Of a stretch of 64,000 nucleotides of DNA, positions 1-64,000 are shown piece after piece. The notes beneath the pieces were generated by a model that saw only the letters and a program-made list of their open reading frames with translations, searched no databases and was not told where the DNA came from. Positions within the stretch are counted from its first letter, which is position 1. Every line of letters starts with the position of its first letter. Origin of the DNA: Roseimicrobium gellanilyticum (GTDB lineage: Bacteria; Verrucomicrobiota; Verrucomicrobiia; Verrucomicrobiales; Verrucomicrobiaceae). The stretch lies in contig NZ_QNRR01000005.1 of the NCBI RefSeq assembly GCF_003315205.1, forward strand, positions 248,001 through 312,000. Direction: 5' to 3'. The position numbers and the translations under genes are program-made.

Positions 1-1614
1 AATGCGGCCATTGGCGGCACGGGATCGTGGCTCGGTGCATTCCGTTGCTGGAATGACGTGGGTTATCAGCGTCCGGATCTCGTGATTGTGGAGTTCGCGG
101 TGAATGATGGCGGGGCGCCGGAGGAACAGGTGATTGCCAGCATGGAGGGGATTGTGCACCAGCTTCGCACGAAGACGCCGTCCAAGCCGGACATCCTCTT
201 TGTGTACACACTGGTGAAGGGACACCTGGAGGACTTCAAAGCCGGGAAGCTGCCGCCGACCATGCAGTATCATGAGAAGGTGGCGGAGCACTATGGCATC
301 CCCAGTGTGGTGATGGCGAAGCATGCCGCGGATCAAATCCTTGGCGGGAAGATGACCATCGAGGAGTTCGCCAAGGACAACGTGCATCCTACAGACGCGG
401 GCTACGCGTTGTACCTCGAAGCGCTGAAGCCTTTCTTCGCAGCCGTGAAGAGCGCGCCTGTGGCAAAGGAAGTGGTGAAGGCTGAAGTGCCTGCACCGCT
501 GTCCCCGAAGCCGATGGAGAACGCGCGTCTCGTGCCCTATGACTGGGCACAGATGGATGACGGCTGGCTCGGCTGGCAGCTCAGCACGTCTGGCAATCTG
601 CCTCATGTGGCGGTGAGTGACAAAGCAGGTGCGACCATCGCGCTGAAGTTCAAAGGTTCGCAGATCGGCATCTATGACATCATTGGACCCGACACGGGCA
701 ACCTGGAATACAGCCTCGATGGCAGCGAGTGGAAGCTGAAGGTGAACTTCGACAAGTATTGCCTGACCTACCATCGCGCGGCTTCTACGGTCTTCGCACG
801 CGACCTGGATCCGAAGGTGGAGCATGAGCTGAAGATGCGCATCGCCGCCGAACCACCGAAGGACAGCAAGGGTCGCTTCACACGCCTCGGCTGGTTCCTC
901 GTGGATGGCGAAGTGAAGGATCCCATGGCTGGGATGGATCCGCTGGCGCGTATTGATTCCATCTATGCCGGCATGAAGCCCGTGACGTGGAAGGCGCCTG
1001 AAGCCCGCTGGACGAATCTGGAGAAGACCAAGGCCAAGCTGGAGAACGGTCCTGCACTCACCATGGTGATGCTGGGTGACAGCATCATCGGCGACACCAG
1101 CAGCTCAAACTTCGAACTGCTGGTGGGCCGTGACTATCCGAAGTGCACCGTGAAGAAGATCGTGAGCGTGCGTGGTTCCACGGGCTGCTGGTATTACAAG
1201 GACCCTGAGCCGCTTGAGCAGTACGTGCTGCGTCATTCGCCCGACCTGCTTGTGATTGGTGGCATCAGCCAGCGTGGTGACATCGCGTCTATCCGCTCTG
1301 TGATCCAGCAGACGCGTGCGAAACTCCCCAATGTGGAAGTGCTCCTGCTCACGCCCACCTTCGGCAGCCCGCAGGCCGACTATGTGAAGAACTTCACGCC
1401 TCAACCTGACAAGAAGGCCTTCGCCTACCGTGCCGAGCTTCAGGAGCTCGCCGTGCAGGAGAAATGCGGCTTCTTCGACATGACGGCACCTTGGATGGAT
1501 TACATGAAGAGCAGTGGCTATGCGCAGGATTCCTTCAAGCGGGATCCCATCCACGCGAATCAGCGCGGCATGCAGATCCTGGGCAGGCTGATGCGGGAGT
1601 TTTTGAAGCTGTGA
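1..1614 (+). CDS. Tandem SGNH/GDSL hydrolase, 5' end missing
   Basis: The frame is open from base 1, so the true start lies upstream; the GTG at 58 is internal. The visible part holds the end of one SGNH domain (GGTGS glycine block, then FAVNDGG for the Asn block, then DNVHPT for the Asp-x-x-His block). A beta-sandwich of the kind found beside SGNH esterases follows at roughly codons 175-300. A second, complete SGNH domain comes next, with nucleophile block GDS (Ser codon at 1081-1083) and terminal DPIH. Members are usually carbohydrate O-acetyl esterases or lipases acting outside the cell; the substrate cannot be read. A signal peptide would be in the missing part. Convergent with the ceramidase-like gene. 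Family assignment is firm, exact activity unknown. Confidence 0.85.
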   Translation, partial: NAAIGGTGSWLGAFRCWNDVGYQRPDLVIVEFAVNDGGAPEEQVIASMEGIVHQLRTKTPSKPDILFVYTLVKGHLEDFKAGKLPPTMQYHEKVAEHYGIPSVVMAKHAADQILGGKMTIEEFAKDNVHPTDAGYALYLEALKPFFAAVKSAPVAKEVVKAEVPAPLSPKPMENARLVPYDWAQMDDGWLGWQLSTSGNLPHVAVSDKAGATIALKFKGSQIGIYDIIGPDTGNLEYSLDGSEWKLKVNFDKYCLTYHRAASTVFARDLDPKVEHELKMRIAAEPPKDSKGRFTRLGWFLVDGEVKDPMAGMDPLARIDSIYAGMKPVTWKAPEARWTNLEKTKAKLENGPALTMVMLGDSIIGDTSSSNFELLVGRDYPKCTVKKIVSVRGSTGCWYYKDPEPLEQYVLRHSPDLLVIGGISQRGDIASIRSVIQQTRAKLPNVEVLLLTPTFGSPQADYVKNFTPQPDKKAFAYRAELQELAVQEKCGFFDMTAPWMDYMKSSGYAQDSFKRDPIHANQRGMQILGRLMREFLKL

Positions 1615-1633
1615 GAACGAGAGGTCGGGGTGC

Positions 1634-3100
1634 TCAGTTTGCCGCTTGGGCACCCGCCTTCAATTCCGCCAGCATCTTCAGCAGGTGCTTCGTGAGAATA
1701 TCAGAGGCGTCCTTCTGCACATTGTTTGTGCCGAGCCATGTCTCATAGCCACCGAGTTCATGCTGCGCCGGCGTGGGGAGGTAACCACCCGAACCATTCG
1801 CCAGTTCAATCATGAAGGTGCGCGGGAAGGGACTTTTCTTTTTGATCTCCAATCCGATCTCCACAAACACCTCAAACGGCATCGTCACGATAGCCTGGTC
1901 ACCGATGCACAGGGCCTGGAGCAGCACGGGCATGGTTTCCGGAGCTTCGGCGGCGCTGAGGGTGCGATAGGCGTAGTTCTCCGTTTTGCCGGGGAGCTTT
2001 GCTTTCTCTTCCTTGGTCATGGCCACGATCTTCTTGGCGCGCTCCAGCATCTCCGGTGTGGGGCGGCGACGTTGCAGCACGACCTCGCGCTGCACGATGG
2101 CGATGCGCGGATTTTCATGACGCTCGGCATTCCGGGTAGCACGCCACGAGGCATCGGCACATTTCGCGGCGACGAGACGGATCTGCTCAAACGGTTCACG
2201 TGGCGGGCGGGTCTGGTCGAAGTCGATGTTGTTGATGTCGCCGCTGGTGCCGTTGGACATCATCGCCACGAAATCTTCCGGCGGCTTGCTGCCGCCCACG
2301 CGGAACGGCATGATGCGGGCGTACTCGCCAAAGTAATCCGCGGACACAGTGCCCTCCCGCATGCCGCCCACGTAGTGCAGCGAGTAGTTCGCGAGGAAGG
2401 CCAGCGGTCGTCCCTTGCGTGTGCGTACATCCAGCACGGCGACTTCGGGGTCGGTGGGACCGGCAGGCTTTACGATGTCGGCACGGCCCGCGTTCGTCTT
2501 CACCTTGTCGTACTCGCCGAAGGGATTCACCGGCATGGTACCCTCCTTGAGGAAGTGACGACGGTTCTTCACTTCTTCCGGCACATTGTCCGAGCCGAAG
2601 GCGATCTCGGCGGGTTGCAGCTTCGCGATGGCATCCACGATGGATTTTACAATGCCGCCCTGCGACTTCTCCCGGTAGGCCGCCTGGGCACCGAGAGTGC
2701 TGGTGCTGGAAATGGAGGGTGCGGTGTGCGTGTGCGTCGCGGCGATGAGCATTTCTTCTGTCTTCCATCCGGTCGCTTCCGCCGCGCGCTTCTTCACTTC
2801 ATCCAGCGTCTCGCGACCGATGCCCAGATTGTCCACGATGACGATGACCACCTTGCCTTCGCCGTTCTTCAGCGCAATGGCGCGTGCATGCAGAGGGTCA
2901 TTCACCCCGGCAGAGGAGCGCGGCGAGAAGGACCCCCGCAGTGACAGTGGCCACTGATCCGGCGTAATGTCCACTGCCGCCGCACCGGCGTGCAGTCCGG
3001 TGGCGTCTGCGGCCTTGAGCGGAGCTGCGGCGTGAAGCAGCGAGGTGGTGGCGAGGGTGAACGCGGCGTACTTCGAAAGGAGGGAGAAGCGAAGTTTCAT
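1634..3100 (-). CDS. Neutral/alkaline ceramidase-like secreted hydrolase
   Basis: A 488-aa protein starting at ATG 3100 (MKLRFSLLSKYAAF), followed by a hydrophobic signal peptide; the open frame upstream to 3280 covers a palindromic repeat and is not taken as coding. The mature N-terminus AGAAAVDITPDQWPLSLRGS and the segment IAATHTHTAP resemble the neutral/alkaline non-lysosomal ceramidase fold, where the His pair binds zinc. Family members cleave amides of sphingolipids, but bacterial relatives near sulfatases often have unknown substrates. Probably periplasmic or secreted. Transcribed alone, divergent from proC. Length is shorter than classical ceramidases (about 650 aa), consistent with loss of the C-terminal Ig-like domain. 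Confidence 0.75.
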   Translation of the reverse strand: MKLRFSLLSKYAAFTLATTSLLHAAAPLKAADATGLHAGAAAVDITPDQWPLSLRGSFSPRSSAGVNDPLHARAIALKNGEGKVVIVIVDNLGIGRETLDEVKKRAAEATGWKTEEMLIAATHTHTAPSISSTSTLGAQAAYREKSQGGIVKSIVDAIAKLQPAEIAFGSDNVPEEVKNRRHFLKEGTMPVNPFGEYDKVKTNAGRADIVKPAGPTDPEVAVLDVRTRKGRPLAFLANYSLHYVGGMREGTVSADYFGEYARIMPFRVGGSKPPEDFVAMMSNGTSGDINNIDFDQTRPPREPFEQIRLVAAKCADASWRATRNAERHENPRIAIVQREVVLQRRRPTPEMLERAKKIVAMTKEEKAKLPGKTENYAYRTLSAAEAPETMPVLLQALCIGDQAIVTMPFEVFVEIGLEIKKKSPFPRTFMIELANGSGGYLPTPAQHELGGYETWLGTNNVQKDASDILTKHLLKMLAELKAGAQAAN

Positions 3101-3189
3101 GAGATAGAGGAGAAACGCGTGAGTTCCTGAAACGGTGCGCAATGGAGAAATCTTCGAAGAGATAGTCGCGCGAATTGATGGCTGCTCGC

Positions 3190-3271
3190 AAAGTAGTTTC
3201 GGCTTCAGCCGAACTGAAACGTCTCCGGCGTTTGCCACGCCTCCTGATTCGACTGAAGTCGAAGCTACTTT
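3190..3271. repeat. REP-like inverted repeat pair
   Basis: Two 24-nt arms at 3190-3213 and 3248-3271 are inverted copies with three mismatches. Each contains its own perfect small palindrome, TTCGGCT-TC-AGCCGAA and TTCGACT-GA-AGTCGAA. A 34-nt spacer lies between. This is the architecture of a bacterial interspersed mosaic element (paired REP palindromes) in the gap between the ceramidase-like gene and proC. Confidence 0.75.
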
Positions 3272-3323
3272 GGAAAACATCCCCCTTTGCTAGGCTGCCT
3301 TGCCCGGCTATGCTGCCGCCTGC

Positions 3324-4136
3324 ATGAAACTCGGACTGATTGGTTGCGGTAAGATGGGCGGGGCGCTTCTCAAGGGCGCGCTGAAGGCCTCGCTTGTGAA
3401 GGCAAAGGACATCTCCCTGTATGACAAGGTGCCTGCTGCCGTGAAGGCCTTGCAATCCGAAGCGCCCGCAGCCAAAGCCGCCAAAGACCCTGCCGAACTC
3501 GTTGCCTCTTCTCAAGTCGTCGTGCTTGCCGTGAAGCCGCAGGACATGCCGGCGTTGCTTCAGGGGCTGGTGAAAGCCCCCAAGCTGAAGCTGGAGAAGT
3601 GCCTCTTCCTTTCCATCGCTGCCGGCATCACGCTGAAGCAGCTTGAGTCCTGGCTGGGTGGTCAGGCGCGTGTGATCCGCTCCATGCCGAACACGCCCGC
3701 GCTGGTGCTCGCCGGTGCCGCGGCGTTTGCGCGTGGCCAGCATGCGACGGACGAAGACGCCGAACTCGCGGCCAAGGTGCTCGGTGCCGTGGGTGTCGCC
3801 CAAGAAGTGTCGGAGAAATTGCTGGATGCTGTCACTGGCTTGAGCGGCAGCGGTCCTGCGTATGTGTACACCGTGATTGAAGCGCTGGCCGATGGTGGCG
3901 TGCTCATGGGTCTGCCCCGTGCCACTGCGCTGCAGCTCGCCGCGCAAACCGTCGCTGGCGCCGCGCAGATGGTGCTGGAGACCGGCAAGCATCCCGGCGT
4001 GCTGCGTGATGAAGTCACCAGTCCGGGTGGTACCACTATCGCGGGGCTGGAGCAGCTTGAGGCGAATGGGTTGAGGAATGCGCTGATTCAGGCGGTGAGG
4101 AAGGCGACGGAGCGGAGCAAGGAGTTGGCGGGGTAG
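3324..4136 (+). CDS. proC: Pyrroline-5-carboxylate reductase
   Basis: A 270-aa cytoplasmic enzyme for the last step of proline synthesis: NAD(P)H reduction of 1-pyrroline-5-carboxylate. ATG 3324 is chosen because it places the Rossmann motif GLIGCGKMGGALL directly at the N-terminus, as in the family. Also visible are VVLAVKPQDMP, the IRSMPNTPA segment, and the C-terminal signature with LSGSGPAYVY and DEVTSPGGTTIAGLEQLE. Length matches the family (about 270 aa). No proA or proB is adjacent. Nothing unusual. Confidence 0.97.
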   Translation: MKLGLIGCGKMGGALLKGALKASLVKAKDISLYDKVPAAVKALQSEAPAAKAAKDPAELVASSQVVVLAVKPQDMPALLQGLVKAPKLKLEKCLFLSIAAGITLKQLESWLGGQARVIRSMPNTPALVLAGAAAFARGQHATDEDAELAAKVLGAVGVAQEVSEKLLDAVTGLSGSGPAYVYTVIEALADGGVLMGLPRATALQLAAQTVAGAAQMVLETGKHPGVLRDEVTSPGGTTIAGLEQLEANGLRNALIQAVRKATERSKELAG

Positions 4137-4157
4137 TACATACCTAATTACTGGCGC

Positions 4158-4487
4158 ATGGCGTACCAAGTGACATTCGCCGAAGTGAATACCGGTATCG
4201 TGCTGAACGAGGACAGCAGCCGCTTCCTGGGACCAGGGGAATCTCCCGTGTTCAAATTCGAGGCGATCGAGGATGCCAGGGAATATGCTCAGACTTGGCT
4301 GAGCACCCGACCACATGCGGAAGCTTGGATTGGTACTGATGGCGACCCCCAACTCGAATATGTCATCAGCGAGAATTTCATCGCTTACGATCGCGAAAGG
4401 CGGAGCTACGAATTTTGGGTCTCACTACCTCTCTGGAGGAGATGGTTCACCCCGAAGCCGAGTATGATGTACTACCATCCAAACTGA
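4158..4487 (+). CDS. Hypothetical protein, 109 aa
   Basis: Begins with ATG 21 bp after proC and may be cotranscribed with it. The protein is acidic and aromatic-rich, with no signal peptide or membrane segment; it ends in SLPLWRRWFTPKPSMMYYHPN. I do not recognise a family. Base composition and codon choice resemble the neighbours, and no better frame exists on either strand, so a real small cytoplasmic gene is likely. It converges on the beta-propeller gene. Confidence 0.6.
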   Translation: MAYQVTFAEVNTGIVLNEDSSRFLGPGESPVFKFEAIEDAREYAQTWLSTRPHAEAWIGTDGDPQLEYVISENFIAYDRERRSYEFWVSLPLWRRWFTPKPSMMYYHPN

Positions 4488-4521
4488 AATCCTGACCGCG
4501 AAGGGACTCGCGGACTACGTT

Positions 4522-5997
4522 CTACTTTACCTGCACCGCAAATACATCCGCGTCCTTCATCACAAAGCGAAGCTTCACCGGCTCACCGGTGAGCTTGCTG
4601 ATGTCGCTGCCGCTTTTCCAGGACACGGGGCGTTCGATCTCGTCGCCAATCTGTTCCACCGCGTCTTCGAGAGTGTATCCAGCAATGGGCTTGCCCGCAG
4701 CATTCTGTATCTCCACCTGCACGCCACCGGTGGCTCCCGTGGCGAAGTTCATGGTGAGCTTGCTGCCGGTGAAGGTGAGGGGCTTGGTGGTGAATTCACC
4801 ACCTCGGTAGGGGGCGTTCACGCTGGCGAAGCCATCGGTGCGCAAGGTGTAGCGTAGCAGGTGTGTGCTGGGCTGCGCGTAATGGGCTTGCTTATAGAGG
4901 CTCATTTCTGCCGGACCGGTGGACACGACGCCACAGGCGGTGAGGCCGGCGCGTGAGGCCCAATTGCCCAAGTCAGTGCCGGGGCGAATCCACGCTTCCA
5001 TAAAGGTGCGGTCGTAGGTGTTGCCACCGCGTGAGGAAATGAAGACGGCCTCCGCGCAACCGCCTGAGTATCCCTTCTTCACACCCAGCGCATCCGCTTG
5101 TTCATCCGTGAGCACTTTGCGGCTAGGCATGAATCGCATGGGAGTGCTGATGTAGAGATGCGGCGCGCGGAAGTAGGCGTGGGTGTTGTTCGTGTAGAGG
5201 TGCTCCGGTGGCGTGTCACCAAAGCTCATGCGTTGCGGCTCGGTCCAGTTGATGAAGTCCTTCGACGTGGTGCGGGCTACGGTGCGGAAGCCTTTGGGTT
5301 GCCACACCTTCTCATCGACGGTGCCGCCGGTGAAGACGCGGAAGTAGAGCAGGTAGCACTGCTCAGCCTCCGACCAGAAAGCGACGTTCTGCGAGTCGAA
5401 GGCGCCTTTGCGGAACACCGCTTCTTCGCGAAGCTTCTTCCAGTGGATGCCATCGGGAGAGACCCAGGCGACGAGCCCTGACTTCGCCGTGCCAGCCACG
5501 GCTTTGTACTTTTGATCCGGAGGGCAGGCAGGGTTGGTGTCGATGAAGGGGGCAAAGTTGTGAGTGAAGGGCGACTCATCGAGGATGATGTTGTTGTCCT
5601 TGCTGCCGCCAGAGTCGCAGAGACCGAGCTTGGGTTTAGTCCAGGAGATGCCGTCCTTGCTCTCGGCCATGCAGGTGACTTCGCCGCGCGTACCGTCTTT
5701 CCCGGTATCGGGCCTGCCGCGGTAGTACATGCGATAGGTGCCGCCATCCTTGAGCACGGTGAAGTAGCCGCAGAAGGACCCTTCCCATGGCGCATCCAGC
5801 GTGAGCGCAGTCCCGGCCAGCACCGGCTCATGAAGTTTCAGCGCGCAACGATCCAGCTTCTCAATGAGGTGACCGTCCACGAACAACTCCAGTCGCGAGC
5901 CGATGGCGATGGGTTCCGCCGCAGGGGCTGGAAGAAGCGGCGCGAGGCCGAGGGATGCGATACACAGCGAGAGAAGCGGGAAGGGCGTGCGTGTCAT
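4522..5997 (-). CDS. Secreted beta-propeller glycosidase-like protein
   Basis: A 491-aa protein. ATG 5997 gives MTRTPFPLLSLCIASLGLAPLLPAPAAA-type signal peptide; the 11 codons before it look non-coding. The body has repeated segments such as FCGYFTVLKDGGTYRMYYRG, AESKDGISWTKPKLGL and YTNNTHAYFRAPHLYISTPMRF. These are typical of the five-bladed propeller proteins related to GH32/GH43/GH130 that planctomycetes and verrucomicrobia encode in large numbers, usually as 'hypothetical' or 'glycosyl hydrolase'. A C-terminal beta-sandwich carries the segment GGEFTTKPLTFTGSKLTMNFAT. Catalytic residues cannot be assigned with confidence. Probably acts on extracellular carbohydrate. Monocistronic, divergent from priA. 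Confidence 0.65.
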   Translation of the reverse strand: MTRTPFPLLSLCIASLGLAPLLPAPAAEPIAIGSRLELFVDGHLIEKLDRCALKLHEPVLAGTALTLDAPWEGSFCGYFTVLKDGGTYRMYYRGRPDTGKDGTRGEVTCMAESKDGISWTKPKLGLCDSGGSKDNNIILDESPFTHNFAPFIDTNPACPPDQKYKAVAGTAKSGLVAWVSPDGIHWKKLREEAVFRKGAFDSQNVAFWSEAEQCYLLYFRVFTGGTVDEKVWQPKGFRTVARTTSKDFINWTEPQRMSFGDTPPEHLYTNNTHAYFRAPHLYISTPMRFMPSRKVLTDEQADALGVKKGYSGGCAEAVFISSRGGNTYDRTFMEAWIRPGTDLGNWASRAGLTACGVVSTGPAEMSLYKQAHYAQPSTHLLRYTLRTDGFASVNAPYRGGEFTTKPLTFTGSKLTMNFATGATGGVQVEIQNAAGKPIAGYTLEDAVEQIGDEIERPVSWKSGSDISKLTGEPVKLRFVMKDADVFAVQVK

Positions 5998-6147
5998 GGC
6001 GGGGAGCCTTACGCAACGAGTGCATGGCAATTTTCGTCATGCGGAAAGAAAGCAGAAGGCGACGGATTGCCGCTCAGCCTTGCAGAGATTCCTTGTGCGA
6101 TGCCGCGCACCCTACTCTAGGGTGAGGTATCGGAAGCATCACAGCAC

Positions 6148-8457
6148 ATGTCCTCCTCCACGAAGTCCACCCAACCCAGCCTGTTTGAACCACAGGATGG
6201 CGGCGCTGTGCTGGAGCGGGAGAGCGACCAGCCGCGCATCGCTCGTGTGCTGGTGGAAGAGACCGCGCTGGAGCTTGACTACATCATTCCGGAAGAGCTC
6301 GCGCATCGCGTGCATCTCGGCTCACGCGTGCATGTGCCGTTGCAGGGAAGGCGGGCCATCGCCGTGGTGGTGCAATTGCTCAACGACTCACCTCATGCAG
6401 GCAGGCTGCGTCCCATTGCAGACACCATTGGCACCAAGGCGATGTTCCCCGAGAACCTGCTGAAGCTCGCGAAGTGGTTGAGCGCGTACTACCTCTGCCC
6501 GCTGCGGCAGGTGCTGCGTACCATGCTGCCCGAGGCGGTGCGTTCGCGACCGGAGAGTTTCCTTTCTGACAGCCACATCTCACTCGTGAAGATGCCGGAT
6601 ACGGACGAACTGGAGAAGCTGCGCAAGGCCGCGCCTATCCAGGTACGCATCCTGGAAACCATCCAGGCGAACGGCGGTGAATCCACGCTGAGCATGCTGC
6701 GCAAGGAACTGCCGCGGGCCACGCAGGTGATTCACGTGCTGGTGAAGAAGGGGCTCGTCACGCGCAGTGAAGTGCGCGTGGAGCGTGACCCGTTTCAAGA
6801 AGAGGAGTTCATGCCTTCCGCGCCGCTCACGCTCACGGAAGAGCAGAGCGCCGTGTACGCCCGCGTGCTCCAGGCGCTGGAGAGGCCCGCCGATAGCCCT
6901 CCGATGCTCGTCTTCGGCGTGACGGGCAGCGGCAAGACGGAGATCTACCTGCAGGCCATCGGTCGGGTGCTGGAGAAGAACAAAACCGCGCTTGTGCTGG
7001 TGCCGGAGATCAGCCTCACGCCGCAGACCATCGAACGCTTCAAGTCACGCTTCTCCGAGCGAAAGCAGCGCATCGCTGTTTTGCACAGCCATCTCTCCGA
7101 GGGTGAGCGTCACGATGAGTGGTTCAAGATTCACGAGGAGCGCGCGGACATCGTCATCGGCGCGCGCAGCGCCATCTTTGCGCCGCTGGAGAATGTGGGC
7201 CTCATCATCGTGGATGAGGAACATGAGCCCAGCTACAAGCAGGATGAGAATCCGCGCTACCACGCGCGTGATCTCGCCGTGGTGCGTGCGAAGATGGAAG
7301 GCTGCCCCGTGATTCTCGGCAGTGCCACGCCGAGTCTGGAGTCCTTCGAGAATGCGAAGAGCGGGAAGTACGAACTCCTGCGCATGAACAAGCGCACTGA
7401 CGGCAAATCCTTGCCGCTCATCCGCATCGTGGACATGCGCCTGGAGAAGCGCCGCACGAAGGACGGCTTCAGCATCTTGAGTGAGAAGCTGCGCCTCGCT
7501 GTGCAGGCAAGATTGGAGCGTGGTGAGCAGTCCATCCTCTTCCTCAACCGGCGCGGCTTCAATACCGCGCTTTCCTGCATGAAGTGCGGCGTGACCTGTG
7601 TCTGCCCGGATTGCTCCGTGGCCATGACCTTTCACAAGAGCGATACCAAGCTCATCTGCCATGTGTGCGGCATGCGGAAGCTGCCACCACGCAAGTGTGA
7701 GTCGTGCGGGGATCCTTCACTGAGCTTTGCAGGCTTCGGCACCGAGCGCGCGGAAGAGACCATTCGCAAGGTGTTCCCACAGGCGCGCCTTGCCCGTGTG
7801 GATACGGACACCATGCAGCGGAAGAATCAGCTCCGCGATACGCTACGCCTCTTCCGCAGTCAGAAGCTCGATATCCTCATCGGCACGCAGATGATCGCCA
7901 AGGGGCTCGACTTCCCCAACGTCACACTCGTAGGCGTGCTCAATGCGGACCTTGCGCTGAACCTCCCCGACTACCGCGCTGCCGAGCGCACCTTCCAGCT
8001 TCTCACCCAGGTGGCAGGTCGTGCCGGGCGCGGGGAGCGGCAAGGTGAGGTCTTCATCCAGACGTACACGCCGCACAGCCCGGCGATTCAGTTTTCACGT
8101 CACACGGACTTCGATGGCTTTGCCGAGCAGGAACTGGAGCAGCGCCAGCAGTGGCACTACCCGCCCTATCTCCATACCGTATTGATTGGCTCACGGGGCA
8201 AGGAAGCGGCGCATGCGGAGTTCAGCCTGCAGACGCTCGCATCTCGGCTGCAGAAAGAGGCACCACCGGATCTCATCATGGGTGAGCCCTGTCCTTCACC
8301 GCTCGCCAAGGCGCACGGGCAGTTCCGTTTTCAGCTCCTGCTGCGCGCGGAGAAAATTCGTCCGCTGGTCATGCACCTGCAGAAGGTGCTCGCAGGCATG
8401 ACCTTCCCGGAGGGCGTCATCGTGACGTGGGATGTGGATGCGATGTCGCTGATGTGA
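6148..8457 (+). CDS. priA: Primosomal replication protein N' (PriA helicase)
   Basis: A 769-aa 3'-5' DNA helicase that recognises stalled forks and reloads the replisome. N-terminal 3'BD and winged-helix regions occupy about residues 30-220. Walker A is GVTGSGKT at 257-264 and Walker B is DEEH at 356-359. A zinc-binding cluster follows with Cys pairs at 477/480, 486/489, 504/507 and 517/520. The helicase C lobe has GTQMIAKGLDFP and QVAGRAGRGER. All key residues are present and the length is close to E. coli PriA (732 aa). Stands alone between the divergent propeller gene and an inverted-repeat element. Confidence 0.97.
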   Translation: MSSSTKSTQPSLFEPQDGGAVLERESDQPRIARVLVEETALELDYIIPEELAHRVHLGSRVHVPLQGRRAIAVVVQLLNDSPHAGRLRPIADTIGTKAMFPENLLKLAKWLSAYYLCPLRQVLRTMLPEAVRSRPESFLSDSHISLVKMPDTDELEKLRKAAPIQVRILETIQANGGESTLSMLRKELPRATQVIHVLVKKGLVTRSEVRVERDPFQEEEFMPSAPLTLTEEQSAVYARVLQALERPADSPPMLVFGVTGSGKTEIYLQAIGRVLEKNKTALVLVPEISLTPQTIERFKSRFSERKQRIAVLHSHLSEGERHDEWFKIHEERADIVIGARSAIFAPLENVGLIIVDEEHEPSYKQDENPRYHARDLAVVRAKMEGCPVILGSATPSLESFENAKSGKYELLRMNKRTDGKSLPLIRIVDMRLEKRRTKDGFSILSEKLRLAVQARLERGEQSILFLNRRGFNTALSCMKCGVTCVCPDCSVAMTFHKSDTKLICHVCGMRKLPPRKCESCGDPSLSFAGFGTERAEETIRKVFPQARLARVDTDTMQRKNQLRDTLRLFRSQKLDILIGTQMIAKGLDFPNVTLVGVLNADLALNLPDYRAAERTFQLLTQVAGRAGRGERQGEVFIQTYTPHSPAIQFSRHTDFDGFAEQELEQRQQWHYPPYLHTVLIGSRGKEAAHAEFSLQTLASRLQKEAPPDLIMGEPCPSPLAKAHGQFRFQLLLRAEKIRPLVMHLQKVLAGMTFPEGVIVTWDVDAMSLM

Positions 8458-8486
8458 TGATGTCAGGGGTGCGGCAGTGATTTTTT

Positions 8487-8627
8487 AGCCGCAAAAAGAC
8501 GCAAAAAACACAAAAGGTTTCTGAGCGGAGCCAAGGTGAAGAGCACGTGTTAAAGCATTGAGGTGTATCATCAGCATGCCGTGTCGCATGCTGATACCTC
8601 CGGTACCTTTTGCGTTTCTTTGCGGCT
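8487..8627. repeat. MITE-like element with inverted terminal arms
   Basis: An A-rich left arm at 8487-8517 begins AGCCGCAAAAAGACGCAAA. The right arm at 8606-8627 is its imperfect inverse (TTTGCGGCT end). Inside is a second stem, GTATCATCAGCATG (about 8566-8579) pairing with CATGCTGATAC (8588-8598). The whole 141 bp folds on itself and sits between the convergent priA and response-regulator genes. No reading frame is convincing. It could be a dispersed non-coding repeat and may also act as a bidirectional terminator. Confidence 0.6.
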
Positions 8628-8646
8628 ATCCTTTCCCGTTGCTTTG

Positions 8647-10143
8647 CTACGAAGCCTTTCGCGTCTTCGCTGCCTTGGGGTCCGCAGCTTTTGCGCCGGC
8701 ACCCGCTGCCACAGGAACTGGCACAGGCTTGGTTTCGGTCTTGGCCTGGGAGAGGTCTTCTTCAGACACGCCGAGCAGGCCGGCGGCGTCCTCGGAGTTT
8801 TGTCCACTGGCACGCAGGGCGGCTTTCTTCAGTTCGCGTTCCACCCAGGGCATGAGCTCGAATCCCGGCAACTGTTGAGCGCCATGGATGAGGGTCTGCA
8901 GGGCGTCCTGCATGCGGGTCAGTGTGTGGATGGGAGTGACGACGCGCTGGGTGTTGCTGCCGAGCGGGATGTCCGCGGGGAGCAGCACGTCGGCATTGCA
9001 CAGGGCGCAGGCGCGCTGGAGGGTGTTCTCCAGTTCACGCACGTTGCCGGGCCAGTCATAGGCTTCGAGGAGGGCGAGGGCGTCCTCGGAGAAACGCATC
9101 TGAGGGGTGCGCTTGCGGGCAGCCATGCGCTGCAGGAAGAACTCGGCAAGGATACGCACATCCTCGCGACGCTCACGGAGTGGCGGGATGTGGATGCGCA
9201 CTACATTCAGGCGGTAGAAAAGGTCTTCGCGGAATTTGCCCTCGGTCACTTCCTTTTCGAGGTCCTTGTTCGTGGCGGCGAGCACGCGGACATCCGTCTT
9301 CAGGGTGGTGTTGCCACCCACACGGCTGAGCTCCCCTTCTTGCAGCACGCGGAGCAGCTTGCTCTGCACGGTCAGGGGCATGTCGCCAATTTCATCCAGG
9401 AAGAGGGTGCCACCGTCGCACTGTTCAAAGCGGCCCATGCGCTGGGCCACGGCACCGGTGAAGGCGCCTTTCTCGTGGCCGAAGAGCTCGCTCTCCAGCA
9501 GGTTGTCCGGGATGGCCGTCACGTTGATGGCCACAAACTCCTTCTGCGTGCGCGGGCTGAACTTGTGAATGGCGCGGGCGACGAGTTCCTTGCCGCAACC
9601 GCTCTCACCGGTGATCATCACGGCAGCGTCACTGCGGGACACACGGCCGATGAGCTTGAAGACCTCCTGCATGGCACCGCTGCGGCCAATGATGGTCTCC
9701 TGGATGCTCTCCGCCGAAACGGGCGAGGCGCTGGCCAGCGTGGTGCGACGGGCCTCCACGGTACGGAGGGCGCTCTCCACGATGGAACGGAGGTCATACG
9801 GCATCTGTTCCTTCCGCAGGAAGTCATAGGCGCCGAGACGCATGGATTCGATCACCGCGCTGGTGCCAGCCAGACCACTAAATAAAAGGACCATGGCGTT
9901 CGGGTCCTGTTGGCGGAGGCGCTTGAGCAGCTCGATGCCGCTCATCTGGGGCAGCCTGGCCTCGGTCAGCACGAGGTCGGCGCGTTGCTTCATGTAGGCC
10001 GCCAGCGCATCCTCGGCGCGTTCGAAGGTCTCAATAGTCACGTCCGGAGCCTTCAGGTGGGTGGCGGCCCAACCCGAAAAATCCGTCTCCGAATCCACGA
10101 TGATGATTCGCGTGGATGCGGCGCTGGGGTCTTTTTGCTGCAT
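8647..10143 (-). CDS. Sigma-54-dependent activator with atypical receiver
   Basis: A 498-aa NtrC-class protein. The receiver domain (about 12-125) has a Glu at position 61 (LVLTEARLP) where family members carry the phosphorylated Asp; Ser89 and Lys111 of the switch set are present. The AAA+ domain has Walker A GESGCGKE (179-186), the sigma-54 contact loop GAFTGA (226-231), Walker B FLDE (250-251) and WPGNVREL. The C-terminus aligns with a Fis-type helix-turn-helix (about 432-468), but the recognition helix reads [11 protein letters not shown], acidic rather than basic. A Lys/Ala/Pro-rich tail follows. It should still drive sigma-54 open-complex formation; phosphorylation control and DNA binding are doubtful. 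No histidine kinase is adjacent. Confidence 0.92.
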
Positions 10144-10232
10144 GGGACGGGAACTGTTTCACATATTCCCCCCGATGCAAAGGACAAGCTGGCCCTTAAA
10201 GCTCCAAACTGCGCACAAGAATAGGAGACGTC

Positions 10233-11501
10233 TCAGGCAGGCCAGAGCCAGGCGATGAGGCCAGCGCCTAATATAGAGACGCCAAAGACCCCGGCTACCC
10301 ACCCGGCCAGGGCCCGGCTCCCGATGGTGGCGACCATGGCTCCCTTGAAGATCAGGTTCGCCACCCCTCCCGTGAGGATGACACGCCAGCCCGTGCCGGG
10401 GTCAAGGTGGTTGCCATGCACCAGATTGGCTGTGGAGAGGGTGATGGCGTCCATATCCGTCAGGCCCGAGATGGCTGCCACAGTGAAGAGGCCACCTTGG
10501 CCAAAGTTGTGCCGGGCCACGGCCACTCCCAGCAGCACGAGGGCGTACAGCAGACCAAACATTACCGCCCCCTTGATCTCGGAAGGAGGCTCACTTTGAG
10601 GAGGTTTCACGATTTCCTTTCGCGAAAGCATCCAGCAGACGAAACTGACCACGGCCATCCACGCCATCATGGCGAGGAAGGGGTAAATCATCGACTGGCC
10701 CACCTTCGGGGCCACCATGAGGATTTCCACCACGACGCGGCCGAAGACGACCGTGGAGGCAATCATGATGACCATGGCCAGTAAGGGAGGGCTGGCCTTG
10801 GTGTCCTTGCTCTGGCGGGAGAGGCTGGCCGTGGTGGCGGTGCTGGAAATCAGCCCCCCGAGAAGACCGGAGACCAGCAGGCCGCGATTGGGACCGATGA
10901 ACTTTCCCACCAGATAGGCCACCAGGCTCAGACCCACGATGAGCACCACCATGAGCCAAATTTTGAACGGGTTAAAGACGCCGTAGTACCCGTAGTCCTC
11001 GTTCGGCAGCACGGGGAGGATGACCAGCCCGATGAGCACGAGGCGGGCAATGGCCTTCAACTCCGCTGCGCCGATGCGTCTCACCACGCCATGCATGGCG
11101 TCCTTGCTCTGCAGCAGCACCATCACCACGCCAGCCGTCACGGTCGCCGCCACCGGATGGCCCAGCATGGGCATCATGCCAGTGAGAAACATCACCAGCA
11201 TGGCAAACTCTGTGGTCAGCCCCATGTCTGCAGTGGAGGTGCCCTTCTTGAGAGCAGGGAGATTGCCGATCAGGATCAGCATGGCGAGGCAGAGCAGGGA
11301 GGCTGCGATGACCCACCCTCCGTAAGTACTGGCGACCAGGGCGGAGAGTGCCCCGGAGAGGGTGACCAAGGCAAAGGTGCGAATGCCGGCCACCCGGTCC
11401 TTCACCCACTCCCGCTCCAGACCCACCAGCAGACCCAGCCCGAGGGCGGTGCCCAGCGCCCCGAAGATTTCGCTGGCAGGCATCTCGGTCGCTTCAGTCA
11501 T
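10233..11501 (-). CDS. MgtC/SapB-DUF4010 family inner-membrane protein
   Basis: A 422-aa polytopic membrane protein. ATG 11501 ([11 protein letters not shown]) is chosen because the open frame upstream is only the antisense of carA. An MgtC-like N-terminal part has [12 protein letters not shown] and [17 protein letters not shown], followed by a DUF4010 part with [17 protein letters not shown] and [14 protein letters not shown]. About 12 hydrophobic segments are visible. Function is not established for this subfamily; a role in ion homeostasis or transport is an analogy to MgtC. Transcribed divergently from carA with a 96-bp gap. Confidence 0.85.
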
Positions 11502-11597
11502 CGTTTGTACAGTAGAATAGGGAATCCGGGTGTCGTGTGGCAATCTTTCGTTCGGTGTTGCACCACCCCCCCATTTCGAGTAAGTCAGGCACCCCAC

Positions 11598-12758
11598 ATG
11601 AAAGCCCTCCTCGCACTGGAAGACGGACGTCACTTTGAAGGTATCGCCTTTGGCGCGACCGCCACGCGCACTGGAGAGATCTGCTTCAATACCTCGATGA
11701 CTGGCTATCAGGAAGTCCTGACGGATCCCTCCTACCGCGGCCAGATTGTGACGATGACCTACCCGCTCATCGGGAACTATGGGATCAACCCGCTCGACCT
11801 TGAGAGCAATGCTCCCCACGTGCGCGGCTTTGTGGTGGAGGAACTGTGTGAAGTGCCCAGCAACTGGCGCAGCACCCAGTCGCTCGACGGCTGGCTGAAG
11901 GAGTGGGACATCCCCGGTATCCAGGGCATCGACACCCGCGCGCTCACCAAGCACCTGCGGACCCGTGGCGCCATGCGCTCGGTCATCACCAGCCAGGCCT
12001 CCAGTGTGGAAGAAGCGGTGGAGCTTGCCCGCGCCAGCGCGCCCATGGCCGGCAGCGATTTCGTGAAGGAAGTCACCACCGTGGATCCCTACCTCTGGGA
12101 TGATGAAAGCAGCCGCCGCTGGGACATCCCGAATCCGAGCCAGGGTACCACGGGTGGCGCGGAAGGTGTCTTCCATCAGCTCCCCGAAGCGAAGCATCGT
12201 ATCGTGGCCTACGATTTCGGCATCAAGCGCAACATTCTGCGCCGCCTGCGTCAGGAGGGCTTCGCCGTGGAGGTGGTGCCCAGCACGACCAGCGCGGAAG
12301 AAGTGCTGAAGCGCAAGCCGGATGGTGTCTTCCTGAGCAATGGCCCGGGGGATCCGGCGGCGCTGGGGTACATCCATGAGCAGGTGCGCAAGCTCACGCC
12401 GCACCAGCCCATTTTCGCCATCTGCCTCGGCCACCAGCTTCTGGGCCACGCGTTTGGCGGCACCACCTACAAGCTCAAGTTCGGCCATCGCGGCGGCAAC
12501 CAGCCGGTGAAGGACCTGCGCAGTGGCAAGGTGTCCATCACCAGCCAGAACCATGGCTTTGCCGTGGACGCGGACACGCTTCCCTCCAATGTGGAAGTGA
12601 CCCACATCAATCTGAACGACAACACGGTCGAAGGCCTGCGTCACAAGGACTACCCGGTATTCAGCGTGCAGTACCATCCTGAAGCCGCTCCGGGACCGAA
12701 TGATGCGAGCTACTTCTTCCGTGAGTTTGCGCAGTTGATTGACGAGCAGAAGAAGTAA
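11598..12758 (+). CDS. carA: Carbamoyl-phosphate synthase, small (glutaminase) subunit
   Basis: A 386-aa subunit that hydrolyses glutamine and channels ammonia to CarB for carbamoyl phosphate, feeding pyrimidine and arginine synthesis. ATG 11598 gives [15 protein letters not shown], the usual N-terminus, and [21 protein letters not shown] follows. The class I amidotransferase domain has the nucleophile Cys in [13 protein letters not shown] and the His/Glu dyad in [10 protein letters not shown]. Length is normal. carB is not adjacent, so the two subunits are encoded apart. A short perfect hairpin follows the stop. Confidence 0.97.
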
Positions 12759-12766
12759 AATCGTAG

Positions 12767-12786
12767 AAGGCTTCTCCAGAAGCCTT
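12767..12786 (+). terminator. Hairpin after carA
   Basis: A perfect 8-bp stem (AAGGCTTC / GAAGCCTT) with loop TCCA begins 8 bp after the carA stop. The following bases are not a strong T-run, so rho-independent termination is only probable. Confidence 0.5.
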
Positions 12787-12818
12787 GCTGTTGGATTGGG
12801 AATGGAGTAATCTTGACC

Positions 12819-13052
12819 ATGGAAACTCTCCATGATGGTCTGCCGAAGAATGATGCTGTGCGTGTAGTCGGACGCCTCGAGAGTTTGGGCAGCCAGACAG
12901 AGCGGTTCGATTGTCTCCAGAGACAGGCCATGCTTTTGCGTGGCGCACCGGTCTATCCCAAGGGAGTCTTTAAATTCAAAACATACGAGGAGGCAGATGC
13001 ATGGATGGGACAGATTCGCTACGTGAAGCCCCAGGGCAAGACACAGGCGTAG
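12819..13052 (+). CDS. Small protein upstream of nucleotidyltransferase-like gene
   Basis: A 77-aa protein. ATG 12819 (METLHDGLPKNDAVRVV) is preferred over the TTG two codons earlier. The C-terminal part GVFKFKTYEEADAWMGQIR is a compact helical motif that I associate with small partners of AbiEii-like nucleotidyltransferases; that link is from memory and not proven. No membrane segment. It overlaps the next gene by 52 bp in another frame, which suggests translational coupling. Likely the antitoxin or partner half of a two-gene module. Confidence 0.6.
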   Translation: METLHDGLPKNDAVRVVGRLESLGSQTERFDCLQRQAMLLRGAPVYPKGVFKFKTYEEADAWMGQIRYVKPQGKTQA

Positions 13053-13582
13053 ATAGACGTGATGTCACCGATCTCTTCCGTGAGCTGAACAGGAGGGAGG
13101 CGCTCTACGTGGTCGTTGGAAGCCACGCCATGCTTCATCATGGGGGTGACCATTTGCTGCCAGAACTCAAGCTCTTGATTGATGGCGATACTGAGAACCA
13201 GCGGAAAGTGCTGGATGCGCTTGAGACATTACCGGACAAGGCGGCGCGTGAGTTGCGTGACGCGGACTTGCGGGAGTATGTAGAGGTACGTGTGGCGGAT
13301 AGTATGGTAGTCGACTTGGCGACGAGCCTGTGTGGCATCACCTATGCGGACGCGACCTCGCAGATCGAATGGGACGAAGCAGACGGTGTCCGCATCCCCT
13401 ATGCCTCCTTGATCCTGCTTTGGAAGACCAAGCAAAACCATCTAGAAGAAGATGAGCCGGATCGCATCTCTCTTCGGGAGAAGTTGAAAGGCATCCTTCC
13501 AGAGGAAGAACTGCATTCCTCGCCGGTCACAGAAGGGACGTCGGAAGGATTCCTCGGCCAGATTTGGCGGAAGATTTTCTAG
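13001..13582 (+). CDS. Degenerate nucleotidyltransferase-like protein
   Basis: A 193-aa protein. The segment YVVVGSHAMLHHG matches the Gly-Ser/Gly-x-Ala block of AbiEii/DUF6036-type nucleotidyltransferases, which normally continues into Arg-Thr-x-Asp-x-Asp. Here that stretch reads HLLPELKLLID, so both metal-binding Asp positions are replaced. The rest of the fold is kept, including NQRKVLDALETLP and IPYASLILLWKTKQN. The ATG at 13001 lies inside the preceding gene; no clearly better start exists. The fold suggests a toxin of a two-gene module. Loss of the catalytic Asp pair suggests an inactive or repurposed enzyme. Confidence 0.65.
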   Translation: MDGTDSLREAPGQDTGVDRRDVTDLFRELNRREALYVVVGSHAMLHHGGDHLLPELKLLIDGDTENQRKVLDALETLPDKAARELRDADLREYVEVRVADSMVVDLATSLCGITYADATSQIEWDEADGVRIPYASLILLWKTKQNHLEEDEPDRISLREKLKGILPEEELHSSPVTEGTSEGFLGQIWRKIF

Positions 13583-13645
13583 GCGTTCACGAGCCGCCTG
13601 ACAATTCACGTGCCAGCTTCGCCGCCCTGTGCCACTAATGGGCCC

Positions 13646-14866
13646 ATGGCAATCGTCGTGCAAAAATATGGCGGCAGCAGCGTGGCGGATGCGGACAAGA
13701 TCCGCGCTGTGGCGCAGCGGGTGATGGAGACCCAGAAGGCGGGGCATCAGGTGACGGTGGTGGTCTCCGCCATGGGAGACACCACGGATGATCTGCTCAC
13801 CCTCGCGAAAAAGGTGGCGACGAACCCAGAACGCCGTGAGCTGGACATGCTTCTCTCCGTGGGGGAGCGCATCTCCATGGCACTGCTGTCCATGGCGATT
13901 CGTGAGCTGGGCGGGGATGCTATCAGCTTCACCGGCAGCCAGGCGGGGATCGTCACCAATGATCGTCACATCGATGCGCGCATCATCGAGGTGCGACCCT
14001 TCCGCGTGCAGGATGAGCTTTCGCGTGGGAAGATTGTGATCATCGCCGGATATCAGGGTGTATCCTACCGTAAGGAGATCACCACGCTGGGACGCGGTGG
14101 CAGTGACACCACCGCCGTGGCCATGGCGGCGGCGTTGGATGCGGAGTGGTGTGAGATTTGTTCGGATGTGGATGGCGTGTATTCTGCGGACCCACGCGTG
14201 GTACCCGCAGCGAAACGCATCCCCACCATGGCGTATGAGGAGATGCAGGAGATGGCCGAGGCGGGTGCGAAGGTGTTGAATGCGCAGGCCGTGGAATTCG
14301 CCAAGGAGCGCGGCATCGCTATCTACGCTCGTGCCACCAAGCAGGCGCCTCCCGGTGCGGAAGAGCCGACGGACAGCACCGTCGTGCGGAAGTTCGGCCC
14401 CAATGTGCCCGGGCGTGTCGTGGGCGTGGCCAGCGAGAAGGACCTCTTCCTCCTGAATGCCACCAGTGGTGCGGATGCCGTGCTGGAGTTGTTGGATGAA
14501 TTGTCCGTGGTCGGCAAGCAACTGCACGTGGCCACCTCGGGTGATGGCGCCAACAGCCTCGCCATGGTCATTTCCCGCGAGAACCTGCATGATGAAGCGC
14601 GACTGCGTGCGAAGTTGCAGGAGAAGTTCGGCGACACCGTGAAGCTGGAAGACGGCATCGGCGCGGTGAGCGTGGTGGGTACTGGCATTACCACGAACTA
14701 CAAAAATCTCCGTGCTGGCTCCGCAGCCCTGGCCACGCATGGCGTGCTGGGCATTTCCACCTCACGCTTCCGCATCACCTGGCTGGTGCCACTGGCGGGT
14801 GTGGATGATGCGGTGCGGAGATTGCATGCGACGTTTCTCGAGGCGGAGGGAGAGGTGGTGCCGTAG
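13646..14866 (+). CDS. lysC: Aspartate kinase
   Basis: A 406-aa enzyme phosphorylating aspartate, the entry to lysine, methionine and threonine synthesis. ATG 13646 gives [13 protein letters not shown], the canonical N-terminus; the 12 codons before it are not conserved. [25 protein letters not shown] and YSADPRVV define the kinase domain. Two ACT domains follow in the C-terminal third (the second around [12 protein letters not shown]), where lysine or threonine feedback would act. Length fits monofunctional bacterial aspartokinases. It stands alone without asd or dapA. Confidence 0.96.
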
Positions 14867-14941
14867 AAGCCTGCGCGTCTGGCCGGCCGCCTCTGGACAA
14901 TACCCCATTGCGAAGTTCGCTAATTTGTCCCATCTTCTGAC

Positions 14942-15154
14942 ATGGTTACCCTGAGCGAACTTGAGGCGCAAGCCATGCAGCTGCCGCAGGATCAGCGAGC
15001 TGCTTTGGCGGCGCACTTGCTGGATTCGCTTCCCGCGGTCCTTCATGATGATGATGAAGGTGTTGCAGAAGCTCTGAGACGGGATGCGGAGCTGGATCGT
15101 GATCCCTCCGTGGGTATGACATTGGAACAGTTCAAAGCGGCATTTGGGCGTTGA
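14942..15154 (+). CDS. Antitoxin, addiction-module component type
   Basis: A 70-aa protein with the layout of the putative addiction-module component family: an N-terminal helix LSELEAQAMQLPQDQRAALAAHLLDSLP, then an acidic linker, ending in GMTLEQFKAAFGR. Such proteins bind and neutralise a RelE/ParE toxin encoded just downstream. Its TGA overlaps the toxin ATG by one base (TGATG), the classic translational coupling of these pairs. The gene is intact although its partner is interrupted. Confidence 0.85.
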   Translation: MVTLSELEAQAMQLPQDQRAALAAHLLDSLPAVLHDDDEGVAEALRRDAELDRDPSVGMTLEQFKAAFGR

Positions 15155-15453
15155 TGGAGCCGCGGGTCGTTTTTCACAGGCTCGTCCAGCGTGATATGGA
15201 CGGCATCCTTCGTTATTACATTGAAGAAGCGGGGGAGTCCGTGGCGGATCGTTTCTTTGGAGCATTCCTTGCTCTAGCGGACAAGGCTGTGGAGAACCCC
15301 AAGAGATTCCATCCCATATCCGGCCAGTTACGCCGGGCAAATGTGCCCGGGTTCCCTTATCACTTTCTGTACCGCGAAACGTAGTTTGGGATCCGCATCC
15401 TGGTGCTTCGCCATGATCGACGACACCCTTCGTTTGGATTAAAGAGACAATAG
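15154..15453 (+). pseudogene. RelE/ParE-family toxin with in-frame amber codon
   Basis: From ATG 15154 the frame encodes a RelE/ParE protein (FHRLVQRDMDGILRYYIEEAGESV, then RRANVPGFPYHFLYRET) and stops at TAG 15382-15384 after 76 codons. The same frame continues without frameshift as FGIRILVLRHDRRHPSFGLK to a TAG at 15451-15453. That is exactly the expected C-terminal strand and Arg/His-rich end of this family, so the amber occupies a single residue of an otherwise full-length 99-codon gene. The truncated protein would lack the residues usually needed for ribonuclease activity. Inactivation by a point mutation is the simplest reading; amber suppression cannot be excluded. Confidence 0.85.
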
Positions 15454-15552
15454 CTGGTGCGTAAAACTGTGGAGAAGGGGCTTGCTTTCGAAAGCCGAAA
15501 ATCGTGCGATCTGGCTGGCATCTGCGGCGTTTCCCATCGCAAGATGACCACC

Positions 15553-17244
15553 ATGAAACTGCGCCTCCTTGTCTCCGCGCTGCTGCTTCTGCCTGCACTC
15601 GCGACGGCAGCCGACAAGAAACCCAACGTCCTTTTCATCGCGGTGGACGACCTGAAGCCGACCATCGGCTGTTATGGGGACACGCACGCGAAGACGCCGA
15701 ATATCGACCGCATCGCGGCGAAGGGGACGGTGTTCACGCGGGCGTATTGCATGCAGGCGGTGTGCTCGCCGTCGCGCAATGGCGTGTTGACCGGGCTGCG
15801 CCCCGAGACGCTGCAGATCTATGACCTTGGCACGAATTTCCGGAAACGTGCGCCGGAGGTGGTAACCCTGCCGCAGTACTTCAAGCAGCAGGGCTGGCAA
15901 AGCCATGGGCTGGGAAAAATATTCCACGTGGGCCATGGCAACACTGAAGATGCCGCCTCTTGGAGCGTGCCGCATTTCCAGGCGAAGAGCATTGGTTATG
16001 CGTTGGAGGAGAACAAGCGGACGCTGACTCGTGAGGAGGCGCTCTTCGACAACAAGCCTGCGGGCAAGCTCCCAAAGGGCGCGGCTTACGAATCCGCGGA
16101 TGTGCCGGATGATGCCTATGGCGATGGCAAGATCGCGCTGGAAGCGGTGAAGCGGTTGCGCGGCTTCAAGGATAGTGGGGAATCCTTCTTCCTTGCGGTG
16201 GGTTTTGTGAAGCCTCACCTGCCTTTCTGTGCGCCCAAGAAATACTGGGACATGTATGATCCCAAGACATTGCCACAACCAGAACGCAGCGAGCCACCAG
16301 TCGGTGCTCCTTCGTATGCGCCCACCGCGTGGGGTGAACTGCGACAGTACCTCGGCATTCCCGAGAAAGGAGCGCTCCCACCAGAACTCACGCGCACGCT
16401 GATTCATGGATACTATGCGGCCACGAGCTACATGGACGCGCAGCTTGGGCTTGTGCTGGATGAGCTGGAGAAGCTGGGCCTCGCTGACAAGACCATCATC
16501 GTCTTCTGGGGCGACCATGGCTGGCATCTCGGAGACCATGGCATGTGGTGCAAGCACTCGAACTACGAGCAGGCCACCAATGCGCCGCTGCTCTTCTCCG
16601 CTCCCGGAAAGCAGGGTGGCCAGAAGTCGAGCGCCGTGGTGGAGTTCAATGATATCTATCCCACGCTCTGCGATCTGGCTGGCATCGCGAAGCCTTCGCA
16701 TCTTCAGGGTGCAAGCCTCGTGCCGCTGCTCGATGATCCCAAGGGTTCCGTGAAGCCTGCGGCCTTCCAGGTGTATCCGCGTGGTTCGCAGGAAGCCGGT
16801 CCGCTGCTTGGTCAGGCCATGCGCACGGAACGCTGGCGCTATGTGGAGTGGCAGAAGGCGGACAAGAGCATCGCGGATCGTGAGCTCTATGACATGCAGA
16901 ACGACCCAGGCGAGACGGAGAATCTCGCAGGCAAGTCCGAACACGCGGCTACTGTATCCGAGCTCTCCGCAATGATGGCGAAGCGTTTGGGCGAGGCCCC
17001 ACCTGCCGGATTGAAGCTGTTGGATCGTAGCAAGCCCCAGGCAAATGCAGCCGCATCAGCCAAGAAGCCAAAGCAGGATCGCAATGCCATGTTCAACAAA
17101 CGAGACAAGGACAAAGACGGCAAGCTCACGAAGGAAGAGTTTCTCAAGGACCAGCCTGATCCCGATGAAGCACCGAAGCGTTGGATCAAGTTCGACAAGA
17201 ACAACGACGGCATGCTGAGCCGTGAGGAGTTTGTGGGACAGTAG
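15553..17244 (+). CDS. Iduronate-2-sulfatase-like sulfatase with EF-hands
   Basis: A 563-aa secreted enzyme. ATG 15553 (MKLRLLVSALLLLPALATAA) gives a clean signal peptide; an ATG nine bases earlier is possible. The sulfatase core has KPNVLFIAVDDLKPTIGCYG and the formylglycine motif CSPSR with Cys71. Metal ligands lie in FWGDHGWHLGDHG. The sequence style matches the iduronate-2-sulfatase branch. The C-terminal 50 residues carry two EF-hand loops, DKDKDGKLTKEE and DKNNDGMLSREE, a calcium-binding addition seen in planctomycete and verrucomicrobial enzymes. It hydrolyses a sulfate ester, probably on a polysaccharide. The Cys must be matured by a sulfatase-modifying enzyme that is not in this window. 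Confidence 0.92.
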   Translation: MKLRLLVSALLLLPALATAADKKPNVLFIAVDDLKPTIGCYGDTHAKTPNIDRIAAKGTVFTRAYCMQAVCSPSRNGVLTGLRPETLQIYDLGTNFRKRAPEVVTLPQYFKQQGWQSHGLGKIFHVGHGNTEDAASWSVPHFQAKSIGYALEENKRTLTREEALFDNKPAGKLPKGAAYESADVPDDAYGDGKIALEAVKRLRGFKDSGESFFLAVGFVKPHLPFCAPKKYWDMYDPKTLPQPERSEPPVGAPSYAPTAWGELRQYLGIPEKGALPPELTRTLIHGYYAATSYMDAQLGLVLDELEKLGLADKTIIVFWGDHGWHLGDHGMWCKHSNYEQATNAPLLFSAPGKQGGQKSSAVVEFNDIYPTLCDLAGIAKPSHLQGASLVPLLDDPKGSVKPAAFQVYPRGSQEAGPLLGQAMRTERWRYVEWQKADKSIADRELYDMQNDPGETENLAGKSEHAATVSELSAMMAKRLGEAPPAGLKLLDRSKPQANAAASAKKPKQDRNAMFNKRDKDKDGKLTKEEFLKDQPDPDEAPKRWIKFDKNNDGMLSREEFVGQ

Positions 17245-17319
17245 AACAATCCGAACATCGCTTGGCTGAGTGCGTGTCTTCGTAGTCAGTGTGCTGAACA
17301 GGGGCGGTGAATTTGGACT

Positions 17320-17460
17320 GCTGGAGCTTGCTCCAGCTTTCGGGAGCAGAGCTTGCTCTGCGTGAAGCTACCCATGGCGCCGAACATATGGGAGGATAGC
17401 TGCGTCACGTCTGGCTTCACGGCAGCAAGCTGCCTGCGGAAAGCTGGAGCAAGCTCCAGC
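17320..17460. repeat. Long palindromic REP/BIME-like element
   Basis: Two arms of 47-49 nt (17320-17368 and 17414-17460) are imperfect inverted copies. Each arm holds two small palindromes: GCTGGAGC-TT-GCTCCAGC (17320-17337) and GCAGAGC-TT-GCTCTGC (17346-17361) on the left, GCAGC-AA-GCTGC (17422-17433) and GCTGGAGC-AA-GCTCCAGC (17443-17460) on the right. A 45-nt unique centre separates them. It lies between the convergent sulfatase and esterase genes. No gene is seen in the rest of 17245-17513. Confidence 0.8.
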
Positions 17461-17513
17461 ACTCCAAGTGACTTGCTCGATATGCGATGCGACCGAGCTA
17501 TTTTCTCAACGAA

Positions 17514-18470
17514 CTACGCCCCCTTCGCCGTAAGCTGCTTCACCAGGAAGTCCCACGTGTTGACATATTCTTCCGTGGCATGGCCCAGATATTTCACATA
17601 ACACTTCACGCCCTTTTCTTGAGCCAGCTTCTGAAAACCGAGCCCCCACATCGGGGCATGCACCTTGTAGTTGGTTTCGGTCACACTCTTGTCCTCTGGC
17701 TGGGTGAGGCCCCATTCGTTTTCGAAGTAGATGGGAGGTACGCCGGAATGCAGCAAGTAGTCCGGTGACCATTCCTTGATCACGGGCAGCAGCTCATCGC
17801 GACGTGCGAGCGACTCCTCGAACTTGCAACCAAGCGCCGGTGCGCCCCACACCACACCTGGCACCCACTCCTGCATGCGCTTGGGGTCAATGGTCGGCTG
17901 ACTGCGAAAGGCGGCAATGGCCACGACTTTGGTAGACTGACGCTCGACAGGATCAGTCGCATCAGGATTGGCGCGATCGGCGGCACAGCCGACATACAGC
18001 GCAGGCAGGCTTCCTTGAGAACCACCACCCACGGCGATGCGTTCCGGGTCGAGTCCCCATTCGGCAGCCTTGGACCGGACGAATTGCACGGCACGGCATG
18101 CGTCATCCATCACATACGAAATGGGTGGGAATACGCCATCCTGCGTCGCCTCTCCCATGGTGCGCGTCTGCACGCCGATGACCGCGCAGCCGGCTTTGAA
18201 GAAGGGATTGCAGTCCGGCACATTTTTCGCCGGCTTCCAGATGCCGCCGTACCAGATCAGCACCGGACTAGGGCCGTTCGGTTTTGGTGGGAGGTAAACG
18301 TCCAGCACCTGCAGCGGGCGGGGACCGTAGGACACGTCCGGGCGGCTCGGAAGAGGTCTACCGGGGGGCGCAGCGCGCAGTGGCAGAGCGAGCAGAAGGA
18401 GGAGTGCACCGAGGAGCCGTGCTGAGCGGAGCAATGCAGGAGGAAACATCGAAGGTCGGGGGACGGGCAT
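17514..18470 (-). CDS. Secreted alpha/beta-hydrolase (esterase)
   Basis: A 318-aa protein. ATG 18470 (MPVPRPSMFPPALL) leads into the signal peptide LLGALLLLLALPLRA; the second ATG at 18449 is also possible. LQVLDVYLPP, VLIWYGGIWKPAKN (oxyanion region) and the nucleophile elbow GGGSQGS are those of the BD-FAE/carboxylesterase branch; the terminal LGHATEEYV supplies the His. In verrucomicrobia and planctomycetes such proteins are found with sulfatases and probably remove acyl groups from polysaccharides. The start lies 150 bp from the divergent synthetase gene. Confidence 0.8.
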   Translation of the reverse strand: MPVPRPSMFPPALLRSARLLGALLLLLALPLRAAPPGRPLPSRPDVSYGPRPLQVLDVYLPPKPNGPSPVLIWYGGIWKPAKNVPDCNPFFKAGCAVIGVQTRTMGEATQDGVFPPISYVMDDACRAVQFVRSKAAEWGLDPERIAVGGGSQGSLPALYVGCAADRANPDATDPVERQSTKVVAIAAFRSQPTIDPKRMQEWVPGVVWGAPALGCKFEESLARRDELLPVIKEWSPDYLLHSGVPPIYFENEWGLTQPEDKSVTETNYKVHAPMWGLGFQKLAQEKGVKCYVKYLGHATEEYVNTWDFLVKQLTAKGA

Positions 18471-18619
18471 GGAAGAGAGATACGTGAATCCATGCCCATT
18501 TCTGGAGGCGGACTTTCCTGAATAGGGGAGCAGCAGGGGGGGTGGCGCTGCAAACGGGGCATGTGCAGGGCGGGTCACCCAGCTTGCAGAACTAACAGAG
18601 TGGTGCGAAAAAAGACGCG

Positions 18620-21136
18620 ATGGAGCTCGAGTCCTGGACAGCGCAGACCATTCCTGAGTGTTTTGAGAAGGTCCTGGTACGCAATCCGGAGGCACCGGCT
18701 GTGGTCTCTGGCGGGCGCACCGTCACCTATGGGGAACTTGCCAGGGAAGTCGCGCTGCTGGCGGACGCTCTTTTGAGCGAGGGTGTCGTGCCAGGTGATC
18801 GCGTGGCCCTGCTCCTCCCAGATGACATACCTTTGATCGTCGGGTGGCTGGGAGTGCTGAAGGCAGGCGCGGTGTGTGTGCCCCTCTCTGTGGAGCATCC
18901 TGAGGAGCGTTTGCGCTCCATCGTGTCAGATGCGGAACCCAAGACGCTGGTGACCCACGGTGCCCTGCTGGATCTGGCGCGACGTGTCCGTGGTGAAAGG
19001 GGATCCATTGTGAATCTCGACAGGTTGCCTGCGCCACGGAATCAAGTGGCTGAACGCCTCGCAATCACATCCGAGAGTTATGCCTACCTTCTCTATACCT
19101 CCGGCACTACGGGCAGGCCGAAGGGCGTGATCCAGACGCACCGCAACCTGCTGAAGAATGTCCATGCCTTTTCGGAATTGATGGACATTAGCTCAGAAGA
19201 TCGGCTGGTGGGACTTACCGCTTTCAGCATGGGGCAGGGGGTGGCCACGATGTTTGTCTCGCTGCTCAATGGCGCTACACTATACCCATACAACCTGAGG
19301 CTGGCAGGATTGGCGTCACTGACGCCATGGTTGGAGCAGGAGCGTATCTCCATCTACACGTCCTCCGTTACGCTCTTCCGGCAGTTCGCCGGATGCGTAC
19401 AAGCCGGCGTTTCATTTCCTCACCTGCGGATCATCCGTCTCGGCACGGAGGAACTGCGTCTTGCGGATGTGGAACTCTTCAAGAGTCGATTTCCTCGAGG
19501 GTGTGTCCTGCTGAATTGTCTCGGTTCCACGGAGACATTCAACTACGCCAGATTTCGCATTGACCATGACACGCTGATTTCTGACAAGGCGGTGCCGGTG
19601 GGCCTTCCTCCCGAGGGGACCACTCTCAGCATTCTCAATGAAGAAGGCAATGAGTGCCGGGAAGGTGAAGTCGGCGAAATCGTTGCGTATAGCGCTTATC
19701 TCTCGCCCGGATACTGGCGTGATGATGCGTTGACTGCGGATCGCTTTCGTGGGGAAGGGAAGGGGCGCTCTTATCGCACAGGCGACACAGGCCGACGTTT
19801 GCCGGATGGCTCCATCGCGTTTGCAGGAAGGTTGGATCATCAGGTGAAGATTCGAGGCAACCGTATCGAGCTGGGAGAGGTGGAGCATGCGCTCACCAAT
19901 CAGCCCGGAGTGGCGGGTGCGGCTGTCATAGCCCATCAAGATGGGGGCGCTGAGATGGCATTGATGGCGCACGTGGTCACCCAACTCCCCGAGTGGGAGA
20001 TTCGTGCATATCTCAGGAGCCGTCTGCCAGACTTCATGATGCCGTCGGTGGTGAGGACCATCGATGCACTGCCCTTGACTCCCAGTGGAAAGGTGGATCG
20101 TGAAGCTCTCCGCAGGCAAAAAGTCTTCGTAGAGAACAAAACCGCCTTTCCTGAAGAAGGACTGCTCAGTGAATGGGAGATGGCAATGGCAGCGTGCTGG
20201 TCGCGCGTGCTGGGAGGGTACGTCCCGGGCCTTCATGATGAATTCATGATGGTGGGAGGAGATTCCTTGAAAGCACTGCGATTGTTCGCGGAGATCCGGG
20301 CTTCGATGGGAGTCATGTTTGACTCGAGCGATGTCTCGGAGGCCTTCACGGTGGCTTCCATGGCAAGAACCGCTGAGACGAGGACGGAGGCTCCACAGGT
20401 AACAAGAGCACCGCTGGTGTTGGAGTGGAATGCCGACTGGAACTTCCTCGTCCGTGTTCAGGCCGGCGATGAGGCGCATCCCATCATCATCGTCCCTGGG
20501 GGATGGGGTGATGAGACTGAAATACTGCTGCTGGCTGGAGTTGTCAGCGCATTGCAAACCAGTCGCGCCATTTACGCGGTGCGCTCACGGGCGATGGATG
20601 ACGATTGGCCTGTGGCGGGCTCCCTGAGTGATCATGCCGCAGCGGTGCTGCAGGAACTGAGGCCGGTGATCGCGGAAAAGAAATGGACCCTCATCGGCGA
20701 GTGTGTGGCTTCGGCTGTGGCCATGGAAGTAGCCTGTCAGGCGGAGGCGCAGGGATTTGCTCCGGAGGCTGTGACCATGCTCGATCCCCTCACTCCTCCT
20801 CGCTCTCCATGGATCGAGGGTATCGAAGGCAAACGCATGGAGGTACCCGAAAGCGAGCAGATCAAGAATGCTCCGGACAAGGTCCGGAACTACTACCGGC
20901 TGATGAGGAACTCCCCGGTCGGTCGCATCCGGAGTGATCTCCAGGTCATTCTCGCATCGGACGCGAAAAACTCCGACCATGCACTGGAGTACTGGGGACA
21001 GTGCACGGGTGGCCAGCTCCATCTCCGCGCGGTGAGGGGTACCCACGAGTCCTATCTCCGTAGCGACGGCGCTGAGACGGCCACTCTGCTGAACCAGCAC
21101 TTGTTTGGGGAAAAGAACCACGCGGTGCGTGCCTGA
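18620..21136 (+). CDS. A-PCP-TE monomodular synthetase (NRPS-like)
   Basis: An 838-aa enzyme with three domains and no condensation domain. Adenylation (about 10-500): A3 LLYTSGTTGRPKG (157-169), A5 LGSTE (301-305), A7 YRTGD (385-389), A8 GRLDHQVKIRGNRIELGEVE, A10 Lys491. The position that holds the amino-group-binding Asp in amino-acid-activating domains reads FSMGQG, with Gly205, which points to a substrate lacking an alpha-amine. Carrier domain: GGDSL with phosphopantetheine Ser549. Type I thioesterase: the elbow GECVAS puts Cys695 where Ser normally sits; Asp722 and His809 can complete the triad. A-T-TE enzymes of this layout dimerise aryl-keto acids in fungi and Ralstonia (ralfuranone); product here is unknown. 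No tailoring genes, exporter or phosphopantetheinyl transferase is adjacent. Confidence 0.88.
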   Translation: MELESWTAQTIPECFEKVLVRNPEAPAVVSGGRTVTYGELAREVALLADALLSEGVVPGDRVALLLPDDIPLIVGWLGVLKAGAVCVPLSVEHPEERLRSIVSDAEPKTLVTHGALLDLARRVRGERGSIVNLDRLPAPRNQVAERLAITSESYAYLLYTSGTTGRPKGVIQTHRNLLKNVHAFSELMDISSEDRLVGLTAFSMGQGVATMFVSLLNGATLYPYNLRLAGLASLTPWLEQERISIYTSSVTLFRQFAGCVQAGVSFPHLRIIRLGTEELRLADVELFKSRFPRGCVLLNCLGSTETFNYARFRIDHDTLISDKAVPVGLPPEGTTLSILNEEGNECREGEVGEIVAYSAYLSPGYWRDDALTADRFRGEGKGRSYRTGDTGRRLPDGSIAFAGRLDHQVKIRGNRIELGEVEHALTNQPGVAGAAVIAHQDGGAEMALMAHVVTQLPEWEIRAYLRSRLPDFMMPSVVRTIDALPLTPSGKVDREALRRQKVFVENKTAFPEEGLLSEWEMAMAACWSRVLGGYVPGLHDEFMMVGGDSLKALRLFAEIRASMGVMFDSSDVSEAFTVASMARTAETRTEAPQVTRAPLVLEWNADWNFLVRVQAGDEAHPIIIVPGGWGDETEILLLAGVVSALQTSRAIYAVRSRAMDDDWPVAGSLSDHAAAVLQELRPVIAEKKWTLIGECVASAVAMEVACQAEAQGFAPEAVTMLDPLTPPRSPWIEGIEGKRMEVPESEQIKNAPDKVRNYYRLMRNSPVGRIRSDLQVILASDAKNSDHALEYWGQCTGGQLHLRAVRGTHESYLRSDGAETATLLNQHLFGEKNHAVRA

Positions 21137-21262
21137 GGGGCGGACCGGAAAATCCCAGCATTCATCCGGCAGCGCCGACGTGGGGCAATCTGGCAGACAC
21201 GCGCCATTTTTTGCTCGCATCTGCGGGCTTCGTGCTAGCATCGCGCGCACCCTTTCCATTCC

Positions 21263-22804
21263 ATGATTGCACGCACCTACTCTGCCACCCTGATTGGCGT
21301 GAACGCCGTCGAGGTGGAGATCGAGTGCCACCATGCGGAGGGGAACAATTTCCGCATCACCGTGGTGGGATTGCCAGACGCTGCGGTGAAGGAGGCGAGG
21401 GATCGCGTGATTGCCGCCGTGACCAGCAGTGGCTTCTACATGCCCTTCAGCGGGTATGTGACTTTCAACCTGGCGCCGGCAGACCTTCCAAAGCAAGGTC
21501 CTGCCTTCGATCTGCCGCTGGCATTGACCGCGATAGCCGGGCGTGAAGGCATCGCTGCAGAGCGCCTTCTGGATTGCTGCATCGTGGGTGAACTGGCTCT
21601 CAATGGCGAATTGCGACCGGTGCGTGGTGTTCTGGCCATTGCGCAGGAAGCGCGTGGTAAGGGACGCAAACAACTGATGGTGCCCAAGCGCGTGGCCGTC
21701 GAGGCCAGCGTGGTGCAGGGCATCGAGATCATTGGCGTGAACGACCTGCGGGAAGCGGTGCAGTATTTGAAGGGGGAGAAGGCCATCGAGCCCGAACCCT
21801 GCCGTGCCGCGGAGTACTTCCAGGCACATGCCATCTATGGCATCGACTTCAGTGAGGTGAGAGGTCAGCAAGATGCGAAGCGCGCCATCGAAGTGGCGGT
21901 CGCTGGAGGTCACAATCTCTTGATGGTCGGACCTCCTGGCACCGGCAAGTCGATGCTGGCCAAGCGCATTCCCACCATCATGCCTGGGATGAGCGAAGAG
22001 GAGGCGATTGAAACCACCAAGATCCACAGCGCCGGTGGCCTGCTGGGGGACAATTGCAGCTTCATCGCCACGCGTCCGTTTCGTCCGCCACACCATACGA
22101 TCAGCGATGCGGGTCTGCTTGGTGGGGGCACAAATCCCGGGCCAGGCGAGGTCAGCCTGGCCCATCATGGTGTATTATTTCTGGACGAGTTGCCTGAGTT
22201 CCGCCGCTCCACGCTGGAGGTGATGCGCCAGCCGCTGGAAGATGGGAAGGTGACCATCAGTCGCGCCATTGGCTCGGTGACATTCCCCGCCCAGTTCATG
22301 CTGGTGGCGGCCATGAATCCCTGTCCCTGCGGCTATTATGGCGACCTGAAGCGTGAGTGCCGCTGTGGTCCGATTGTGATCCAGCGCTATCGCCAGCGCA
22401 TCAGCGGACCGCTCTTGGATCGCATCGATCTCCATGTGGACGTGCCTGCGGTGGACTACAAGACGCTGTCGTCGAAGGAACATTCGGAGACGTCAGAAGA
22501 TATCCGTTCCCGCGTAGAGAAAGCGCGAGCCACCCAGCGCGAGCGTTTTAAGGCGGAGCGAGGCACGCATACCAATGCCTCCATGACTCCGCGTCTGATT
22601 CGCAAGCATTGCGAACTGGATGCCGAGGCCTCCGGCTACCTGGAGCACGCGATGAATGGGAACAACTTCAGCGCCCGCGCGCACGATCGCATCCTGAAAG
22701 TGGCACGTACCTTGGCGGATCTGGAGGGCGCTGAGAATGTCAGTGCGCAGAATGTGCTGGAGGCAATAGGCTACCGAACGCTCGACCGGGCGCTGTGGAG
22801 TTGA
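21263..22804 (+). CDS. comM: ComM/YifB family AAA+ ATPase
   Basis: A 513-aa magnesium-chelatase-like AAA+ protein. The N-terminal Lon-protease-like fold includes [15 protein letters not shown] and [14 protein letters not shown]. Walker A is [16 protein letters not shown] and Walker B is [10 protein letters not shown]. The zinc-type Cys segment [11 protein letters not shown] is followed by CRC. The C-terminal Mg-chelatase domain ends with [10 protein letters not shown]. In Vibrio and other transformable bacteria ComM is a hexameric branch-migration helicase that widens recombination tracts during natural transformation; the family is also present in non-competent species. Length normal. Convergent with the ABC genes. 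Confidence 0.95.
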
Positions 22805-22857
22805 GGGCGAGGGGGCTAGCCACATCGTTAGTATCGAAGCCCCACAAGCACTCCGTA

Positions 22858-24717
22858 CTAAGAGCCCACCACGCCCACGTCCAGCATGTGCTCCACCTGT
22901 TCATTTCTGAACTGCTGGGTGTAGAGCGCATGGTAGTGCCCTCGGGCGATCATCAGTTCTTCATGCGTGCCGCTTTCCACAATCCGGCCCTTCTCAATGA
23001 CCAGGATGCGATCCGCACCGCGAATCGTGGAGAGCCGGTGAGCGATGACGAAGCTGATGCGCCCCTCGAAGATGGCCTTGAGCCCCTGCTGGATGAGTTG
23101 CTCCGTCTCCGTGTCGATGGAGGAGGTGGCCTCGTCCATGATGAAGATGCGCGGATCCGCCAGCAACGCCCTGGCAAAGGACACGAGCTGCTTCTGCCCG
23201 GTGGAAAGGCGGTTCCCCCCCTCGCCCACGTCCGTATCATAGCCCTTCTCCAGGGCACGAATGAAGCTGTCCGCATTCACGCTGCGGGCAGCCGCTTCCA
23301 CTTCGGCATCGGTCGCATCCAGCCTGCCATAGCGGATATTCTCCCGCACGGTGCCACTGAAGAGGTGCGGCCCCTGGAGCACGATGCCGAGATTGGAATG
23401 GTACCACTCCAGGCTGCGGTCACGGAGATCCCGCCCGTTCACCAGGATGCGCCCGCCCGTGGGTTCGTAGAACCGCGCAGCAAGATTCACGATGGTGCTC
23501 TTCCCGCCGCCACTCGCACCCACCAAGGCAATGGTCTGGCCGGCTTCCACCGTGAGGTTGAAGTCCTGCAACACCGGCTCCCCCGTCTGGTAGGAGAAGT
23601 CCACATGCTCAAAGGCCACGCTGCGGATCTCCCGTTCGTAGCCATCCGGCGCCACATCTACAGGGCGGTCAGGACGATCCCACAGGCGCAGGCGCGCCTG
23701 CACCTCCTCGTGATCGCGGATCTCCGGCATGGTGGCCAGCAGGCTCAGCACGCGCTCACCCGCAGCTTGTGCGCCCTGCATCTGCACCAGCGTCTGCGCG
23801 ATCTGGTTGATGGGGTTGAAGAACTGCCCGGCATAAAAGATGAATGCCACCAGCGTCCCCAGACTCAGTGAGCCGCTCAACACATCCGCACCGCCACGCC
23901 ACAGGGCAATGCCCGCGGCCACGCTGCCCAGCGTGAGCACGATGGGAATGTACACCGCCGATTGCAGGGCGTTCTGGATGGAGACCCCATACATCTGGGT
24001 GGATAGCACCTCGAACTCCCGCTGGTTCTCGTTCTCACGCACGAGGGATTTCGTGGTGCGCAGGCCTTGTAATTCCTCGGCGTAGGAGGCAGTGATCATG
24101 GAGTTGTACTTCCGAGTCTCACGCGAGCTGAGCAGCAGCTTCTTCTGAAACACTGCACTCACCCACACCAGCGGAGGCACGACTGAGAGCACCAGCAGGC
24201 CGAGCAGCGGCTGCATCACCACCATCACCACGGCGATGATGAACACGAGACACACCGCCCACAGCACATCCAGTGTGCCCCAGGCGATGATGCGGGCCAG
24301 CTTGTCGCAGTCGGAGGTCAGCCTTGAGATCAACCAGCCGGTAGGCCGGTGGTCGAAGTAGGCGAACTCCAGCTCCTGGAGCTTCTTGAAGCACTCCTGC
24401 CGGATGTCGTGGCTCATGTTGTTGGAGAGTCCGCCGGCCGCGTTGATGAACATCCACACTCCGATGGAGAGCGCCAGGGCCAGCACGAAGTACACGGTCG
24501 CATAGGGCCACAGGTTCACCTGCTGCTGTTGGGCAACCGCATCCACCGTCCAGCGAGTCACCAGCGCGAAGCTGGCATCGCAAATGGCGATGCCCACCGC
24601 GGCGATGGCGAGAGGCATCAACAATCGCTTATAGGGCAACGCATGACGAAACACGCGGCCCCAGAGCTTGAGATCAAGCTTTTCACTGAACACATCTTCT
24701 TGAGGTTCGTTCTTCAT
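22858..24717 (-). CDS. ABC exporter half-transporter, catalytic-site subunit
   Basis: A 619-aa type IV ABC half-transporter with N-terminal six-helix permease (about 35-330) and C-terminal ATPase. Walker A is GASGGGKST. The Walker B/D-loop reads IFIMDEATSSID, so the catalytic Glu is intact. Its signature motif is LSTGQ rather than LSGGQ. It overlaps the upstream partner by four bases (ATGA at 24717-24714) and certainly forms a heterodimer with it. The combination of intact Glu and altered signature is the pattern of the TM288-like subunit of asymmetric exporters. Substrate (drug, lipid or peptide) cannot be inferred. No signal peptide. Confidence 0.93.
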   Translation of the reverse strand: MKNEPQEDVFSEKLDLKLWGRVFRHALPYKRLLMPLAIAAVGIAICDASFALVTRWTVDAVAQQQQVNLWPYATVYFVLALALSIGVWMFINAAGGLSNNMSHDIRQECFKKLQELEFAYFDHRPTGWLISRLTSDCDKLARIIAWGTLDVLWAVCLVFIIAVVMVVMQPLLGLLVLSVVPPLVWVSAVFQKKLLLSSRETRKYNSMITASYAEELQGLRTTKSLVRENENQREFEVLSTQMYGVSIQNALQSAVYIPIVLTLGSVAAGIALWRGGADVLSGSLSLGTLVAFIFYAGQFFNPINQIAQTLVQMQGAQAAGERVLSLLATMPEIRDHEEVQARLRLWDRPDRPVDVAPDGYEREIRSVAFEHVDFSYQTGEPVLQDFNLTVEAGQTIALVGASGGGKSTIVNLAARFYEPTGGRILVNGRDLRDRSLEWYHSNLGIVLQGPHLFSGTVRENIRYGRLDATDAEVEAAARSVNADSFIRALEKGYDTDVGEGGNRLSTGQKQLVSFARALLADPRIFIMDEATSSIDTETEQLIQQGLKAIFEGRISFVIAHRLSTIRGADRILVIEKGRIVESGTHEELMIARGHYHALYTQQFRNEQVEHMLDVGVVGS

Positions 24718-26681
24718 CGACTGGCAGAGAATGGAGTTGGGGTCGGCGCAGCACTGGCTGCGGGAGCGGCTGCGGCGAGTCGCTCGTCTTCGAGGATCTC
24801 TTCTTGGGCCGCGTTTTGAATGGTCCAGAGGCGCCGGTAGAGTCCCTCTTGTTTCAGAAGATCCACTGGTCGGCCTTCCTGAATGATGAGGCCCTTATCG
24901 AGCACGATGACGCGATCGGCATGGGCCAGGGTGGAGAGCCGGTGGGCGATGACCAGCGTGGTGCGCTGGCCGTGGCGGCTGCGCAGTGCATCCAGGATGG
25001 TGGCCTCCGTCTCCGCATCCACCGCGCTCAGCGCATCGTCCAGCAGCAGCACGGGTGTCTCCCGCAGGAGGGCACGAGCCAGTGCCACACGCTGGCGCTG
25101 ACCGCCAGAGAGCGTGACGCCGCGCTCACCCACCAGCGTTCCATAGTCGGCGGAGAAGGTGTTGATGGTGTCGTGAATGTCCGCCAGTCGCGCGGCCTCC
25201 TGGATCTCCTCCTTGGCTGCGCCGTCGCGCCCCAGGCGGATGTTCTCACCGATTGTCTTGGAGAACAGGAAGGGCTCCTGCATCACCACGCTGAACTGCG
25301 AGCGCACCCACTGGCGATCCAGCGTGGTGAGTTCCTGACCGTCCAGATGAATGGAGCCGGAGCGGTAGTCATAGAGCCGCAGCAGCAGGTGCATGATGGT
25401 GGATTTCCCCGAGCCCGAAGGTCCCAGGATCGCCAGCGTTTCACCCGGACACACCGTGAAGCTGATGCCATTGAGCGCCGCGCTCTTGCCATCGTGATCG
25501 AACACGAGATCCCGCGCCTCGATCCCGCCCTTGAAGGGCTCGGGATGTACGCCGGCAGGATTCGGTTTGCTTTCCTCCGGTTCGCTAAGGATCTCACCCA
25601 TGCGGTTCAGGGCCACGGTGGCCTTGCCCAGATCCGTGAGCGTGCGTCCCATCTGGCGCACCGGCCAGAGGAGCATGTTCAGGAACATGATGAAGGCGAA
25701 CAACGTGCCCACGCTCAGCGTCCCTTGGGAGATGAACCACGCCCCGGCAATCAGGACGATTCCCTGCTGAATCAACACAATGAAGTCGGACGTGGACCAG
25801 TACCACGCCATGAGGCGCAGCAGGCGCAGGCTCCGGTCCCGGTAGAGCCGGTTGGGCTTTGCAAACTTGTCGATCTCAAAGCCCTGCCGCGCAAACGCCC
25901 GCACCACACGCAGGCCGGTCAGGTTCTCCTGCACCACACGCGTCACCTGGCCCTCGGCCTCATCCACTTCGCGGAAGAGGTGTTTCACCCGTCCTACATA
26001 GATGTAGCCAAAGAGCACAATGGGCACCACCAGGACGAAGGAGATCGCCGTCATGCGGCCATCCAGCAGGAGCATCACCGGCAGGGCCGTGAGCAGCAGC
26101 AGGATGGCGTTGCTGATGTCCACCACCTGGGTGGAGATCGCTAGGCGCAGGGTCTCTACATCCGAGGTGCAGCGCTGGATCAGATCGCCCGTCTCGGCGT
26201 GGTCATGGTACTTGGTGGGCAAGCGCTGCAGATGATCATACAGCCGGTCCTTGAGCCGCCGGACAATGCCATCGGAGGCCTGCGCGGCGAACCTGCCCTT
26301 CAGGTAGCTGAAGAGGCCTGCAAGCACTGTTAGCCCCACCATGACCAGAGCAGGCAACCACAGATGAGCGCGCACGAGTTCCGGCCCGCCCATCCACGAG
26401 ACCAACAGGGCCGAGAGCTCCGCCTCCGGTGCCACTTTGGCCGCTGTAGTCACTCCTGGCAGCACGCCGGAGGTCAGGGCGAAATCGATGGTCGCACTGC
26501 CCACCAGCGGGATGAGGTAGTTGATCGCCGTGAAGACCAGCAGCGCGGCAATGGCCAGGGCATACTGGCCGCGGAATCCTTGCATGAGGCTCCAGAGCAG
26601 GGCTGCGGGCGCCGGCTTGGGGGGCACTGGCGTTTGAGGTTGGGATGAGGTCGTGGCAGGGCCACTGGATGAGGTTTCCAT
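24714..26681 (-). CDS. ABC exporter half-transporter, degenerate-site subunit
   Basis: A 655-aa half-transporter and first gene of the pair. The proline-rich N-terminal tail (about 1-25) precedes six membrane helices. The ATPase has Walker A GPSGSGKST (420-428), a canonical signature LSGGQ (524-528) and Walker B VLLLDDALSAVD. Asp549 replaces the catalytic Glu, so its own Walker site should be nearly non-hydrolytic. This is the TM287-type subunit. The intercoil segment VQENLTGLRVVRAF and H-loop VIAHRLSTLA are standard. A terminal Ala/Pro-rich tail overlaps the next start. Transcription would begin in the 26682-27170 gap, which contains a GGAAC-N4-GTTCC palindrome. Confidence 0.93.
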   Translation of the reverse strand: METSSSGPATTSSQPQTPVPPKPAPAALLWSLMQGFRGQYALAIAALLVFTAINYLIPLVGSATIDFALTSGVLPGVTTAAKVAPEAELSALLVSWMGGPELVRAHLWLPALVMVGLTVLAGLFSYLKGRFAAQASDGIVRRLKDRLYDHLQRLPTKYHDHAETGDLIQRCTSDVETLRLAISTQVVDISNAILLLLTALPVMLLLDGRMTAISFVLVVPIVLFGYIYVGRVKHLFREVDEAEGQVTRVVQENLTGLRVVRAFARQGFEIDKFAKPNRLYRDRSLRLLRLMAWYWSTSDFIVLIQQGIVLIAGAWFISQGTLSVGTLFAFIMFLNMLLWPVRQMGRTLTDLGKATVALNRMGEILSEPEESKPNPAGVHPEPFKGGIEARDLVFDHDGKSAALNGISFTVCPGETLAILGPSGSGKSTIMHLLLRLYDYRSGSIHLDGQELTTLDRQWVRSQFSVVMQEPFLFSKTIGENIRLGRDGAAKEEIQEAARLADIHDTINTFSADYGTLVGERGVTLSGGQRQRVALARALLRETPVLLLDDALSAVDAETEATILDALRSRHGQRTTLVIAHRLSTLAHADRVIVLDKGLIIQEGRPVDLLKQEGLYRRLWTIQNAAQEEILEDERLAAAAPAASAAPTPTPFSASR

Positions 26682-27170
26682 TTCCTTGGGAGTGGAAGGT
26701 GTCTTGGCGGAACTAAGGAGAAAAACGACGGGGCAGCGGGAGCGGATGAAGGAAGGGCGGGAACAATAGTTCCAAGGGAGGACTGCGAACCGGGTGTGCC
26801 GGGCAGCGGGGGCGTTCCTTCCAAGACGAGAATCCGATTCTTTCGAGGTCGATTCGTTTTACCCGTCCATCAGCCCGCCGCCCGCACTGGGCTTCGGGGT
26901 GAAGAGGCTTGGTCCGAAATCGGAACCGAATCTGCGTCTGAGTCTGGCTGGACGAATCTCGAAACGGGACTCAAGTCAACTCAGCGCGAAAGGTGCTCTT
27001 CACCCCTGGAAGGTTCCAGGAGACGCCGAAATACGGGAAGAGCATCGTGTTCATAACGCCGCTAAGGTGTCACGGGGAATTGAGACTGGCAAGGGGTTTT
27101 TGAGACCGGCCAGGTGGACGGGATGAGTCAGCCGAGAGCTACCGCTGCATCAAGGCGATGTAGGGCGTCG
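26682..27170. other. Gene-free stretch upstream of ABC operon
   Basis: 489 bp without a convincing coding frame, RNA gene or repeat. Short open frames here on the plus strand have no start context and no recognisable product. The right part is the 3' side of the AraC gene; the left part should hold the ABC-operon promoter. The only structure noted is the 14-bp palindrome at 26760-26773. Confidence 0.6.
26760..26773. promoter_or_regulatory. Palindrome upstream of ABC exporter, possible operator
   Basis: GGAAC-AATA-GTTCC, 79 bp before the exporter start. The core matches the operator found at the SDR promoter (GGAAC-GATT-GTTCC at 50648-50661), although the outer bases differ. Could be a weak site for the same TetR regulator or chance. 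Confidence 0.3.
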
Positions 27171-28136
27171 TCACGGATACTGCGGCTTTCCGATACGGGA
27201 CGACTGTCTTGCGAGTTCCTTGATGTCTCTCAGAGGCGGAGCCCCAAACATACGGCCGTATTCGCGGCTGAACTGCGATGGGCTTTCATAGCCGACCTCG
27301 AAAGCGGCGGTAGAGGCATCGAGATGTTCATCAACCATGAGCAACCGGGCTCTGCTCAACCTCAGTTGCTTCTGGAACTGCAAAGGACTGAGTGAGGTCA
27401 AAGAGCGGAAGTGATGATGCAGTGTCGAAACGCTCATGCCTGCCAGACTGGCGAGGTCCTCCACTCTGAGGCGTTTGTTGAGGTTGCTTTTGATCCAGCC
27501 AATGGCCCGCGATATCTGATGCGTGGGACTGCCACCAACGGCAATCTGTCGAATCTTGGGCCCGCACTCGGACATCAGGAGCCGGAGATAGATTTCCCTC
27601 TGAATCAAAGGCGACAGCAACGGAATGAACTCGGGCTCTTCCAGCAATTCGAGCATCCTCATCACAGCGCTCAACAACTGCCTGGAGACTTCTCCCAATT
27701 CGATGACTTCACCCGCCATGCTGTTCTTGGCATGTGGCAACGAGCTTTCCATGACTAGCCGCGCAATCTCCATCCGGTCCAATGTGAGCACCATGCCCAG
27801 GTAGGGCTGCTTGGGGCTGGCCTCCAGGACTTCCGCGATCACTGGCAGGTCAACGGAGGTGACAAAAAAGCGGCTCCCGTCAAACGTGTGGCTTTGCTCT
27901 CCCAAGAGCACCTTTTTCGAGCCCTGGAAGATCATGCAGATGCTTGGTTCAAGCAGGTAGCCGGACGGGCTTGTCGGCCCGTCGAAGCGGTAGAATGTCA
28001 GATGAGGAATTCCGGTGTCGAATCTTCCCTGTCCGCGAATGCGATCCAGCAGGCGATCCACCAGCGACGTCTCCGACGTCCGTCTCGCCGGGGCGTGGCT
28101 GGTCGTATCGGGTGCCTTTGGTTTCCGCGTGCTCAT
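27171..28136 (-). CDS. AraC-family regulator with AraC_N domain
   Basis: A 321-aa transcription factor. ATG 28136 (MSTRKPKAPDTTSH) is chosen; the frame before it runs into the shared promoter region. The N-terminal cupin-like AraC_N domain (about 20-175) has YLLEPSICMIFQGSKKVLLGE and FFVTSVDLPV. The two C-terminal helix-turn-helix units have VEDLASLAGMSVSTLHHHF and AFEVGYESPSQFSREYGRMFG. Members of this branch often sit divergent to an oxidoreductase or hydrolase that they activate. Here the divergent gene is the alpha/beta hydrolase at 28290, with a 153-bp shared gap. Confidence 0.9.
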   Translation of the reverse strand: MSTRKPKAPDTTSHAPARRTSETSLVDRLLDRIRGQGRFDTGIPHLTFYRFDGPTSPSGYLLEPSICMIFQGSKKVLLGEQSHTFDGSRFFVTSVDLPVIAEVLEASPKQPYLGMVLTLDRMEIARLVMESSLPHAKNSMAGEVIELGEVSRQLLSAVMRMLELLEEPEFIPLLSPLIQREIYLRLLMSECGPKIRQIAVGGSPTHQISRAIGWIKSNLNKRLRVEDLASLAGMSVSTLHHHFRSLTSLSPLQFQKQLRLSRARLLMVDEHLDASTAAFEVGYESPSQFSREYGRMFGAPPLRDIKELARQSSRIGKPQYP

Positions 28137-28273
28137 GTCGTGATTACATGAACTTGAGGTCAGCCATCCGCACGTCAACCGGATTCCGGCGAGCCGGACA
28201 ATTGGGCAAGAATCCGACAGGATCGGCCTACCCGTTTTCGAGTGCTGTCATGTAGGCTTCAAACCAACGAACC

Positions 28274-28280
28274 AAAGGAG
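28274..28280 (+). promoter_or_regulatory. Strong ribosome binding site
   Basis: AAAGGAG nine bases before ATG 28290. It is one of the few clear Shine-Dalgarno sequences in the window and decides the hydrolase start against the earlier in-frame ATG at 28242. Confidence 0.75.
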
Positions 28281-28289
28281 AGTCGAATC

Positions 28290-29264
28290 ATGAGCAGAAT
28301 ATCCAAGGAACGCCTGAACAAGGCCCTCGAACAACTCAAGGCCATCTCCCCAGAAGACCATGCCAAGGTCAAAGCGCTCGCCGGCATGGTCAAGATGCCA
28401 CGGAGCTTCATCTTCAAGACCCCCGACGAATACGGTATCCAGGGCTGGAGCGAATTGTCCATCCCCTCGGACGACGGCACACCGCTCGAAGCCTGGTATA
28501 TCCCGGCCAGGGGCGGCGAGAGCAACAAGCTCGTCATCTTCAACCACGCCCTCCCGATGTGCCGCGCCGGCTATCCCGGTCACATGGGCCCGCCGTGGAG
28601 CAATTTCATCGAGCCTGTGGAAATTGATTTCGTCATCCAGTACAAGCACCTCACGGATGCCGGCTACAACGTGCTGACCTATGACTTCCGCAACCATGGC
28701 GCAAGCGGGGCGGCCAACGGCGGAGTCTGCGGTGTGGGCCAATGGGAATGGCGCGACTGCGTGGGGGTCAAGAAGTACGTCGATGCCCACCCGCGCCTGA
28801 GCCAGATGAAGGTGGCGCTGTACAGTCAGTGCCTGGGCGGTGTCTCGCAATACGCGGCGATCACCAAGCGTCCAGAGCTGTTCGAGAACGTCCTGTGTCT
28901 CTGCAGCCCTCTGGTGCCCAACATGACGTCCGTATTCGAGAATCTCTCCGAGAAGCAGGGGATTGGGCAATATCAGGAATTGATCGACCTGGAGTTGTTG
29001 AAGCTTGGTGGATTTCCTGCGGCCGACATGTCTGGGGCGCTTTGGGCACCGAACGTCAAGCTGCCGATTCTGATGTGGCAGGTGCTCCAGGACGCGGTGA
29101 TCAAGAATCCGGGCGACGCGCAGAGAACCTTCGACCTGCTGGCCAGCACGGACAAGGAACTGTACTGGATCGAGGGTACGACCAAGCGCTTCGAAGACGG
29201 CTACAACTGGTTCGGGAGATATCCCGAGAAGGTGCTGTCGTTCCTCGGCAAGTACATGAATTGA
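28290..29264 (+). CDS. Alpha/beta-hydrolase with Cys at nucleophile position
   Basis: A 324-aa cytoplasmic protein (no signal peptide). The fold signs are ELSIPSDDGTPLEAWYIPA, LVIFNHALPMCRAG, VLTYDFRNHGAS and the elbow ALYSQCLGGVSQ, where Cys181 stands in the Gly-x-Ser-x-Gly nucleophile place. The terminal WIEGTTKRFEDGYNWFG may supply the His-less end of the site, so the triad His cannot be assigned with certainty. Dienelactone hydrolases also use Cys, but sequence similarity to them is not obvious. Divergent from, and probably controlled by, the AraC regulator at 27171-28136. Confidence 0.8.
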   Translation: MSRISKERLNKALEQLKAISPEDHAKVKALAGMVKMPRSFIFKTPDEYGIQGWSELSIPSDDGTPLEAWYIPARGGESNKLVIFNHALPMCRAGYPGHMGPPWSNFIEPVEIDFVIQYKHLTDAGYNVLTYDFRNHGASGAANGGVCGVGQWEWRDCVGVKKYVDAHPRLSQMKVALYSQCLGGVSQYAAITKRPELFENVLCLCSPLVPNMTSVFENLSEKQGIGQYQELIDLELLKLGGFPAADMSGALWAPNVKLPILMWQVLQDAVIKNPGDAQRTFDLLASTDKELYWIEGTTKRFEDGYNWFGRYPEKVLSFLGKYMN

Positions 29265-29465
29265 GCGGATTGGCCGGGCCGTGCACCTGGTAGCCAGAGG
29301 GGAGCCAACTCCAACGCTGCCTTCGGACAGCATCGTGGAGCTGGGGGTAACTCCGGCCGATGCTGCCTCGAAGCAGTGCAAACCGCCCGATTGCCCCCTG
29401 CTGGGCCTACTTTCTTGCAATGGACTGGGGTTTCAGGCCGATTACTCTTACCCCTGAATTCCCCC

Positions 29466-30737
29466 ATGAATCGCCGCCGTTTCATTCTCCAATCCCTCGG
29501 TGCCACGCTCGCGTTGCCGGGTCTCACTTCGCTCAAGGCTGAAGCGGTGGGAGGCACGGCTGCTGTCCAACTGGCGAAAGGCGCGGGCATGGGTGCACGC
29601 CGGTTCGTGGCGATTGGCAACTTGCTCGGGTTTCAGGTGAAGCAGCTTTTCCCCACCACCACGGGCAATGCGTACGAGAAGACCACGTTGCTGGAGCCCG
29701 TTTGGGACAATCGCAGCCAGATGACGGTCTACCGTGGTCTGGATCACGGCGTGAAGGGCGGGCACTTCGCGGTGCACTCCTTCCTCTCGGGCGTGCTGAA
29801 TTCCGAGGCGCAGAATCGCCCTGATGGCAATGTGACCATCGACCAGTACCTCGCGGAAGAGGTGGGCTTTGAGACACGCTTCCCCTCGCTGACCGTGGGC
29901 TCTGAAGGCGGCATCCATGGGGGCTGCCAGATCGCCTGGACGAAGTCGGGCGTGCGCGTGCCGCCTGTCACGAACCCGGCGGAACTGTTTGAGAAACTCT
30001 TTGTCAGCGAGTCGACGGAACGCCAAAACCGCCGCGTGCAGGAGAATCAGGTGCAGTCCTCCATTCTGGACTCCGTGCGAGAAGAGGCGAACCGCCTCTC
30101 CCGCCAGGTGAACAAGGAGGACAAGGACAAGCTCGACGAGTACCTCACCTCCGTGCGCGACGTGGAGAAGCGCCTCGAGCTCCGGAAGCGCTGGACCACC
30201 CAGCCCAAGCCCGCCGCGCCTTTTGACAAGCCGGCGAACCGCAACGCCGTGGAAGACCTGCCGCTGCTGTACGAGCTCATCGCGCTCGCGCTGCAGTCAG
30301 ACAGCACGCGTATCGCTACGCTGGAAATCGGCGGCGACTTCATGCCGCAGCACCTGGGCATCAAGAAGGACTATCACGGCCTGTCGCACCACGGCAATGA
30401 CCCGGAATCGATTGCTGCTCTCATCACGCTGGAGAAGTACCAGATCGAGCACTTCGGCAAATTCGTCACCCGCCTGTCCAAGTTGAACGACGGCGACCGC
30501 ACCCTCCTGGACTCCACCACGGTGCTCTTTGGCAGCGGCATGGGCGATGGCAACTCGCACAAGAACTCGGACCTGCCCATCATCCTCGCGGGTGGTGGCT
30601 ACAAGCATGGCGAGTACCGCCAGGTGTCGCGTGAAGGCCCCAACAAGGTGCCGCTCTGCAATCTCTTCGTGGATATCGCGCAAAAGATGGGCGTGGAAAC
30701 CGACCGCTTCGGCAGCAGCACCGGCCGTTTCGCCTGA
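29466..30737 (+). CDS. DUF1552 domain protein, Tat-type signal
   Basis: A 423-aa protein. ATG 29466 gives MNRRRFILQSLGATLALPGL, a twin-arginine-like leader; the frame before it is not coding. The mature part shows the DUF1552 pattern: RRFVAIGNLLGFQVKQLFP, GLDHGVKGGHFAVHSFLSG, LYELIALALQSDSTRIATLEIGG, and near the end VLFGSGMGDGNSHKNSDLPIILAGG, which resembles the metal-site end of the DUF1501/sulfatase-like superfamily. Function is unknown. Its TGA overlaps the ATG of the DUF1592 gene by one base (TGATG), so the two are translated together. These pairs are a hallmark of Planctomycetota and Verrucomicrobiota. Confidence 0.9.
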   Translation: MNRRRFILQSLGATLALPGLTSLKAEAVGGTAAVQLAKGAGMGARRFVAIGNLLGFQVKQLFPTTTGNAYEKTTLLEPVWDNRSQMTVYRGLDHGVKGGHFAVHSFLSGVLNSEAQNRPDGNVTIDQYLAEEVGFETRFPSLTVGSEGGIHGGCQIAWTKSGVRVPPVTNPAELFEKLFVSESTERQNRRVQENQVQSSILDSVREEANRLSRQVNKEDKDKLDEYLTSVRDVEKRLELRKRWTTQPKPAAPFDKPANRNAVEDLPLLYELIALALQSDSTRIATLEIGGDFMPQHLGIKKDYHGLSHHGNDPESIAALITLEKYQIEHFGKFVTRLSKLNDGDRTLLDSTTVLFGSGMGDGNSHKNSDLPIILAGGGYKHGEYRQVSREGPNKVPLCNLFVDIAQKMGVETDRFGSSTGRFA

Positions 30738-33403
30738 TGCGCGTGCTTCATCACCTCTGCATCATCGCCGGTGTCTCGGCGATGTCGTTCTGCGGCGCCA
30801 GTGCGCAAGGGGACGCGAAGCCACCGGCTTCGTCTCCCGAACCGCAGCCGAAGATTCAGGCAAAACCGGAAGCCGCGGCGGCTGCGCCTGCACCTGCTCC
30901 CAAGCCTGCGGCCCCACTTCAGACTCCCACCGCCACCGCACCCACTCCTGCTGCGGCACCAGCGCCCAAGCCGCATGTCGCTTTGCCGGCACCACAGGAA
31001 GTAAATCACTTCTTGGGCAAGTATTGTCTGGAGTGCCATGACTCTGGCATGCAGAAGGGTGACCGGGAGTTTGAGACCTTTTCCTTGCCGTTGAAGTCTG
31101 TCGCCGACCTGATCTCGGCCAAGGACATCATCGACCAGATCACACTGAAAGAGATGCCGCCGAAGAAGGCGGACCAGCCTTCTGATGAGGAGCGGCTCGC
31201 GGTCTTGCGGGCGCTGCGCGAAGGCGTGGTGGCCGCACGCACCAAGCTGGACAGCTCTGGGTCCCGCACCGTGATGCGGCGGCTTTCCAGCCGTGAGTAT
31301 GAGAACACTCTCGCGACGCTCTTTGGCCGGCGCGTGGACACCCTTGGACTGACCGCAGATTTCCCGAAGGAGAAGACCAGCCAGCACATCGATACCATTG
31401 GCAAGACGCTGGTGACTTCAGGCTTCCTCGTGGACCAGTACTTCCAGGCCGCGAACCGCCTGGTAGAGACCCGCATTGGCAAGCCTGTGACGGAGCCGCA
31501 GCAGTGGCGTTTCAATGGCCACTTCGTCCAGTACGAGGAACTACAGGGCTCGCACAAGGACGCCTTCAACTTTGGCTTCCTCAATCTCTACGAGCAGCCC
31601 AACACCGACACGCGTCAGGGCGGCTACGGGCACATTGAGGACTTCCTGAACGGCGTGCCGGTTTCCGGCATGTACGACATCGAAGTGGAGGCGCAGGCCA
31701 AGCACCGGGACACGCACTATGATCCCGCGATTTTTGGCATCGATTTTTCGGAGCCATTCATCCTCGGCATTGTGCCCGGAGATGTGACCAAGGGACACAT
31801 TCACTATCCCCAGGCCATTGAGCCCGTGCTCGCGACGAAGACAGTGCCGGATGACAAACCGACGCGCCTCTATTTTCGAGTGTGGCTGGAGGCAGGGCAG
31901 ACGCCACGGTTCATCTTCCCCAACGGCCCGTATGAATCCCGTGCCTCAGTGATCTCGATCAACCAGAAGTACAAAGACGAGTTCAAGGAAAAGATCCCCA
32001 CCTCTCTTGTGGGCCGCGCCCATATCCTTCGCGAAGGCAAGCTGCCGCACATCCGCATCAGCGAGGTGAAGGTCAAGGGACCGGTGAAGGAGAAAGCTGG
32101 CAGCGTGGAGGAAGCCGCGGTCTTCGGCAGCGAAGGCTTCAAGGAAGACCGTGCGGTGGAGCAGCTTTTCGCCTTTGCAGAGAAGGCCTATCGTCGTCCC
32201 TTGACCGACAGTGACCGTCAGCCGCTGCGTGGACTCTATGAAAAGCGCGTGGGTGAAAAGGCCGCACCCCGACAGGCTGCACTGGACGTGGTGAAGCTCA
32301 TCCTGTGCTCGCCCTCGTTTCTCTACCTCAGCGAGATTACCGATGAGTCGTCGAAGGCGCTGAATCCCTACGACCTCGCTTCCCGCCTTTCCTTTGCCCT
32401 GTGGGCCGCGCCTCCGGATCGCGCCTTGCTGGACGCTGCCAAATCGGGCCAGCTTACCCAGGATGAGGAGTTGAAAAAACAGATCCAGCGTATGCTGTCG
32501 GATGAGAAGAGCACAGGCTTCGTCAATGGCTTCCTCGATAGCTGGTTGAGCCTGCGCGACCTCGGCAGCCAGCCGCCGCCGCGTGAGACGAACCGTGCGT
32601 ACTACGCGGAGGATCTGCCCGCCTCCATGAAGACGGAAGTCAGCCTCTTCTTCCGTGACCTGCTCAAGAATAATGGCTCGGCCAGCCAGTTTATCAGTTC
32701 GGACTACACCTTCGTGGATAAGAAGCTCGCCAAGCTCTACGACCTGCCCGAAGCGAAAACACTGCGCCTTGCCGATGGCTTCAGGAAGGTCAGCCTGCAA
32801 GGCAACAAGCGTCGCGGTGGTCTCATGGGCATGGCCGGCATCCTCACAGTAAGCGCCAATGGCGTGGAGACCTCGCCCGTCACGCGTGGTGTGTGGGTCA
32901 GTGAAAACATCCTTGGCATCCATCCACCGCCGCCACCGGATGAAGTGCCCGCCATTGAGCCTGACGTGTCCGGGGCAACGACCATCCGCGAGCGTCTGGC
33001 GAAGCACAGCACGGACAAGACGTGTGCGGAGTGCCATCACAAGATCGATCCGCTTGGCTTCAGCCTGGAGGCCTATGATCCCATCGGACACTGGCGCAGC
33101 ACGTATCCCAAGCCGAAGAAGAAGGACGCCGTGGCGCCGCCCATTGATACTACCGGAGAGTTCCCTTCCGGCGAGACCTATACGGACGTCACGGGCTTCA
33201 AGAAGATCCTGCAGGAGACCCGGGAGGATCTCTTCATCCGCCATCTCATCGGTGAGATCCTCGCCTACAGCACTGGTCGCCTCATGGAATCCACGGATGA
33301 CTTCGTGATCCAGGATATCCACGAAAAGGCCAAGAAGCAGGGCCTCGGCCTGCGCACCATTCTCGTGGAATGTCTGACGAGTGAGACCTTTCGCTCAAGG
33401 TAG
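30737..33403 (+). CDS. DUF1592/DUF1588/DUF1585 protein with CxxCH haem motifs
   Basis: An 888-aa exported protein with a signal peptide (MRVLHHLCIIAGVSAMSFCGASAQ) and then a Pro/Ala-rich linker to about residue 85. Cytochrome-like haem site: KYCLECHDSGMQKGDREF. DUF1587 (SSREYENTLATLFG), DUF1595/DUF1592 (AYRRPLTDSDRQPLRGLY, ASRLSFALWAAPPD), DUF1588 (RRGGLMGMAGILTVSANG, then CAECHHKIDPLGFSLEAYDP with a second CxxCH), and DUF1585 at the end (YSTGRLMESTDD). The two haem sites suggest electron transfer. A partnership with the DUF1552 protein is inferred from coupling; substrate unknown. Confidence 0.92.
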   Translation: MRVLHHLCIIAGVSAMSFCGASAQGDAKPPASSPEPQPKIQAKPEAAAAAPAPAPKPAAPLQTPTATAPTPAAAPAPKPHVALPAPQEVNHFLGKYCLECHDSGMQKGDREFETFSLPLKSVADLISAKDIIDQITLKEMPPKKADQPSDEERLAVLRALREGVVAARTKLDSSGSRTVMRRLSSREYENTLATLFGRRVDTLGLTADFPKEKTSQHIDTIGKTLVTSGFLVDQYFQAANRLVETRIGKPVTEPQQWRFNGHFVQYEELQGSHKDAFNFGFLNLYEQPNTDTRQGGYGHIEDFLNGVPVSGMYDIEVEAQAKHRDTHYDPAIFGIDFSEPFILGIVPGDVTKGHIHYPQAIEPVLATKTVPDDKPTRLYFRVWLEAGQTPRFIFPNGPYESRASVISINQKYKDEFKEKIPTSLVGRAHILREGKLPHIRISEVKVKGPVKEKAGSVEEAAVFGSEGFKEDRAVEQLFAFAEKAYRRPLTDSDRQPLRGLYEKRVGEKAAPRQAALDVVKLILCSPSFLYLSEITDESSKALNPYDLASRLSFALWAAPPDRALLDAAKSGQLTQDEELKKQIQRMLSDEKSTGFVNGFLDSWLSLRDLGSQPPPRETNRAYYAEDLPASMKTEVSLFFRDLLKNNGSASQFISSDYTFVDKKLAKLYDLPEAKTLRLADGFRKVSLQGNKRRGGLMGMAGILTVSANGVETSPVTRGVWVSENILGIHPPPPPDEVPAIEPDVSGATTIRERLAKHSTDKTCAECHHKIDPLGFSLEAYDPIGHWRSTYPKPKKKDAVAPPIDTTGEFPSGETYTDVTGFKKILQETREDLFIRHLIGEILAYSTGRLMESTDDFVIQDIHEKAKKQGLGLRTILVECLTSETFRSR

Positions 33404-33477
33404 GCAGGTGGGTCGGCGTCAGCCAATGTGAAGAAACGCTCATCTGACATAGGCGCGCGGCACCGTTAAAGTTTTTC

Positions 33478-36048
33478 ATGAGTTTGGCTAAATACCTGGT
33501 GGTGCCTTTGGTGGCGGTTGTTGGAGTGGGCGCCTATATGTGGACCCAGGGTTATCGCGGACCTGATGGCGTGGTGGAGAAGTATCTGGAGAAGTTTGGT
33601 TTGAACAACTCCTCTTCTGCGAAGGAAAGTGCTCCTGCGCCGATCGATCCCCTTGGACCCACAGAAGGACGCTGGATGGTGGACGAGGTGACGCGGGACA
33701 TTGCGGAAATCGTTCTGTTTGCCTCGGATTCCAACGCGGACTTCTCCCACGGAGTGGAACTTACCGTCCGTCGGAAAACGTATGGGGATGCCTACGAGGT
33801 TACTGCCACCGGACCCAAAGGGGCGGTCACCCAGACCGTTACGTTGAAGCACCACGTTTGGTCTCCAGCGGATCACCTTCCATGGGCCGCTGCGGTGCTC
33901 AAGGCATGGCTGTCCGAGCCGCCTCCCGACAGCAGCAGCGCTACCCCGGACGCGGATGGCGTCGCGCTGGCCATGCAACTGACGGATCCCACTTCGCCTG
34001 TCATCGCGAAAGAGGAGCGACGCGTTTCACGCCTGTTGACCAAGCGGCCTCTCGATCCTGAACTTCACGAGCAGGCAGCTCTGGTGATTGGCACCTTGGC
34101 GCTACGTGAGGCTGCGGGGGCATTCACGGATGTGCGCCCAGCACTGTGCCGGATGGCTGCCCATCTGACCCTGGCCCGGGCTCTCCGTCCTGAGCCGGGC
34201 ACGTGCGGGAAGCTGGCGGAAGCGGTCCAACTCACTCTTGCGACCCGGCAGGCGGAGGCACTGGAGCGCGTTGCAAAACTGCCAGCGGGGCTCGATCCAT
34301 GGGTTACCGCGCTCAAGATGCGAAACACCGGGGATTGGCGCATTTGCCAGAACCCCGAGAAGGCTACGTTTCTGGAGCAGCTCACGTGGGCGCGTGTCAT
34401 CTCCCAGGCAGTGAGCCCTGCACCCCTGCAGGCGTTTCTCAGGAAACACCTGCCGCAGAACTCAGCGCCTGACTGGAGCCGCGCTACCATGAATACGGAA
34501 TTTGGCGTGGAGCAGGGGCATGTCTTCGTCAAACCAAGCATGAGTCTCGAGGTCGCTGACTTTGGGGCCGCTTCGCAAGCTTGGGACGGTCGTGCTCCCA
34601 AAGGTGAAGAGCTCCTGTCATTTTTGAATGAACCGGTGACCCGTTCCGTCGCGAGATCCGCCAGCGGATACGAACTGACGGTACTGGGTTGGGGGCACAT
34701 TGCTGCCTTTCACCAGCGACACATTTGCTGGGCACTGGATCGCACGGACCACTTTTTGCACAGCCTTTGGGGAGTGCCAGATCAGGCGATCGCTTTGGAG
34801 CAGGTCATCCACGCCCAGTTCTCCCATCTGCGCCTGTATCCTCTTTTGGTCCGGCGAATGATGAGTGGAGGCGCCGGGCAGTTCCTCCCCGAACCTGTCC
34901 TCGCAGATGCCATGCGCAAGGCCACAGCGTTGTGCAGGGAGCAACCGCATCTCGTTTCCTCGGCGAACTGGGCCCTCCTTGCTTCGAGCGCAAAACAGTT
35001 CATGCCCGAGCCTCCTCCACCGGCGCATGGTTGGTTCCAGCCGTCCATGCCTGAAGGCACGGCCTTCGATTTTGATCATCGCATGCAAGCGTTGCGTCTT
35101 CCAGCCCTACCACCCGGCGGGAAGGACTATCACAGCTTCTGGAAGCGGATGCTCACGCAGGCGCCTTATGACTATGACATTCTCCGCAGCCACATAGCCG
35201 GCAACCCCGGCACGCTGCCACCTTTTGAGCGTGACACACAGGCATTCAAGAGCGTCTCTGAATTCAATGTTCATGCCATGCGCAAGATTGCCTCGTGCGT
35301 GAGGAATGATCCCAAGGCCTTCGCGTCTGCCATGAATCTCGTGTGTGCGCTTGATCCGGACGAGTACCTCACGGTGGCGAAGATACTGGCTGATGCAGGC
35401 CACAAGGAGGAGGCGGCCGTCGCGTACCAGGCGGCGTTCGACAAGGCTTCTGACCGCGTTGCCATGTCCAACAGCTCAGACTGGATTGTGAACTACTACT
35501 TCGACCAGGGGCGCAAGGACGATGCTTTGAAGATCGCTGCGCATGCCGCGGAGGTCTATTCCGCACGTGGGTTGGAAACGGCGGCCAAGCTCATGGAGCG
35601 CATGGAAAAGTGGGAGGAAGCCCGAGCCTACTATGAGGCCAGCACGGAGCGCTACAATGCACCCGGTGGCCTTCTCCAGTTCGCGTCCCGGAGAAAGGAA
35701 CACGATCCTGCGATGGCCCAACTGTATGAGCGGATGATGGGAGTTCAATTTCCCTCGGGCATGCGCAAAGTGACCATGGCAGACTTCAACACAGTACCGG
35801 AGAAGGGAGTTGCGTTCACCGGAGAGTCATACCATACCCGGCAGTGGAAGCTGAAGGTGGGGGACGTCATCGTGGCGCTCGACGGAGTGCTGGTGGAGAC
35901 CTTCCCCCAGTATGACGTCGTCCGGTGCCTGCAACCGGGCAGCACGCCGCTGGCATTGATCATCTGGGATGGAACGCAATATCGCGAAGTCGCGGCTACG
36001 GTCCCAGACAGACGATTTGGATGCGGGATGAATAGCTACCGCAGGTAG
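33478..36048 (+). CDS. Membrane-anchored protein with TPR-like and PDZ regions
   Basis: An 856-aa protein I cannot assign to a named family. One membrane segment (YLVVPLVAVVGVGAYMW) at the N-terminus is likely an uncleaved anchor. The middle 600 residues have no clear motif. From about residue 620 helical repeats resemble TPR units (ADAGHKEEAAVAYQAAFDKA, RMEKWEEARAYYEAST). The last 90 residues look like a PDZ domain (FTGESYHTRQWKLKVGDVIV, then ALDGVLVETFPQYDVVRCLQ). Probably a periplasmic scaffold. It follows the DUF1592 gene by 74 bp and could be in the same transcript. A hairpin overlaps its stop. Confidence 0.75.
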   Translation: MSLAKYLVVPLVAVVGVGAYMWTQGYRGPDGVVEKYLEKFGLNNSSSAKESAPAPIDPLGPTEGRWMVDEVTRDIAEIVLFASDSNADFSHGVELTVRRKTYGDAYEVTATGPKGAVTQTVTLKHHVWSPADHLPWAAAVLKAWLSEPPPDSSSATPDADGVALAMQLTDPTSPVIAKEERRVSRLLTKRPLDPELHEQAALVIGTLALREAAGAFTDVRPALCRMAAHLTLARALRPEPGTCGKLAEAVQLTLATRQAEALERVAKLPAGLDPWVTALKMRNTGDWRICQNPEKATFLEQLTWARVISQAVSPAPLQAFLRKHLPQNSAPDWSRATMNTEFGVEQGHVFVKPSMSLEVADFGAASQAWDGRAPKGEELLSFLNEPVTRSVARSASGYELTVLGWGHIAAFHQRHICWALDRTDHFLHSLWGVPDQAIALEQVIHAQFSHLRLYPLLVRRMMSGGAGQFLPEPVLADAMRKATALCREQPHLVSSANWALLASSAKQFMPEPPPPAHGWFQPSMPEGTAFDFDHRMQALRLPALPPGGKDYHSFWKRMLTQAPYDYDILRSHIAGNPGTLPPFERDTQAFKSVSEFNVHAMRKIASCVRNDPKAFASAMNLVCALDPDEYLTVAKILADAGHKEEAAVAYQAAFDKASDRVAMSNSSDWIVNYYFDQGRKDDALKIAAHAAEVYSARGLETAAKLMERMEKWEEARAYYEASTERYNAPGGLLQFASRRKEHDPAMAQLYERMMGVQFPSGMRKVTMADFNTVPEKGVAFTGESYHTRQWKLKVGDVIVALDGVLVETFPQYDVVRCLQPGSTPLALIIWDGTQYREVAATVPDRRFGCGMNSYRR

Positions 36049-36060
36049 TGACACCTGCGG
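36039..36060. terminator. Hairpin between convergent genes
   Basis: CCGCAGGT and ACCTGCGG form an 8-bp stem around a 6-nt loop, overlapping the stop codon of the PDZ gene and facing the L,D-transpeptidase gene. No T-run follows, so function as a terminator is uncertain. Confidence 0.35.
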
Positions 36061-36097
36061 CAGATGGACGGTGAATCCCCGCAGGAGACTTTCCCGC

Positions 36098-37171
36098 TCA
36101 CTTGAACAGCCAGTCGAAGAGACCACGACGCCGCTGCGGCGGGGGTGGGGGAGGCGGCTGTGGCGTGCTGCGCTCGACGTACACCGGGCGTGGTGTGGGC
36201 TTCGGTCCTTCAATGACCACGGTCATGCCCTTGGTGATCATTTTGGTGAGCCGCACCACATCCCAGTTCGCCGTGCGCATGCAGCCGTGGCTGGCGCTGC
36301 GGCCGATGGTCTGTGGCTGATTCGTGCCGTGCACACCGATGCCGGGTTTGCTGAGTCCAATCCACATCACTCCCACGGGATTGTTCGGGCCGATTGGCAG
36401 GTTGTAGTAGTTCTCGCTGCGTACGCCGTAGTCCAAAACACTCTTGTCCCAGCGAAAGGTGGGCATCTGGGTGATGCCGACGATGCGCCAGGTGCCGGGT
36501 GGCGTTGCAAGATAGCCACTGCCAGGCGTGATGGGCAGGCTGGCGAGGATTTTCTCACCGTCGTAGAGGTCGAGAATCTTTTCGCGGGTATCGATTTTGA
36601 TGACTCGCGCGAGGTAGTCGGGATTCTCCGGCAGGCTGGCGATGGGAGTAAGCTCTTCAATCAAGAAAGGCTCCACATTCGGCACGCGCACGGTGTCGCC
36701 CGGTTTGAGCCTGCTCATCTTCATCGGGAGATTGATGAACTCCAGCAGCTCTGGTGCGCAGTGGAAGCGCTCCGTGAGGAACTCCAGAAGCGAGTCGTAT
36801 GGCAGGTACTTCTTCTTGCTCTGGGCGGAAGGCTGGCTGGGCAGATCCCCCACGAACTTCAGATCCTCCTCCTTGATGGTGTAGGTGGTGTAGAGCTGCG
36901 TGATGTTGGAGAGATCCAAGGTGTGTCCTTCCAGAGGCGTCTCGGCGAAGCCCTGCGCACGCTGATACCGATTCAGGGCCTTCGTGGTGAATTCACCCGG
37001 CCGGCCATCCAGTTTTCCGGGACCAAAAAGTTTTCCATCCAGGAAGATCTGAAGTCGCAGCACGGCATCGATGGGCTCCGGCGCCTTCGGCAGCGGGTCG
37101 GGGAGCATGGCAAAAGCCGTGGTCGTGGCAAAGACCAGAACTGCCGGGAGTACGAAGGAGATGCCTTTCAT
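36098..37171 (-). CDS. L,D-transpeptidase (YkuD family)
   Basis: A 357-aa periplasmic enzyme. ATG 37171 gives MKGISFVLPAVLVFATTTAFA, a signal peptide. An N-terminal peptidoglycan-binding-like domain follows (VLRLQIFLDGKLFGPGKLDG ... ALNRYQRAQGF), then a LysM-like stretch (SRLKPGDTVRVPNVEPF). The YkuD catalytic domain has VMWIGLSKPGIGVHGTNQP and SHGCMRTANWDVVRL, holding the catalytic His and Cys. The proline-rich tail ends in PQPPPPPPPQRRRG. It cross-links peptidoglycan by 3-3 bonds or attaches proteins to it. Monocistronic. Confidence 0.93.
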   Translation of the reverse strand: MKGISFVLPAVLVFATTTAFAMLPDPLPKAPEPIDAVLRLQIFLDGKLFGPGKLDGRPGEFTTKALNRYQRAQGFAETPLEGHTLDLSNITQLYTTYTIKEEDLKFVGDLPSQPSAQSKKKYLPYDSLLEFLTERFHCAPELLEFINLPMKMSRLKPGDTVRVPNVEPFLIEELTPIASLPENPDYLARVIKIDTREKILDLYDGEKILASLPITPGSGYLATPPGTWRIVGITQMPTFRWDKSVLDYGVRSENYYNLPIGPNNPVGVMWIGLSKPGIGVHGTNQPQTIGRSASHGCMRTANWDVVRLTKMITKGMTVVIEGPKPTPRPVYVERSTPQPPPPPPPQRRRGLFDWLFK

Positions 37172-37361
37172 CGGGGACTTTTGTGCGGAGCGGAAACTTT
37201 GTGACACCGAGGAATTCCGTATGCAAAAAGTGCGCCCCACAGAGGTACGATTGCGAAAGCGCGTGTGGTCTTGTTTGCTATCACGAAGAGCGGGGATGCA
37301 GCGGCAAGCCTCCGTCCGTAATCTGCTCCGGGCAATTTGCGCTGGGCGACAAATTCTTTAT

Positions 37362-37382
37362 TTAAGTTGTTGCTTAATTAAG
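37362..37382. promoter_or_regulatory. Candidate ArsR operator
   Basis: Two overlapping AT-rich palindromes 22 bp before the arsR-type start: TTAAG-TTGTTG-CTTAA (37362-37377) and CTTAATTAAG (37373-37382). ArsR-family repressors bind such imperfect inverted repeats over their own promoters; the AT content contrasts with the surrounding DNA. Confidence 0.5.
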
Positions 37383-37403
37383 TGGTGACTTCATTATATT
37401 GGC

Positions 37404-37739
37404 ATGCTCGCTTTCACCGCGCTCGCAGATCCAACCCGGCGTCGCATTGTCGAGATGCTGGCGGAGGGGGAGCGCACCGCGGGTGAGATTGTGGCGCGGT
37501 TCGACATGACGGCTCCCGCCATCTCGCAGCATCTCAAGATGCTACGGGAGGCAGGCCTCGTGAACGTGCGCGCGGATGGCCAGCGCCGCATCCACTCGCT
37601 GGATCAGGGTGGATTCTCGGAAATGGAGGCGTGGATCGCAAAGACGAAGCGCTTCTGGGAAAACCGCCTGGATGTACTGGAGCAGACGCTCCGGGCTGAA
37701 GACGAAAAGAAGAAGAAACCCAGTGCGAAAAAGAAGTGA
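37404..37739 (+). CDS. ArsR-family repressor (SdpR-like)
   Basis: A 111-aa winged-helix protein: FTALADPTRRRIVEMLAEGERTAG, then IVARFDMTAPAISQHLKMLREAGLV, the helix-turn-helix. No Cys residues are present, so it is not a metal sensor of the ArsR/SmtB kind. A Lys-rich tail (EKKKKPSAKKK) follows. It lies 31 bp before the SRPBCC gene. ArsR plus AHSA1-type SRPBCC is a common two-gene operon. Likely autoregulated through the palindromes just upstream. Confidence 0.93.
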   Translation: MLAFTALADPTRRRIVEMLAEGERTAGEIVARFDMTAPAISQHLKMLREAGLVNVRADGQRRIHSLDQGGFSEMEAWIAKTKRFWENRLDVLEQTLRAEDEKKKKPSAKKK

Positions 37740-37770
37740 GCCCGCCTGGCTTTAGAACTCCCTACTCACC

Positions 37771-38784
37771 ATGAAACAAGATCCCACCTATCCTTTCGTG
37801 CGCGTTGTCAGGCGCATTTCCTTCCCTGCCGAGCGCGTGTTTGATGCATGGCTTGATCCCCACCTTGCCTCGCAGTGGCTCTTTTCCACACCCTCCGGAA
37901 CCATGGTGCGTGCAGAAGTGGACGCGCGGGTGGGGGGTAAGTTCACCTTCACAGACCGTCGTGATGGGGAGGATGTGGAGCATGCGGGTGAATATCTGGA
38001 GATCGATCGTCCGCGACGTCTTGTCTTCACCTTCGGTGTGCCGAAGTACTCCAAGGAATTCACGAAGGTGACAGTGGAGATTGTGCCCCAGGGAGACAGT
38101 TGTGAACTGACCCTGACACAGGATGTGCATCCCGACTGGGTGCATTTCGCCCCGCGTTCGCAAGATGGCTGGACTGTCATCGTCGAGGGGCTCGCCGCGA
38201 GCCTGGGAGAGCGTTATGCGGTGGTGAATCGACAGCCGGTGCAGCACATCGGTTCAGATGTGGCGCGTGTGGTGCGGTTGCTGCCCGGACCGGTGGAGCG
38301 TGTGTGGTCCTACCTGATGGAAGGTGACAAGCGCAAGACCTGGTTCACGGATGGCACCATTGAGCCGCGCCTCGGCGGTCGCGTGAATCTGCATTTCCGC
38401 CATGCGAATCTCTCGCCGGACGAAACACCTCCGGACAAATACCGCGCTGTGCATGACCCCGGAGTGACGATGGCTGGAGAAGTGGTCGCGTATGATCCTC
38501 CAAGAAAGCTTGGCATCACCTGGGAGGGCGAAAAGCCCGAAGAAACGTCTGAAGTGATCTTCGAGCTCGAACCTCAAGGCGACGACGTGCAACTGACGCT
38601 CACCCACCGGAAGCTCAATTCGGATGCGGAGCGCACCGACGTGAGTTCCGGCTGGCACCTGCACACCGCGATGCTCTTTGCACGCTTGTCCGGTTCCACG
38701 CCTTCTCCCTTGTGGGCAGCGCACAATCGCCTGGAGGCCTTTTATCAAAGGAAGCTGAAGGAGACTGTTGCTGCTGCCAGCTGA
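37771..38784 (+). CDS. Tandem SRPBCC (AHSA1-type) protein
   Basis: A 337-aa cytoplasmic protein made of two copies of the Activator of Hsp90 ATPase homolog 1-like domain. The first (about 1-150) starts with VRVVRRISFPAERVFDAWLDP. The second (about 165-330) starts with ARVVRLLPGPVERVWSYLMEG and has EGDKRKTWF. Such START-like folds form a hydrophobic cavity for small molecules; ligand unknown. The usual partner of an ArsR gene is a single ~150-aa domain, so this is a duplicated or fused version. Cotranscribed with the ArsR gene; convergent with the PAS-AraC gene. Confidence 0.88.
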   Translation: MKQDPTYPFVRVVRRISFPAERVFDAWLDPHLASQWLFSTPSGTMVRAEVDARVGGKFTFTDRRDGEDVEHAGEYLEIDRPRRLVFTFGVPKYSKEFTKVTVEIVPQGDSCELTLTQDVHPDWVHFAPRSQDGWTVIVEGLAASLGERYAVVNRQPVQHIGSDVARVVRLLPGPVERVWSYLMEGDKRKTWFTDGTIEPRLGGRVNLHFRHANLSPDETPPDKYRAVHDPGVTMAGEVVAYDPPRKLGITWEGEKPEETSEVIFELEPQGDDVQLTLTHRKLNSDAERTDVSSGWHLHTAMLFARLSGSTPSPLWAAHNRLEAFYQRKLKETVAAAS

Positions 38785-38803
38785 AGGTCATCACGCGCCA
38801 CGC

Positions 38804-39622
38804 TCATGTCGCACAGCGCAAAATCTGCCGGCGATACGCCAGGGGTGTCTGCCCAGCGTGCCGCCGGAAGTGCTCTGTGAAAGAGCTCTGGTCGTAGAAG
38901 CCACATGCGGAGGCGATGTCTGACAGCGAGGCATCGCTTTCGCGAAGCGCCCGGCACGCTGCAAGCACCCGTGTCTTGATGAGAAACTCCTGCGGTGTAA
39001 GACGAAGGACGGCACGAAAGCGCCGTTGAAGCTGGCGGATGGAAAGCCCCGCCTGCCTGGCAAGCGCAGCGATGCTTACCTGTTTGCGGAAGTGCTGGCG
39101 GATGAATTTCACGGATGCTGCAATCTCACGCCAGGGGGTGTCAAAGCGGGCGTGCCCCTCATACTCCTGGATGACACCCATCACGCCGATGATGCGCCCA
39201 CGGCGTGACCAGATGGGCAGCTTCGTCACCACGTACCAGTTCGGCACGCCCTGCGCATCCCACCATAGCTCGACGCGGTCGCTCATCGGCTCTCCGGTGG
39301 AGTAGATGCGGGCATCGTCGCTCACATAACTCTCCGCCATGCCGTGCGGATTGATGTCGAAGTCCGTGAGTCCCACCGTACTGGCATCATCACGAAGACC
39401 GTAACGTTCACGAATGCTGCGGCTCAGGAACATGATCTCACCGCGCTGGTTCTTCGCGAAAAAATGCAATCCCGGCAGGCTGTCGAAGAGCGTGTGGAAG
39501 AGGCTGGTGGGTGCAATCTCCTGCAGCCAGCTGTCCCGGCCATCGAGCTGACGCCGGAGTTCCGCCGCGGAGCGTGTCTTGCCGTGCAGGCTTCGACCGG
39601 GATTACGTGTCGCATTTGGCAT
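38804..39622 (-). CDS. AraC-family regulator with PAS sensor
   Basis: A 272-aa regulator. The N-terminal PAS domain (about 35-145) includes LFDSLPGLHFFAKNQRGEIM and VVTKLPIWSRRGRIIGVMGV. The C-terminal AraC DNA-binding domain has IAALARQAGLSIRQLQRRF and IASACGFYDQSSFTEHFRRH with the terminal TPLAYRRQ. The PAS cavity could sense a small ligand or oligosaccharide. It is divergent (137-bp gap) from the operon beginning with the serine hydrolase at 39760 and is the obvious candidate regulator of that polysaccharide cluster. Confidence 0.9.
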   Translation of the reverse strand: MPNATRNPGRSLHGKTRSAAELRRQLDGRDSWLQEIAPTSLFHTLFDSLPGLHFFAKNQRGEIMFLSRSIRERYGLRDDASTVGLTDFDINPHGMAESYVSDDARIYSTGEPMSDRVELWWDAQGVPNWYVVTKLPIWSRRGRIIGVMGVIQEYEGHARFDTPWREIAASVKFIRQHFRKQVSIAALARQAGLSIRQLQRRFRAVLRLTPQEFLIKTRVLAACRALRESDASLSDIASACGFYDQSSFTEHFRRHAGQTPLAYRRQILRCAT

Positions 39623-39759
39623 AGGATCTGTCGTCGTCAGCCCATAATCAATCCTGCTGGCAACATGACGTCAACCGCGTCGTTCTAGCCATCCCGCAGC
39701 CTGTGTTCTCGAATAGAGAGCATGGGGTCCGCAGCCATCCAGCCCGCGCTGCCTCTTCC

Positions 39760-41007
39760 ATGAAAATACGCTTCCTGATGTTCTTGGCCTTGCTGTTCAC
39801 GTCCGTGGCGATCGTGGCAGAGACACCGACCTCCGGTCCGCTGGCCGCGGCACTGAAACCGCTGGTGGACGAAGGCAAGATCGCCGGCGCAGTCATGCTG
39901 GTGGCAGACAAGGACAAGGTGCTGGCGCTGGAGAGTGCGGGCTATGCCAGCCTCGCCACCAAGGAGCCGATGAAGAATGACGCGGTCTTCTGGATTGCCT
40001 CCATGACCAAGTCCGTGACTGGTGTGGCGGTGATGATGCTGGTGGATGAAGGCAAGATCAGCCTGGATGATCCGGTGGAGAAATACCTGCCAGAGTTCAA
40101 GGGACAACAAGTGCAGGAGCGCGAAGGTGGTCCGCTGCATCCGCCGAAGCATCCCATCACCATCCGGGAGGTGATGACCCACACCAGCGGCCTGCTCACG
40201 GCACGTGATCCACGATTGAAATACGTGCCGACCCTGGAGGAGAAGGTGAAGCAGAGTGCGCAGTTCCCACTGATTCGCGAACCGGGCACCAAGTTTGAGT
40301 ACAACAACGTGGGCATCAATGCCGCAGGGCGCATCGTGGAAGTGGTGAGTGGGATGCCGTATCCCGAGTTTCTACAGCAGCGCCTCTTCACACCGCTCGG
40401 CATGAAGGACACCACCTTCTGGCCCACGGAGGAACAGGCATCACGCCTCGCTAGCTCTGTCCGCCTCAACAAAGATAAAACGGCGCTGGAGGATGTGAAG
40501 CTCGATGCGAACCTCCCGGCCGAGACGTTCGCGAAGCTTAGCAAAACGGCGACGGTGCCCAGGCGTGTGTTCGACAACTTCGGCGTCGGTAAATTCTCCG
40601 AGTATGCCAACAAATATGGCGAGCCTGCGGGCGGGCTTTTCTCCACTGCGACGGACATGGGACGTTTCTGCCAGATGTTGCTGAATGGCGGCACCTTTGA
40701 TGGGAAGCGCTATCTCACCGAGAATGCGGTGAAGGCCATGAGCAGTGTGCAGTCAGGTGATGTGAAAGTGACTCCGGACACCGGCTACGGCATTGGATGG
40801 TATGCGAAGTTTGCGGGAGCAGAACCTCCCGGCATGGGCAGCTACACCCATCAAGGTGCGCGCAAGACGGTGATGTGGGTCGATCCGAAGAATGGCCTGG
40901 CAATGGTCGTGATGGTCCAGAATTTTGACATGGACCCTGATGCGCACAAACGCATGCATCAGAGCTTCCTCAAGGCGGCCACGGGAGTGATTGGAAAGAA
41001 CAAGTGA
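39760..41007 (+). CDS. Secreted serine hydrolase, beta-lactamase (class C) fold
   Basis: A 415-aa protein; ATG 39760 gives MKIRFLMFLALLFTSVAIVAE, a signal peptide. Catalytic SMTK has Ser81 and Lys84, and the Tyr-x-Asn motif is in FEYNNVG; the C-terminal motif is near YTHQGARKTVMW. Members are carboxylesterases or D-aminopeptidases far more often than antibiotic-resistance enzymes, and several copies sit in this window. First gene of a likely six-gene operon; the next start is 12 bp downstream. Confidence 0.9.
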   Translation: MKIRFLMFLALLFTSVAIVAETPTSGPLAAALKPLVDEGKIAGAVMLVADKDKVLALESAGYASLATKEPMKNDAVFWIASMTKSVTGVAVMMLVDEGKISLDDPVEKYLPEFKGQQVQEREGGPLHPPKHPITIREVMTHTSGLLTARDPRLKYVPTLEEKVKQSAQFPLIREPGTKFEYNNVGINAAGRIVEVVSGMPYPEFLQQRLFTPLGMKDTTFWPTEEQASRLASSVRLNKDKTALEDVKLDANLPAETFAKLSKTATVPRRVFDNFGVGKFSEYANKYGEPAGGLFSTATDMGRFCQMLLNGGTFDGKRYLTENAVKAMSSVQSGDVKVTPDTGYGIGWYAKFAGAEPPGMGSYTHQGARKTVMWVDPKNGLAMVVMVQNFDMDPDAHKRMHQSFLKAATGVIGKNK

Positions 41008-41019
41008 TCCCAGTATTTC

Positions 41020-44000
41020 ATGAAAGTCTCACTCTCACGGACACTGATCCTCTACGTCTGCACGAGTTGGTGCTTGCTCAGCAGCCATTCATGGACGCAA
41101 CAACCTGCTGCTACCGGGAAGAAACCCAACATCATTTTCATCCTCGCGGATGACCTTGGCTGGAGTGACACTGCTATCAATGGCACGACCACCTTTTTCG
41201 AAACGCCAAACATCCAGAAGTTGGCGGATCGTGGCATGACCTTTCGCCAGGCGTATGCGGCGAACCCGACATGCTCACCCACGCGTGCGAGCATTCTTAC
41301 CGGGATGTATCCGGGGCGCATTGGCATCACTACGCCATCGTGCCATGAGCCTGACGTGCGACTGGAGGCCACGCTGAATCAGCGTTCCGCGCCGGACCAA
41401 CCCTCTCTGAGTACGCAGACGGCGACGCGACTGAAGCAGGAGTATTTCACACTCGCAGAAGCGTTGAAGGAAAATGGCTATAAGACGGGTCACTTCGGCA
41501 AGTGGCATCTGGGATTGGAACCGTATGATCCAAAGCGTCAAGGTTTCGATGTGGACGTGCCGAACTGGTCTGGTCCCGGTCCTTCTGGATACCTTGCTCC
41601 GTGGAAAGGAAAGAACTTCAGCCTGCCCGCGAAGGAAGGTGAGCACGTGGAGGACCTGATGTCGCAAGAGGCCATCAAGTTCATGCGCGAGCACAAGGAT
41701 GAGCCCTTCTATCTGAACTACTGGGCCTTCTCTGTACATTCCCCTTGGCAGGCGAAGCCGGACTTGGTGGAAAAGTATCGCCGCAAGTCTGACGCGAAAG
41801 CCCTGCAGCGTGAGCCTGTCTATGCCGCGATGGTGGAAAGTCTCGACGATGCCGTGGGCCGACTGCTGAATACGCTCGATGAGCTGAAGATCGCGGACCG
41901 GACCATCATCGTCTTCTTCTCAGATAATGGCGGAGTGAACTGGTTCGAGCCGAACATGAAGAAGAACTCGGGCATGGACTACGCGCCCACGAGCAATGCG
42001 CCTCTGCGTGGCGGCAAGGGCACGCTGTATGAAGGCGGTACGCGCGAGCCGTGCGTGGTGGTGTGGCCCGGCAAGACGCAAGCAGGCGCCAAGAGTGACG
42101 CCTTGCTGAGTAGCGTGGACTTCTATCCCACGCTGTTGGAGATGGCAGGTATTCCGGTGAAATCAGAAGTGAGGCTCGATGGCGTGAGCCAGGTGCCCGC
42201 GTTACTGGGGAAGAAGGGACCGAGAGACACCACCTTCTGCTACTTCCCGCACTACTCGCCTCCGGGCCACGTGGTGAAGACGGTGCCCGGTGCGTGGGTA
42301 CGGCAGGGCGACTGGAAGCTCATTCGCCTCTTCAACGCCGCGCCGGATCAGAATGATCGCTACGAGCTTTACAATCTCAAGGATGATCCGGGTGAGGCGC
42401 GAGATCTCTCCGTAGATCTTTATGCCAAAGTGCAGGAGCTCGATGTTTTGTTGAGCAAGCATTTGCGCGAGACCAACGCGCTCGTGCCGGGGAAGAATCC
42501 GTACTACAACCCGGAATTGCCAGATCTCATTCCCGTGAAGGGTGCCACGCTCGCGAAGCGGAATGGCGTACTGGTAATCACGGCGGAAGGAAACCCAAGC
42601 TTCAGCACGACGGAGTTACCGTCCGGACAGGGGCCTTTCACGCTTGGCGTGCGCATCCGTGCCCATGGCAAAGGTGAAGGGCGCATCTTCTGGAACACCA
42701 GCAAGAAGGAACCGTACGCTCGGGAGCGATCGGCCTCATTCCCGTTGGAGCACGATGATGCCTGGCACAACTACGCGATTGCCATCCCCGCGGCTCAGCC
42801 CCTGTATTCCTTGCGTCTGGATGCGGGCACCGGAGCTGGCGAGACGCGCGTTGAGTTCCTGCGTTTGCGTGACAAGGGTGAGAAGCTCGTGCGTGAGTGG
42901 ACCTTCAATGGGGATGACTATGTGACGGGCCCTGATTCGCGGAGGCAACCGGAGGTGCCTGTGGGGAAGCGTTTTCAGTTCACCTTTGATTCCTCAAAGA
43001 TCTTCCCCGGCACTTCGCGCGGTATCACGGTCTATGTGCCGGCGCAGTATAAGGCAGATAAACCGGCGTGTGTGTATGTGGGGCTGGATGGCTTGGGTTT
43101 TGGCGTGCCGGAGGTGTTCGACAATCTCATTCATAGCGGAGAGATGCCGGTGACGATTGCCATCGGAGTGGCACCCGGCAGTGTGGCCTCGACGAAGGCG
43201 GGGCAGAATCCACGGTTCAATCGCAGCTATGAGTTTGATGGCATGAACGACAACTTTGCACGGTTCATCCTCGAAGAACTGCTGCCAGACATCGAGAAGC
43301 GTCAGACGCCAGATGGCCTGCCCATTCGCCTCTCAAAGGATCCCAATGATCGCTGCACCGGGGGTGGTAGCACAGGAGGTATCGGCGCCTTCACACTGGC
43401 ATGGGAGCGGCCCGATGCGTTCCGTCGGGTGTTTTCATCCATTGGTACCTATGTGGGCATGCGTGGTGGTGATGGTTATCCCGTGCTGGTGCGCAAGACA
43501 GAGCCGAAGCCGATTCGCATCTTCATACAGGATGGCGAGCACGATCAATGGATGGGTGGCCCCGAGGTAGGGGACTGGTGGATGAGCAACCAGACCATGG
43601 AGCGCGCGCTGAAGTTCTCCGGCTATCAGGTGGAGCACGTGTGGGGCACGGGTCGACACAGCGGCAAACAGGCTGCGATGGAATTCCCAGATGCGATGCG
43701 TTGGTTGTGGAAAGGCTGGCCACAGCCGGTGACCAGCGGTACTTCGGACAATAAGGTGCTGCAGAGCATCCTGGCGCAAGGTGAGGAATGGAAGCCGGTG
43801 GCGGAGGTGGCGTCACCGGGTGGACCGCTTGCCACAGATGCACAGGGGAATGTGGCCTTTGTGAACACCAAAGAAAGTAAGCTGATGCAGGTGATCGCTG
43901 AAGGCGGCGTGCGCGAACTCGGCAGCACGAAGGCGGAGACGAGTTGTTTTGCCTTCGGTGCGGATGGCCGACTGCGCTTCGCCGATGCGAATGCCAAGAA

Positions 44001-44598
44001 GCTTATGGTTCGGGAGGCGGACGGAAAGGAAGCCGTGCTGGCGGAAGGGGTAGCTGCGACCAACTTCGTGGTCACGCATGATGGAAGAATCTATGCGACC
44101 GACGCGAAGGCAGGGACGCTCACGCTCATCAAGTCAGACGGTGCCAAGGTGGAACTCGACCACGGTCTGCGCCAACCATCTGCGGTCACGCTTTCGCCCG
44201 ATGGTCTGTGGCTCGCGGTGGCGGAGGCCTCGACACCGTGGGGCGTGAGCTGTCGCATCCAGGAAGATGGATCGGTGCAGGAGAAGCAGCGCTACTACTG
44301 GTACCACATTCCGGATTGGGCGGCGGACAGTGGTGCGAAGCAGGCGGTGATGGATGCTGCGGGCCAGATGTACGTGGCCACGCGCATGGGCGTGGAAGTG
44401 TTCGACCGCAACGGTCGTGTGCGGGCCATCCTGCCGCTGCCAAATCGTGGTGAGGCGAGTGCGGTGGCGTTCGGTGGGAAGGACTTCAAGACACTTTACG
44501 TGATCGCCGGTGGCAAGCTGTGGGCGCGCACGATGAAGATGGCAGGTGTCCCTGCGTGGAGCGCTCCCGTGCAACTTCCGCCTTGGGGTGCGGGCTGA
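41020..44598 (+). CDS. Sulfatase - CE1-like esterase - SMP-30 triple fusion
   Basis: A 1192-aa secreted protein in one uninterrupted frame. Signal peptide MKVSLSRTLILYVCTSWCLL. Sulfatase (about 33-500): KPNIIFILADDLGWSD, formylglycine site CSPTR with Cys85, TGHFGKWHLG. Beta-sandwich (about 505-640): GPFTLGVRIRAHGKGEGRIF. Esterase of the CE1/enterochelin-esterase type (about 645-903): nucleophile GGGSTGG with Ser784, QDGEHDQWMG and TGRHSG. SMP-30/gluconolactonase-like propeller (about 907-1192): GGPLATDAQGNVAFVNTKES, HDGRIYATDAKAGT. Separate enzymes of all three kinds occur in sulfated-glycan clusters; having them in one chain suggests removal of sulfate and acyl groups and lactone opening on the same substrate. 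Confidence 0.9.
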   Translation: MKVSLSRTLILYVCTSWCLLSSHSWTQQPAATGKKPNIIFILADDLGWSDTAINGTTTFFETPNIQKLADRGMTFRQAYAANPTCSPTRASILTGMYPGRIGITTPSCHEPDVRLEATLNQRSAPDQPSLSTQTATRLKQEYFTLAEALKENGYKTGHFGKWHLGLEPYDPKRQGFDVDVPNWSGPGPSGYLAPWKGKNFSLPAKEGEHVEDLMSQEAIKFMREHKDEPFYLNYWAFSVHSPWQAKPDLVEKYRRKSDAKALQREPVYAAMVESLDDAVGRLLNTLDELKIADRTIIVFFSDNGGVNWFEPNMKKNSGMDYAPTSNAPLRGGKGTLYEGGTREPCVVVWPGKTQAGAKSDALLSSVDFYPTLLEMAGIPVKSEVRLDGVSQVPALLGKKGPRDTTFCYFPHYSPPGHVVKTVPGAWVRQGDWKLIRLFNAAPDQNDRYELYNLKDDPGEARDLSVDLYAKVQELDVLLSKHLRETNALVPGKNPYYNPELPDLIPVKGATLAKRNGVLVITAEGNPSFSTTELPSGQGPFTLGVRIRAHGKGEGRIFWNTSKKEPYARERSASFPLEHDDAWHNYAIAIPAAQPLYSLRLDAGTGAGETRVEFLRLRDKGEKLVREWTFNGDDYVTGPDSRRQPEVPVGKRFQFTFDSSKIFPGTSRGITVYVPAQYKADKPACVYVGLDGLGFGVPEVFDNLIHSGEMPVTIAIGVAPGSVASTKAGQNPRFNRSYEFDGMNDNFARFILEELLPDIEKRQTPDGLPIRLSKDPNDRCTGGGSTGGIGAFTLAWERPDAFRRVFSSIGTYVGMRGGDGYPVLVRKTEPKPIRIFIQDGEHDQWMGGPEVGDWWMSNQTMERALKFSGYQVEHVWGTGRHSGKQAAMEFPDAMRWLWKGWPQPVTSGTSDNKVLQSILAQGEEWKPVAEVASPGGPLATDAQGNVAFVNTKESKLMQVIAEGGVRELGSTKAETSCFAFGADGRLRFADANAKKLMVREADGKEAVLAEGVAATNFVVTHDGRIYATDAKAGTLTLIKSDGAKVELDHGLRQPSAVTLSPDGLWLAVAEASTPWGVSCRIQEDGSVQEKQRYYWYHIPDWAADSGAKQAVMDAAGQMYVATRMGVEVFDRNGRVRAILPLPNRGEASAVAFGGKDFKTLYVIAGGKLWARTMKMAGVPAWSAPVQLPPWGAG

Positions 44599-44649
44599 TA
44601 TCCACGGTTCAGTCCCCTCTCACACGTTCTTTGTTCAGCTTCTCAAATC

Positions 44650-45639
44650 ATGTTTCGCTTCCGACATCTCATGGCCTCGTTGGCCATCGCTCTCTTTGTC
44701 GTGCCGGTCCTTCAAGGGCAGGCTCCACCACCCGAAAAGCAAAGTGCCACGGTATGGATGGCGCCGCCTGCAGGTGAAAAAGGCAAATGGATTCGTGAGC
44801 TCTTCGAGCGTCCGGATGAATGGAAGGACACGCGGGAGGTGGTGGACGTCTTCTTCCAGACGGATTTGAACTTCCAGCGTCACTTCAAGGACGAGGAATT
44901 GCAGACGTGGTTCGGCATGCTCAAGCAATGGAACATCAAGCTCGCTCTCGAAGTCGGCGCGTTGAAGGAATGGGGACGCACGGGCGAAAAGACTTTTAAC
45001 GCGGAGAAGCCCATCTGGGAGCGGTTGCAACGTTTGGGTGGGAACATCTATGCCATCGCCATGGATGAGCCGCTCGTGTGTGCGCGGGAGAAGATCCACG
45101 AGTCAGACGAATACGCGTTGGAAGAGACTGCGAACTACATCGCCCTCGTGCGACAACATTTCCCAAACATCCTCATCGGCGACATCGAGGCGTATCCGTC
45201 CATCTCCGTGGAGGATCATCAGAAGTGGATTGAGGGACTGGAAAAGAAGCTGGCGGCACGCAAGGTGCGCGGCCTCGACTTCTACCGCCTGGATGTGGAC
45301 TGGATCCGGTTCAACGTACAGCAGAAGGGCTCTTGGCGGGACCTGAAGCGGCTGGAGCACTACTGCCGCGGACGAAAGCTGCCCTTCGCTCTGATTTACT
45401 GGTCCTCCGGCTATCCCGCGATGCAGCATCGTGGGCTCGCGGATGACAGTACGTGGTACACTTCCATCATGCAGCAGGGCTATGACTATGTGAGCGTGGA
45501 TGGCAGGCCGGACCACTACGTCATTGAGAGCTGGGTGGGCGCACCTTCGAAGATGGTGCCGGATTCAGCCGACTGGACCTTCACGCGCTCGGTGCGCGAC
45601 TTCGCGAGGAAATTCGTGAAACAACAGCCGACGGAATAG
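44650..45639 (+). CDS. Secreted TIM-barrel-like protein, possible glycosidase
   Basis: A 329-aa protein with a signal peptide (HLMASLAIALFVVPVLQGQ). Alternating beta/alpha segments with acidic strand ends look like a (beta/alpha)8 barrel: DVFFQTDLNF, IKLALEVGALKEWG, IYAIAMDEPLVC, ILIGDIEAYPS, GLDFYRLDVDW, PFALIYWSSG. Glu in MDEP and the acids in GDIEAY would suit glycosidase catalysis, but I cannot place it in a GH family. It lies 51 bp after the triple fusion and 33 bp before the next sulfatase, all in one direction, so it probably works on the same glycan. Confidence 0.7.
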   Translation: MFRFRHLMASLAIALFVVPVLQGQAPPPEKQSATVWMAPPAGEKGKWIRELFERPDEWKDTREVVDVFFQTDLNFQRHFKDEELQTWFGMLKQWNIKLALEVGALKEWGRTGEKTFNAEKPIWERLQRLGGNIYAIAMDEPLVCAREKIHESDEYALEETANYIALVRQHFPNILIGDIEAYPSISVEDHQKWIEGLEKKLAARKVRGLDFYRLDVDWIRFNVQQKGSWRDLKRLEHYCRGRKLPFALIYWSSGYPAMQHRGLADDSTWYTSIMQQGYDYVSVDGRPDHYVIESWVGAPSKMVPDSADWTFTRSVRDFARKFVKQQPTE

Positions 45640-45672
45640 TTTTTCCTACGCCCACCCTCGCACGCACGAGCC

Positions 45673-47070
45673 ATGATCCGCTTTTCCTCACGCATCCGCT
45701 CCCTGGCCAAGTCGCTTTGTGCCTTTCTGTTCATCAGCTCAACCGCCTCGACCTTCGCGGCGGGACTGACCGCGAAGCCGAACTTCGTCATCATCCTCAC
45801 GGATGATCAGGGCCTCGCGGACTACAGTGCGTATGGAACCAGGGACCTCCGCACACCGAACATGGATCGCATCTTCCACGAGGGGATGACGTTCCAGAAC
45901 TTCAAGGCCAATAGCCCGGTGTGTTCACCCACGCGTGCATCGCTACTTACAGGTTGTTATCCCGACCGGGTTGGCGTGCCGGGACTCGTGCGTGAGGAGG
46001 AACCCGGGAACAACTGGGGCTATCTGGCTCATTCCGCAGTGCTCTTGCCCAAGCTGCTGAAGCCAGCGGGCTATCACACCGGCATGGTTGGGAAATGGAA
46101 CCTGGGCCTCTCTTCGCCGAACATTCCCAATGACCGCGGCTTTGACTTCTACCAGGGTTTCCTCGGAGACATGATGGATGACTACTGGAAGCACCTCCGC
46201 CATGACGTGAACATGCTGCGGAAGAACCGCGAGGTCATCACGCCCGAGGGGCATGCCACGGACCTCTTCACGGACTGGGCCTGCGACTACATTGCGGAGC
46301 GCGCCAAGAGTGGGCAGCCCTTCTTTCTGTATCTCGCGTACAATGCGCCACATGATCCCATCCAGCCACCGCCGGAGTGGCTCGAGAAGGTGAGAGCGCG
46401 TGAGCCCGGCATGGATGAGAAGCGCATGAAACTGGTGGCGCTCATTGAGCACCTGGATGCCGGCATTGGCCGCGTACTGGACACGCTTGAGAAAGCCGGC
46501 GTGTCGCAGAACACCCTGGTCACGCTCAGCTCGGACAATGGTGGCAGCTTACCCGTGGGTGCGAAGAACGGCCCCTGGCGCAGCGGCAAGACGCACATGT
46601 ACGAAGGCGGCTTGCGCGTGCCCTTTGGTGCACGTTGGCCCGCACGCATCAAGGCTGGTAGCGAGACTCCGCGGACGGCGCTGACGATGGACCTCTTTCC
46701 CACAGTGCTGGAGGCTGCGGGTGCTGCGGTGCCGAAGGATATTGATGGTGCCAGCTTCCTGCCCACGATGGTGGGTGAGTCACAGCCGGAGACACCGCGC
46801 GACCTGTATTTCGTGCGCCGTGAAGGCGGCCCCATGTATGGTGGTAAAACCATCGAAGCTTTCCAGCGCGGTTATTGGAAGCTCCTGCAGGACAGTCCAT
46901 TTGGCGCGCTGGAACTTTACAATCTGAAAGAGGATCCGTATGAGACCACAAACCTGGCAGAGAAGCGAAAGGACATCGTGCGGGATTTGAATGCAGGGCT
47001 GCGGAAGCAGATCCAGAAGAGTGGATCCGTGCCCTGGCAGAAGCCTGAGCAGCCGGACGACCTGAAATAG
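45673..47070 (+). CDS. Secreted arylsulfatase-type sulfatase
   Basis: A 465-aa enzyme with a signal peptide (RSLAKSLCAFLFISSTASTFAA). KPNFVIILTDDQGLADYSAYG and the formylglycine motif CSPTR with Cys84; GMVGKWNLG and the C-terminal LYNLKEDPYETTNLA are standard S1-family features. No EF-hand or other added domain. Second sulfatase of the operon, distinct in sequence from the sulfatase half of the triple fusion, so two differently placed sulfate esters are probably removed. Needs formylglycine maturation. Confidence 0.92.
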   Translation: MIRFSSRIRSLAKSLCAFLFISSTASTFAAGLTAKPNFVIILTDDQGLADYSAYGTRDLRTPNMDRIFHEGMTFQNFKANSPVCSPTRASLLTGCYPDRVGVPGLVREEEPGNNWGYLAHSAVLLPKLLKPAGYHTGMVGKWNLGLSSPNIPNDRGFDFYQGFLGDMMDDYWKHLRHDVNMLRKNREVITPEGHATDLFTDWACDYIAERAKSGQPFFLYLAYNAPHDPIQPPPEWLEKVRAREPGMDEKRMKLVALIEHLDAGIGRVLDTLEKAGVSQNTLVTLSSDNGGSLPVGAKNGPWRSGKTHMYEGGLRVPFGARWPARIKAGSETPRTALTMDLFPTVLEAAGAAVPKDIDGASFLPTMVGESQPETPRDLYFVRREGGPMYGGKTIEAFQRGYWKLLQDSPFGALELYNLKEDPYETTNLAEKRKDIVRDLNAGLRKQIQKSGSVPWQKPEQPDDLK

Positions 47071-47111
47071 TGAGAACACTGTACGACCGGGAACGGGTGC
47101 GTCGTTAGTGA

Positions 47112-48545
47112 ATGCCTGCCAGCCTGCCTGCCCCCATGAGTTCACTCCCTGCCCTTCACTTGTCCCCGGGTTCTTTGTTTTCCACTTTCAGATGCCTGAT
47201 CGTTGGGGCGCTTCTGGTGTCCGGTGGTTTGGAGCTCCATGCGCAGAGCCCCAGTGTGGCGGAGTACAAATCGATCCAGGAAGCGCTCGACGCGAATCCC
47301 GGCAAGATGGTCTACCTGCCCCAGGGAGACCACGTGGTGTCCGAGCGCATCACCCTCAAGCATGATGGCAGCGGCTTGTATGGTTATGGACGCATCGTCC
47401 AGGAGAATGCAGAGCAACCCGTGATTCGCGCAGATGGCCGAAAGCGCATCATCTTGCGTGATATCACTCTCACGCGTGCGGAGGGGAAGCAGGAGAGCCG
47501 CGCAGAGGGCGTCTATCTCAACCAATGCGAAGACGTGCTGCTGGAGAATGTCCGTGTGATGGCCAACAGATCCCCCGCGGCTTCCATCAGCGTGAGGGAT
47601 GGCAAGGCCACTCAGATTCGTGGCTGCGCGGTGGAGAACTACATGCGCATCAGCATCGATGACCGCACACAGTCGGAGAACTACGGCTATGCCTTTCGCT
47701 GCATTGATGGCACCGGCATTGCCGTAGTGAACAGCGAGGGCAACCTCATCCAGAACTGCCGCGTGGTGGAGCATGTGTTCGTGCCCACGCAGGCGCTCAA
47801 GGAGAAGCACGGCTTGGGGAAGTTCACCAAGAAGAATGCCGAGCGCGGCAAGCTGATGAACCCTGAAGTGTGGAATGCGGAATACGTGAACAACTGGCAT
47901 CAGGGTTCCGGCATCATCGTGACTGGACCAGAAATCAGTGCGCGCACCCAGCTCATCGGAAACCAAATAGAGAATGCTGCGCAGGGCATCGATCTGCATT
48001 GCGACCAGGTCGTTGTTTCCAACAACATCGTGAACAATGCCTTCATCGGCATGAAGGCCATGCACGGTGCGCGCCATGTGCTCATCATCGGAAACCAGTT
48101 CATCAAAAATGACCTGTGGAGCATCGGCTTGATGCCCGGAGCTGCCTCACATCATGCAGAGCCAGCCACCACCGACCGTCCGGCGCTCGCTCCCAACGTG
48201 GATGGCGGATCCATCATCGCGAACAACATCATCTCGGATTTCGGCCATGGCAGCGCCTCATGGATGTGGATGGAATCGGGCTCCTGCAATCCGCTGCGTT
48301 TTGACAAGGGCCAGACACCGCAGAATCCACCGCTCACGGACGTGCTCATCCAGGGGAATGTGATCTACGATTCCGGCAAGGACTCACCTCTTGTTGATGG
48401 CGTGCCAAAAAAGGAAGGCCCGCGCTACAGCTATGCGGTGCGCATTGAGACGGATGGGAAGAACCCGCCACAGGGCCTGCACTTCAGCAACAACATCCTG
48501 CACCCCGGTAGCAAAGGTGTTAGCAACGTGGATTTGCCTCCGTAA
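47112..48545 (+). CDS. Right-handed parallel beta-helix protein
   Basis: A 477-aa exported protein. Several starts are possible (47112, 47136, or the TTG giving a shorter n-region before FRCLIVGALLVSGGLELHAQ); the last would make the best signal peptide. Repeating short strands with Asn/Gly turns (IIVTGPEISARTQLIGNQIE, DQVVVSNNIVNNAF, HVLIIGNQFIKNDLW, VLIQGNVIYDSG) are the pectate-lyase-like coil of beta-helix enzymes. The catalytic type (lyase, hydrolase or binding) cannot be stated. It follows the sulfatase by 41 bp and precedes the molybdoenzyme by 29 bp. Confidence 0.8.
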   Translation: MPASLPAPMSSLPALHLSPGSLFSTFRCLIVGALLVSGGLELHAQSPSVAEYKSIQEALDANPGKMVYLPQGDHVVSERITLKHDGSGLYGYGRIVQENAEQPVIRADGRKRIILRDITLTRAEGKQESRAEGVYLNQCEDVLLENVRVMANRSPAASISVRDGKATQIRGCAVENYMRISIDDRTQSENYGYAFRCIDGTGIAVVNSEGNLIQNCRVVEHVFVPTQALKEKHGLGKFTKKNAERGKLMNPEVWNAEYVNNWHQGSGIIVTGPEISARTQLIGNQIENAAQGIDLHCDQVVVSNNIVNNAFIGMKAMHGARHVLIIGNQFIKNDLWSIGLMPGAASHHAEPATTDRPALAPNVDGGSIIANNIISDFGHGSASWMWMESGSCNPLRFDKGQTPQNPPLTDVLIQGNVIYDSGKDSPLVDGVPKKEGPRYSYAVRIETDGKNPPQGLHFSNNILHPGSKGVSNVDLPP

Positions 48546-48574
48546 TACGGTCGCTAGAGAAGAACTCGTCTCCC

Positions 48575-49870
48575 ATGAAACGCACGTCCCTTTCGGGCCG
48601 CCTCTCACGCCGTGAGTTTGTCCGAGCCTCGGGCTTGGCGGTTTCCGTCATGGCAGGAACCGGGGCAACCATCAAGGCCCAGGTTGCTGGTGTTCCGCCG
48701 GCTCCAGGTTCCCAGCCTGCCGCCACGGCAGCGGCTCACCGCCACCCGTTGCTGACCCCGGCAGCTCAGTTTGAGGATGTCTCCCGAGGCAATCCGAAAC
48801 CGCATACGCTCACTGGCGATGCGCTGGTACAGGCCCGGCTCACTGCGGACACTTGGCGGATGGAGATCGTGGTCGATCCCTACACGAGTGAGTTGGTGAA
48901 GGAACCTGCGAGCCTGGGGAAGCAATACACGCTCGAGGCGGGCAACGCGCTGGATCTACCCACGTTGATGGAACTCGGAAAAAAGCACAGTGTGCGCTTC
49001 CTCAAAGCCATGCAGTGTCTGAACATCGCTTCGCCACTTGGCCAGGGACTGTGGGAAGGAGTGCCGCTGCGGGAGGTACTGCGGCTCTGTGGCAGCATGA
49101 AGAATGTGCGACGCATCTACTACTGGGGATTCCACAACAACAACCCGAAACAGATCTTCCAGTCCTCCCTCAGCTACACGCAGGCGATGGAAACACCGCC
49201 CGGTGAACTTCCCGCCTTCCTTGCCTACCGGCTCAATGGTGAACCCATCCCTCTCGAGCGTGGTGGTCCGGTGCGCATGGTCATCCCCTGGGCACATGGG
49301 TTCAAATCCATCAAGTGGCTCCAGCGCATTGTCGTGACGAATGACTTCAAGGCGAATGACACCTACGCCAACCAGAACAACGATCCTGAGTCACACCTGA
49401 AGACTGCGGCTTACATTGATGAGGCACCGACGACATTCGAAGGAGGGCTGCCCGTCCATTTCGGCGGTCTTGCCATCGTTGGGCTCTCCGGATTGAAGCG
49501 GGTCGAGCACTGGCTGCATCGGGTGGAGGCAGGTTCCAAGCCGGTGGTGCAGGATGATGAAGTCTACCGTGCGGCCCAGTGGACGGAGTGTGCGTTGGAA
49601 GCTCCACCTGCTGACTGGAGTTCAGTCCTTCCAGCAGGCACCTCTTCCAGGAGTGTTCTCGGATTTGATCCCATCACAGGCCAGCCCACCACGTGGCCCA
49701 TGCGTTACAGTATGGTCAATTGGTCCGCGACGTTGCGGGATCTGAAGCCCGGCACCTACGAGTTTCGCGCGCGTGCTGTGGACCTAAATGGTTTTGCCCA
49801 ACCGGAGCCACGCCCGATTCCCAAAACGGGGAAGAATGCCGTGCAAATGCATCGCTTTGAGGTGACATAG
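48575..49870 (+). CDS. Tat-exported sulfite-oxidase-like molybdoenzyme
   Basis: A 431-aa protein. The N-terminal RLSRREFVRASGLAVSVMAG is a clear twin-arginine signal, which is required to export a folded molybdopterin protein. The core has FLKAMQCLNIAS, with Cys148 in the position of the Mo-ligand Cys, plus WEGVPLREVLRLCG, GPVRMVIPWAHGFKSIKWL and the C-terminal dimerisation domain with WSATLRDLKPGTYEFRARAVD. Relatives are SorA, SoxC and YedY-like enzymes. The family normally has Cys-x-Gly-Asn after the ligand, so the substrate may not be sulfite. Last gene of the likely operon. No haem subunit is adjacent. Confidence 0.87.
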   Translation: MKRTSLSGRLSRREFVRASGLAVSVMAGTGATIKAQVAGVPPAPGSQPAATAAAHRHPLLTPAAQFEDVSRGNPKPHTLTGDALVQARLTADTWRMEIVVDPYTSELVKEPASLGKQYTLEAGNALDLPTLMELGKKHSVRFLKAMQCLNIASPLGQGLWEGVPLREVLRLCGSMKNVRRIYYWGFHNNNPKQIFQSSLSYTQAMETPPGELPAFLAYRLNGEPIPLERGGPVRMVIPWAHGFKSIKWLQRIVVTNDFKANDTYANQNNDPESHLKTAAYIDEAPTTFEGGLPVHFGGLAIVGLSGLKRVEHWLHRVEAGSKPVVQDDEVYRAAQWTECALEAPPADWSSVLPAGTSSRSVLGFDPITGQPTTWPMRYSMVNWSATLRDLKPGTYEFRARAVDLNGFAQPEPRPIPKTGKNAVQMHRFEVT

Positions 49871-49903
49871 GCACCCAGACCCAGTGGCGTGGCCGATTGG
49901 GAG

Positions 49904-49925
49904 TTTTGGAACGTATATTCTTTTA
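49904..49925. promoter_or_regulatory. Candidate autoregulatory operator of TetR
   Basis: A 22-bp site with left half TTTTGGAACG and a decayed right half (TATTCTTTTA), nine bases before the tetR ATG. The left half matches the perfect palindrome at 50644-50665. Confidence 0.5.
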
Positions 49926-49933
49926 AGCCCCCC

Positions 49934-50509
49934 ATGCCAAGGACCAAGGAATTCGACGAAGCTGAAGTGCTGGATCGCGCGCTCGAGTTGTTTCGTGCTC
50001 GTGGTTTCAAGGCGACTTCCTTCGCGGATCTCACCACAGAGCTCGGTGTGAGCCGGCAGAGTCTCTACGACACATACGGCGATAAGGAAGAGCTCTTCCT
50101 CGCGGCACTGAAGCGGTACATGACAGCAGGCGCGGAGTGCATGAAGCAGCGTCTCGCCGATCCGGGACCCGTGCGCGAGGTGCTGATGGGGATCTTCGAT
50201 CAACTCATCTCCCAGCACTGCGGCAAGGGTTCCCATGGGTGCCTGCTGGTGAATACGCTGGTGGAGATCGCTCCGGACTCTCGGGCACGGGCGCTGGCTG
50301 CGGAACACGCCAGGACAGTGGAGGGGCTTTTCATTTCCCGGCTGTGCGTGGCCCAGCGTGCTGGAGAAATTGAGCGTGAGAAGGATCCGGTGGAACTGGC
50401 ACGGTTCTTCCACCACACCCTGCTGGGCATGGCGGTGGCAGCCCGTGCTCACGATCAGAAGGATGCGCTAAGGCAGACTGCGCGTCTGGCCCTGAAAGTG
50501 CTCGACTGA
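49934..50509 (+). CDS. TetR-family repressor
   Basis: A 191-aa protein. ATG 49934 (MPRTKEFDEAEVLDRALELF) begins the typical first helix; the frame before it crosses the operator. The helix-turn-helix is FADLTTELGVSRQSLYDTYGDKEELF. The C-terminal ligand domain has GCLLVNTLVEIAPDS, a Cys-containing pattern found in the TetR branch that pairs with SDR oxidoreductases. It probably represses itself and the downstream SDR gene through the two palindromes between them, responding to an unknown small molecule. Confidence 0.93.
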   Translation: MPRTKEFDEAEVLDRALELFRARGFKATSFADLTTELGVSRQSLYDTYGDKEELFLAALKRYMTAGAECMKQRLADPGPVREVLMGIFDQLISQHCGKGSHGCLLVNTLVEIAPDSRARALAAEHARTVEGLFISRLCVAQRAGEIEREKDPVELARFFHHTLLGMAVAARAHDQKDALRQTARLALKVLD

Positions 50510-50524
50510 GTTCTTGGTGATTAT

Positions 50525-50546
50525 TTTGGAATGTTTGTTCCGGAAA
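50525..50546. promoter_or_regulatory. Candidate TetR operator 1, SDR promoter
   Basis: TTTTGGAAT-GTTT-GTTCCGGAA, an imperfect inverted repeat identical to the site at 50644-50665 in 18 of 22 positions. Lies just after the tetR stop. Confidence 0.6.
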
Positions 50547-50643
50547 CGCATGCGGCCGCGTATTGCTCGGAAACCATCGTTACGATGAGCACCCGAATGA
50601 GACCCTGCCTGAACGCGCATGCTCGTCCGAATGCTCATGTATT

Positions 50644-50665
50644 TTCTGGAACGATTGTTCCAGAA
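50644..50665. promoter_or_regulatory. Perfect TetR operator, SDR promoter
   Basis: TTCTGGAAC-GATT-GTTCCAGAA, a perfect 9-bp inverted repeat 46 bp before the SDR start, spaced 119 bp from the first copy. It is the best match of a three-site family also present in front of tetR. Confidence 0.75.
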
Positions 50666-50711
50666 ATGCGGTGGCCGACATCCTGAAGTGAAATCATCCA
50701 TAGAACCATCC

Positions 50712-51452
50712 ATGAAAGGCAAAACCATTCTTATCACCGGCGGTACCACGGGCATTGGCCTTGCCACCGCACAACTCCTCGCCAAAGAGGGTGCAAAGGT
50801 CATCGTCACGGGGCGTAACCCGGAGACGCTCGCCGCCGCGAAAGATTTGCTGCCCAAGGGCACCGCCATTCTCAAGTCCGATGCTGGCTCATTGGCCGAT
50901 GCTCAGGCGCTCGGCGACGAAGTGAAGAAGCATGCCTCCAAACTCGACGGCGCCTTCCTCAATGCCGGCGTGGCGCAGTTCGGCCCACTCGAAGCAGCGA
51001 CGCCGAAGCAATACGATGACATGTACAACATCAATGTGCGTGGCCCGTTCTTCCAGCTTCAGTCGCTCCTGCCATTGCTCGCCAATCCCAGCTCTGTTGT
51101 CTTCACATCGTCGATTGCAGGTTCCATTGGATTCCCCACCACCGCGCTCTATTCAGGCACAAAGGCAGCCGTCATCTCCTTTGGGAAAACGCTCGCGGTG
51201 GAGCTGGCTCCGCGAGGCATCCGCGTGAACGTGGTGAGCCCAGGTCCCATTGAGACACCCATCATGAAGAAGCTGAACCTGCCGGATGAAGCGCAAAAGG
51301 GATTCGAGGAGACAACGGTCTCCAAGTCGCTCGTGAAGCGCTTGGGCCAACCGGAGGAGGTGGCCACGGCCGTGCGCTTTCTACTTTCGGACGAGTCCAG
51401 TTTTGTCATCGGTTCGGAAGTGATCGTCGATGGCGGTGTGCGCCTGAGCTGA
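50712..51452 (+). CDS. Short-chain dehydrogenase/reductase
   Basis: A 246-aa classical SDR. ATG 50712 (MKGKTILITGGTTGIGLATA) is chosen because the earlier frame contains the operator. Cofactor motif TGGTTGIG; the Arg in VTGRNPE suggests NADPH preference. The NAG of LNAGVAQFG, Ser of TSSIAGSIG and catalytic Tyr-x-x-x-Lys (YSGTK) are all present. The C-terminal VIGSEVIVDGGVRL is typical of FabG-like members. Controlled by the adjacent TetR. The natural substrate is unknown. In other bacteria such TetR-SDR pairs respond to aldehydes or quinones; that is an analogy only. Confidence 0.94.
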   Translation: MKGKTILITGGTTGIGLATAQLLAKEGAKVIVTGRNPETLAAAKDLLPKGTAILKSDAGSLADAQALGDEVKKHASKLDGAFLNAGVAQFGPLEAATPKQYDDMYNINVRGPFFQLQSLLPLLANPSSVVFTSSIAGSIGFPTTALYSGTKAAVISFGKTLAVELAPRGIRVNVVSPGPIETPIMKKLNLPDEAQKGFEETTVSKSLVKRLGQPEEVATAVRFLLSDESSFVIGSEVIVDGGVRLS

Positions 51453-51485
51453 GTGCGGCCATCTACACCATGCTCCAAGGCGTGC

Positions 51486-51527
51486 TGTCACCGGGTCGCG
51501 TATCCCTGCGTGGCCCGGTGACACTTT
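51486..51527 (+). terminator. Rho-independent terminator after SDR
   Basis: TGTCACCGGG pairs with CCCGGTGACA across an 18-nt loop, and ACTTTT follows. Begins 34 bp after the SDR stop and ends the TetR/SDR module. Confidence 0.65.
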
Positions 51528-51594
51528 TGGTGCAAGGATGGTGACATTGAGGCTTTCTTGCTAAACGGCAGCGTGGTGCGCGTAGCTCTGAGCC

Positions 51595-53496
51595 ATGATT
51601 GGGAAACACGTCTGGTTCAAGGGATGGATGTTGCTCGCGTTGATGAACGTTGGGGTGTGCCAGCAAGCAGTGCGGGCGGAGGAAAAGAAGCCGGCCCCGC
51701 CACCGCCTTATGTTCTGGAGGGCAATGTCATGGTCTCCATGCGTGATGGCGTGAAGCTCGCGACGGACATCTATCGTCCCATCCAGCACGATGGCGCACC
51801 CGTGCAGGAGAAGCTTCCAGTCATTCTGACCCGCACACCGTACAACAAGACCGGAGCGAAGAAACAGGCGGACTACTTCACCAGACACGGCTATGTCTTC
51901 ATTGCGCAAGACTGCCGCGGACGCTATGCGAGCGAGGGTGTCTGGCACTGGATGACGGATGATGGCGGCGACGGCGTGGATGCTGCGGCATGGATTGGGA
52001 AGCAGCCATGGAGCGATGGAAAGATTGGCATGTTTGGCACTTCCTATGTGGGTGGTACGCAGCATGCCATGGCACTCGCGGGTGCGAAGGAACTGGTCAC
52101 CGTGATACCCGTGGATGCCGTCTCAAACTGTGGCGTCCAGTCCATGCGCAATGCCGGTGCGTTTGAACTGCGCTTCTGGAACTGGATCATGCTGAATGCC
52201 GGCAAGGGAAGCCGCGCGGTGCAGGATGAAGCCACCGCCGCCATGCTGAAGGAGATGGCGGACAATCGTTTTCATTACCTCGCGAACCTGCCACTGCGCA
52301 AAGGAACCACGCCACTGAAGTTCGCCCCCGAGTATGAGGACTGGCTCATCGGCGCCATGAGTCACGGGGCCAATGACGACTACTGGAAGCAGAACAACAT
52401 CCTGGAGAAGGCATCTTCCTACAAAGACATGCCCGTTTACCTCGTGGGTGGTTGGTACGACTCATGGGCAGGCAACACCACGGCGAACTTCGGTGTCCTG
52501 AGCAAGGCACTGAAGAGTGACGTGTACCTCATCATGGGACCGTGGATCCACGGTGCGCAGGCGGCTTTTTCCCACGGGCAGGTGGATTATGGAAGGGACG
52601 CAGCGATTCCTGATGAACTCGCCTGGCGTCGGGAATGGTACGACCACTGGCTGAAGGGGAAGGACAACAGCGTGGGCAAAGCTGCGCCCTTCGCGAGCAA
52701 GGTGCGCATCTTCGTGATGGGCACTGGCGACGGCAGCAAGACCGAGAAGGGCATGCTCCTCCATGGAGGCGAGTGGCGGAATGAGAAGGAGTGGCCACTC
52801 GCAAGACAGCAGAGCACGGCATTCTACTTTGGAGAGGGTGGGGTGCTTGCTTGTGAAGAGCCCACGCAGGATCAAGGCTCCACCACCTTCACCTTCGATC
52901 CCAAGAATCCTGTGCCGACCATCGGAGGAAACATCTCCAGTGGGAATGACATCCTGCTGCAGGGTGCGTGGGATCAGCGCGGCGGTCCTCACGTGTGGAA
53001 CTGGCCGAATCCCATTCCGCTCTCCGCGCGCAATGATGTGGTCATCTTCGAAACTGAACCACTTGCCCAGAACACAGAAGTTACGGGGGAAATCGAAGTA
53101 AAACTGTGGGCGTCCTCAAGTGCAGTGGATACCGACTTTACGGCGAAGCTGGTGGACGTGTATCCCGGAAGCAAAGACTGGCCCGGTGGCTTCGACCTGA
53201 AGATCACCGAGGGCATCATCCGTGCGCGTTTTCGCGATAGCTTGAAAGCAGAGAAGCTCATGAAGCCGGGAACGCCATATGAGTTCACCATCAGACTCTA
53301 TCCCACGAGCAACGTCTTCAAGAAGGGTCACCGCATCCGTGTCGAAGTGAGCAGCAGTAATTTCCCGAGGTTCGATGTGAACCCCAACACGGGGGAGCCG
53401 CTGAACGAGCATCGACGCACGGTTACTGCAGAGAACACGGTCCTGCACAGCAAGGTCCACCCCTCCCGCATCGTGCTTCCCATCATCCCAAGGTAA
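51595..53496 (+). CDS. CocE/NonD family hydrolase
   Basis: A 633-aa secreted alpha/beta hydrolase with a signal peptide (FKGWMLLALMNVGVCQQAVRA). The CocE/X-Pro dipeptidyl-peptidase fold shows MRDGVKLATDIYRP, RTPYNKTG, QDCRGRYASEG and the nucleophile elbow GMFGTSYVGG with Ser150. LVGGWYDSWAGN holds the acid and the C-terminal jelly roll is DFTAKLVDVYPG. Family members hydrolyse esters or N-acyl/proline amides (cocaine esterase, glutaryl-7-ACA acylase); substrate unknown. Flanked by the SDR terminator and the second TetR module, apparently monocistronic. Confidence 0.9.
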   Translation: MIGKHVWFKGWMLLALMNVGVCQQAVRAEEKKPAPPPPYVLEGNVMVSMRDGVKLATDIYRPIQHDGAPVQEKLPVILTRTPYNKTGAKKQADYFTRHGYVFIAQDCRGRYASEGVWHWMTDDGGDGVDAAAWIGKQPWSDGKIGMFGTSYVGGTQHAMALAGAKELVTVIPVDAVSNCGVQSMRNAGAFELRFWNWIMLNAGKGSRAVQDEATAAMLKEMADNRFHYLANLPLRKGTTPLKFAPEYEDWLIGAMSHGANDDYWKQNNILEKASSYKDMPVYLVGGWYDSWAGNTTANFGVLSKALKSDVYLIMGPWIHGAQAAFSHGQVDYGRDAAIPDELAWRREWYDHWLKGKDNSVGKAAPFASKVRIFVMGTGDGSKTEKGMLLHGGEWRNEKEWPLARQQSTAFYFGEGGVLACEEPTQDQGSTTFTFDPKNPVPTIGGNISSGNDILLQGAWDQRGGPHVWNWPNPIPLSARNDVVIFETEPLAQNTEVTGEIEVKLWASSSAVDTDFTAKLVDVYPGSKDWPGGFDLKITEGIIRARFRDSLKAEKLMKPGTPYEFTIRLYPTSNVFKKGHRIRVEVSSSNFPRFDVNPNTGEPLNEHRRTVTAENTVLHSKVHPSRIVLPIIPR

Positions 53497-53560
53497 AATC
53501 TCACCGCAGAACTGCCTGAGGTTCTAGGCGCAACCCGGTGGGCCATAAAAATCTTTTTGA

Positions 53561-53582
53561 CTAGACCGACTGGTCGGTCTAG
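53561..53582. promoter_or_regulatory. Perfect palindromic operator of TetR (second module)
   Basis: CTAGACCGAC-TG-GTCGGTCTAG, a perfect 10-bp inverted repeat ending 12 bases before the tetR ATG. Shares the ACCRAC...GTCGGT core with the palindrome before the methyltransferase gene. Confidence 0.8.
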
Positions 53583-53594
53583 CGGTTTGAGGTC

Positions 53595-54191
53595 ATGTCC
53601 GAAGCCCCCAGCAAAGTCAGCCTGCTCAGCGCCGCGAAGTCGCTGTTCCTCGCGCGTGGCTATGCAGGCACCTCGGTGGATACGATCTGCGAGAAAGCCG
53701 GCGTGAGCAAAGGCAGCTTCTACCATTCCTTCAAATCAAAGGAGGACCTTGGCATCGGGGTGCTGCAGTGGTCTTTGGAGCGGGGTGGAGAAGTGCTCGG
53801 CGCGCACAAGAAGGTCGCCGACCCCGTCGAGCAGTCCCTCGTGTACCTGCGTCATCTCGAGAACTCGGCGCTGACACTTTGGAGCGACGGCTGCCTGCTG
53901 GGCACTTTCGCGAATGAACTGGGTGATACCAATCCGCGGCTGCAGGAGGCGGTGGCCACGCTGTTCACAGCCGTCATCAAGGAGATCGCTGCCCGGCTTA
54001 AGGCACTGGCAGCCTGTCCTGAAATCACCTGCACCGCGAATGAACTCGCGGAAGAGCTCCTTGTGATTCTGGAAGGCTCCATCACGCTTGCGAAGGCCTA
54101 TCGCGATCCGTCGCGCATTACCCGCGGCATTCGCAGTTTCCGCAAGACCCTGGAATCTCAAATTTCCAAAGCAGCAGCAAAGGCCGCCTGA
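53595..54191 (+). CDS. TetR-family repressor
   Basis: A 198-aa protein. The N-terminal helix-turn-helix is VDTICEKAGVSKGSFYHSFKSKEDL, the pattern of the branch whose operators contain ACCGACNGGTCGGT. The ligand domain has DGCLLGTFANELGDTNP, similar to AcuR/YxaF-type regulators. Operators are visible before its own start and again between it and the methyltransferase, so it likely represses both. Lysine/alanine-rich end. Confidence 0.93.
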   Translation: MSEAPSKVSLLSAAKSLFLARGYAGTSVDTICEKAGVSKGSFYHSFKSKEDLGIGVLQWSLERGGEVLGAHKKVADPVEQSLVYLRHLENSALTLWSDGCLLGTFANELGDTNPRLQEAVATLFTAVIKEIAARLKALAACPEITCTANELAEELLVILEGSITLAKAYRDPSRITRGIRSFRKTLESQISKAAAKAA

Positions 54192-54205
54192 TTTTTTCGT
54201 GCTTT

Positions 54206-54235
54206 GACCCCATACCAACCGGTCGGTATGGGGTC
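54206..54235. promoter_or_regulatory. Palindromic operator before methyltransferase
   Basis: A 30-bp palindrome with outer arms GACCCCATACC and GGTATGGGGTC (11 bp, perfect) and centre AACCGGTC; only one symmetrical position is off. It ends 48 bases before the methyltransferase ATG. It may double as a terminator of the tetR transcript. Confidence 0.75.
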
Positions 54236-54283
54236 GCTCCCCCCGAACCTGGACCGGACCAACCCAGTTAGAACATCATCACC

Positions 54284-55405
54284 ATGTCAGTAGCCACCTC
54301 TGCCTCCAAGCCCGCCACCTCCAATGGCAACGGCTCCCCTGCAAAGGCCCCCCAGATCAATATGGACAAGCTGCACGCCTTCATGGGCCGCATGCTGAAT
54401 GACCTTGGCGCAGCCGCCACTGGCTCCCTCGTGATCCTGGGCGACCGCCTGGGTCTTTACGAGGCCTTGTGGAAACACGGTCCGTGCACCAGCGTGGAGT
54501 TCGCCTCTGCGACCGGCCTGCATGAGCGCCATCTCCGCGAGTGGCTTTGCGCCCAGGCGGCCGCGCAGTACATCGAGTACGATGCCGGGAACGAAACCTT
54601 CGCGCTCACCCCGGAGCAGGCGGCCGTCTTCGCAGACCCGAACAGCCCTGCGGCCATGGTCGGTGGCTTTTATACCATTGGCTCTGCTTACTTGGACGAA
54701 CCTAAGATCGCTGAAAGCTTCCGCACCGGAAAGGGTGTGCCGTGGGGGGATCACCACGCCTGCCTCTTCTGTGGCACGGAGCGCTTCTTCCGTCCGGGCT
54801 ATGAGGCGAACCTCGTCTCAAACTGGCTGCCCGCCCTGGAGGGTGTGGTGGACAAACTGAAGAACGGTGCCCGCGTGGCAGATGTGGGCTGCGGCCACGG
54901 CATCTCCACCTTCATCATGGCCAAGGCGTTTCCGAACTCCGAGTTCGTCGGTTTTGACTTGCATCCGGAGTCCATTGAAGCCTCCAACAAGCACGCTGCC
55001 GAGCACGGCCTGAAGAATCTGCGTTTCGAGATCGCTACAGCCCAGGATTTCCCGGGCGTCGGCTTCGACCTCGTGGCCATCTTCGATGCGCTCCATGACA
55101 TGGGTGACCCCGTTGGCGCCTGCAAGCACATCCGCAAGGCGCTGGCAGCAGACGGCACGCTCATGGTGGTGGAGCCTCGTGCGGGAGATACCCTCACGGA
55201 GAACATTAATCCCGTGGGACGCGTCTACTACGCTGCCTCCACCATGATTTGCACCCCGGGCGCCATCAGCCAGCGGGGCGGCATGGCCCTGGGGGCACAG
55301 GCGGGCGACAAGAGACTCACTGAGGTGATGAATACCGGTGGCTTCTCCAAGGTGCGCCGCGCCACGGACACCCCGTTCAATGTGGTGCTGGAAGCACGTG
55401 CGTGA
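54284..55405 (+). CDS. Class I SAM-dependent methyltransferase (Rv2258c-like)
   Basis: A 373-aa cytoplasmic enzyme. The N-terminal winged-helix part (about 28-115) has LGLYEALWKHGPCTSVEFAS and GLHERHLREWLCAQAAAQYI, as in Rv2258c-type methyltransferases. The SAM motif I is GARVADVGCGHGISTFI, motif II SEFVGFDLHPES, and the post-motif segment is FDALHDMGDP. The C-terminal half carries VEPRAGDT. The Ser/Ala/Gly-rich first 25 residues are probably disordered. Small-molecule O- or N-methylation is expected; substrate unknown. Under control of the adjacent TetR. Confidence 0.9.
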   Translation: MSVATSASKPATSNGNGSPAKAPQINMDKLHAFMGRMLNDLGAAATGSLVILGDRLGLYEALWKHGPCTSVEFASATGLHERHLREWLCAQAAAQYIEYDAGNETFALTPEQAAVFADPNSPAAMVGGFYTIGSAYLDEPKIAESFRTGKGVPWGDHHACLFCGTERFFRPGYEANLVSNWLPALEGVVDKLKNGARVADVGCGHGISTFIMAKAFPNSEFVGFDLHPESIEASNKHAAEHGLKNLRFEIATAQDFPGVGFDLVAIFDALHDMGDPVGACKHIRKALAADGTLMVVEPRAGDTLTENINPVGRVYYAASTMICTPGAISQRGGMALGAQAGDKRLTEVMNTGGFSKVRRATDTPFNVVLEARA

Positions 55406-55429
55406 TTGGATGGAAGCAATGGAGTGAGA

Positions 55430-55472
55430 GCGGCGGCGCTTGCCTTGAGTTGATTGGGGGAAGCGCTGCCGC
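55430..55472 (+). terminator. Hairpin after methyltransferase
   Basis: GCGGCGGCGCTT pairs with AAGCGCTGCCGC (one mismatch) across a 19-nt loop, 25 bp after the stop. No T-run follows, so termination is uncertain. Confidence 0.4.
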
Positions 55473-55518
55473 AACTTGATGTTATTGCATTCGTTCCACA
55501 GGTGGTTAGTCTCGCGGC

Positions 55519-56865
55519 ATGAGCAAGCATCTGCCTCTGGCGCTGGCCCTTTGGTGCACCTGCGTCCTCCCCGGGTTTCTCCAGGCGCGCACCTGGACAG
55601 AGGCCGCAAGCGGACGGAAGATTGATGCGGAGTTTGTCTCTTCCGATGCCGGGTCCGTGACCATCCTGATGCGCTCCGGACAAAAATACACACTGCCCTT
55701 GAGTCGCCTCGCCCCCGAGGATCAGGCGTTTGTCCAAGAGCAGTTGCGCAACAAGAAGACGCCACCGGGAGAAACACCACGCGGCGGTCCCAAGGTGAAG
55801 GACCGGTTCGAGGACATCAAGAAGCTCACGGCATCGGAGATTCCCGTGAATGGCGAGGCGCATCCCGCGCTCGCGAAGGCGGATGTAGCCATCCAGGGTT
55901 TCATGGCGGAGAAGGGCATCGGCGCTCTCACATTCGCACTCAGCAAGAATGGAAAGGTCCTGCACGATCGCGCTTTTGGCTGGGCGGATTCCTCGTTGAA
56001 AACGCCTCTCCAGCCCGGCGTGAAGATGCGGGTGGCATCATTGACCAAGCCTGTAGTGAAGTCCGCCATCCTCACCTTGATCGATGCCGGCAAACTCAAG
56101 CTCGAGGACCAGGTATATACCGTGCTGCAGCTCGACCAGTACAAAGAGGCGAAGGCGTGTGATGCGCGCTGGAAGGCAGTCACGATCGATCAGTTGCTGG
56201 AGCACAAGGGCGGGTGGGACCGCGATCAGAAGGCAGGCGATCTCACAACGCATAGCTCCGAGATGGAGCGGATGTTCCGACTGAAGCCGGATGAGCTGGA
56301 GCCCATCTACGTGGTGCGCTACGGACTCACCCTGCCGCTCGACTTCGATCCCGGAACGAAGGAGTCCTATTGCAACTTCGGCTACGTCCTCCTGGCGCGT
56401 GTGATCGAGAAGGTCAGCGGGCAAAAGTTCGTAGACTGCCTGCAGCAGACCGTGTGCAAGGAGTCTGCCGCGCCTTCATTCAGCATGAGCGCTTCGGATG
56501 CGCGCAGAAGGCAGGTGGGTGAGGTCTGGTATTCCTACCACCCCGAGTATACGCAGGAGCAGATTCCCCTGTCCTTCCAAACGGAGGCGTATGATGGCGC
56601 GGGTGGTCTGGCCTGCACCGCGGCGGACTACAGCCGGTTCCTCGAAAAGTACTGGGTCAGCGGGAAGCCTCGAAAAGAAGGTGGCTATCGCTATGCCTTC
56701 GATGGAAGCCTTCCGGGAGTCACGGCCATCTGCTCCCAACGCCTGGATGGCATCAACTACACGGCTATCGCCAATCGCCGTGATCGCGCGGGCTCGGATT
56801 GGAATGGCGAGCTGCGGAAGCGCATCGAGGAAGCGCTGGATCCCGTGGCGGGGCAGCTTCCGTGA
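55519..56865 (+). CDS. SHD1-domain serine hydrolase (beta-lactamase fold)
   Basis: A 448-aa secreted protein. Signal peptide LPLALALWCTCVLPGFLQA, then an SHD1 (Sla1 homology) domain at about 24-75: RTWTEAASGRKIDAEFVS, IDAEF, LPLSRLAPEDQAFV. SHD1 occurs repeatedly in secreted planctomycete and verrucomicrobial proteins and may mediate binding. A class-C beta-lactamase-fold domain follows, with SLTK (Ser174, Lys177), the Tyr-x-Asn analogue in SYCNFGYVL, and a long helical middle. It is probably an esterase or peptidase rather than an antibiotic-resistance enzyme. Monocistronic. Confidence 0.87.
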   Translation: MSKHLPLALALWCTCVLPGFLQARTWTEAASGRKIDAEFVSSDAGSVTILMRSGQKYTLPLSRLAPEDQAFVQEQLRNKKTPPGETPRGGPKVKDRFEDIKKLTASEIPVNGEAHPALAKADVAIQGFMAEKGIGALTFALSKNGKVLHDRAFGWADSSLKTPLQPGVKMRVASLTKPVVKSAILTLIDAGKLKLEDQVYTVLQLDQYKEAKACDARWKAVTIDQLLEHKGGWDRDQKAGDLTTHSSEMERMFRLKPDELEPIYVVRYGLTLPLDFDPGTKESYCNFGYVLLARVIEKVSGQKFVDCLQQTVCKESAAPSFSMSASDARRRQVGEVWYSYHPEYTQEQIPLSFQTEAYDGAGGLACTAADYSRFLEKYWVSGKPRKEGGYRYAFDGSLPGVTAICSQRLDGINYTAIANRRDRAGSDWNGELRKRIEEALDPVAGQLP

Positions 56866-57041
56866 GGAGACGGCAAGCCGTGTTCGAACCGTCTTGTCAG
56901 GTGCCGTGCAAAGCATCCAGCAGAGGGTGAGGCCACAGCGTGTGTTCACTACCCCATGGCAGATTGAATATTCAAAGATAATCCGAGCAGCTTCCGGCAC
57001 GGTAATCGCTGCCATAGGGCTCCAATCTACTCCATACGACC

Positions 57042-58901
57042 ATGGAACTGCAATCCGTTCGTGATATCGACTTCGCGGGTTTTGCCGGCAGGACATACTT
57101 TCCATCGCCGCCCGCATGGGAGGACCAGGTCCTCTATTTCCTGATGCTGGATCGTTTTTCAGACGGTCGTGAAGACAACTATCTCGACAACAACGGGACC
57201 CTAATTTCCACGGGCAGCACACCGCTCTTCGCCACAGGAGATGCGGAGAATGTCAGCCGCGTCCAATGGGAGGCGGGTGGTCACGGGTGGAAGGGGGGAA
57301 CACTGAAGGGACTGGAAGGCAAGATTGGATATCTCAAACGGTTGGGCGTGACGGCCATCTGGATCAGTCCGGTGCTGAAGCAGGTGGCATTTCAGGACAG
57401 CTACCATGGGTATGGCACCCAGAATTTTCTGGATGTGGATCGCCATTTTGGCACGGCGCAGGATCTGAAGGAGCTTGTGCAGACGGCGCACGAGCACGGC
57501 ATTCGTGTCATCCTCGATGTGATCCTCAACCACACGGGTGATGTGTTTTCGTATAATCCGGACCGCTACGAGCACCGGAGACCGGATGGGACCACCTACA
57601 TGGACCCCAGGTGGGATGGAAGACCACACCGGGTTTCGGGATTCAATGACGCCACGGGGGCTCCCATTTTCCCCTTTGGGCAGGTCAATGCCAACGCTTG
57701 GCCAGACGGAGCTGTGTGGCCAGAGGAACTGCAGGCGGGCGGAGTTTTCACCCAGAAGGGCACCATCACAAACTGGGACTATGATCCTGAGTTTCGTGAA
57801 GGTGATTTCATGAGCCTGAAAGATGTGAGTCACGGCTCAGGCGAGACAGACCACTACAAACCATCCGAAGCACTCAAGGTCATCACCGACTGCTACAAGT
57901 ACTGGATTGCCTTCGCGGATCTCGATGGGTTCCGCGTGGATACCGTGAAGCACATGGACCCGGGAGCAACCCGCTTCTTCACGTCGGCGATCCATGAGTT
58001 TGCCATGAGCCTGGGCAAGGAGCAATTCTACCTTATTGGCGAGATTACAGGTGGACGCGAGCGAGCCTTCAAGACACTGGAGATCACAGGCATGGATGCG
58101 GCGCTGGGGATTGATGACATCCCGGACAAGCTCGAATACCTGGTGAAAGGCTACCGGAATCCGGCGGAGTATTTCAATCTGTTCCGGAACTCACTCCTGG
58201 TGCAGAAAGACTCCCACATCTGGTTCCGCGACAAAGTGGTGACCATGTTCGACGACCACGATCAAGTGCGCAAAGGCAAGAACAAGGCGAGGTTCTGCGC
58301 CAATGACCGCGGCTGGCTGGTGGTGCTCAATGCGCTGGCGATGAACCTCACTACCGTGGGCATTCCCTGCATCTATTATGGCACCGAACAGTGCTTCAAC
58401 GGCAAGGGGCTCGTGGAAAGGGACGGCAACGATATGTTCCTTCGCGAGTGCATGTTTGGAGGGACCTTTGGGTCATTGCAAAGCGTCGGACGTCATTTCT
58501 TCAATGAAAGCGCCTTCGTATTTCAAGAGATCGCCAAGATCACCCGCATTCGAAAGCAGGAGCTTCCTCTGCGCCGGGGACGCCAGTATTTGCGCGAGAT
58601 TTCCGGGAATGGCGTCGACTTTGGACCCCCGGTCATGATGGGGGATACCATCCGCTCGATCGTGCCGTGGTCGCGACTCTTCAACGATGTTGAGGTTCTG
58701 GTCGCCATCAATACCGACTACAACAATCCCTCGGCATCCTGGGTCACTCTTGATAATGATCTGCACCGTGCCGGTGATTTGCTCACATGTCTGTACTCCA
58801 CAAACCCTGCCGAGATTGGCAACCAGGTGTCTGTGGAGGCGCGGAATGGGAAAGCTGTAAGGCTCAGCGTCCCTGCTGCCGGATTTGTGATCTACAAATG
58901 A
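57042..58901 (+). CDS. GH13 alpha-amylase-family enzyme, cytoplasmic
   Basis: A 619-aa enzyme with no signal peptide. GH13 conserved regions: I DVILNHTGD; II GFRVDTVKH with nucleophile Asp300; III LIGEI with acid/base Glu334; IV FDDHDQ, where Asp407 is the transition-state stabiliser and the usual Asn before His is Asp405. LYFLMLDRFSDGREDNY at the start and the C-terminal beta-domain (VLVAINTDYNNPSASW) are typical. Substrate is probably an intracellular alpha-glucan or malto-oligosaccharide; a trehalose/sucrose-type activity cannot be excluded. Stands alone, convergent with the serine hydrolase. Confidence 0.93.
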   Translation: MELQSVRDIDFAGFAGRTYFPSPPAWEDQVLYFLMLDRFSDGREDNYLDNNGTLISTGSTPLFATGDAENVSRVQWEAGGHGWKGGTLKGLEGKIGYLKRLGVTAIWISPVLKQVAFQDSYHGYGTQNFLDVDRHFGTAQDLKELVQTAHEHGIRVILDVILNHTGDVFSYNPDRYEHRRPDGTTYMDPRWDGRPHRVSGFNDATGAPIFPFGQVNANAWPDGAVWPEELQAGGVFTQKGTITNWDYDPEFREGDFMSLKDVSHGSGETDHYKPSEALKVITDCYKYWIAFADLDGFRVDTVKHMDPGATRFFTSAIHEFAMSLGKEQFYLIGEITGGRERAFKTLEITGMDAALGIDDIPDKLEYLVKGYRNPAEYFNLFRNSLLVQKDSHIWFRDKVVTMFDDHDQVRKGKNKARFCANDRGWLVVLNALAMNLTTVGIPCIYYGTEQCFNGKGLVERDGNDMFLRECMFGGTFGSLQSVGRHFFNESAFVFQEIAKITRIRKQELPLRRGRQYLREISGNGVDFGPPVMMGDTIRSIVPWSRLFNDVEVLVAINTDYNNPSASWVTLDNDLHRAGDLLTCLYSTNPAEIGNQVSVEARNGKAVRLSVPAAGFVIYK

Positions 58902-58938
58902 CAGAGCGACGCTGAACGTGCGCGGCAATCGCTTGTGA

Positions 58939-60060
58939 TTACTTCCGTCCCGGCAGCTTGATGGTCACGGGCACGTGATTCTCGGGCACGGAGAGATTGG
59001 CGAGCTTCTCTTTCAGCTTCGCCTGGCTTGCGGCGTCGTCGGGCAGGGATTCTTTCTGGAAGGCGGGCAGGAGCTTGTCCCACACGATGTTCAGTTCGGC
59101 CTGCATGTCGCGAGTGTTGGCGGTGATGGCGATGACGGCATCCTGCTCCGGCAGTACGACGCAGAACTGACCATGCGCACCGTCTCCACGATAGGCGTCG
59201 TGGCGGCAGCGCCAGAACTGGAAACCATAACCCTGGTCCCAATCTTTTTCAGGGTCGCTGCCATTGGAGACCTGCTTTGATGTCGCTTGCTCGATCCATG
59301 CGGCAGGCACGAGTTGCTTTCCGTTCCACTGGCCCTTTTGCAGGTAGAGCTGGCCAAACTTGGCGATGTCCTCCGTGGTAACTTCCAGGCCCCATCCTCC
59401 CTCGGTGTTGCCCTGCGGACTGCTGCCCCACGCAAATTTCTCGATGCCGAGGGGTTCGAAGAGGCGCGGCTTCAAATAGTCTGCGAGGGTTTGCCCAGTG
59501 ACCTTTCCCACGATGGCGGAGAGCATGTGGGTGGCAGGTGAGTTGTAGAGGAAGTGGGTGCCTGGCTTGAAAGGGACGGGCTGGTTGAGGAAAGTTTTCA
59601 CCCAGGGTTCGCTTGGAACGAAGTTCGCATTCTTTTCGTGTCCCGTGGACATGGTGAGCAGGTCACGCACGCGCATGGCCTTCAAGAACGCCGAGGGCTC
59701 TGCAGGCGCGTCATCGGGGAAGAATTTCAGCACTGGGTCATCGATGCTCAGCTTTCCCTCGGCAACAGCCAGGCCCACCGCAGTGGAGGTGAAGCTCTTG
59801 CTGAGCGAGTGCATCACGTGAAGCTTGTCCGCCGCTTCCGGTTTCCACCAGCCTTCTGCCACTACGTGTCCATGACGCACGAGCATGAAGGAATGCATGG
59901 TGTCCACCTGCTTGTCCGCGGCCTCGATGAAGGCGAGCAGGGCGGATGAGGATACGCCTTGGGCTTCCGGAGTGCTGCGGGGCAGGGGATTGGCCGCAGG
60001 CAAAAGGCTGGCGGTGGAGAAGATGAGGCCAAAGAGGCAGGTGCGTAGAGAGCGTGTCAT
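58939..60060 (-). CDS. Secreted serine hydrolase, beta-lactamase (class C) fold
   Basis: A 373-aa protein; ATG 60060 (MTRSLRTCLFGLIFSTASLL) gives a signal peptide, and the long open frame upstream is rejected. SxxK motif SLSK with Ser85 and Lys88; the Tyr-x-Asn analogue is in FLYNSPATHM; the HGQ motif near the end (DGAHGQFCVVLPEQD) replaces KTG, as in esterase-type members. C-terminal Lys-rich helix. Third such enzyme in this window. The substrate is unknown; these are often D-aminopeptidases or carboxylesterases. Confidence 0.9.
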   Translation of the reverse strand: MTRSLRTCLFGLIFSTASLLPAANPLPRSTPEAQGVSSSALLAFIEAADKQVDTMHSFMLVRHGHVVAEGWWKPEAADKLHVMHSLSKSFTSTAVGLAVAEGKLSIDDPVLKFFPDDAPAEPSAFLKAMRVRDLLTMSTGHEKNANFVPSEPWVKTFLNQPVPFKPGTHFLYNSPATHMLSAIVGKVTGQTLADYLKPRLFEPLGIEKFAWGSSPQGNTEGGWGLEVTTEDIAKFGQLYLQKGQWNGKQLVPAAWIEQATSKQVSNGSDPEKDWDQGYGFQFWRCRHDAYRGDGAHGQFCVVLPEQDAVIAITANTRDMQAELNIVWDKLLPAFQKESLPDDAASQAKLKEKLANLSVPENHVPVTIKLPGRK

Positions 60061-60241
60061 GGCTGGGCTACAGAACGGAGGCGGCAGCGACATTTTGAGA
60101 ATGTCGGGCCAATTTGCCGTCACCTGAGAGTGCGTGACGTTTGGTTGCAGGGCGTTTAACAGAGAGACGGGGAGGAAACTTCGGAGACTGAGATGGCTTT
60201 GAACAGCGCACCTGAGCACGAAAAGCTCCACCTGCCTCCAA

Positions 60242-60625
60242 CTAACCCTCTGGCGGAGGCGGCGAATTGTAGTGCCTGCGGTCCGCGTAGATGGCGAGGA
60301 ACAGAAAGCCAAAGGAAATCGCATGCAGGGAGGACACGGCCAGCCCGGCGACCGTATATGCCGTCTGCATTTCCAGGCTGGACTTGCCACCGGTCATCAC
60401 ACTGCGAGAGAGCCATGCGTATGCCACGGGAACGAGCAGCAGCAGGAGGAGACCAAAAAGGACGCCGCACAGCGCCAGCGTGGAGGCGCGTGGAGACTGC
60501 CGCCAGCGCACGATGACGAAGATGAGGGCCGCGGCGTAGGCGAGCAGCATGGGAATGTTGCCCACCAGGCCCGTCACAGCCATCTGCAATAGCTCCACGA
60601 GACTGTAGGAGTGCGCGGAACTCAT
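60242..60625 (-). CDS. Small integral membrane protein, 127 aa
   Basis: Three to four hydrophobic segments (VGNIPMLLAYAAALIFVIV, STLALCGVLFGLLLLLLVPV, YTVAGLAVSSLHAISFGFLFLA) with a short charged end RRHYNSPPPPEG. No family recognised; an MFS or enzyme role is not supported. The start at 60625 is only 36 bp from the stop of the TPR gene on the same strand, so it may be cotranscribed downstream of it. Confidence 0.7.
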   Translation of the reverse strand: MSSAHSYSLVELLQMAVTGLVGNIPMLLAYAAALIFVIVRWRQSPRASTLALCGVLFGLLLLLLVPVAYAWLSRSVMTGGKSSLEMQTAYTVAGLAVSSLHAISFGFLFLAIYADRRHYNSPPPPEG

Positions 60626-60661
60626 TCCAAGAAACAGGGAATGCTATGTGCTGAGGGAGAC

Positions 60662-62035
60662 CTACTGGTAGGACGACTCGACGCGCTTCGCCACGTCGCG
60701 ATAGCCGTAGTCGTTGTTGTAGATTTCCTTCATGCAGTTGAGGTAGTCGTCGTGCTTGTTCACCTTTTCGAAGACGAGGCCCAGCTCATACAGGAGCTCC
60801 TTCTTCTCGTTGTTGAACGCGACGATTTCCTTCACCGCTTCCTGCATCGCATTGATGGCAAGGTCATTCATGTTCAGGGCTGCAAAGCAGCGGCCCAGCA
60901 TGAGGAGTGCCTTGTTGCGGATGTGCGGGTTGCTCTTCGCCTGCTGAAGTTCGGGAATGGCGTCGCGATACTGCTCCACGCTGAAGAGTACCGTCGCGAG
61001 GTCGAAGCGGTAGTTCTTGTCCGTGGGGTTGCGTTCCACCTTGGACTTCGCCTCGGCCAGCAGGGTGGCTGCGCGTTCGCGTTTGATGTGGCGGATCTGC
61101 TCCCGTTTCTCCTCGATGTCGGGGGAATCGGGATTCGCCTCGATTTCCGCTTCCATCGCGTGGATTTGCTTTTCGGCGAATTTGCTGCGCACCTGCTCCA
61201 CGCGAGCCTGCAGGGCCACGTCTCCAGGGGTCAGTTGGAGGGCCCAGTCGTAGTACGGGAGGGCGCTCTCCTGATCGTCCATGCGGTCATAGATGTCCGC
61301 GATGCGCTTGACCGTGTTCACATTGTTCTGATCCTGCTCGTAGTCGACGAAGTACTGGGCCAGCACCTGCTCCATCTGCTCGCGGCTCATGCCCTGCTTG
61401 TTGAGCAGTTCTTCACGATTGGCCTGGGCTTTGTCCTTCTTGGCGCCTTCAAATCCGCCAGCCCACTGATTCTTCATCGAGGACTTGGCGGCGGCATCCT
61501 TCTCGCCCTTGATGGCGTCCATGTCCGTGGCGTCCACCTTGAGGATGTGGCGGTAGACGTCGCTGGCCTTTTCCGGGTGCTCAAACGCCATGTAGTGCTG
61601 GGCCAGAGCATGCATGTTCCGGGTGTTTCCCGGATGTCCTTCGCGGATTGTTTCCAGGGCGAATGCAGCCAGGTCGTTTTGGGCCAGGCGCATGGCTTGA
61701 TCGTAGAGCTGCTGGTTGGCGCTGGGATTGTAGGGGTCCTTCTTGAAGACGCCGTCTTCAAGTTCCCAGATAGCTTCCCAGGGTTCCTTCTTGGATGAGC
61801 CGGTCAGTTTCAGGCCGCCAAGGCTCAGGCCACCGCCAAAAAGGCCCTTTTTCTGCCCCCTCACGAGCTCGGCTTCTGCACGGCGGAGCAGCCGGCGTCC
61901 GTCCAGAAACGTTGGGCACTCCTTAATGACTGGCAGCAGGAGATTGATGGCATAGTCGAAATTCTTGAGCTGCACGGCGCTTTGGCCTTTGAGCCAGAGG
62001 TTTTTCTGCTGCTGGGGGAGTTCGGCTTCGATCAT
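60662..62035 (-). CDS. TPR-repeat protein
   Basis: A 457-aa cytoplasmic protein of mostly helical repeats: FDYAINLLLPVIKECPTFLDG, HPEKASDVYRHILKVDATDM, QESALPYYDWALQLTPGDVA, YRDAIPELQQAKSNPHI and LAINAMQEAVKEIVAFNNEK. A glycine-rich loop (GLFGGGLSLGGLKLTGSS) lies near residue 68. No signal peptide or enzymatic motif. Such proteins act as scaffolds; partner unknown. It precedes the small membrane gene and follows the 72-aa protein on the same strand. Confidence 0.85.
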   Translation of the reverse strand: MIEAELPQQQKNLWLKGQSAVQLKNFDYAINLLLPVIKECPTFLDGRRLLRRAEAELVRGQKKGLFGGGLSLGGLKLTGSSKKEPWEAIWELEDGVFKKDPYNPSANQQLYDQAMRLAQNDLAAFALETIREGHPGNTRNMHALAQHYMAFEHPEKASDVYRHILKVDATDMDAIKGEKDAAAKSSMKNQWAGGFEGAKKDKAQANREELLNKQGMSREQMEQVLAQYFVDYEQDQNNVNTVKRIADIYDRMDDQESALPYYDWALQLTPGDVALQARVEQVRSKFAEKQIHAMEAEIEANPDSPDIEEKREQIRHIKRERAATLLAEAKSKVERNPTDKNYRFDLATVLFSVEQYRDAIPELQQAKSNPHIRNKALLMLGRCFAALNMNDLAINAMQEAVKEIVAFNNEKKELLYELGLVFEKVNKHDDYLNCMKEIYNNDYGYRDVAKRVESSYQ

Positions 62036-62110
62036 GGATGTCTGGAACGATGAATAGGGTTTCGGAAAAAGTGTAACAAAAAGGTCGGTCGACGAAAAGA
62101 GTCTCGTTCG

Positions 62111-62329
62111 TCAGGGTTTGCCATTGGGCGTCGGTGTGGGAGACGGGGCGGCATTCTGCTGGGCCTCTGCCAATCCCTTGCCGCTCAGCACGGAACCCAG
62201 ATTCTTCCACTCCGTCTGGAACCCCTCGCTGAACCCCTTCCATCCGAAGCCATGCTCGAAGGCCACCATCCAGGAGTAGGTGGCCAGCAGGAACGCGGCG
62301 ATCCAGAGTATTCGGGCAAAAAGACGCAT
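62111..62329 (-). CDS. Small membrane-anchored protein, 72 aa
   Basis: One N-terminal hydrophobic segment (ILWIAAFLLATYSWMVAFEHG), then an acidic helix and a Pro/Thr tail (APSPTPTPNGKP). Gene-like base composition, in line with the TPR gene (75 bp) and the LysR gene (63 bp) on the same strand. No family recognised. Probably a real small protein but unproven. Confidence 0.55.
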   Translation of the reverse strand: MRLFARILWIAAFLLATYSWMVAFEHGFGWKGFSEGFQTEWKNLGSVLSGKGLAEAQQNAAPSPTPTPNGKP

Positions 62330-62392
62330 GACGGATTTTCAGTTTAAATTCAAAACGCTCCGTGCGGCAAGCGCGGAGTTGTTTCCTGCACG

Positions 62393-63271
62393 CTACGTGC
62401 CAAAAAGCTCGCGAGCCAGTCCTTCCGCCACTTCCACGAACGTCTCCGCGAGGGGTGAGAGCCGACCCGCCCAGATGGCTCCCACGGTGAACTGGGGGAA
62501 GCCCACCAGCGGCAGCTCCCGGACACCTTCGGGCTGCTCGCACCCCGGCAGACGCAGGCTCACCCCGACTCCGAAGCCCTCGCTGACATAGCGGGCGACC
62601 AAATCGAGCCCACCGAGCTCCAGGCTGGGCACCCAGTCCACCCCCCGCTCGCGCAGTCCCGCTTGGAAAGCCCGGCTCACGCCCTCCGCAGGGCCGAGGG
62701 TGATGAGCGGGAGGTCGATGCGGTCTCTGGACAGCAGTTCCTCCGCACTGGTGATGCCACTGTCTTCCTTTACGAGGAGGGCCAGGGTCATGCGGGCGAA
62801 GTCGCGCGTCTCCAGGCCTGCCTCTGCTTTTTTGGTCAGGAGGGCGATGCCGAGATCCACCTCCTGCGCCTGCAGAAGGGTCTCACACTCCTCCTGCCTG
62901 CCGTGGGTAAGGGTGAAATGGAAGCCGGGCACGCGCTTCCGCATGCGGGAGCAGAGCTCCGGCAGGTACTCGCGCTGCACAATCTCCGGCGCGGCGATGC
63001 GGAGACGGTCCTCTCCACCGCCGCGGAGTTGACGGCCCACCTCGTCCATTTTCGAGAAGAAGGGCAGGATGAAGTCATAGAGGGTACGGCCCTCCTTCGT
63101 GAGCTGGAAGGGACGCCGGCGGAAGAGGGTGACGCCGAGGTCATCTTCGAGCTGCAGAATCTGCGCGCTGATGGCCGGCTGCTGGATGCCATAGGGAATC
63201 TGCCGCGCCGCCGCACTCACGCCTCCATGCCGGGCTACATAATAGAAGAGCTCGAGGTGGTGGACGTTCAT
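62393..63271 (-). CDS. LysR-family transcriptional regulator
   Basis: A 292-aa regulator. ATG 63271 (MNVHHLELFYYVARHGGVSAAA) starts the winged helix-turn-helix; an ATG one codon earlier is possible. IQQPAISAQILQLEDDLGVTLFRR is the recognition region; the LysR_substrate domain follows (RLRIAAPEIVQREYLP, EGFGVGVSLRLPG). It may regulate the divergent gene at 63641 across a 369-bp gap that contains the long inverted repeat. Confidence 0.93.
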   Translation of the reverse strand: MNVHHLELFYYVARHGGVSAAARQIPYGIQQPAISAQILQLEDDLGVTLFRRRPFQLTKEGRTLYDFILPFFSKMDEVGRQLRGGGEDRLRIAAPEIVQREYLPELCSRMRKRVPGFHFTLTHGRQEECETLLQAQEVDLGIALLTKKAEAGLETRDFARMTLALLVKEDSGITSAEELLSRDRIDLPLITLGPAEGVSRAFQAGLRERGVDWVPSLELGGLDLVARYVSEGFGVGVSLRLPGCEQPEGVRELPLVGFPQFTVGAIWAGRLSPLAETFVEVAEGLARELFGT

Positions 63272-63291
63272 CATGGGAGTGGGGCGCTGCG

Positions 63292-63540
63292 GGAGGGAGG
63301 GTTGATGGTCTATGGTTGATAGTTGATAGCCTGAGTCAATGAACCTTTTGGGGATGTCGGGCAGGGATTGCATCGCCGGATGGGCGGGCCTTGCCTTCAA
63401 GGAGCGGCTGCCCGGCGTGGCAGGGCGGCCGACTTTTCATTGTTGAGGAGGGTGCAAACGGGTTCTCGTACGCGGCACTTCCCTCGTGGGAAGAGAGTTC
63501 AGGCTATCAACTATCAACCATAGACCATCAACCTCCCTCC
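63292..63540. repeat. Long 42-bp inverted repeat, MITE-like
   Basis: Left arm 63292-63334 and right arm 63499-63540 are inverted copies differing by one base, with a 164-bp spacer. The arms contain the short tandem phrase GGTTGATGGTCTATGG / TTGATAGTTGATAG. No gene is seen in the spacer. The arms are too long and too similar for an operator and look like an inserted element or a pair of dispersed repeats. The rest of 63275-63640 holds nothing else recognisable. Confidence 0.7.
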
Positions 63541-63640
63541 ATCGGGTTTCTCAATACTGGTCCCTGAAATTTCAATTTTTCATTCCTTCCAGGGGAGGCG
63601 AATCTCCGCGCCAGCGGGGCAATCTTTTCCCGCATCACCC

Positions 63641-64000
63641 ATGGAAGTTCTAGGTCTCTTTGTCCTGCTGCTGATCTTTATCCTGGTCGTAGTAGTCCCC
63701 ATCGCCGCCATCATCACCGCCCGGGGAGCCCGGGACCAGGCCGAGGCCACGGAGCGGCGGCTGGAAGCCTTGAAAAAACTCATCAACGACCGCCACGGTG
63801 AAGTGATGAGGAGTGTCGCACTGCTGGAGGAGCGGATTGCGGAGTATGAAAGTGCCGTTGCTCAAGCGACAGCCAGTGTGGAGACGGCTTCTGAGGCTGC
63901 CCCGGTGACTGTTGAGCCAAGAGTGGAGTCGATTGCCGAGGTCATGAAGGCGGCTCCTCCTGCGATGCCGGCAGTGTCCCCAGGCGAAGTGCCCACCCTG
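63641..64000 (+). CDS. Membrane/coiled-coil protein, 3' end missing
   Basis: From ATG 63641 the frame is open through the window end (120 codons). The first 27 residues are a hydrophobic segment (LFVLLLIFILVVVVPIAAII), then an acidic-basic coiled coil (ATERRLEALKKLINDRHGEV, LLEERIAEYESAV) and a Pro/Ala-rich stretch. This is the N-terminal layout of DUF2339-type multi-spanning membrane proteins, but the diagnostic part is outside the window. Divergent from LysR. Confidence 0.6.
   Translation, partial: MEVLGLFVLLLIFILVVVVPIAAIITARGARDQAEATERRLEALKKLINDRHGEVMRSVALLEERIAEYESAVAQATASVETASEAAPVTVEPRVESIAEVMKAAPPAMPAVSPGEVPTL

Follow-up and report, generated by a model that had tools for sequence, protein, structure and literature searches.

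The window analysed here, a 64,000-nucleotide stretch of the Roseimicrobium gellanilyticum genome, encodes an NRPS-like protein with an adenylation (A), a peptidyl carrier (PCP or T) and a thioesterase (TE) domain, the last of which carries a cysteine at the place usually held by the nucleophilic serine. This raises the question as to what the cysteine signifies: an unusual release chemistry, such as the β-lactone or β-lactam formation of ObiF and SulM, or an ordinary hydrolysis in which it simply stands in for serine. The features of the gene are collected in Table 1. By Pfam the protein displays an A-T-TE order with no condensation (C) domain; its AMP-binding domain is recovered with an E-value of 1.1e-64, and the TE lies barely above the curated cut-off of the Thioesterase family (PF00975: 27.2 bits, cut-off 26.4).

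Table 1. Features of the A-PCP-TE gene, in positions of the window.
Feature	Position	Strand	Basis
A-PCP-TE (NRPS-like) gene	18620..21136	+	Single open frame, 838 aa (translation, Pfam)
Adenylation domain core, AMP-binding, residues 15-366	18662..19717	+	Pfam and alignment
AMP-binding C-terminal subdomain (AMP-binding_C), residues 420-491	19877..20092	+	Pfam
Peptidyl carrier protein (PP-binding) domain, residues 524-583, attachment motif GGDSL	20189..20368	+	Pfam
Carrier Ser549	20264-20266	+	In GGDSL; invariant across five aligned rows
Thioesterase domain, GEC clade, about residues 606-838	20435..21133	+	Pfam, AF2 model, tree
Nucleophile elbow GECVAS (within LIGECVAS)	20696..20713	+	Translation, AF2 model
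Cys695, codon TGT	20702-20704	+	Translation
Asp722, codon GAT, predicted position I triad acid, family-invariant	20783-20785	+	Translation, alignments, AF2 model
Asp781, closest residue to ObiF/SulM position II; as Asp not conserved	20960-20962	+	Alignments, model
His809, codon CAC, predicted triad His, family-invariant	21044-21046	+	Translation, alignments, AF2 model

The earlier note on this locus had placed Cys695 (TGT, 20702) of the elbow GECVAS at the usual Ser place, with Asp722 and His809 available to it. Translation, alignments and an AlphaFold2 (AF2) model confirm the former, and phmmer, a family profile and the AF2 model agree on the register of the latter. The HMM alignment that the note had proposed puts Cys695 on the Ser column, Asp722 on the Asp and His809 on the His; the proposed structure prediction likewise holds all three in triad register, and neither alignment nor model has another Ser filling the nucleophile place, the finding that the note had named as its refutation. 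At the level of single pairs the similarity is weak: phmmer aligns the domain to the surfactin TE (1jmk) with an E-value of 0.02, Cys695 falling on the Ser of GYSAGC, Asp722 on the Asp and His809 on the His of GTH, columns which we take to be the catalytic residues of that enzyme. A six-member family profile repeats this register against 7crn, AB3403 and NocB with E-values of 9e-21 to 2e-12. In the AF2 model (residues 601-838; mean pLDDT 81.6, with residues 732-741 and 832-838 below 50), strands 690-694 and 717-721 lead directly into Cys695 and Asp722, respectively, and the last strand, 800-805, precedes His809. Nearly all of the best 50 structure entries matched by the model are NRPS, PKS or FAS thioesterases, with Foldseek E-values down to 8e-14 against NRPS/PKS thioesterases; 7crn gives a VIA Z of 22.5 (rmsd 2.6, 205 aligned), and ObiF1 appears at rank 40 (VIA Z 19.0). 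The domain has the α/β-hydrolase fold of type I thioesterases, with the triad C-terminal to the PCP. The occurrence of this fold in the model, AB3403, ObiF and others carries no information on function.

The relatives of the domain define a distinct group, which we term the GEC clade after its elbow. A PCP-TE search of 57 genomes, the own genome included, returned a match in 14 at E <= 0.001: the nearest share the elbow and the remainder are ordinary thioesterases or carrier domains. Altogether, 8 distinct Verrucomicrobiota domains (G018 and Verrucomicrobium sp. BvORR106 being counted as one genome) have in common the Glu-Cys elbow, the triad Asp and His and a signature reading PGGxxxExE. The members are 23-36% identical to the window domain and have the following elbows: GECVAS (window); GECNAV, GECLAG and GECQAG (BvORR106); GECQAS (G006); GECGSG (G001); GECIAG (L037); AECIAS (L038). 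Glu precedes Cys in every one, and Asn follows it only in L035. The PGG and both Glu of the signature, the Glu-Cys pair, Asp722, Trp792, Gly807, His809, Tyr812 and Arg814 do not vary in any of the alignments. The presence of Cys, Asp and His in all 8 distinct members shows that the Cys is maintained and is no lesion, which rules out a pseudo-active site or a sequencing slip. An inactive A-T-TE0 protein was also considered: PacP of the pacidamycin pathway is an A-T-TE tridomain protein like that of the window, but its TE lacks a typical triad, whereas the window TE retains a full one in register (PMC8748450). Hence, by alignment and model, the window domain looks like a catalytically competent Cys-thioesterase of a lineage-specific clade.

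In a tree of 52 thioesterase rows all 8 GEC rows group on a single branch with support 100/99; the branch recurs in 100% of the 200 bootstrap trees, in a bootstrap that had not fully settled. The rows outside the clade were picked by profile similarity and PF00975 score, and are therefore no random sample; among them 24 Ser rows (one with Gly) and 20 other Cys rows intermingle, and among the rows seen only the GEC clade combines Glu before the Cys with the lack of the usual Gly-Gly. The GYC/GWC thioesterases of Verrucomicrobiota resemble the window domain in having Cys at the Ser place; however, Gly-Gly or Gly-Ala comes next in them and they lie outside the clade. Profile scores draw the same line: the six members used to build the profile score 290-309 bits (high by construction), the two outside it 185 and 169, a remnant about 133-134, and every other thioesterase matched in these scans at most 73. 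The remnant, a 142-aa stretch of GEC thioesterase without the elbow (G012 C1:851272-851679; L044/L015), matches the end of the L035 domain of BvORR106 almost exactly and is likely, from its sequence, to represent a decayed cluster.

Of 68 family genomes, 7 pass 1e-10 with the six-row profile: G000, G001, G006 and G018 score 297-312 bits, G012 passes with its remnant (133 bits), and G060 and G062 give weak matches (57 and 44 bits) with Ser elbows. Among 387 genomes across the phylum, 7 pass 1e-15, with the GEC kind only in G000 and G006 and the other 5 scoring at most 67.4 bits. A scan of named genomes with one short motif recovered 5 loci, all labelled Verrucomicrobiota (BvORR106 contributing three, and a MAG labelled Akkermansia muciniphila and a Spartobacteria MAG one each); the first scan of named genome contigs found no relatives beyond the phylum. 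Against plasmid records, the TE alone gives partial matches in 4, and the whole protein matches 192 at 1e-60, all below 60% identity; the latter mostly reflect the A domain, and the TE elbows under the best full-length matches (5 of the 192 records), which serve as a small control outside the phylum, all have Ser (GWSLGG, GWSYGG, GWSVGG, GYSAGS, GWSYGG). We found no description of this clade in the open-licence papers searched.

The analogy to β-lactone- and β-lactam-forming enzymes drawn in the earlier note stands for the nucleophile and fails for the triad acid. ObiF1 and SulM, like the window protein, have a Cys nucleophile in a TE following a PCP. However, their catalytic Asp comes after strand 7, at position II (ObiF Cys1146/Asp1254/His1284; SulM Cys2818/Asp2926/His2956; PMC6668435, PMC11298585), whereas in the AF2 model Asp722 follows strand 6, which is position I, the ordinary arrangement. 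Taken alone, the modelled window protein could offer an acid for the other geometry, as Asp781 follows strand 774-779 near position II. Across the family this residue is not kept: the position II column (window, L036, L039, L035, L037, L038, G006, G001) reads D, E, E, G, E, D, E, G. Two of the 8 members (window and L038) thus have Asp there, four have Glu and two Gly, which makes 6 of 8 acidic, as against Asp at position I in all 8. Judging from the model and this conservation, the triad acid of the window TE lies at position I, and the enzyme does not use the ObiF/SulM triad geometry. The Gln-Cys-Asn motif of SulM is also absent, Glu-Cys-Val being found instead, and the 43 PDB sequences matched by the family profile at E <= 0.001 do not include ObiF. 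Moreover, ObiF1 and SulM are described as acting on amino-acid chains with a β-OH or β-sulfamate (PMC6668435, PMC11298585), and the window A domain lacks the Asp that holds the α-amino group (Asp235), so that a substrate of the ObiF type is unlikely. We therefore regard β-lactone or β-lactam formation, for which the Cys nucleophile and Asp781 speak, as very improbable here.

A closer parallel is provided by AB3403 of Acinetobacter baumannii (PDB 4zxh), third among those 43 sequences. Its TE aligns with the window domain (profile E 2e-13; VIA Z 21.3, rmsd 3.0, 219 aligned) with Cys in the nucleophile column (GWCFGG) and with the Asp and His in register, and like the window it has the Asp at position I (PMC11298585). 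It differs in being a four-domain protein, in having Gly-Gly after the Cys and in that the PGGxxxExE signature does not align. Among the other NRPS TE structures compared in the SulM paper of 2024, AB3403 alone has Cys, in its case with a position I Asp, and its function is given as unknown (PMC11298585). The window enzyme thus offers a compact single-protein test case for the effect of replacing Ser by Cys with the triad Asp in its ordinary place.

How far the Cys by itself speaks for special chemistry depends on how common it is. A PF00975 match at 1e-10 was present in 32 of 240 genomes, and for 30 of the 32 one locus each was read: the nucleophile is Cys at 15, Ser at 14 and Gly at 1. Because 8 of the 15 Cys loci stem from two genera, the figure weakens when recounted by genus (9 Cys, 14 Ser and 1 Gly among 24), which leaves our weighing of the readings as it was. 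Four of the Ser loci, L096 among them, are short frames of about 300 aa. The single Gly (GFGFGA in L121, a 1092-aa frame) belongs to a thioesterase that is perhaps inactive, going by this residue. On the 52-row tree Cys and Ser have swapped 8 times, with at least 2 of the changes forced by well-supported branches. Cys at the nucleophile place is not rare in the phylum; with 15 of 30 loci (9 of 24 genera) carrying it, a Cys-TE should not be taken as the mark of a β-lactone or β-lactam pathway in genome mining. These repeated swaps mean that the Cys need not imply special chemistry, and together with the Asp in its usual position I they speak for an ordinary hydrolytic release, in which Cys merely replaces Ser and the enzyme frees an acid, perhaps modified on the carrier. 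Yet loading and then hydrolysing an unmodified acid would waste ATP, and no tailoring enzyme lies beside the gene among the frames scanned; we hold this reading to be rather unlikely, though a serious rival. The suggestion of the earlier note that release may be something other than plain hydrolysis is accepted as a possibility.

The A domain presents a second peculiarity, one that bears on the substrate. Mapped on GrsA (PheA reference), its code over positions 235-331 reads G Q A T R G C N Y and its GPTE motif is GSTE. None of the five separate A-PCP-TE proteins has Asp at 235 (where they read G, T, I, G, G) or retains the proline of GPTE (replaced by S, A, S, S, M), and Arg299 and Asn330 are common to four A domains, those of the window, L039, G006 and L060, a locus elsewhere in the own genome. 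Comparable losses have been described: α-hydroxy A domains have Gly or Ala at 235, and the α-keto A domain StsA has Ile at 235 and Met for the usual Pro (reviewed in PMC11253843). The absence of both Asp235 and the Pro therefore points to an α-keto, α-hydroxy or other non-α-amino acid. As McyG activates Phe with Val at 235 (PMC11253843), the loss of Asp235 is in itself no proof of a non-amino substrate; nevertheless, on these signatures the window A domain is likely to activate a non-α-amino acid. The fungal non-reducing NRPS-like synthetases of aromatic keto acids show the same A-T-TE order without a C domain (PMC9047271; compared by description only), and their substrates suggest that they too would have A domains lacking the α-amino-binding Asp, the trait observed in the window. 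The TE clade as a whole is not tied to a single substrate class, as L037 (in the A domain adjoining the TE) and L038, two of the seven A domains in cis, keep Asp235 and GPTE. By Pfam, the L035 TE protein has no A domain.

Taken together, we consider it probable, at somewhat better than even, that the window encodes a type I Cys695-Asp722-His809 thioesterase in an A-PCP-TE protein, with the Cys fixed in its clade, which transfers or condenses a non-amino acyl group via an acyl-Cys intermediate. The sequence itself shows how the domains are ordered, the Ser of the carrier, the triad register, the conservation within the family and an A domain with neither Asp235 nor the GPTE proline. The A domain would activate a non-α-amino carboxylic acid, most likely α-keto or α-hydroxy, and load the PCP; Cys695 would then receive the acyl group by thioester exchange, and the His/Asp pair would help a nucleophile to release it. 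The partner in condensation or transfer could be a second acyl group, a hydroxyl or an amine, comparable to the coupling of two keto acids by NRPS-like A-T-TE enzymes. Moving the acyl group onto Cys is an energy-neutral step that can shield it from solvolysis, as argued for the Cys of ObiF (PMC6668435); for these reasons acyl transfer or condensation would be likelier than plain hydrolysis.

A different fate of the acyl-Cys would be its passage to another carrier, as in an acyl shuttle of the kind of the CmaE-type aminoacyl transferases or LgnA. The type II thioesterase LgnA is described as moving Thr between carriers via an acyl-enzyme, alongside CmaE and its homologues (PMC8748450), and other carrier-bearing proteins are present in the own genome. 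However, the nucleophile of LgnA is Ser, we saw no known shuttle fused to an A-PCP and the nearest folds are terminal thioesterases, which leaves such a shuttle decidedly unlikely.

The domain settings of the relatives bear on whether the enzyme works alone. The GEC TE occurs in A-PCP-TE proteins in the window, L036, L039, G006 and G001 (the order in G006 and G001 being taken from alignment to the window protein, and the L039 TE being under the Pfam threshold of 1e-5). Elsewhere it ends larger proteins: C-A-MT-PCP-C-A-PCP-TE in L037; a formyltransferase-A-PCP-TE protein with ~400 aa without assignment ahead of the A domain in L038 (4302-8693); and a KS-aminotransferase-C-PCP-TE protein with two carrier stretches in L035 (2832-8687), which we presume to be akin to a mycosubtilin-type PKS/NRPS joint. 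In BvORR106 a frame encoding a C-A-PCP-C protein overlaps the following A-PCP-TE frame (L036), so that at least one member seems to terminate an ordinary assembly line.

The latter arrangement invites the possibility that the window protein is a trans-acting termination module, which takes chains from NRPS proteins ending in C and extends them by the final unit before releasing them. The own genome has 5 condensation domains in 4 proteins: a C-A-PCP-C protein at C5:382-387k, about 113 kb from the window gene; a lone C protein after PKS domains at C7:139k; a PCP-C protein preceded by a P450 and an A protein with a DIP2-like end at C1:262-267 kb (L092 4382-9239); and a methyltransferase-like-A-PCP-C protein at C1:1019.8-1023.8 kb (L060 5830-9762), whose N-terminal ~250 aa are methyltransferase-like by our reading of the sequence and give no match in Pfam. 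For three of these, which end in C, no following A-PCP was found. Of the A-domain proteins at other loci of the own genome, that of L060 scores highest (36% identical); like the window protein it has neither Asp235 nor the GPTE Pro, and it carries R299/N330 as well. Of the three PF00975 matches in the own genome, only the window TE is in an NRPS frame, the others being in 284- and 311-aa frames. Against these points, the C-ending proteins are encoded at loci unlinked to the window gene, and G006 (99% complete) carries an A-PCP-TE protein with 0 condensation domains found. A terminating role in trans is hence conceivable, if on the unlikely side. As G006 has the enzyme and no condensation domain was found there, the A-PCP-TE protein can probably act alone. 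The L092 row is followed by a lipid A acyltransferase/heptosyltransferase fusion and represents a small unlinked NRPS cluster. The own genome further has three matches to the 4'-phosphopantetheinyl transferase superfamily, one of them 36 kb upstream.

Among the frames scanned, a part of those in the window (sulfatase, BD-FAE hydrolase, YifB, two ABC exporters, aspartokinase and others), there is no biosynthetic gene and no recognizable tailoring or partner gene beside the A-PCP-TE gene, which counts against the leading reading. YifB is 93% identical in the same-genus genome G001, and the other 10 window proteins tested are absent at E <= 1e-10 from the 12 kb preceding and the 4.4 kb following it; the same 10 are likewise absent from the 12-13 kb stretches at YifB in G012, G006 and G018. 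The enzyme is therefore no core gene of that place.

More tentatively, the GEC clade as a whole might be a separate Cys-TE lineage for joining or transferring non-amino acyl groups via acyl-Cys and a position I triad, in which one A-PCP-TE protein by itself converts keto or hydroxy acids into a small product, whether a lactone, an ester or a C-C condensate, a proposal that we hold doubtful. If true, paralogues of isopropylmalate/homocitrate synthase or isopropylmalate dehydrogenase could supply the acid in L039 and G006, respectively. In L039 the GEC A-PCP-TE gene is adjoined by one for a divergent isopropylmalate/homocitrate synthase-like protein (7814-9451, minus strand), which has an N-terminal extension of ~100 aa and is under the curated cut-off of all 19 listed families. 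As a general partner this synthase was rejected: an orthologue at 1e-60 occurs in 1 of the 68 family genomes, its own. In G006, convergent to the GEC A-PCP-TE gene, a divergent isopropylmalate dehydrogenase-like gene is followed by one for an isochorismatase-aldehyde dehydrogenase fusion (L058 4144-8237).
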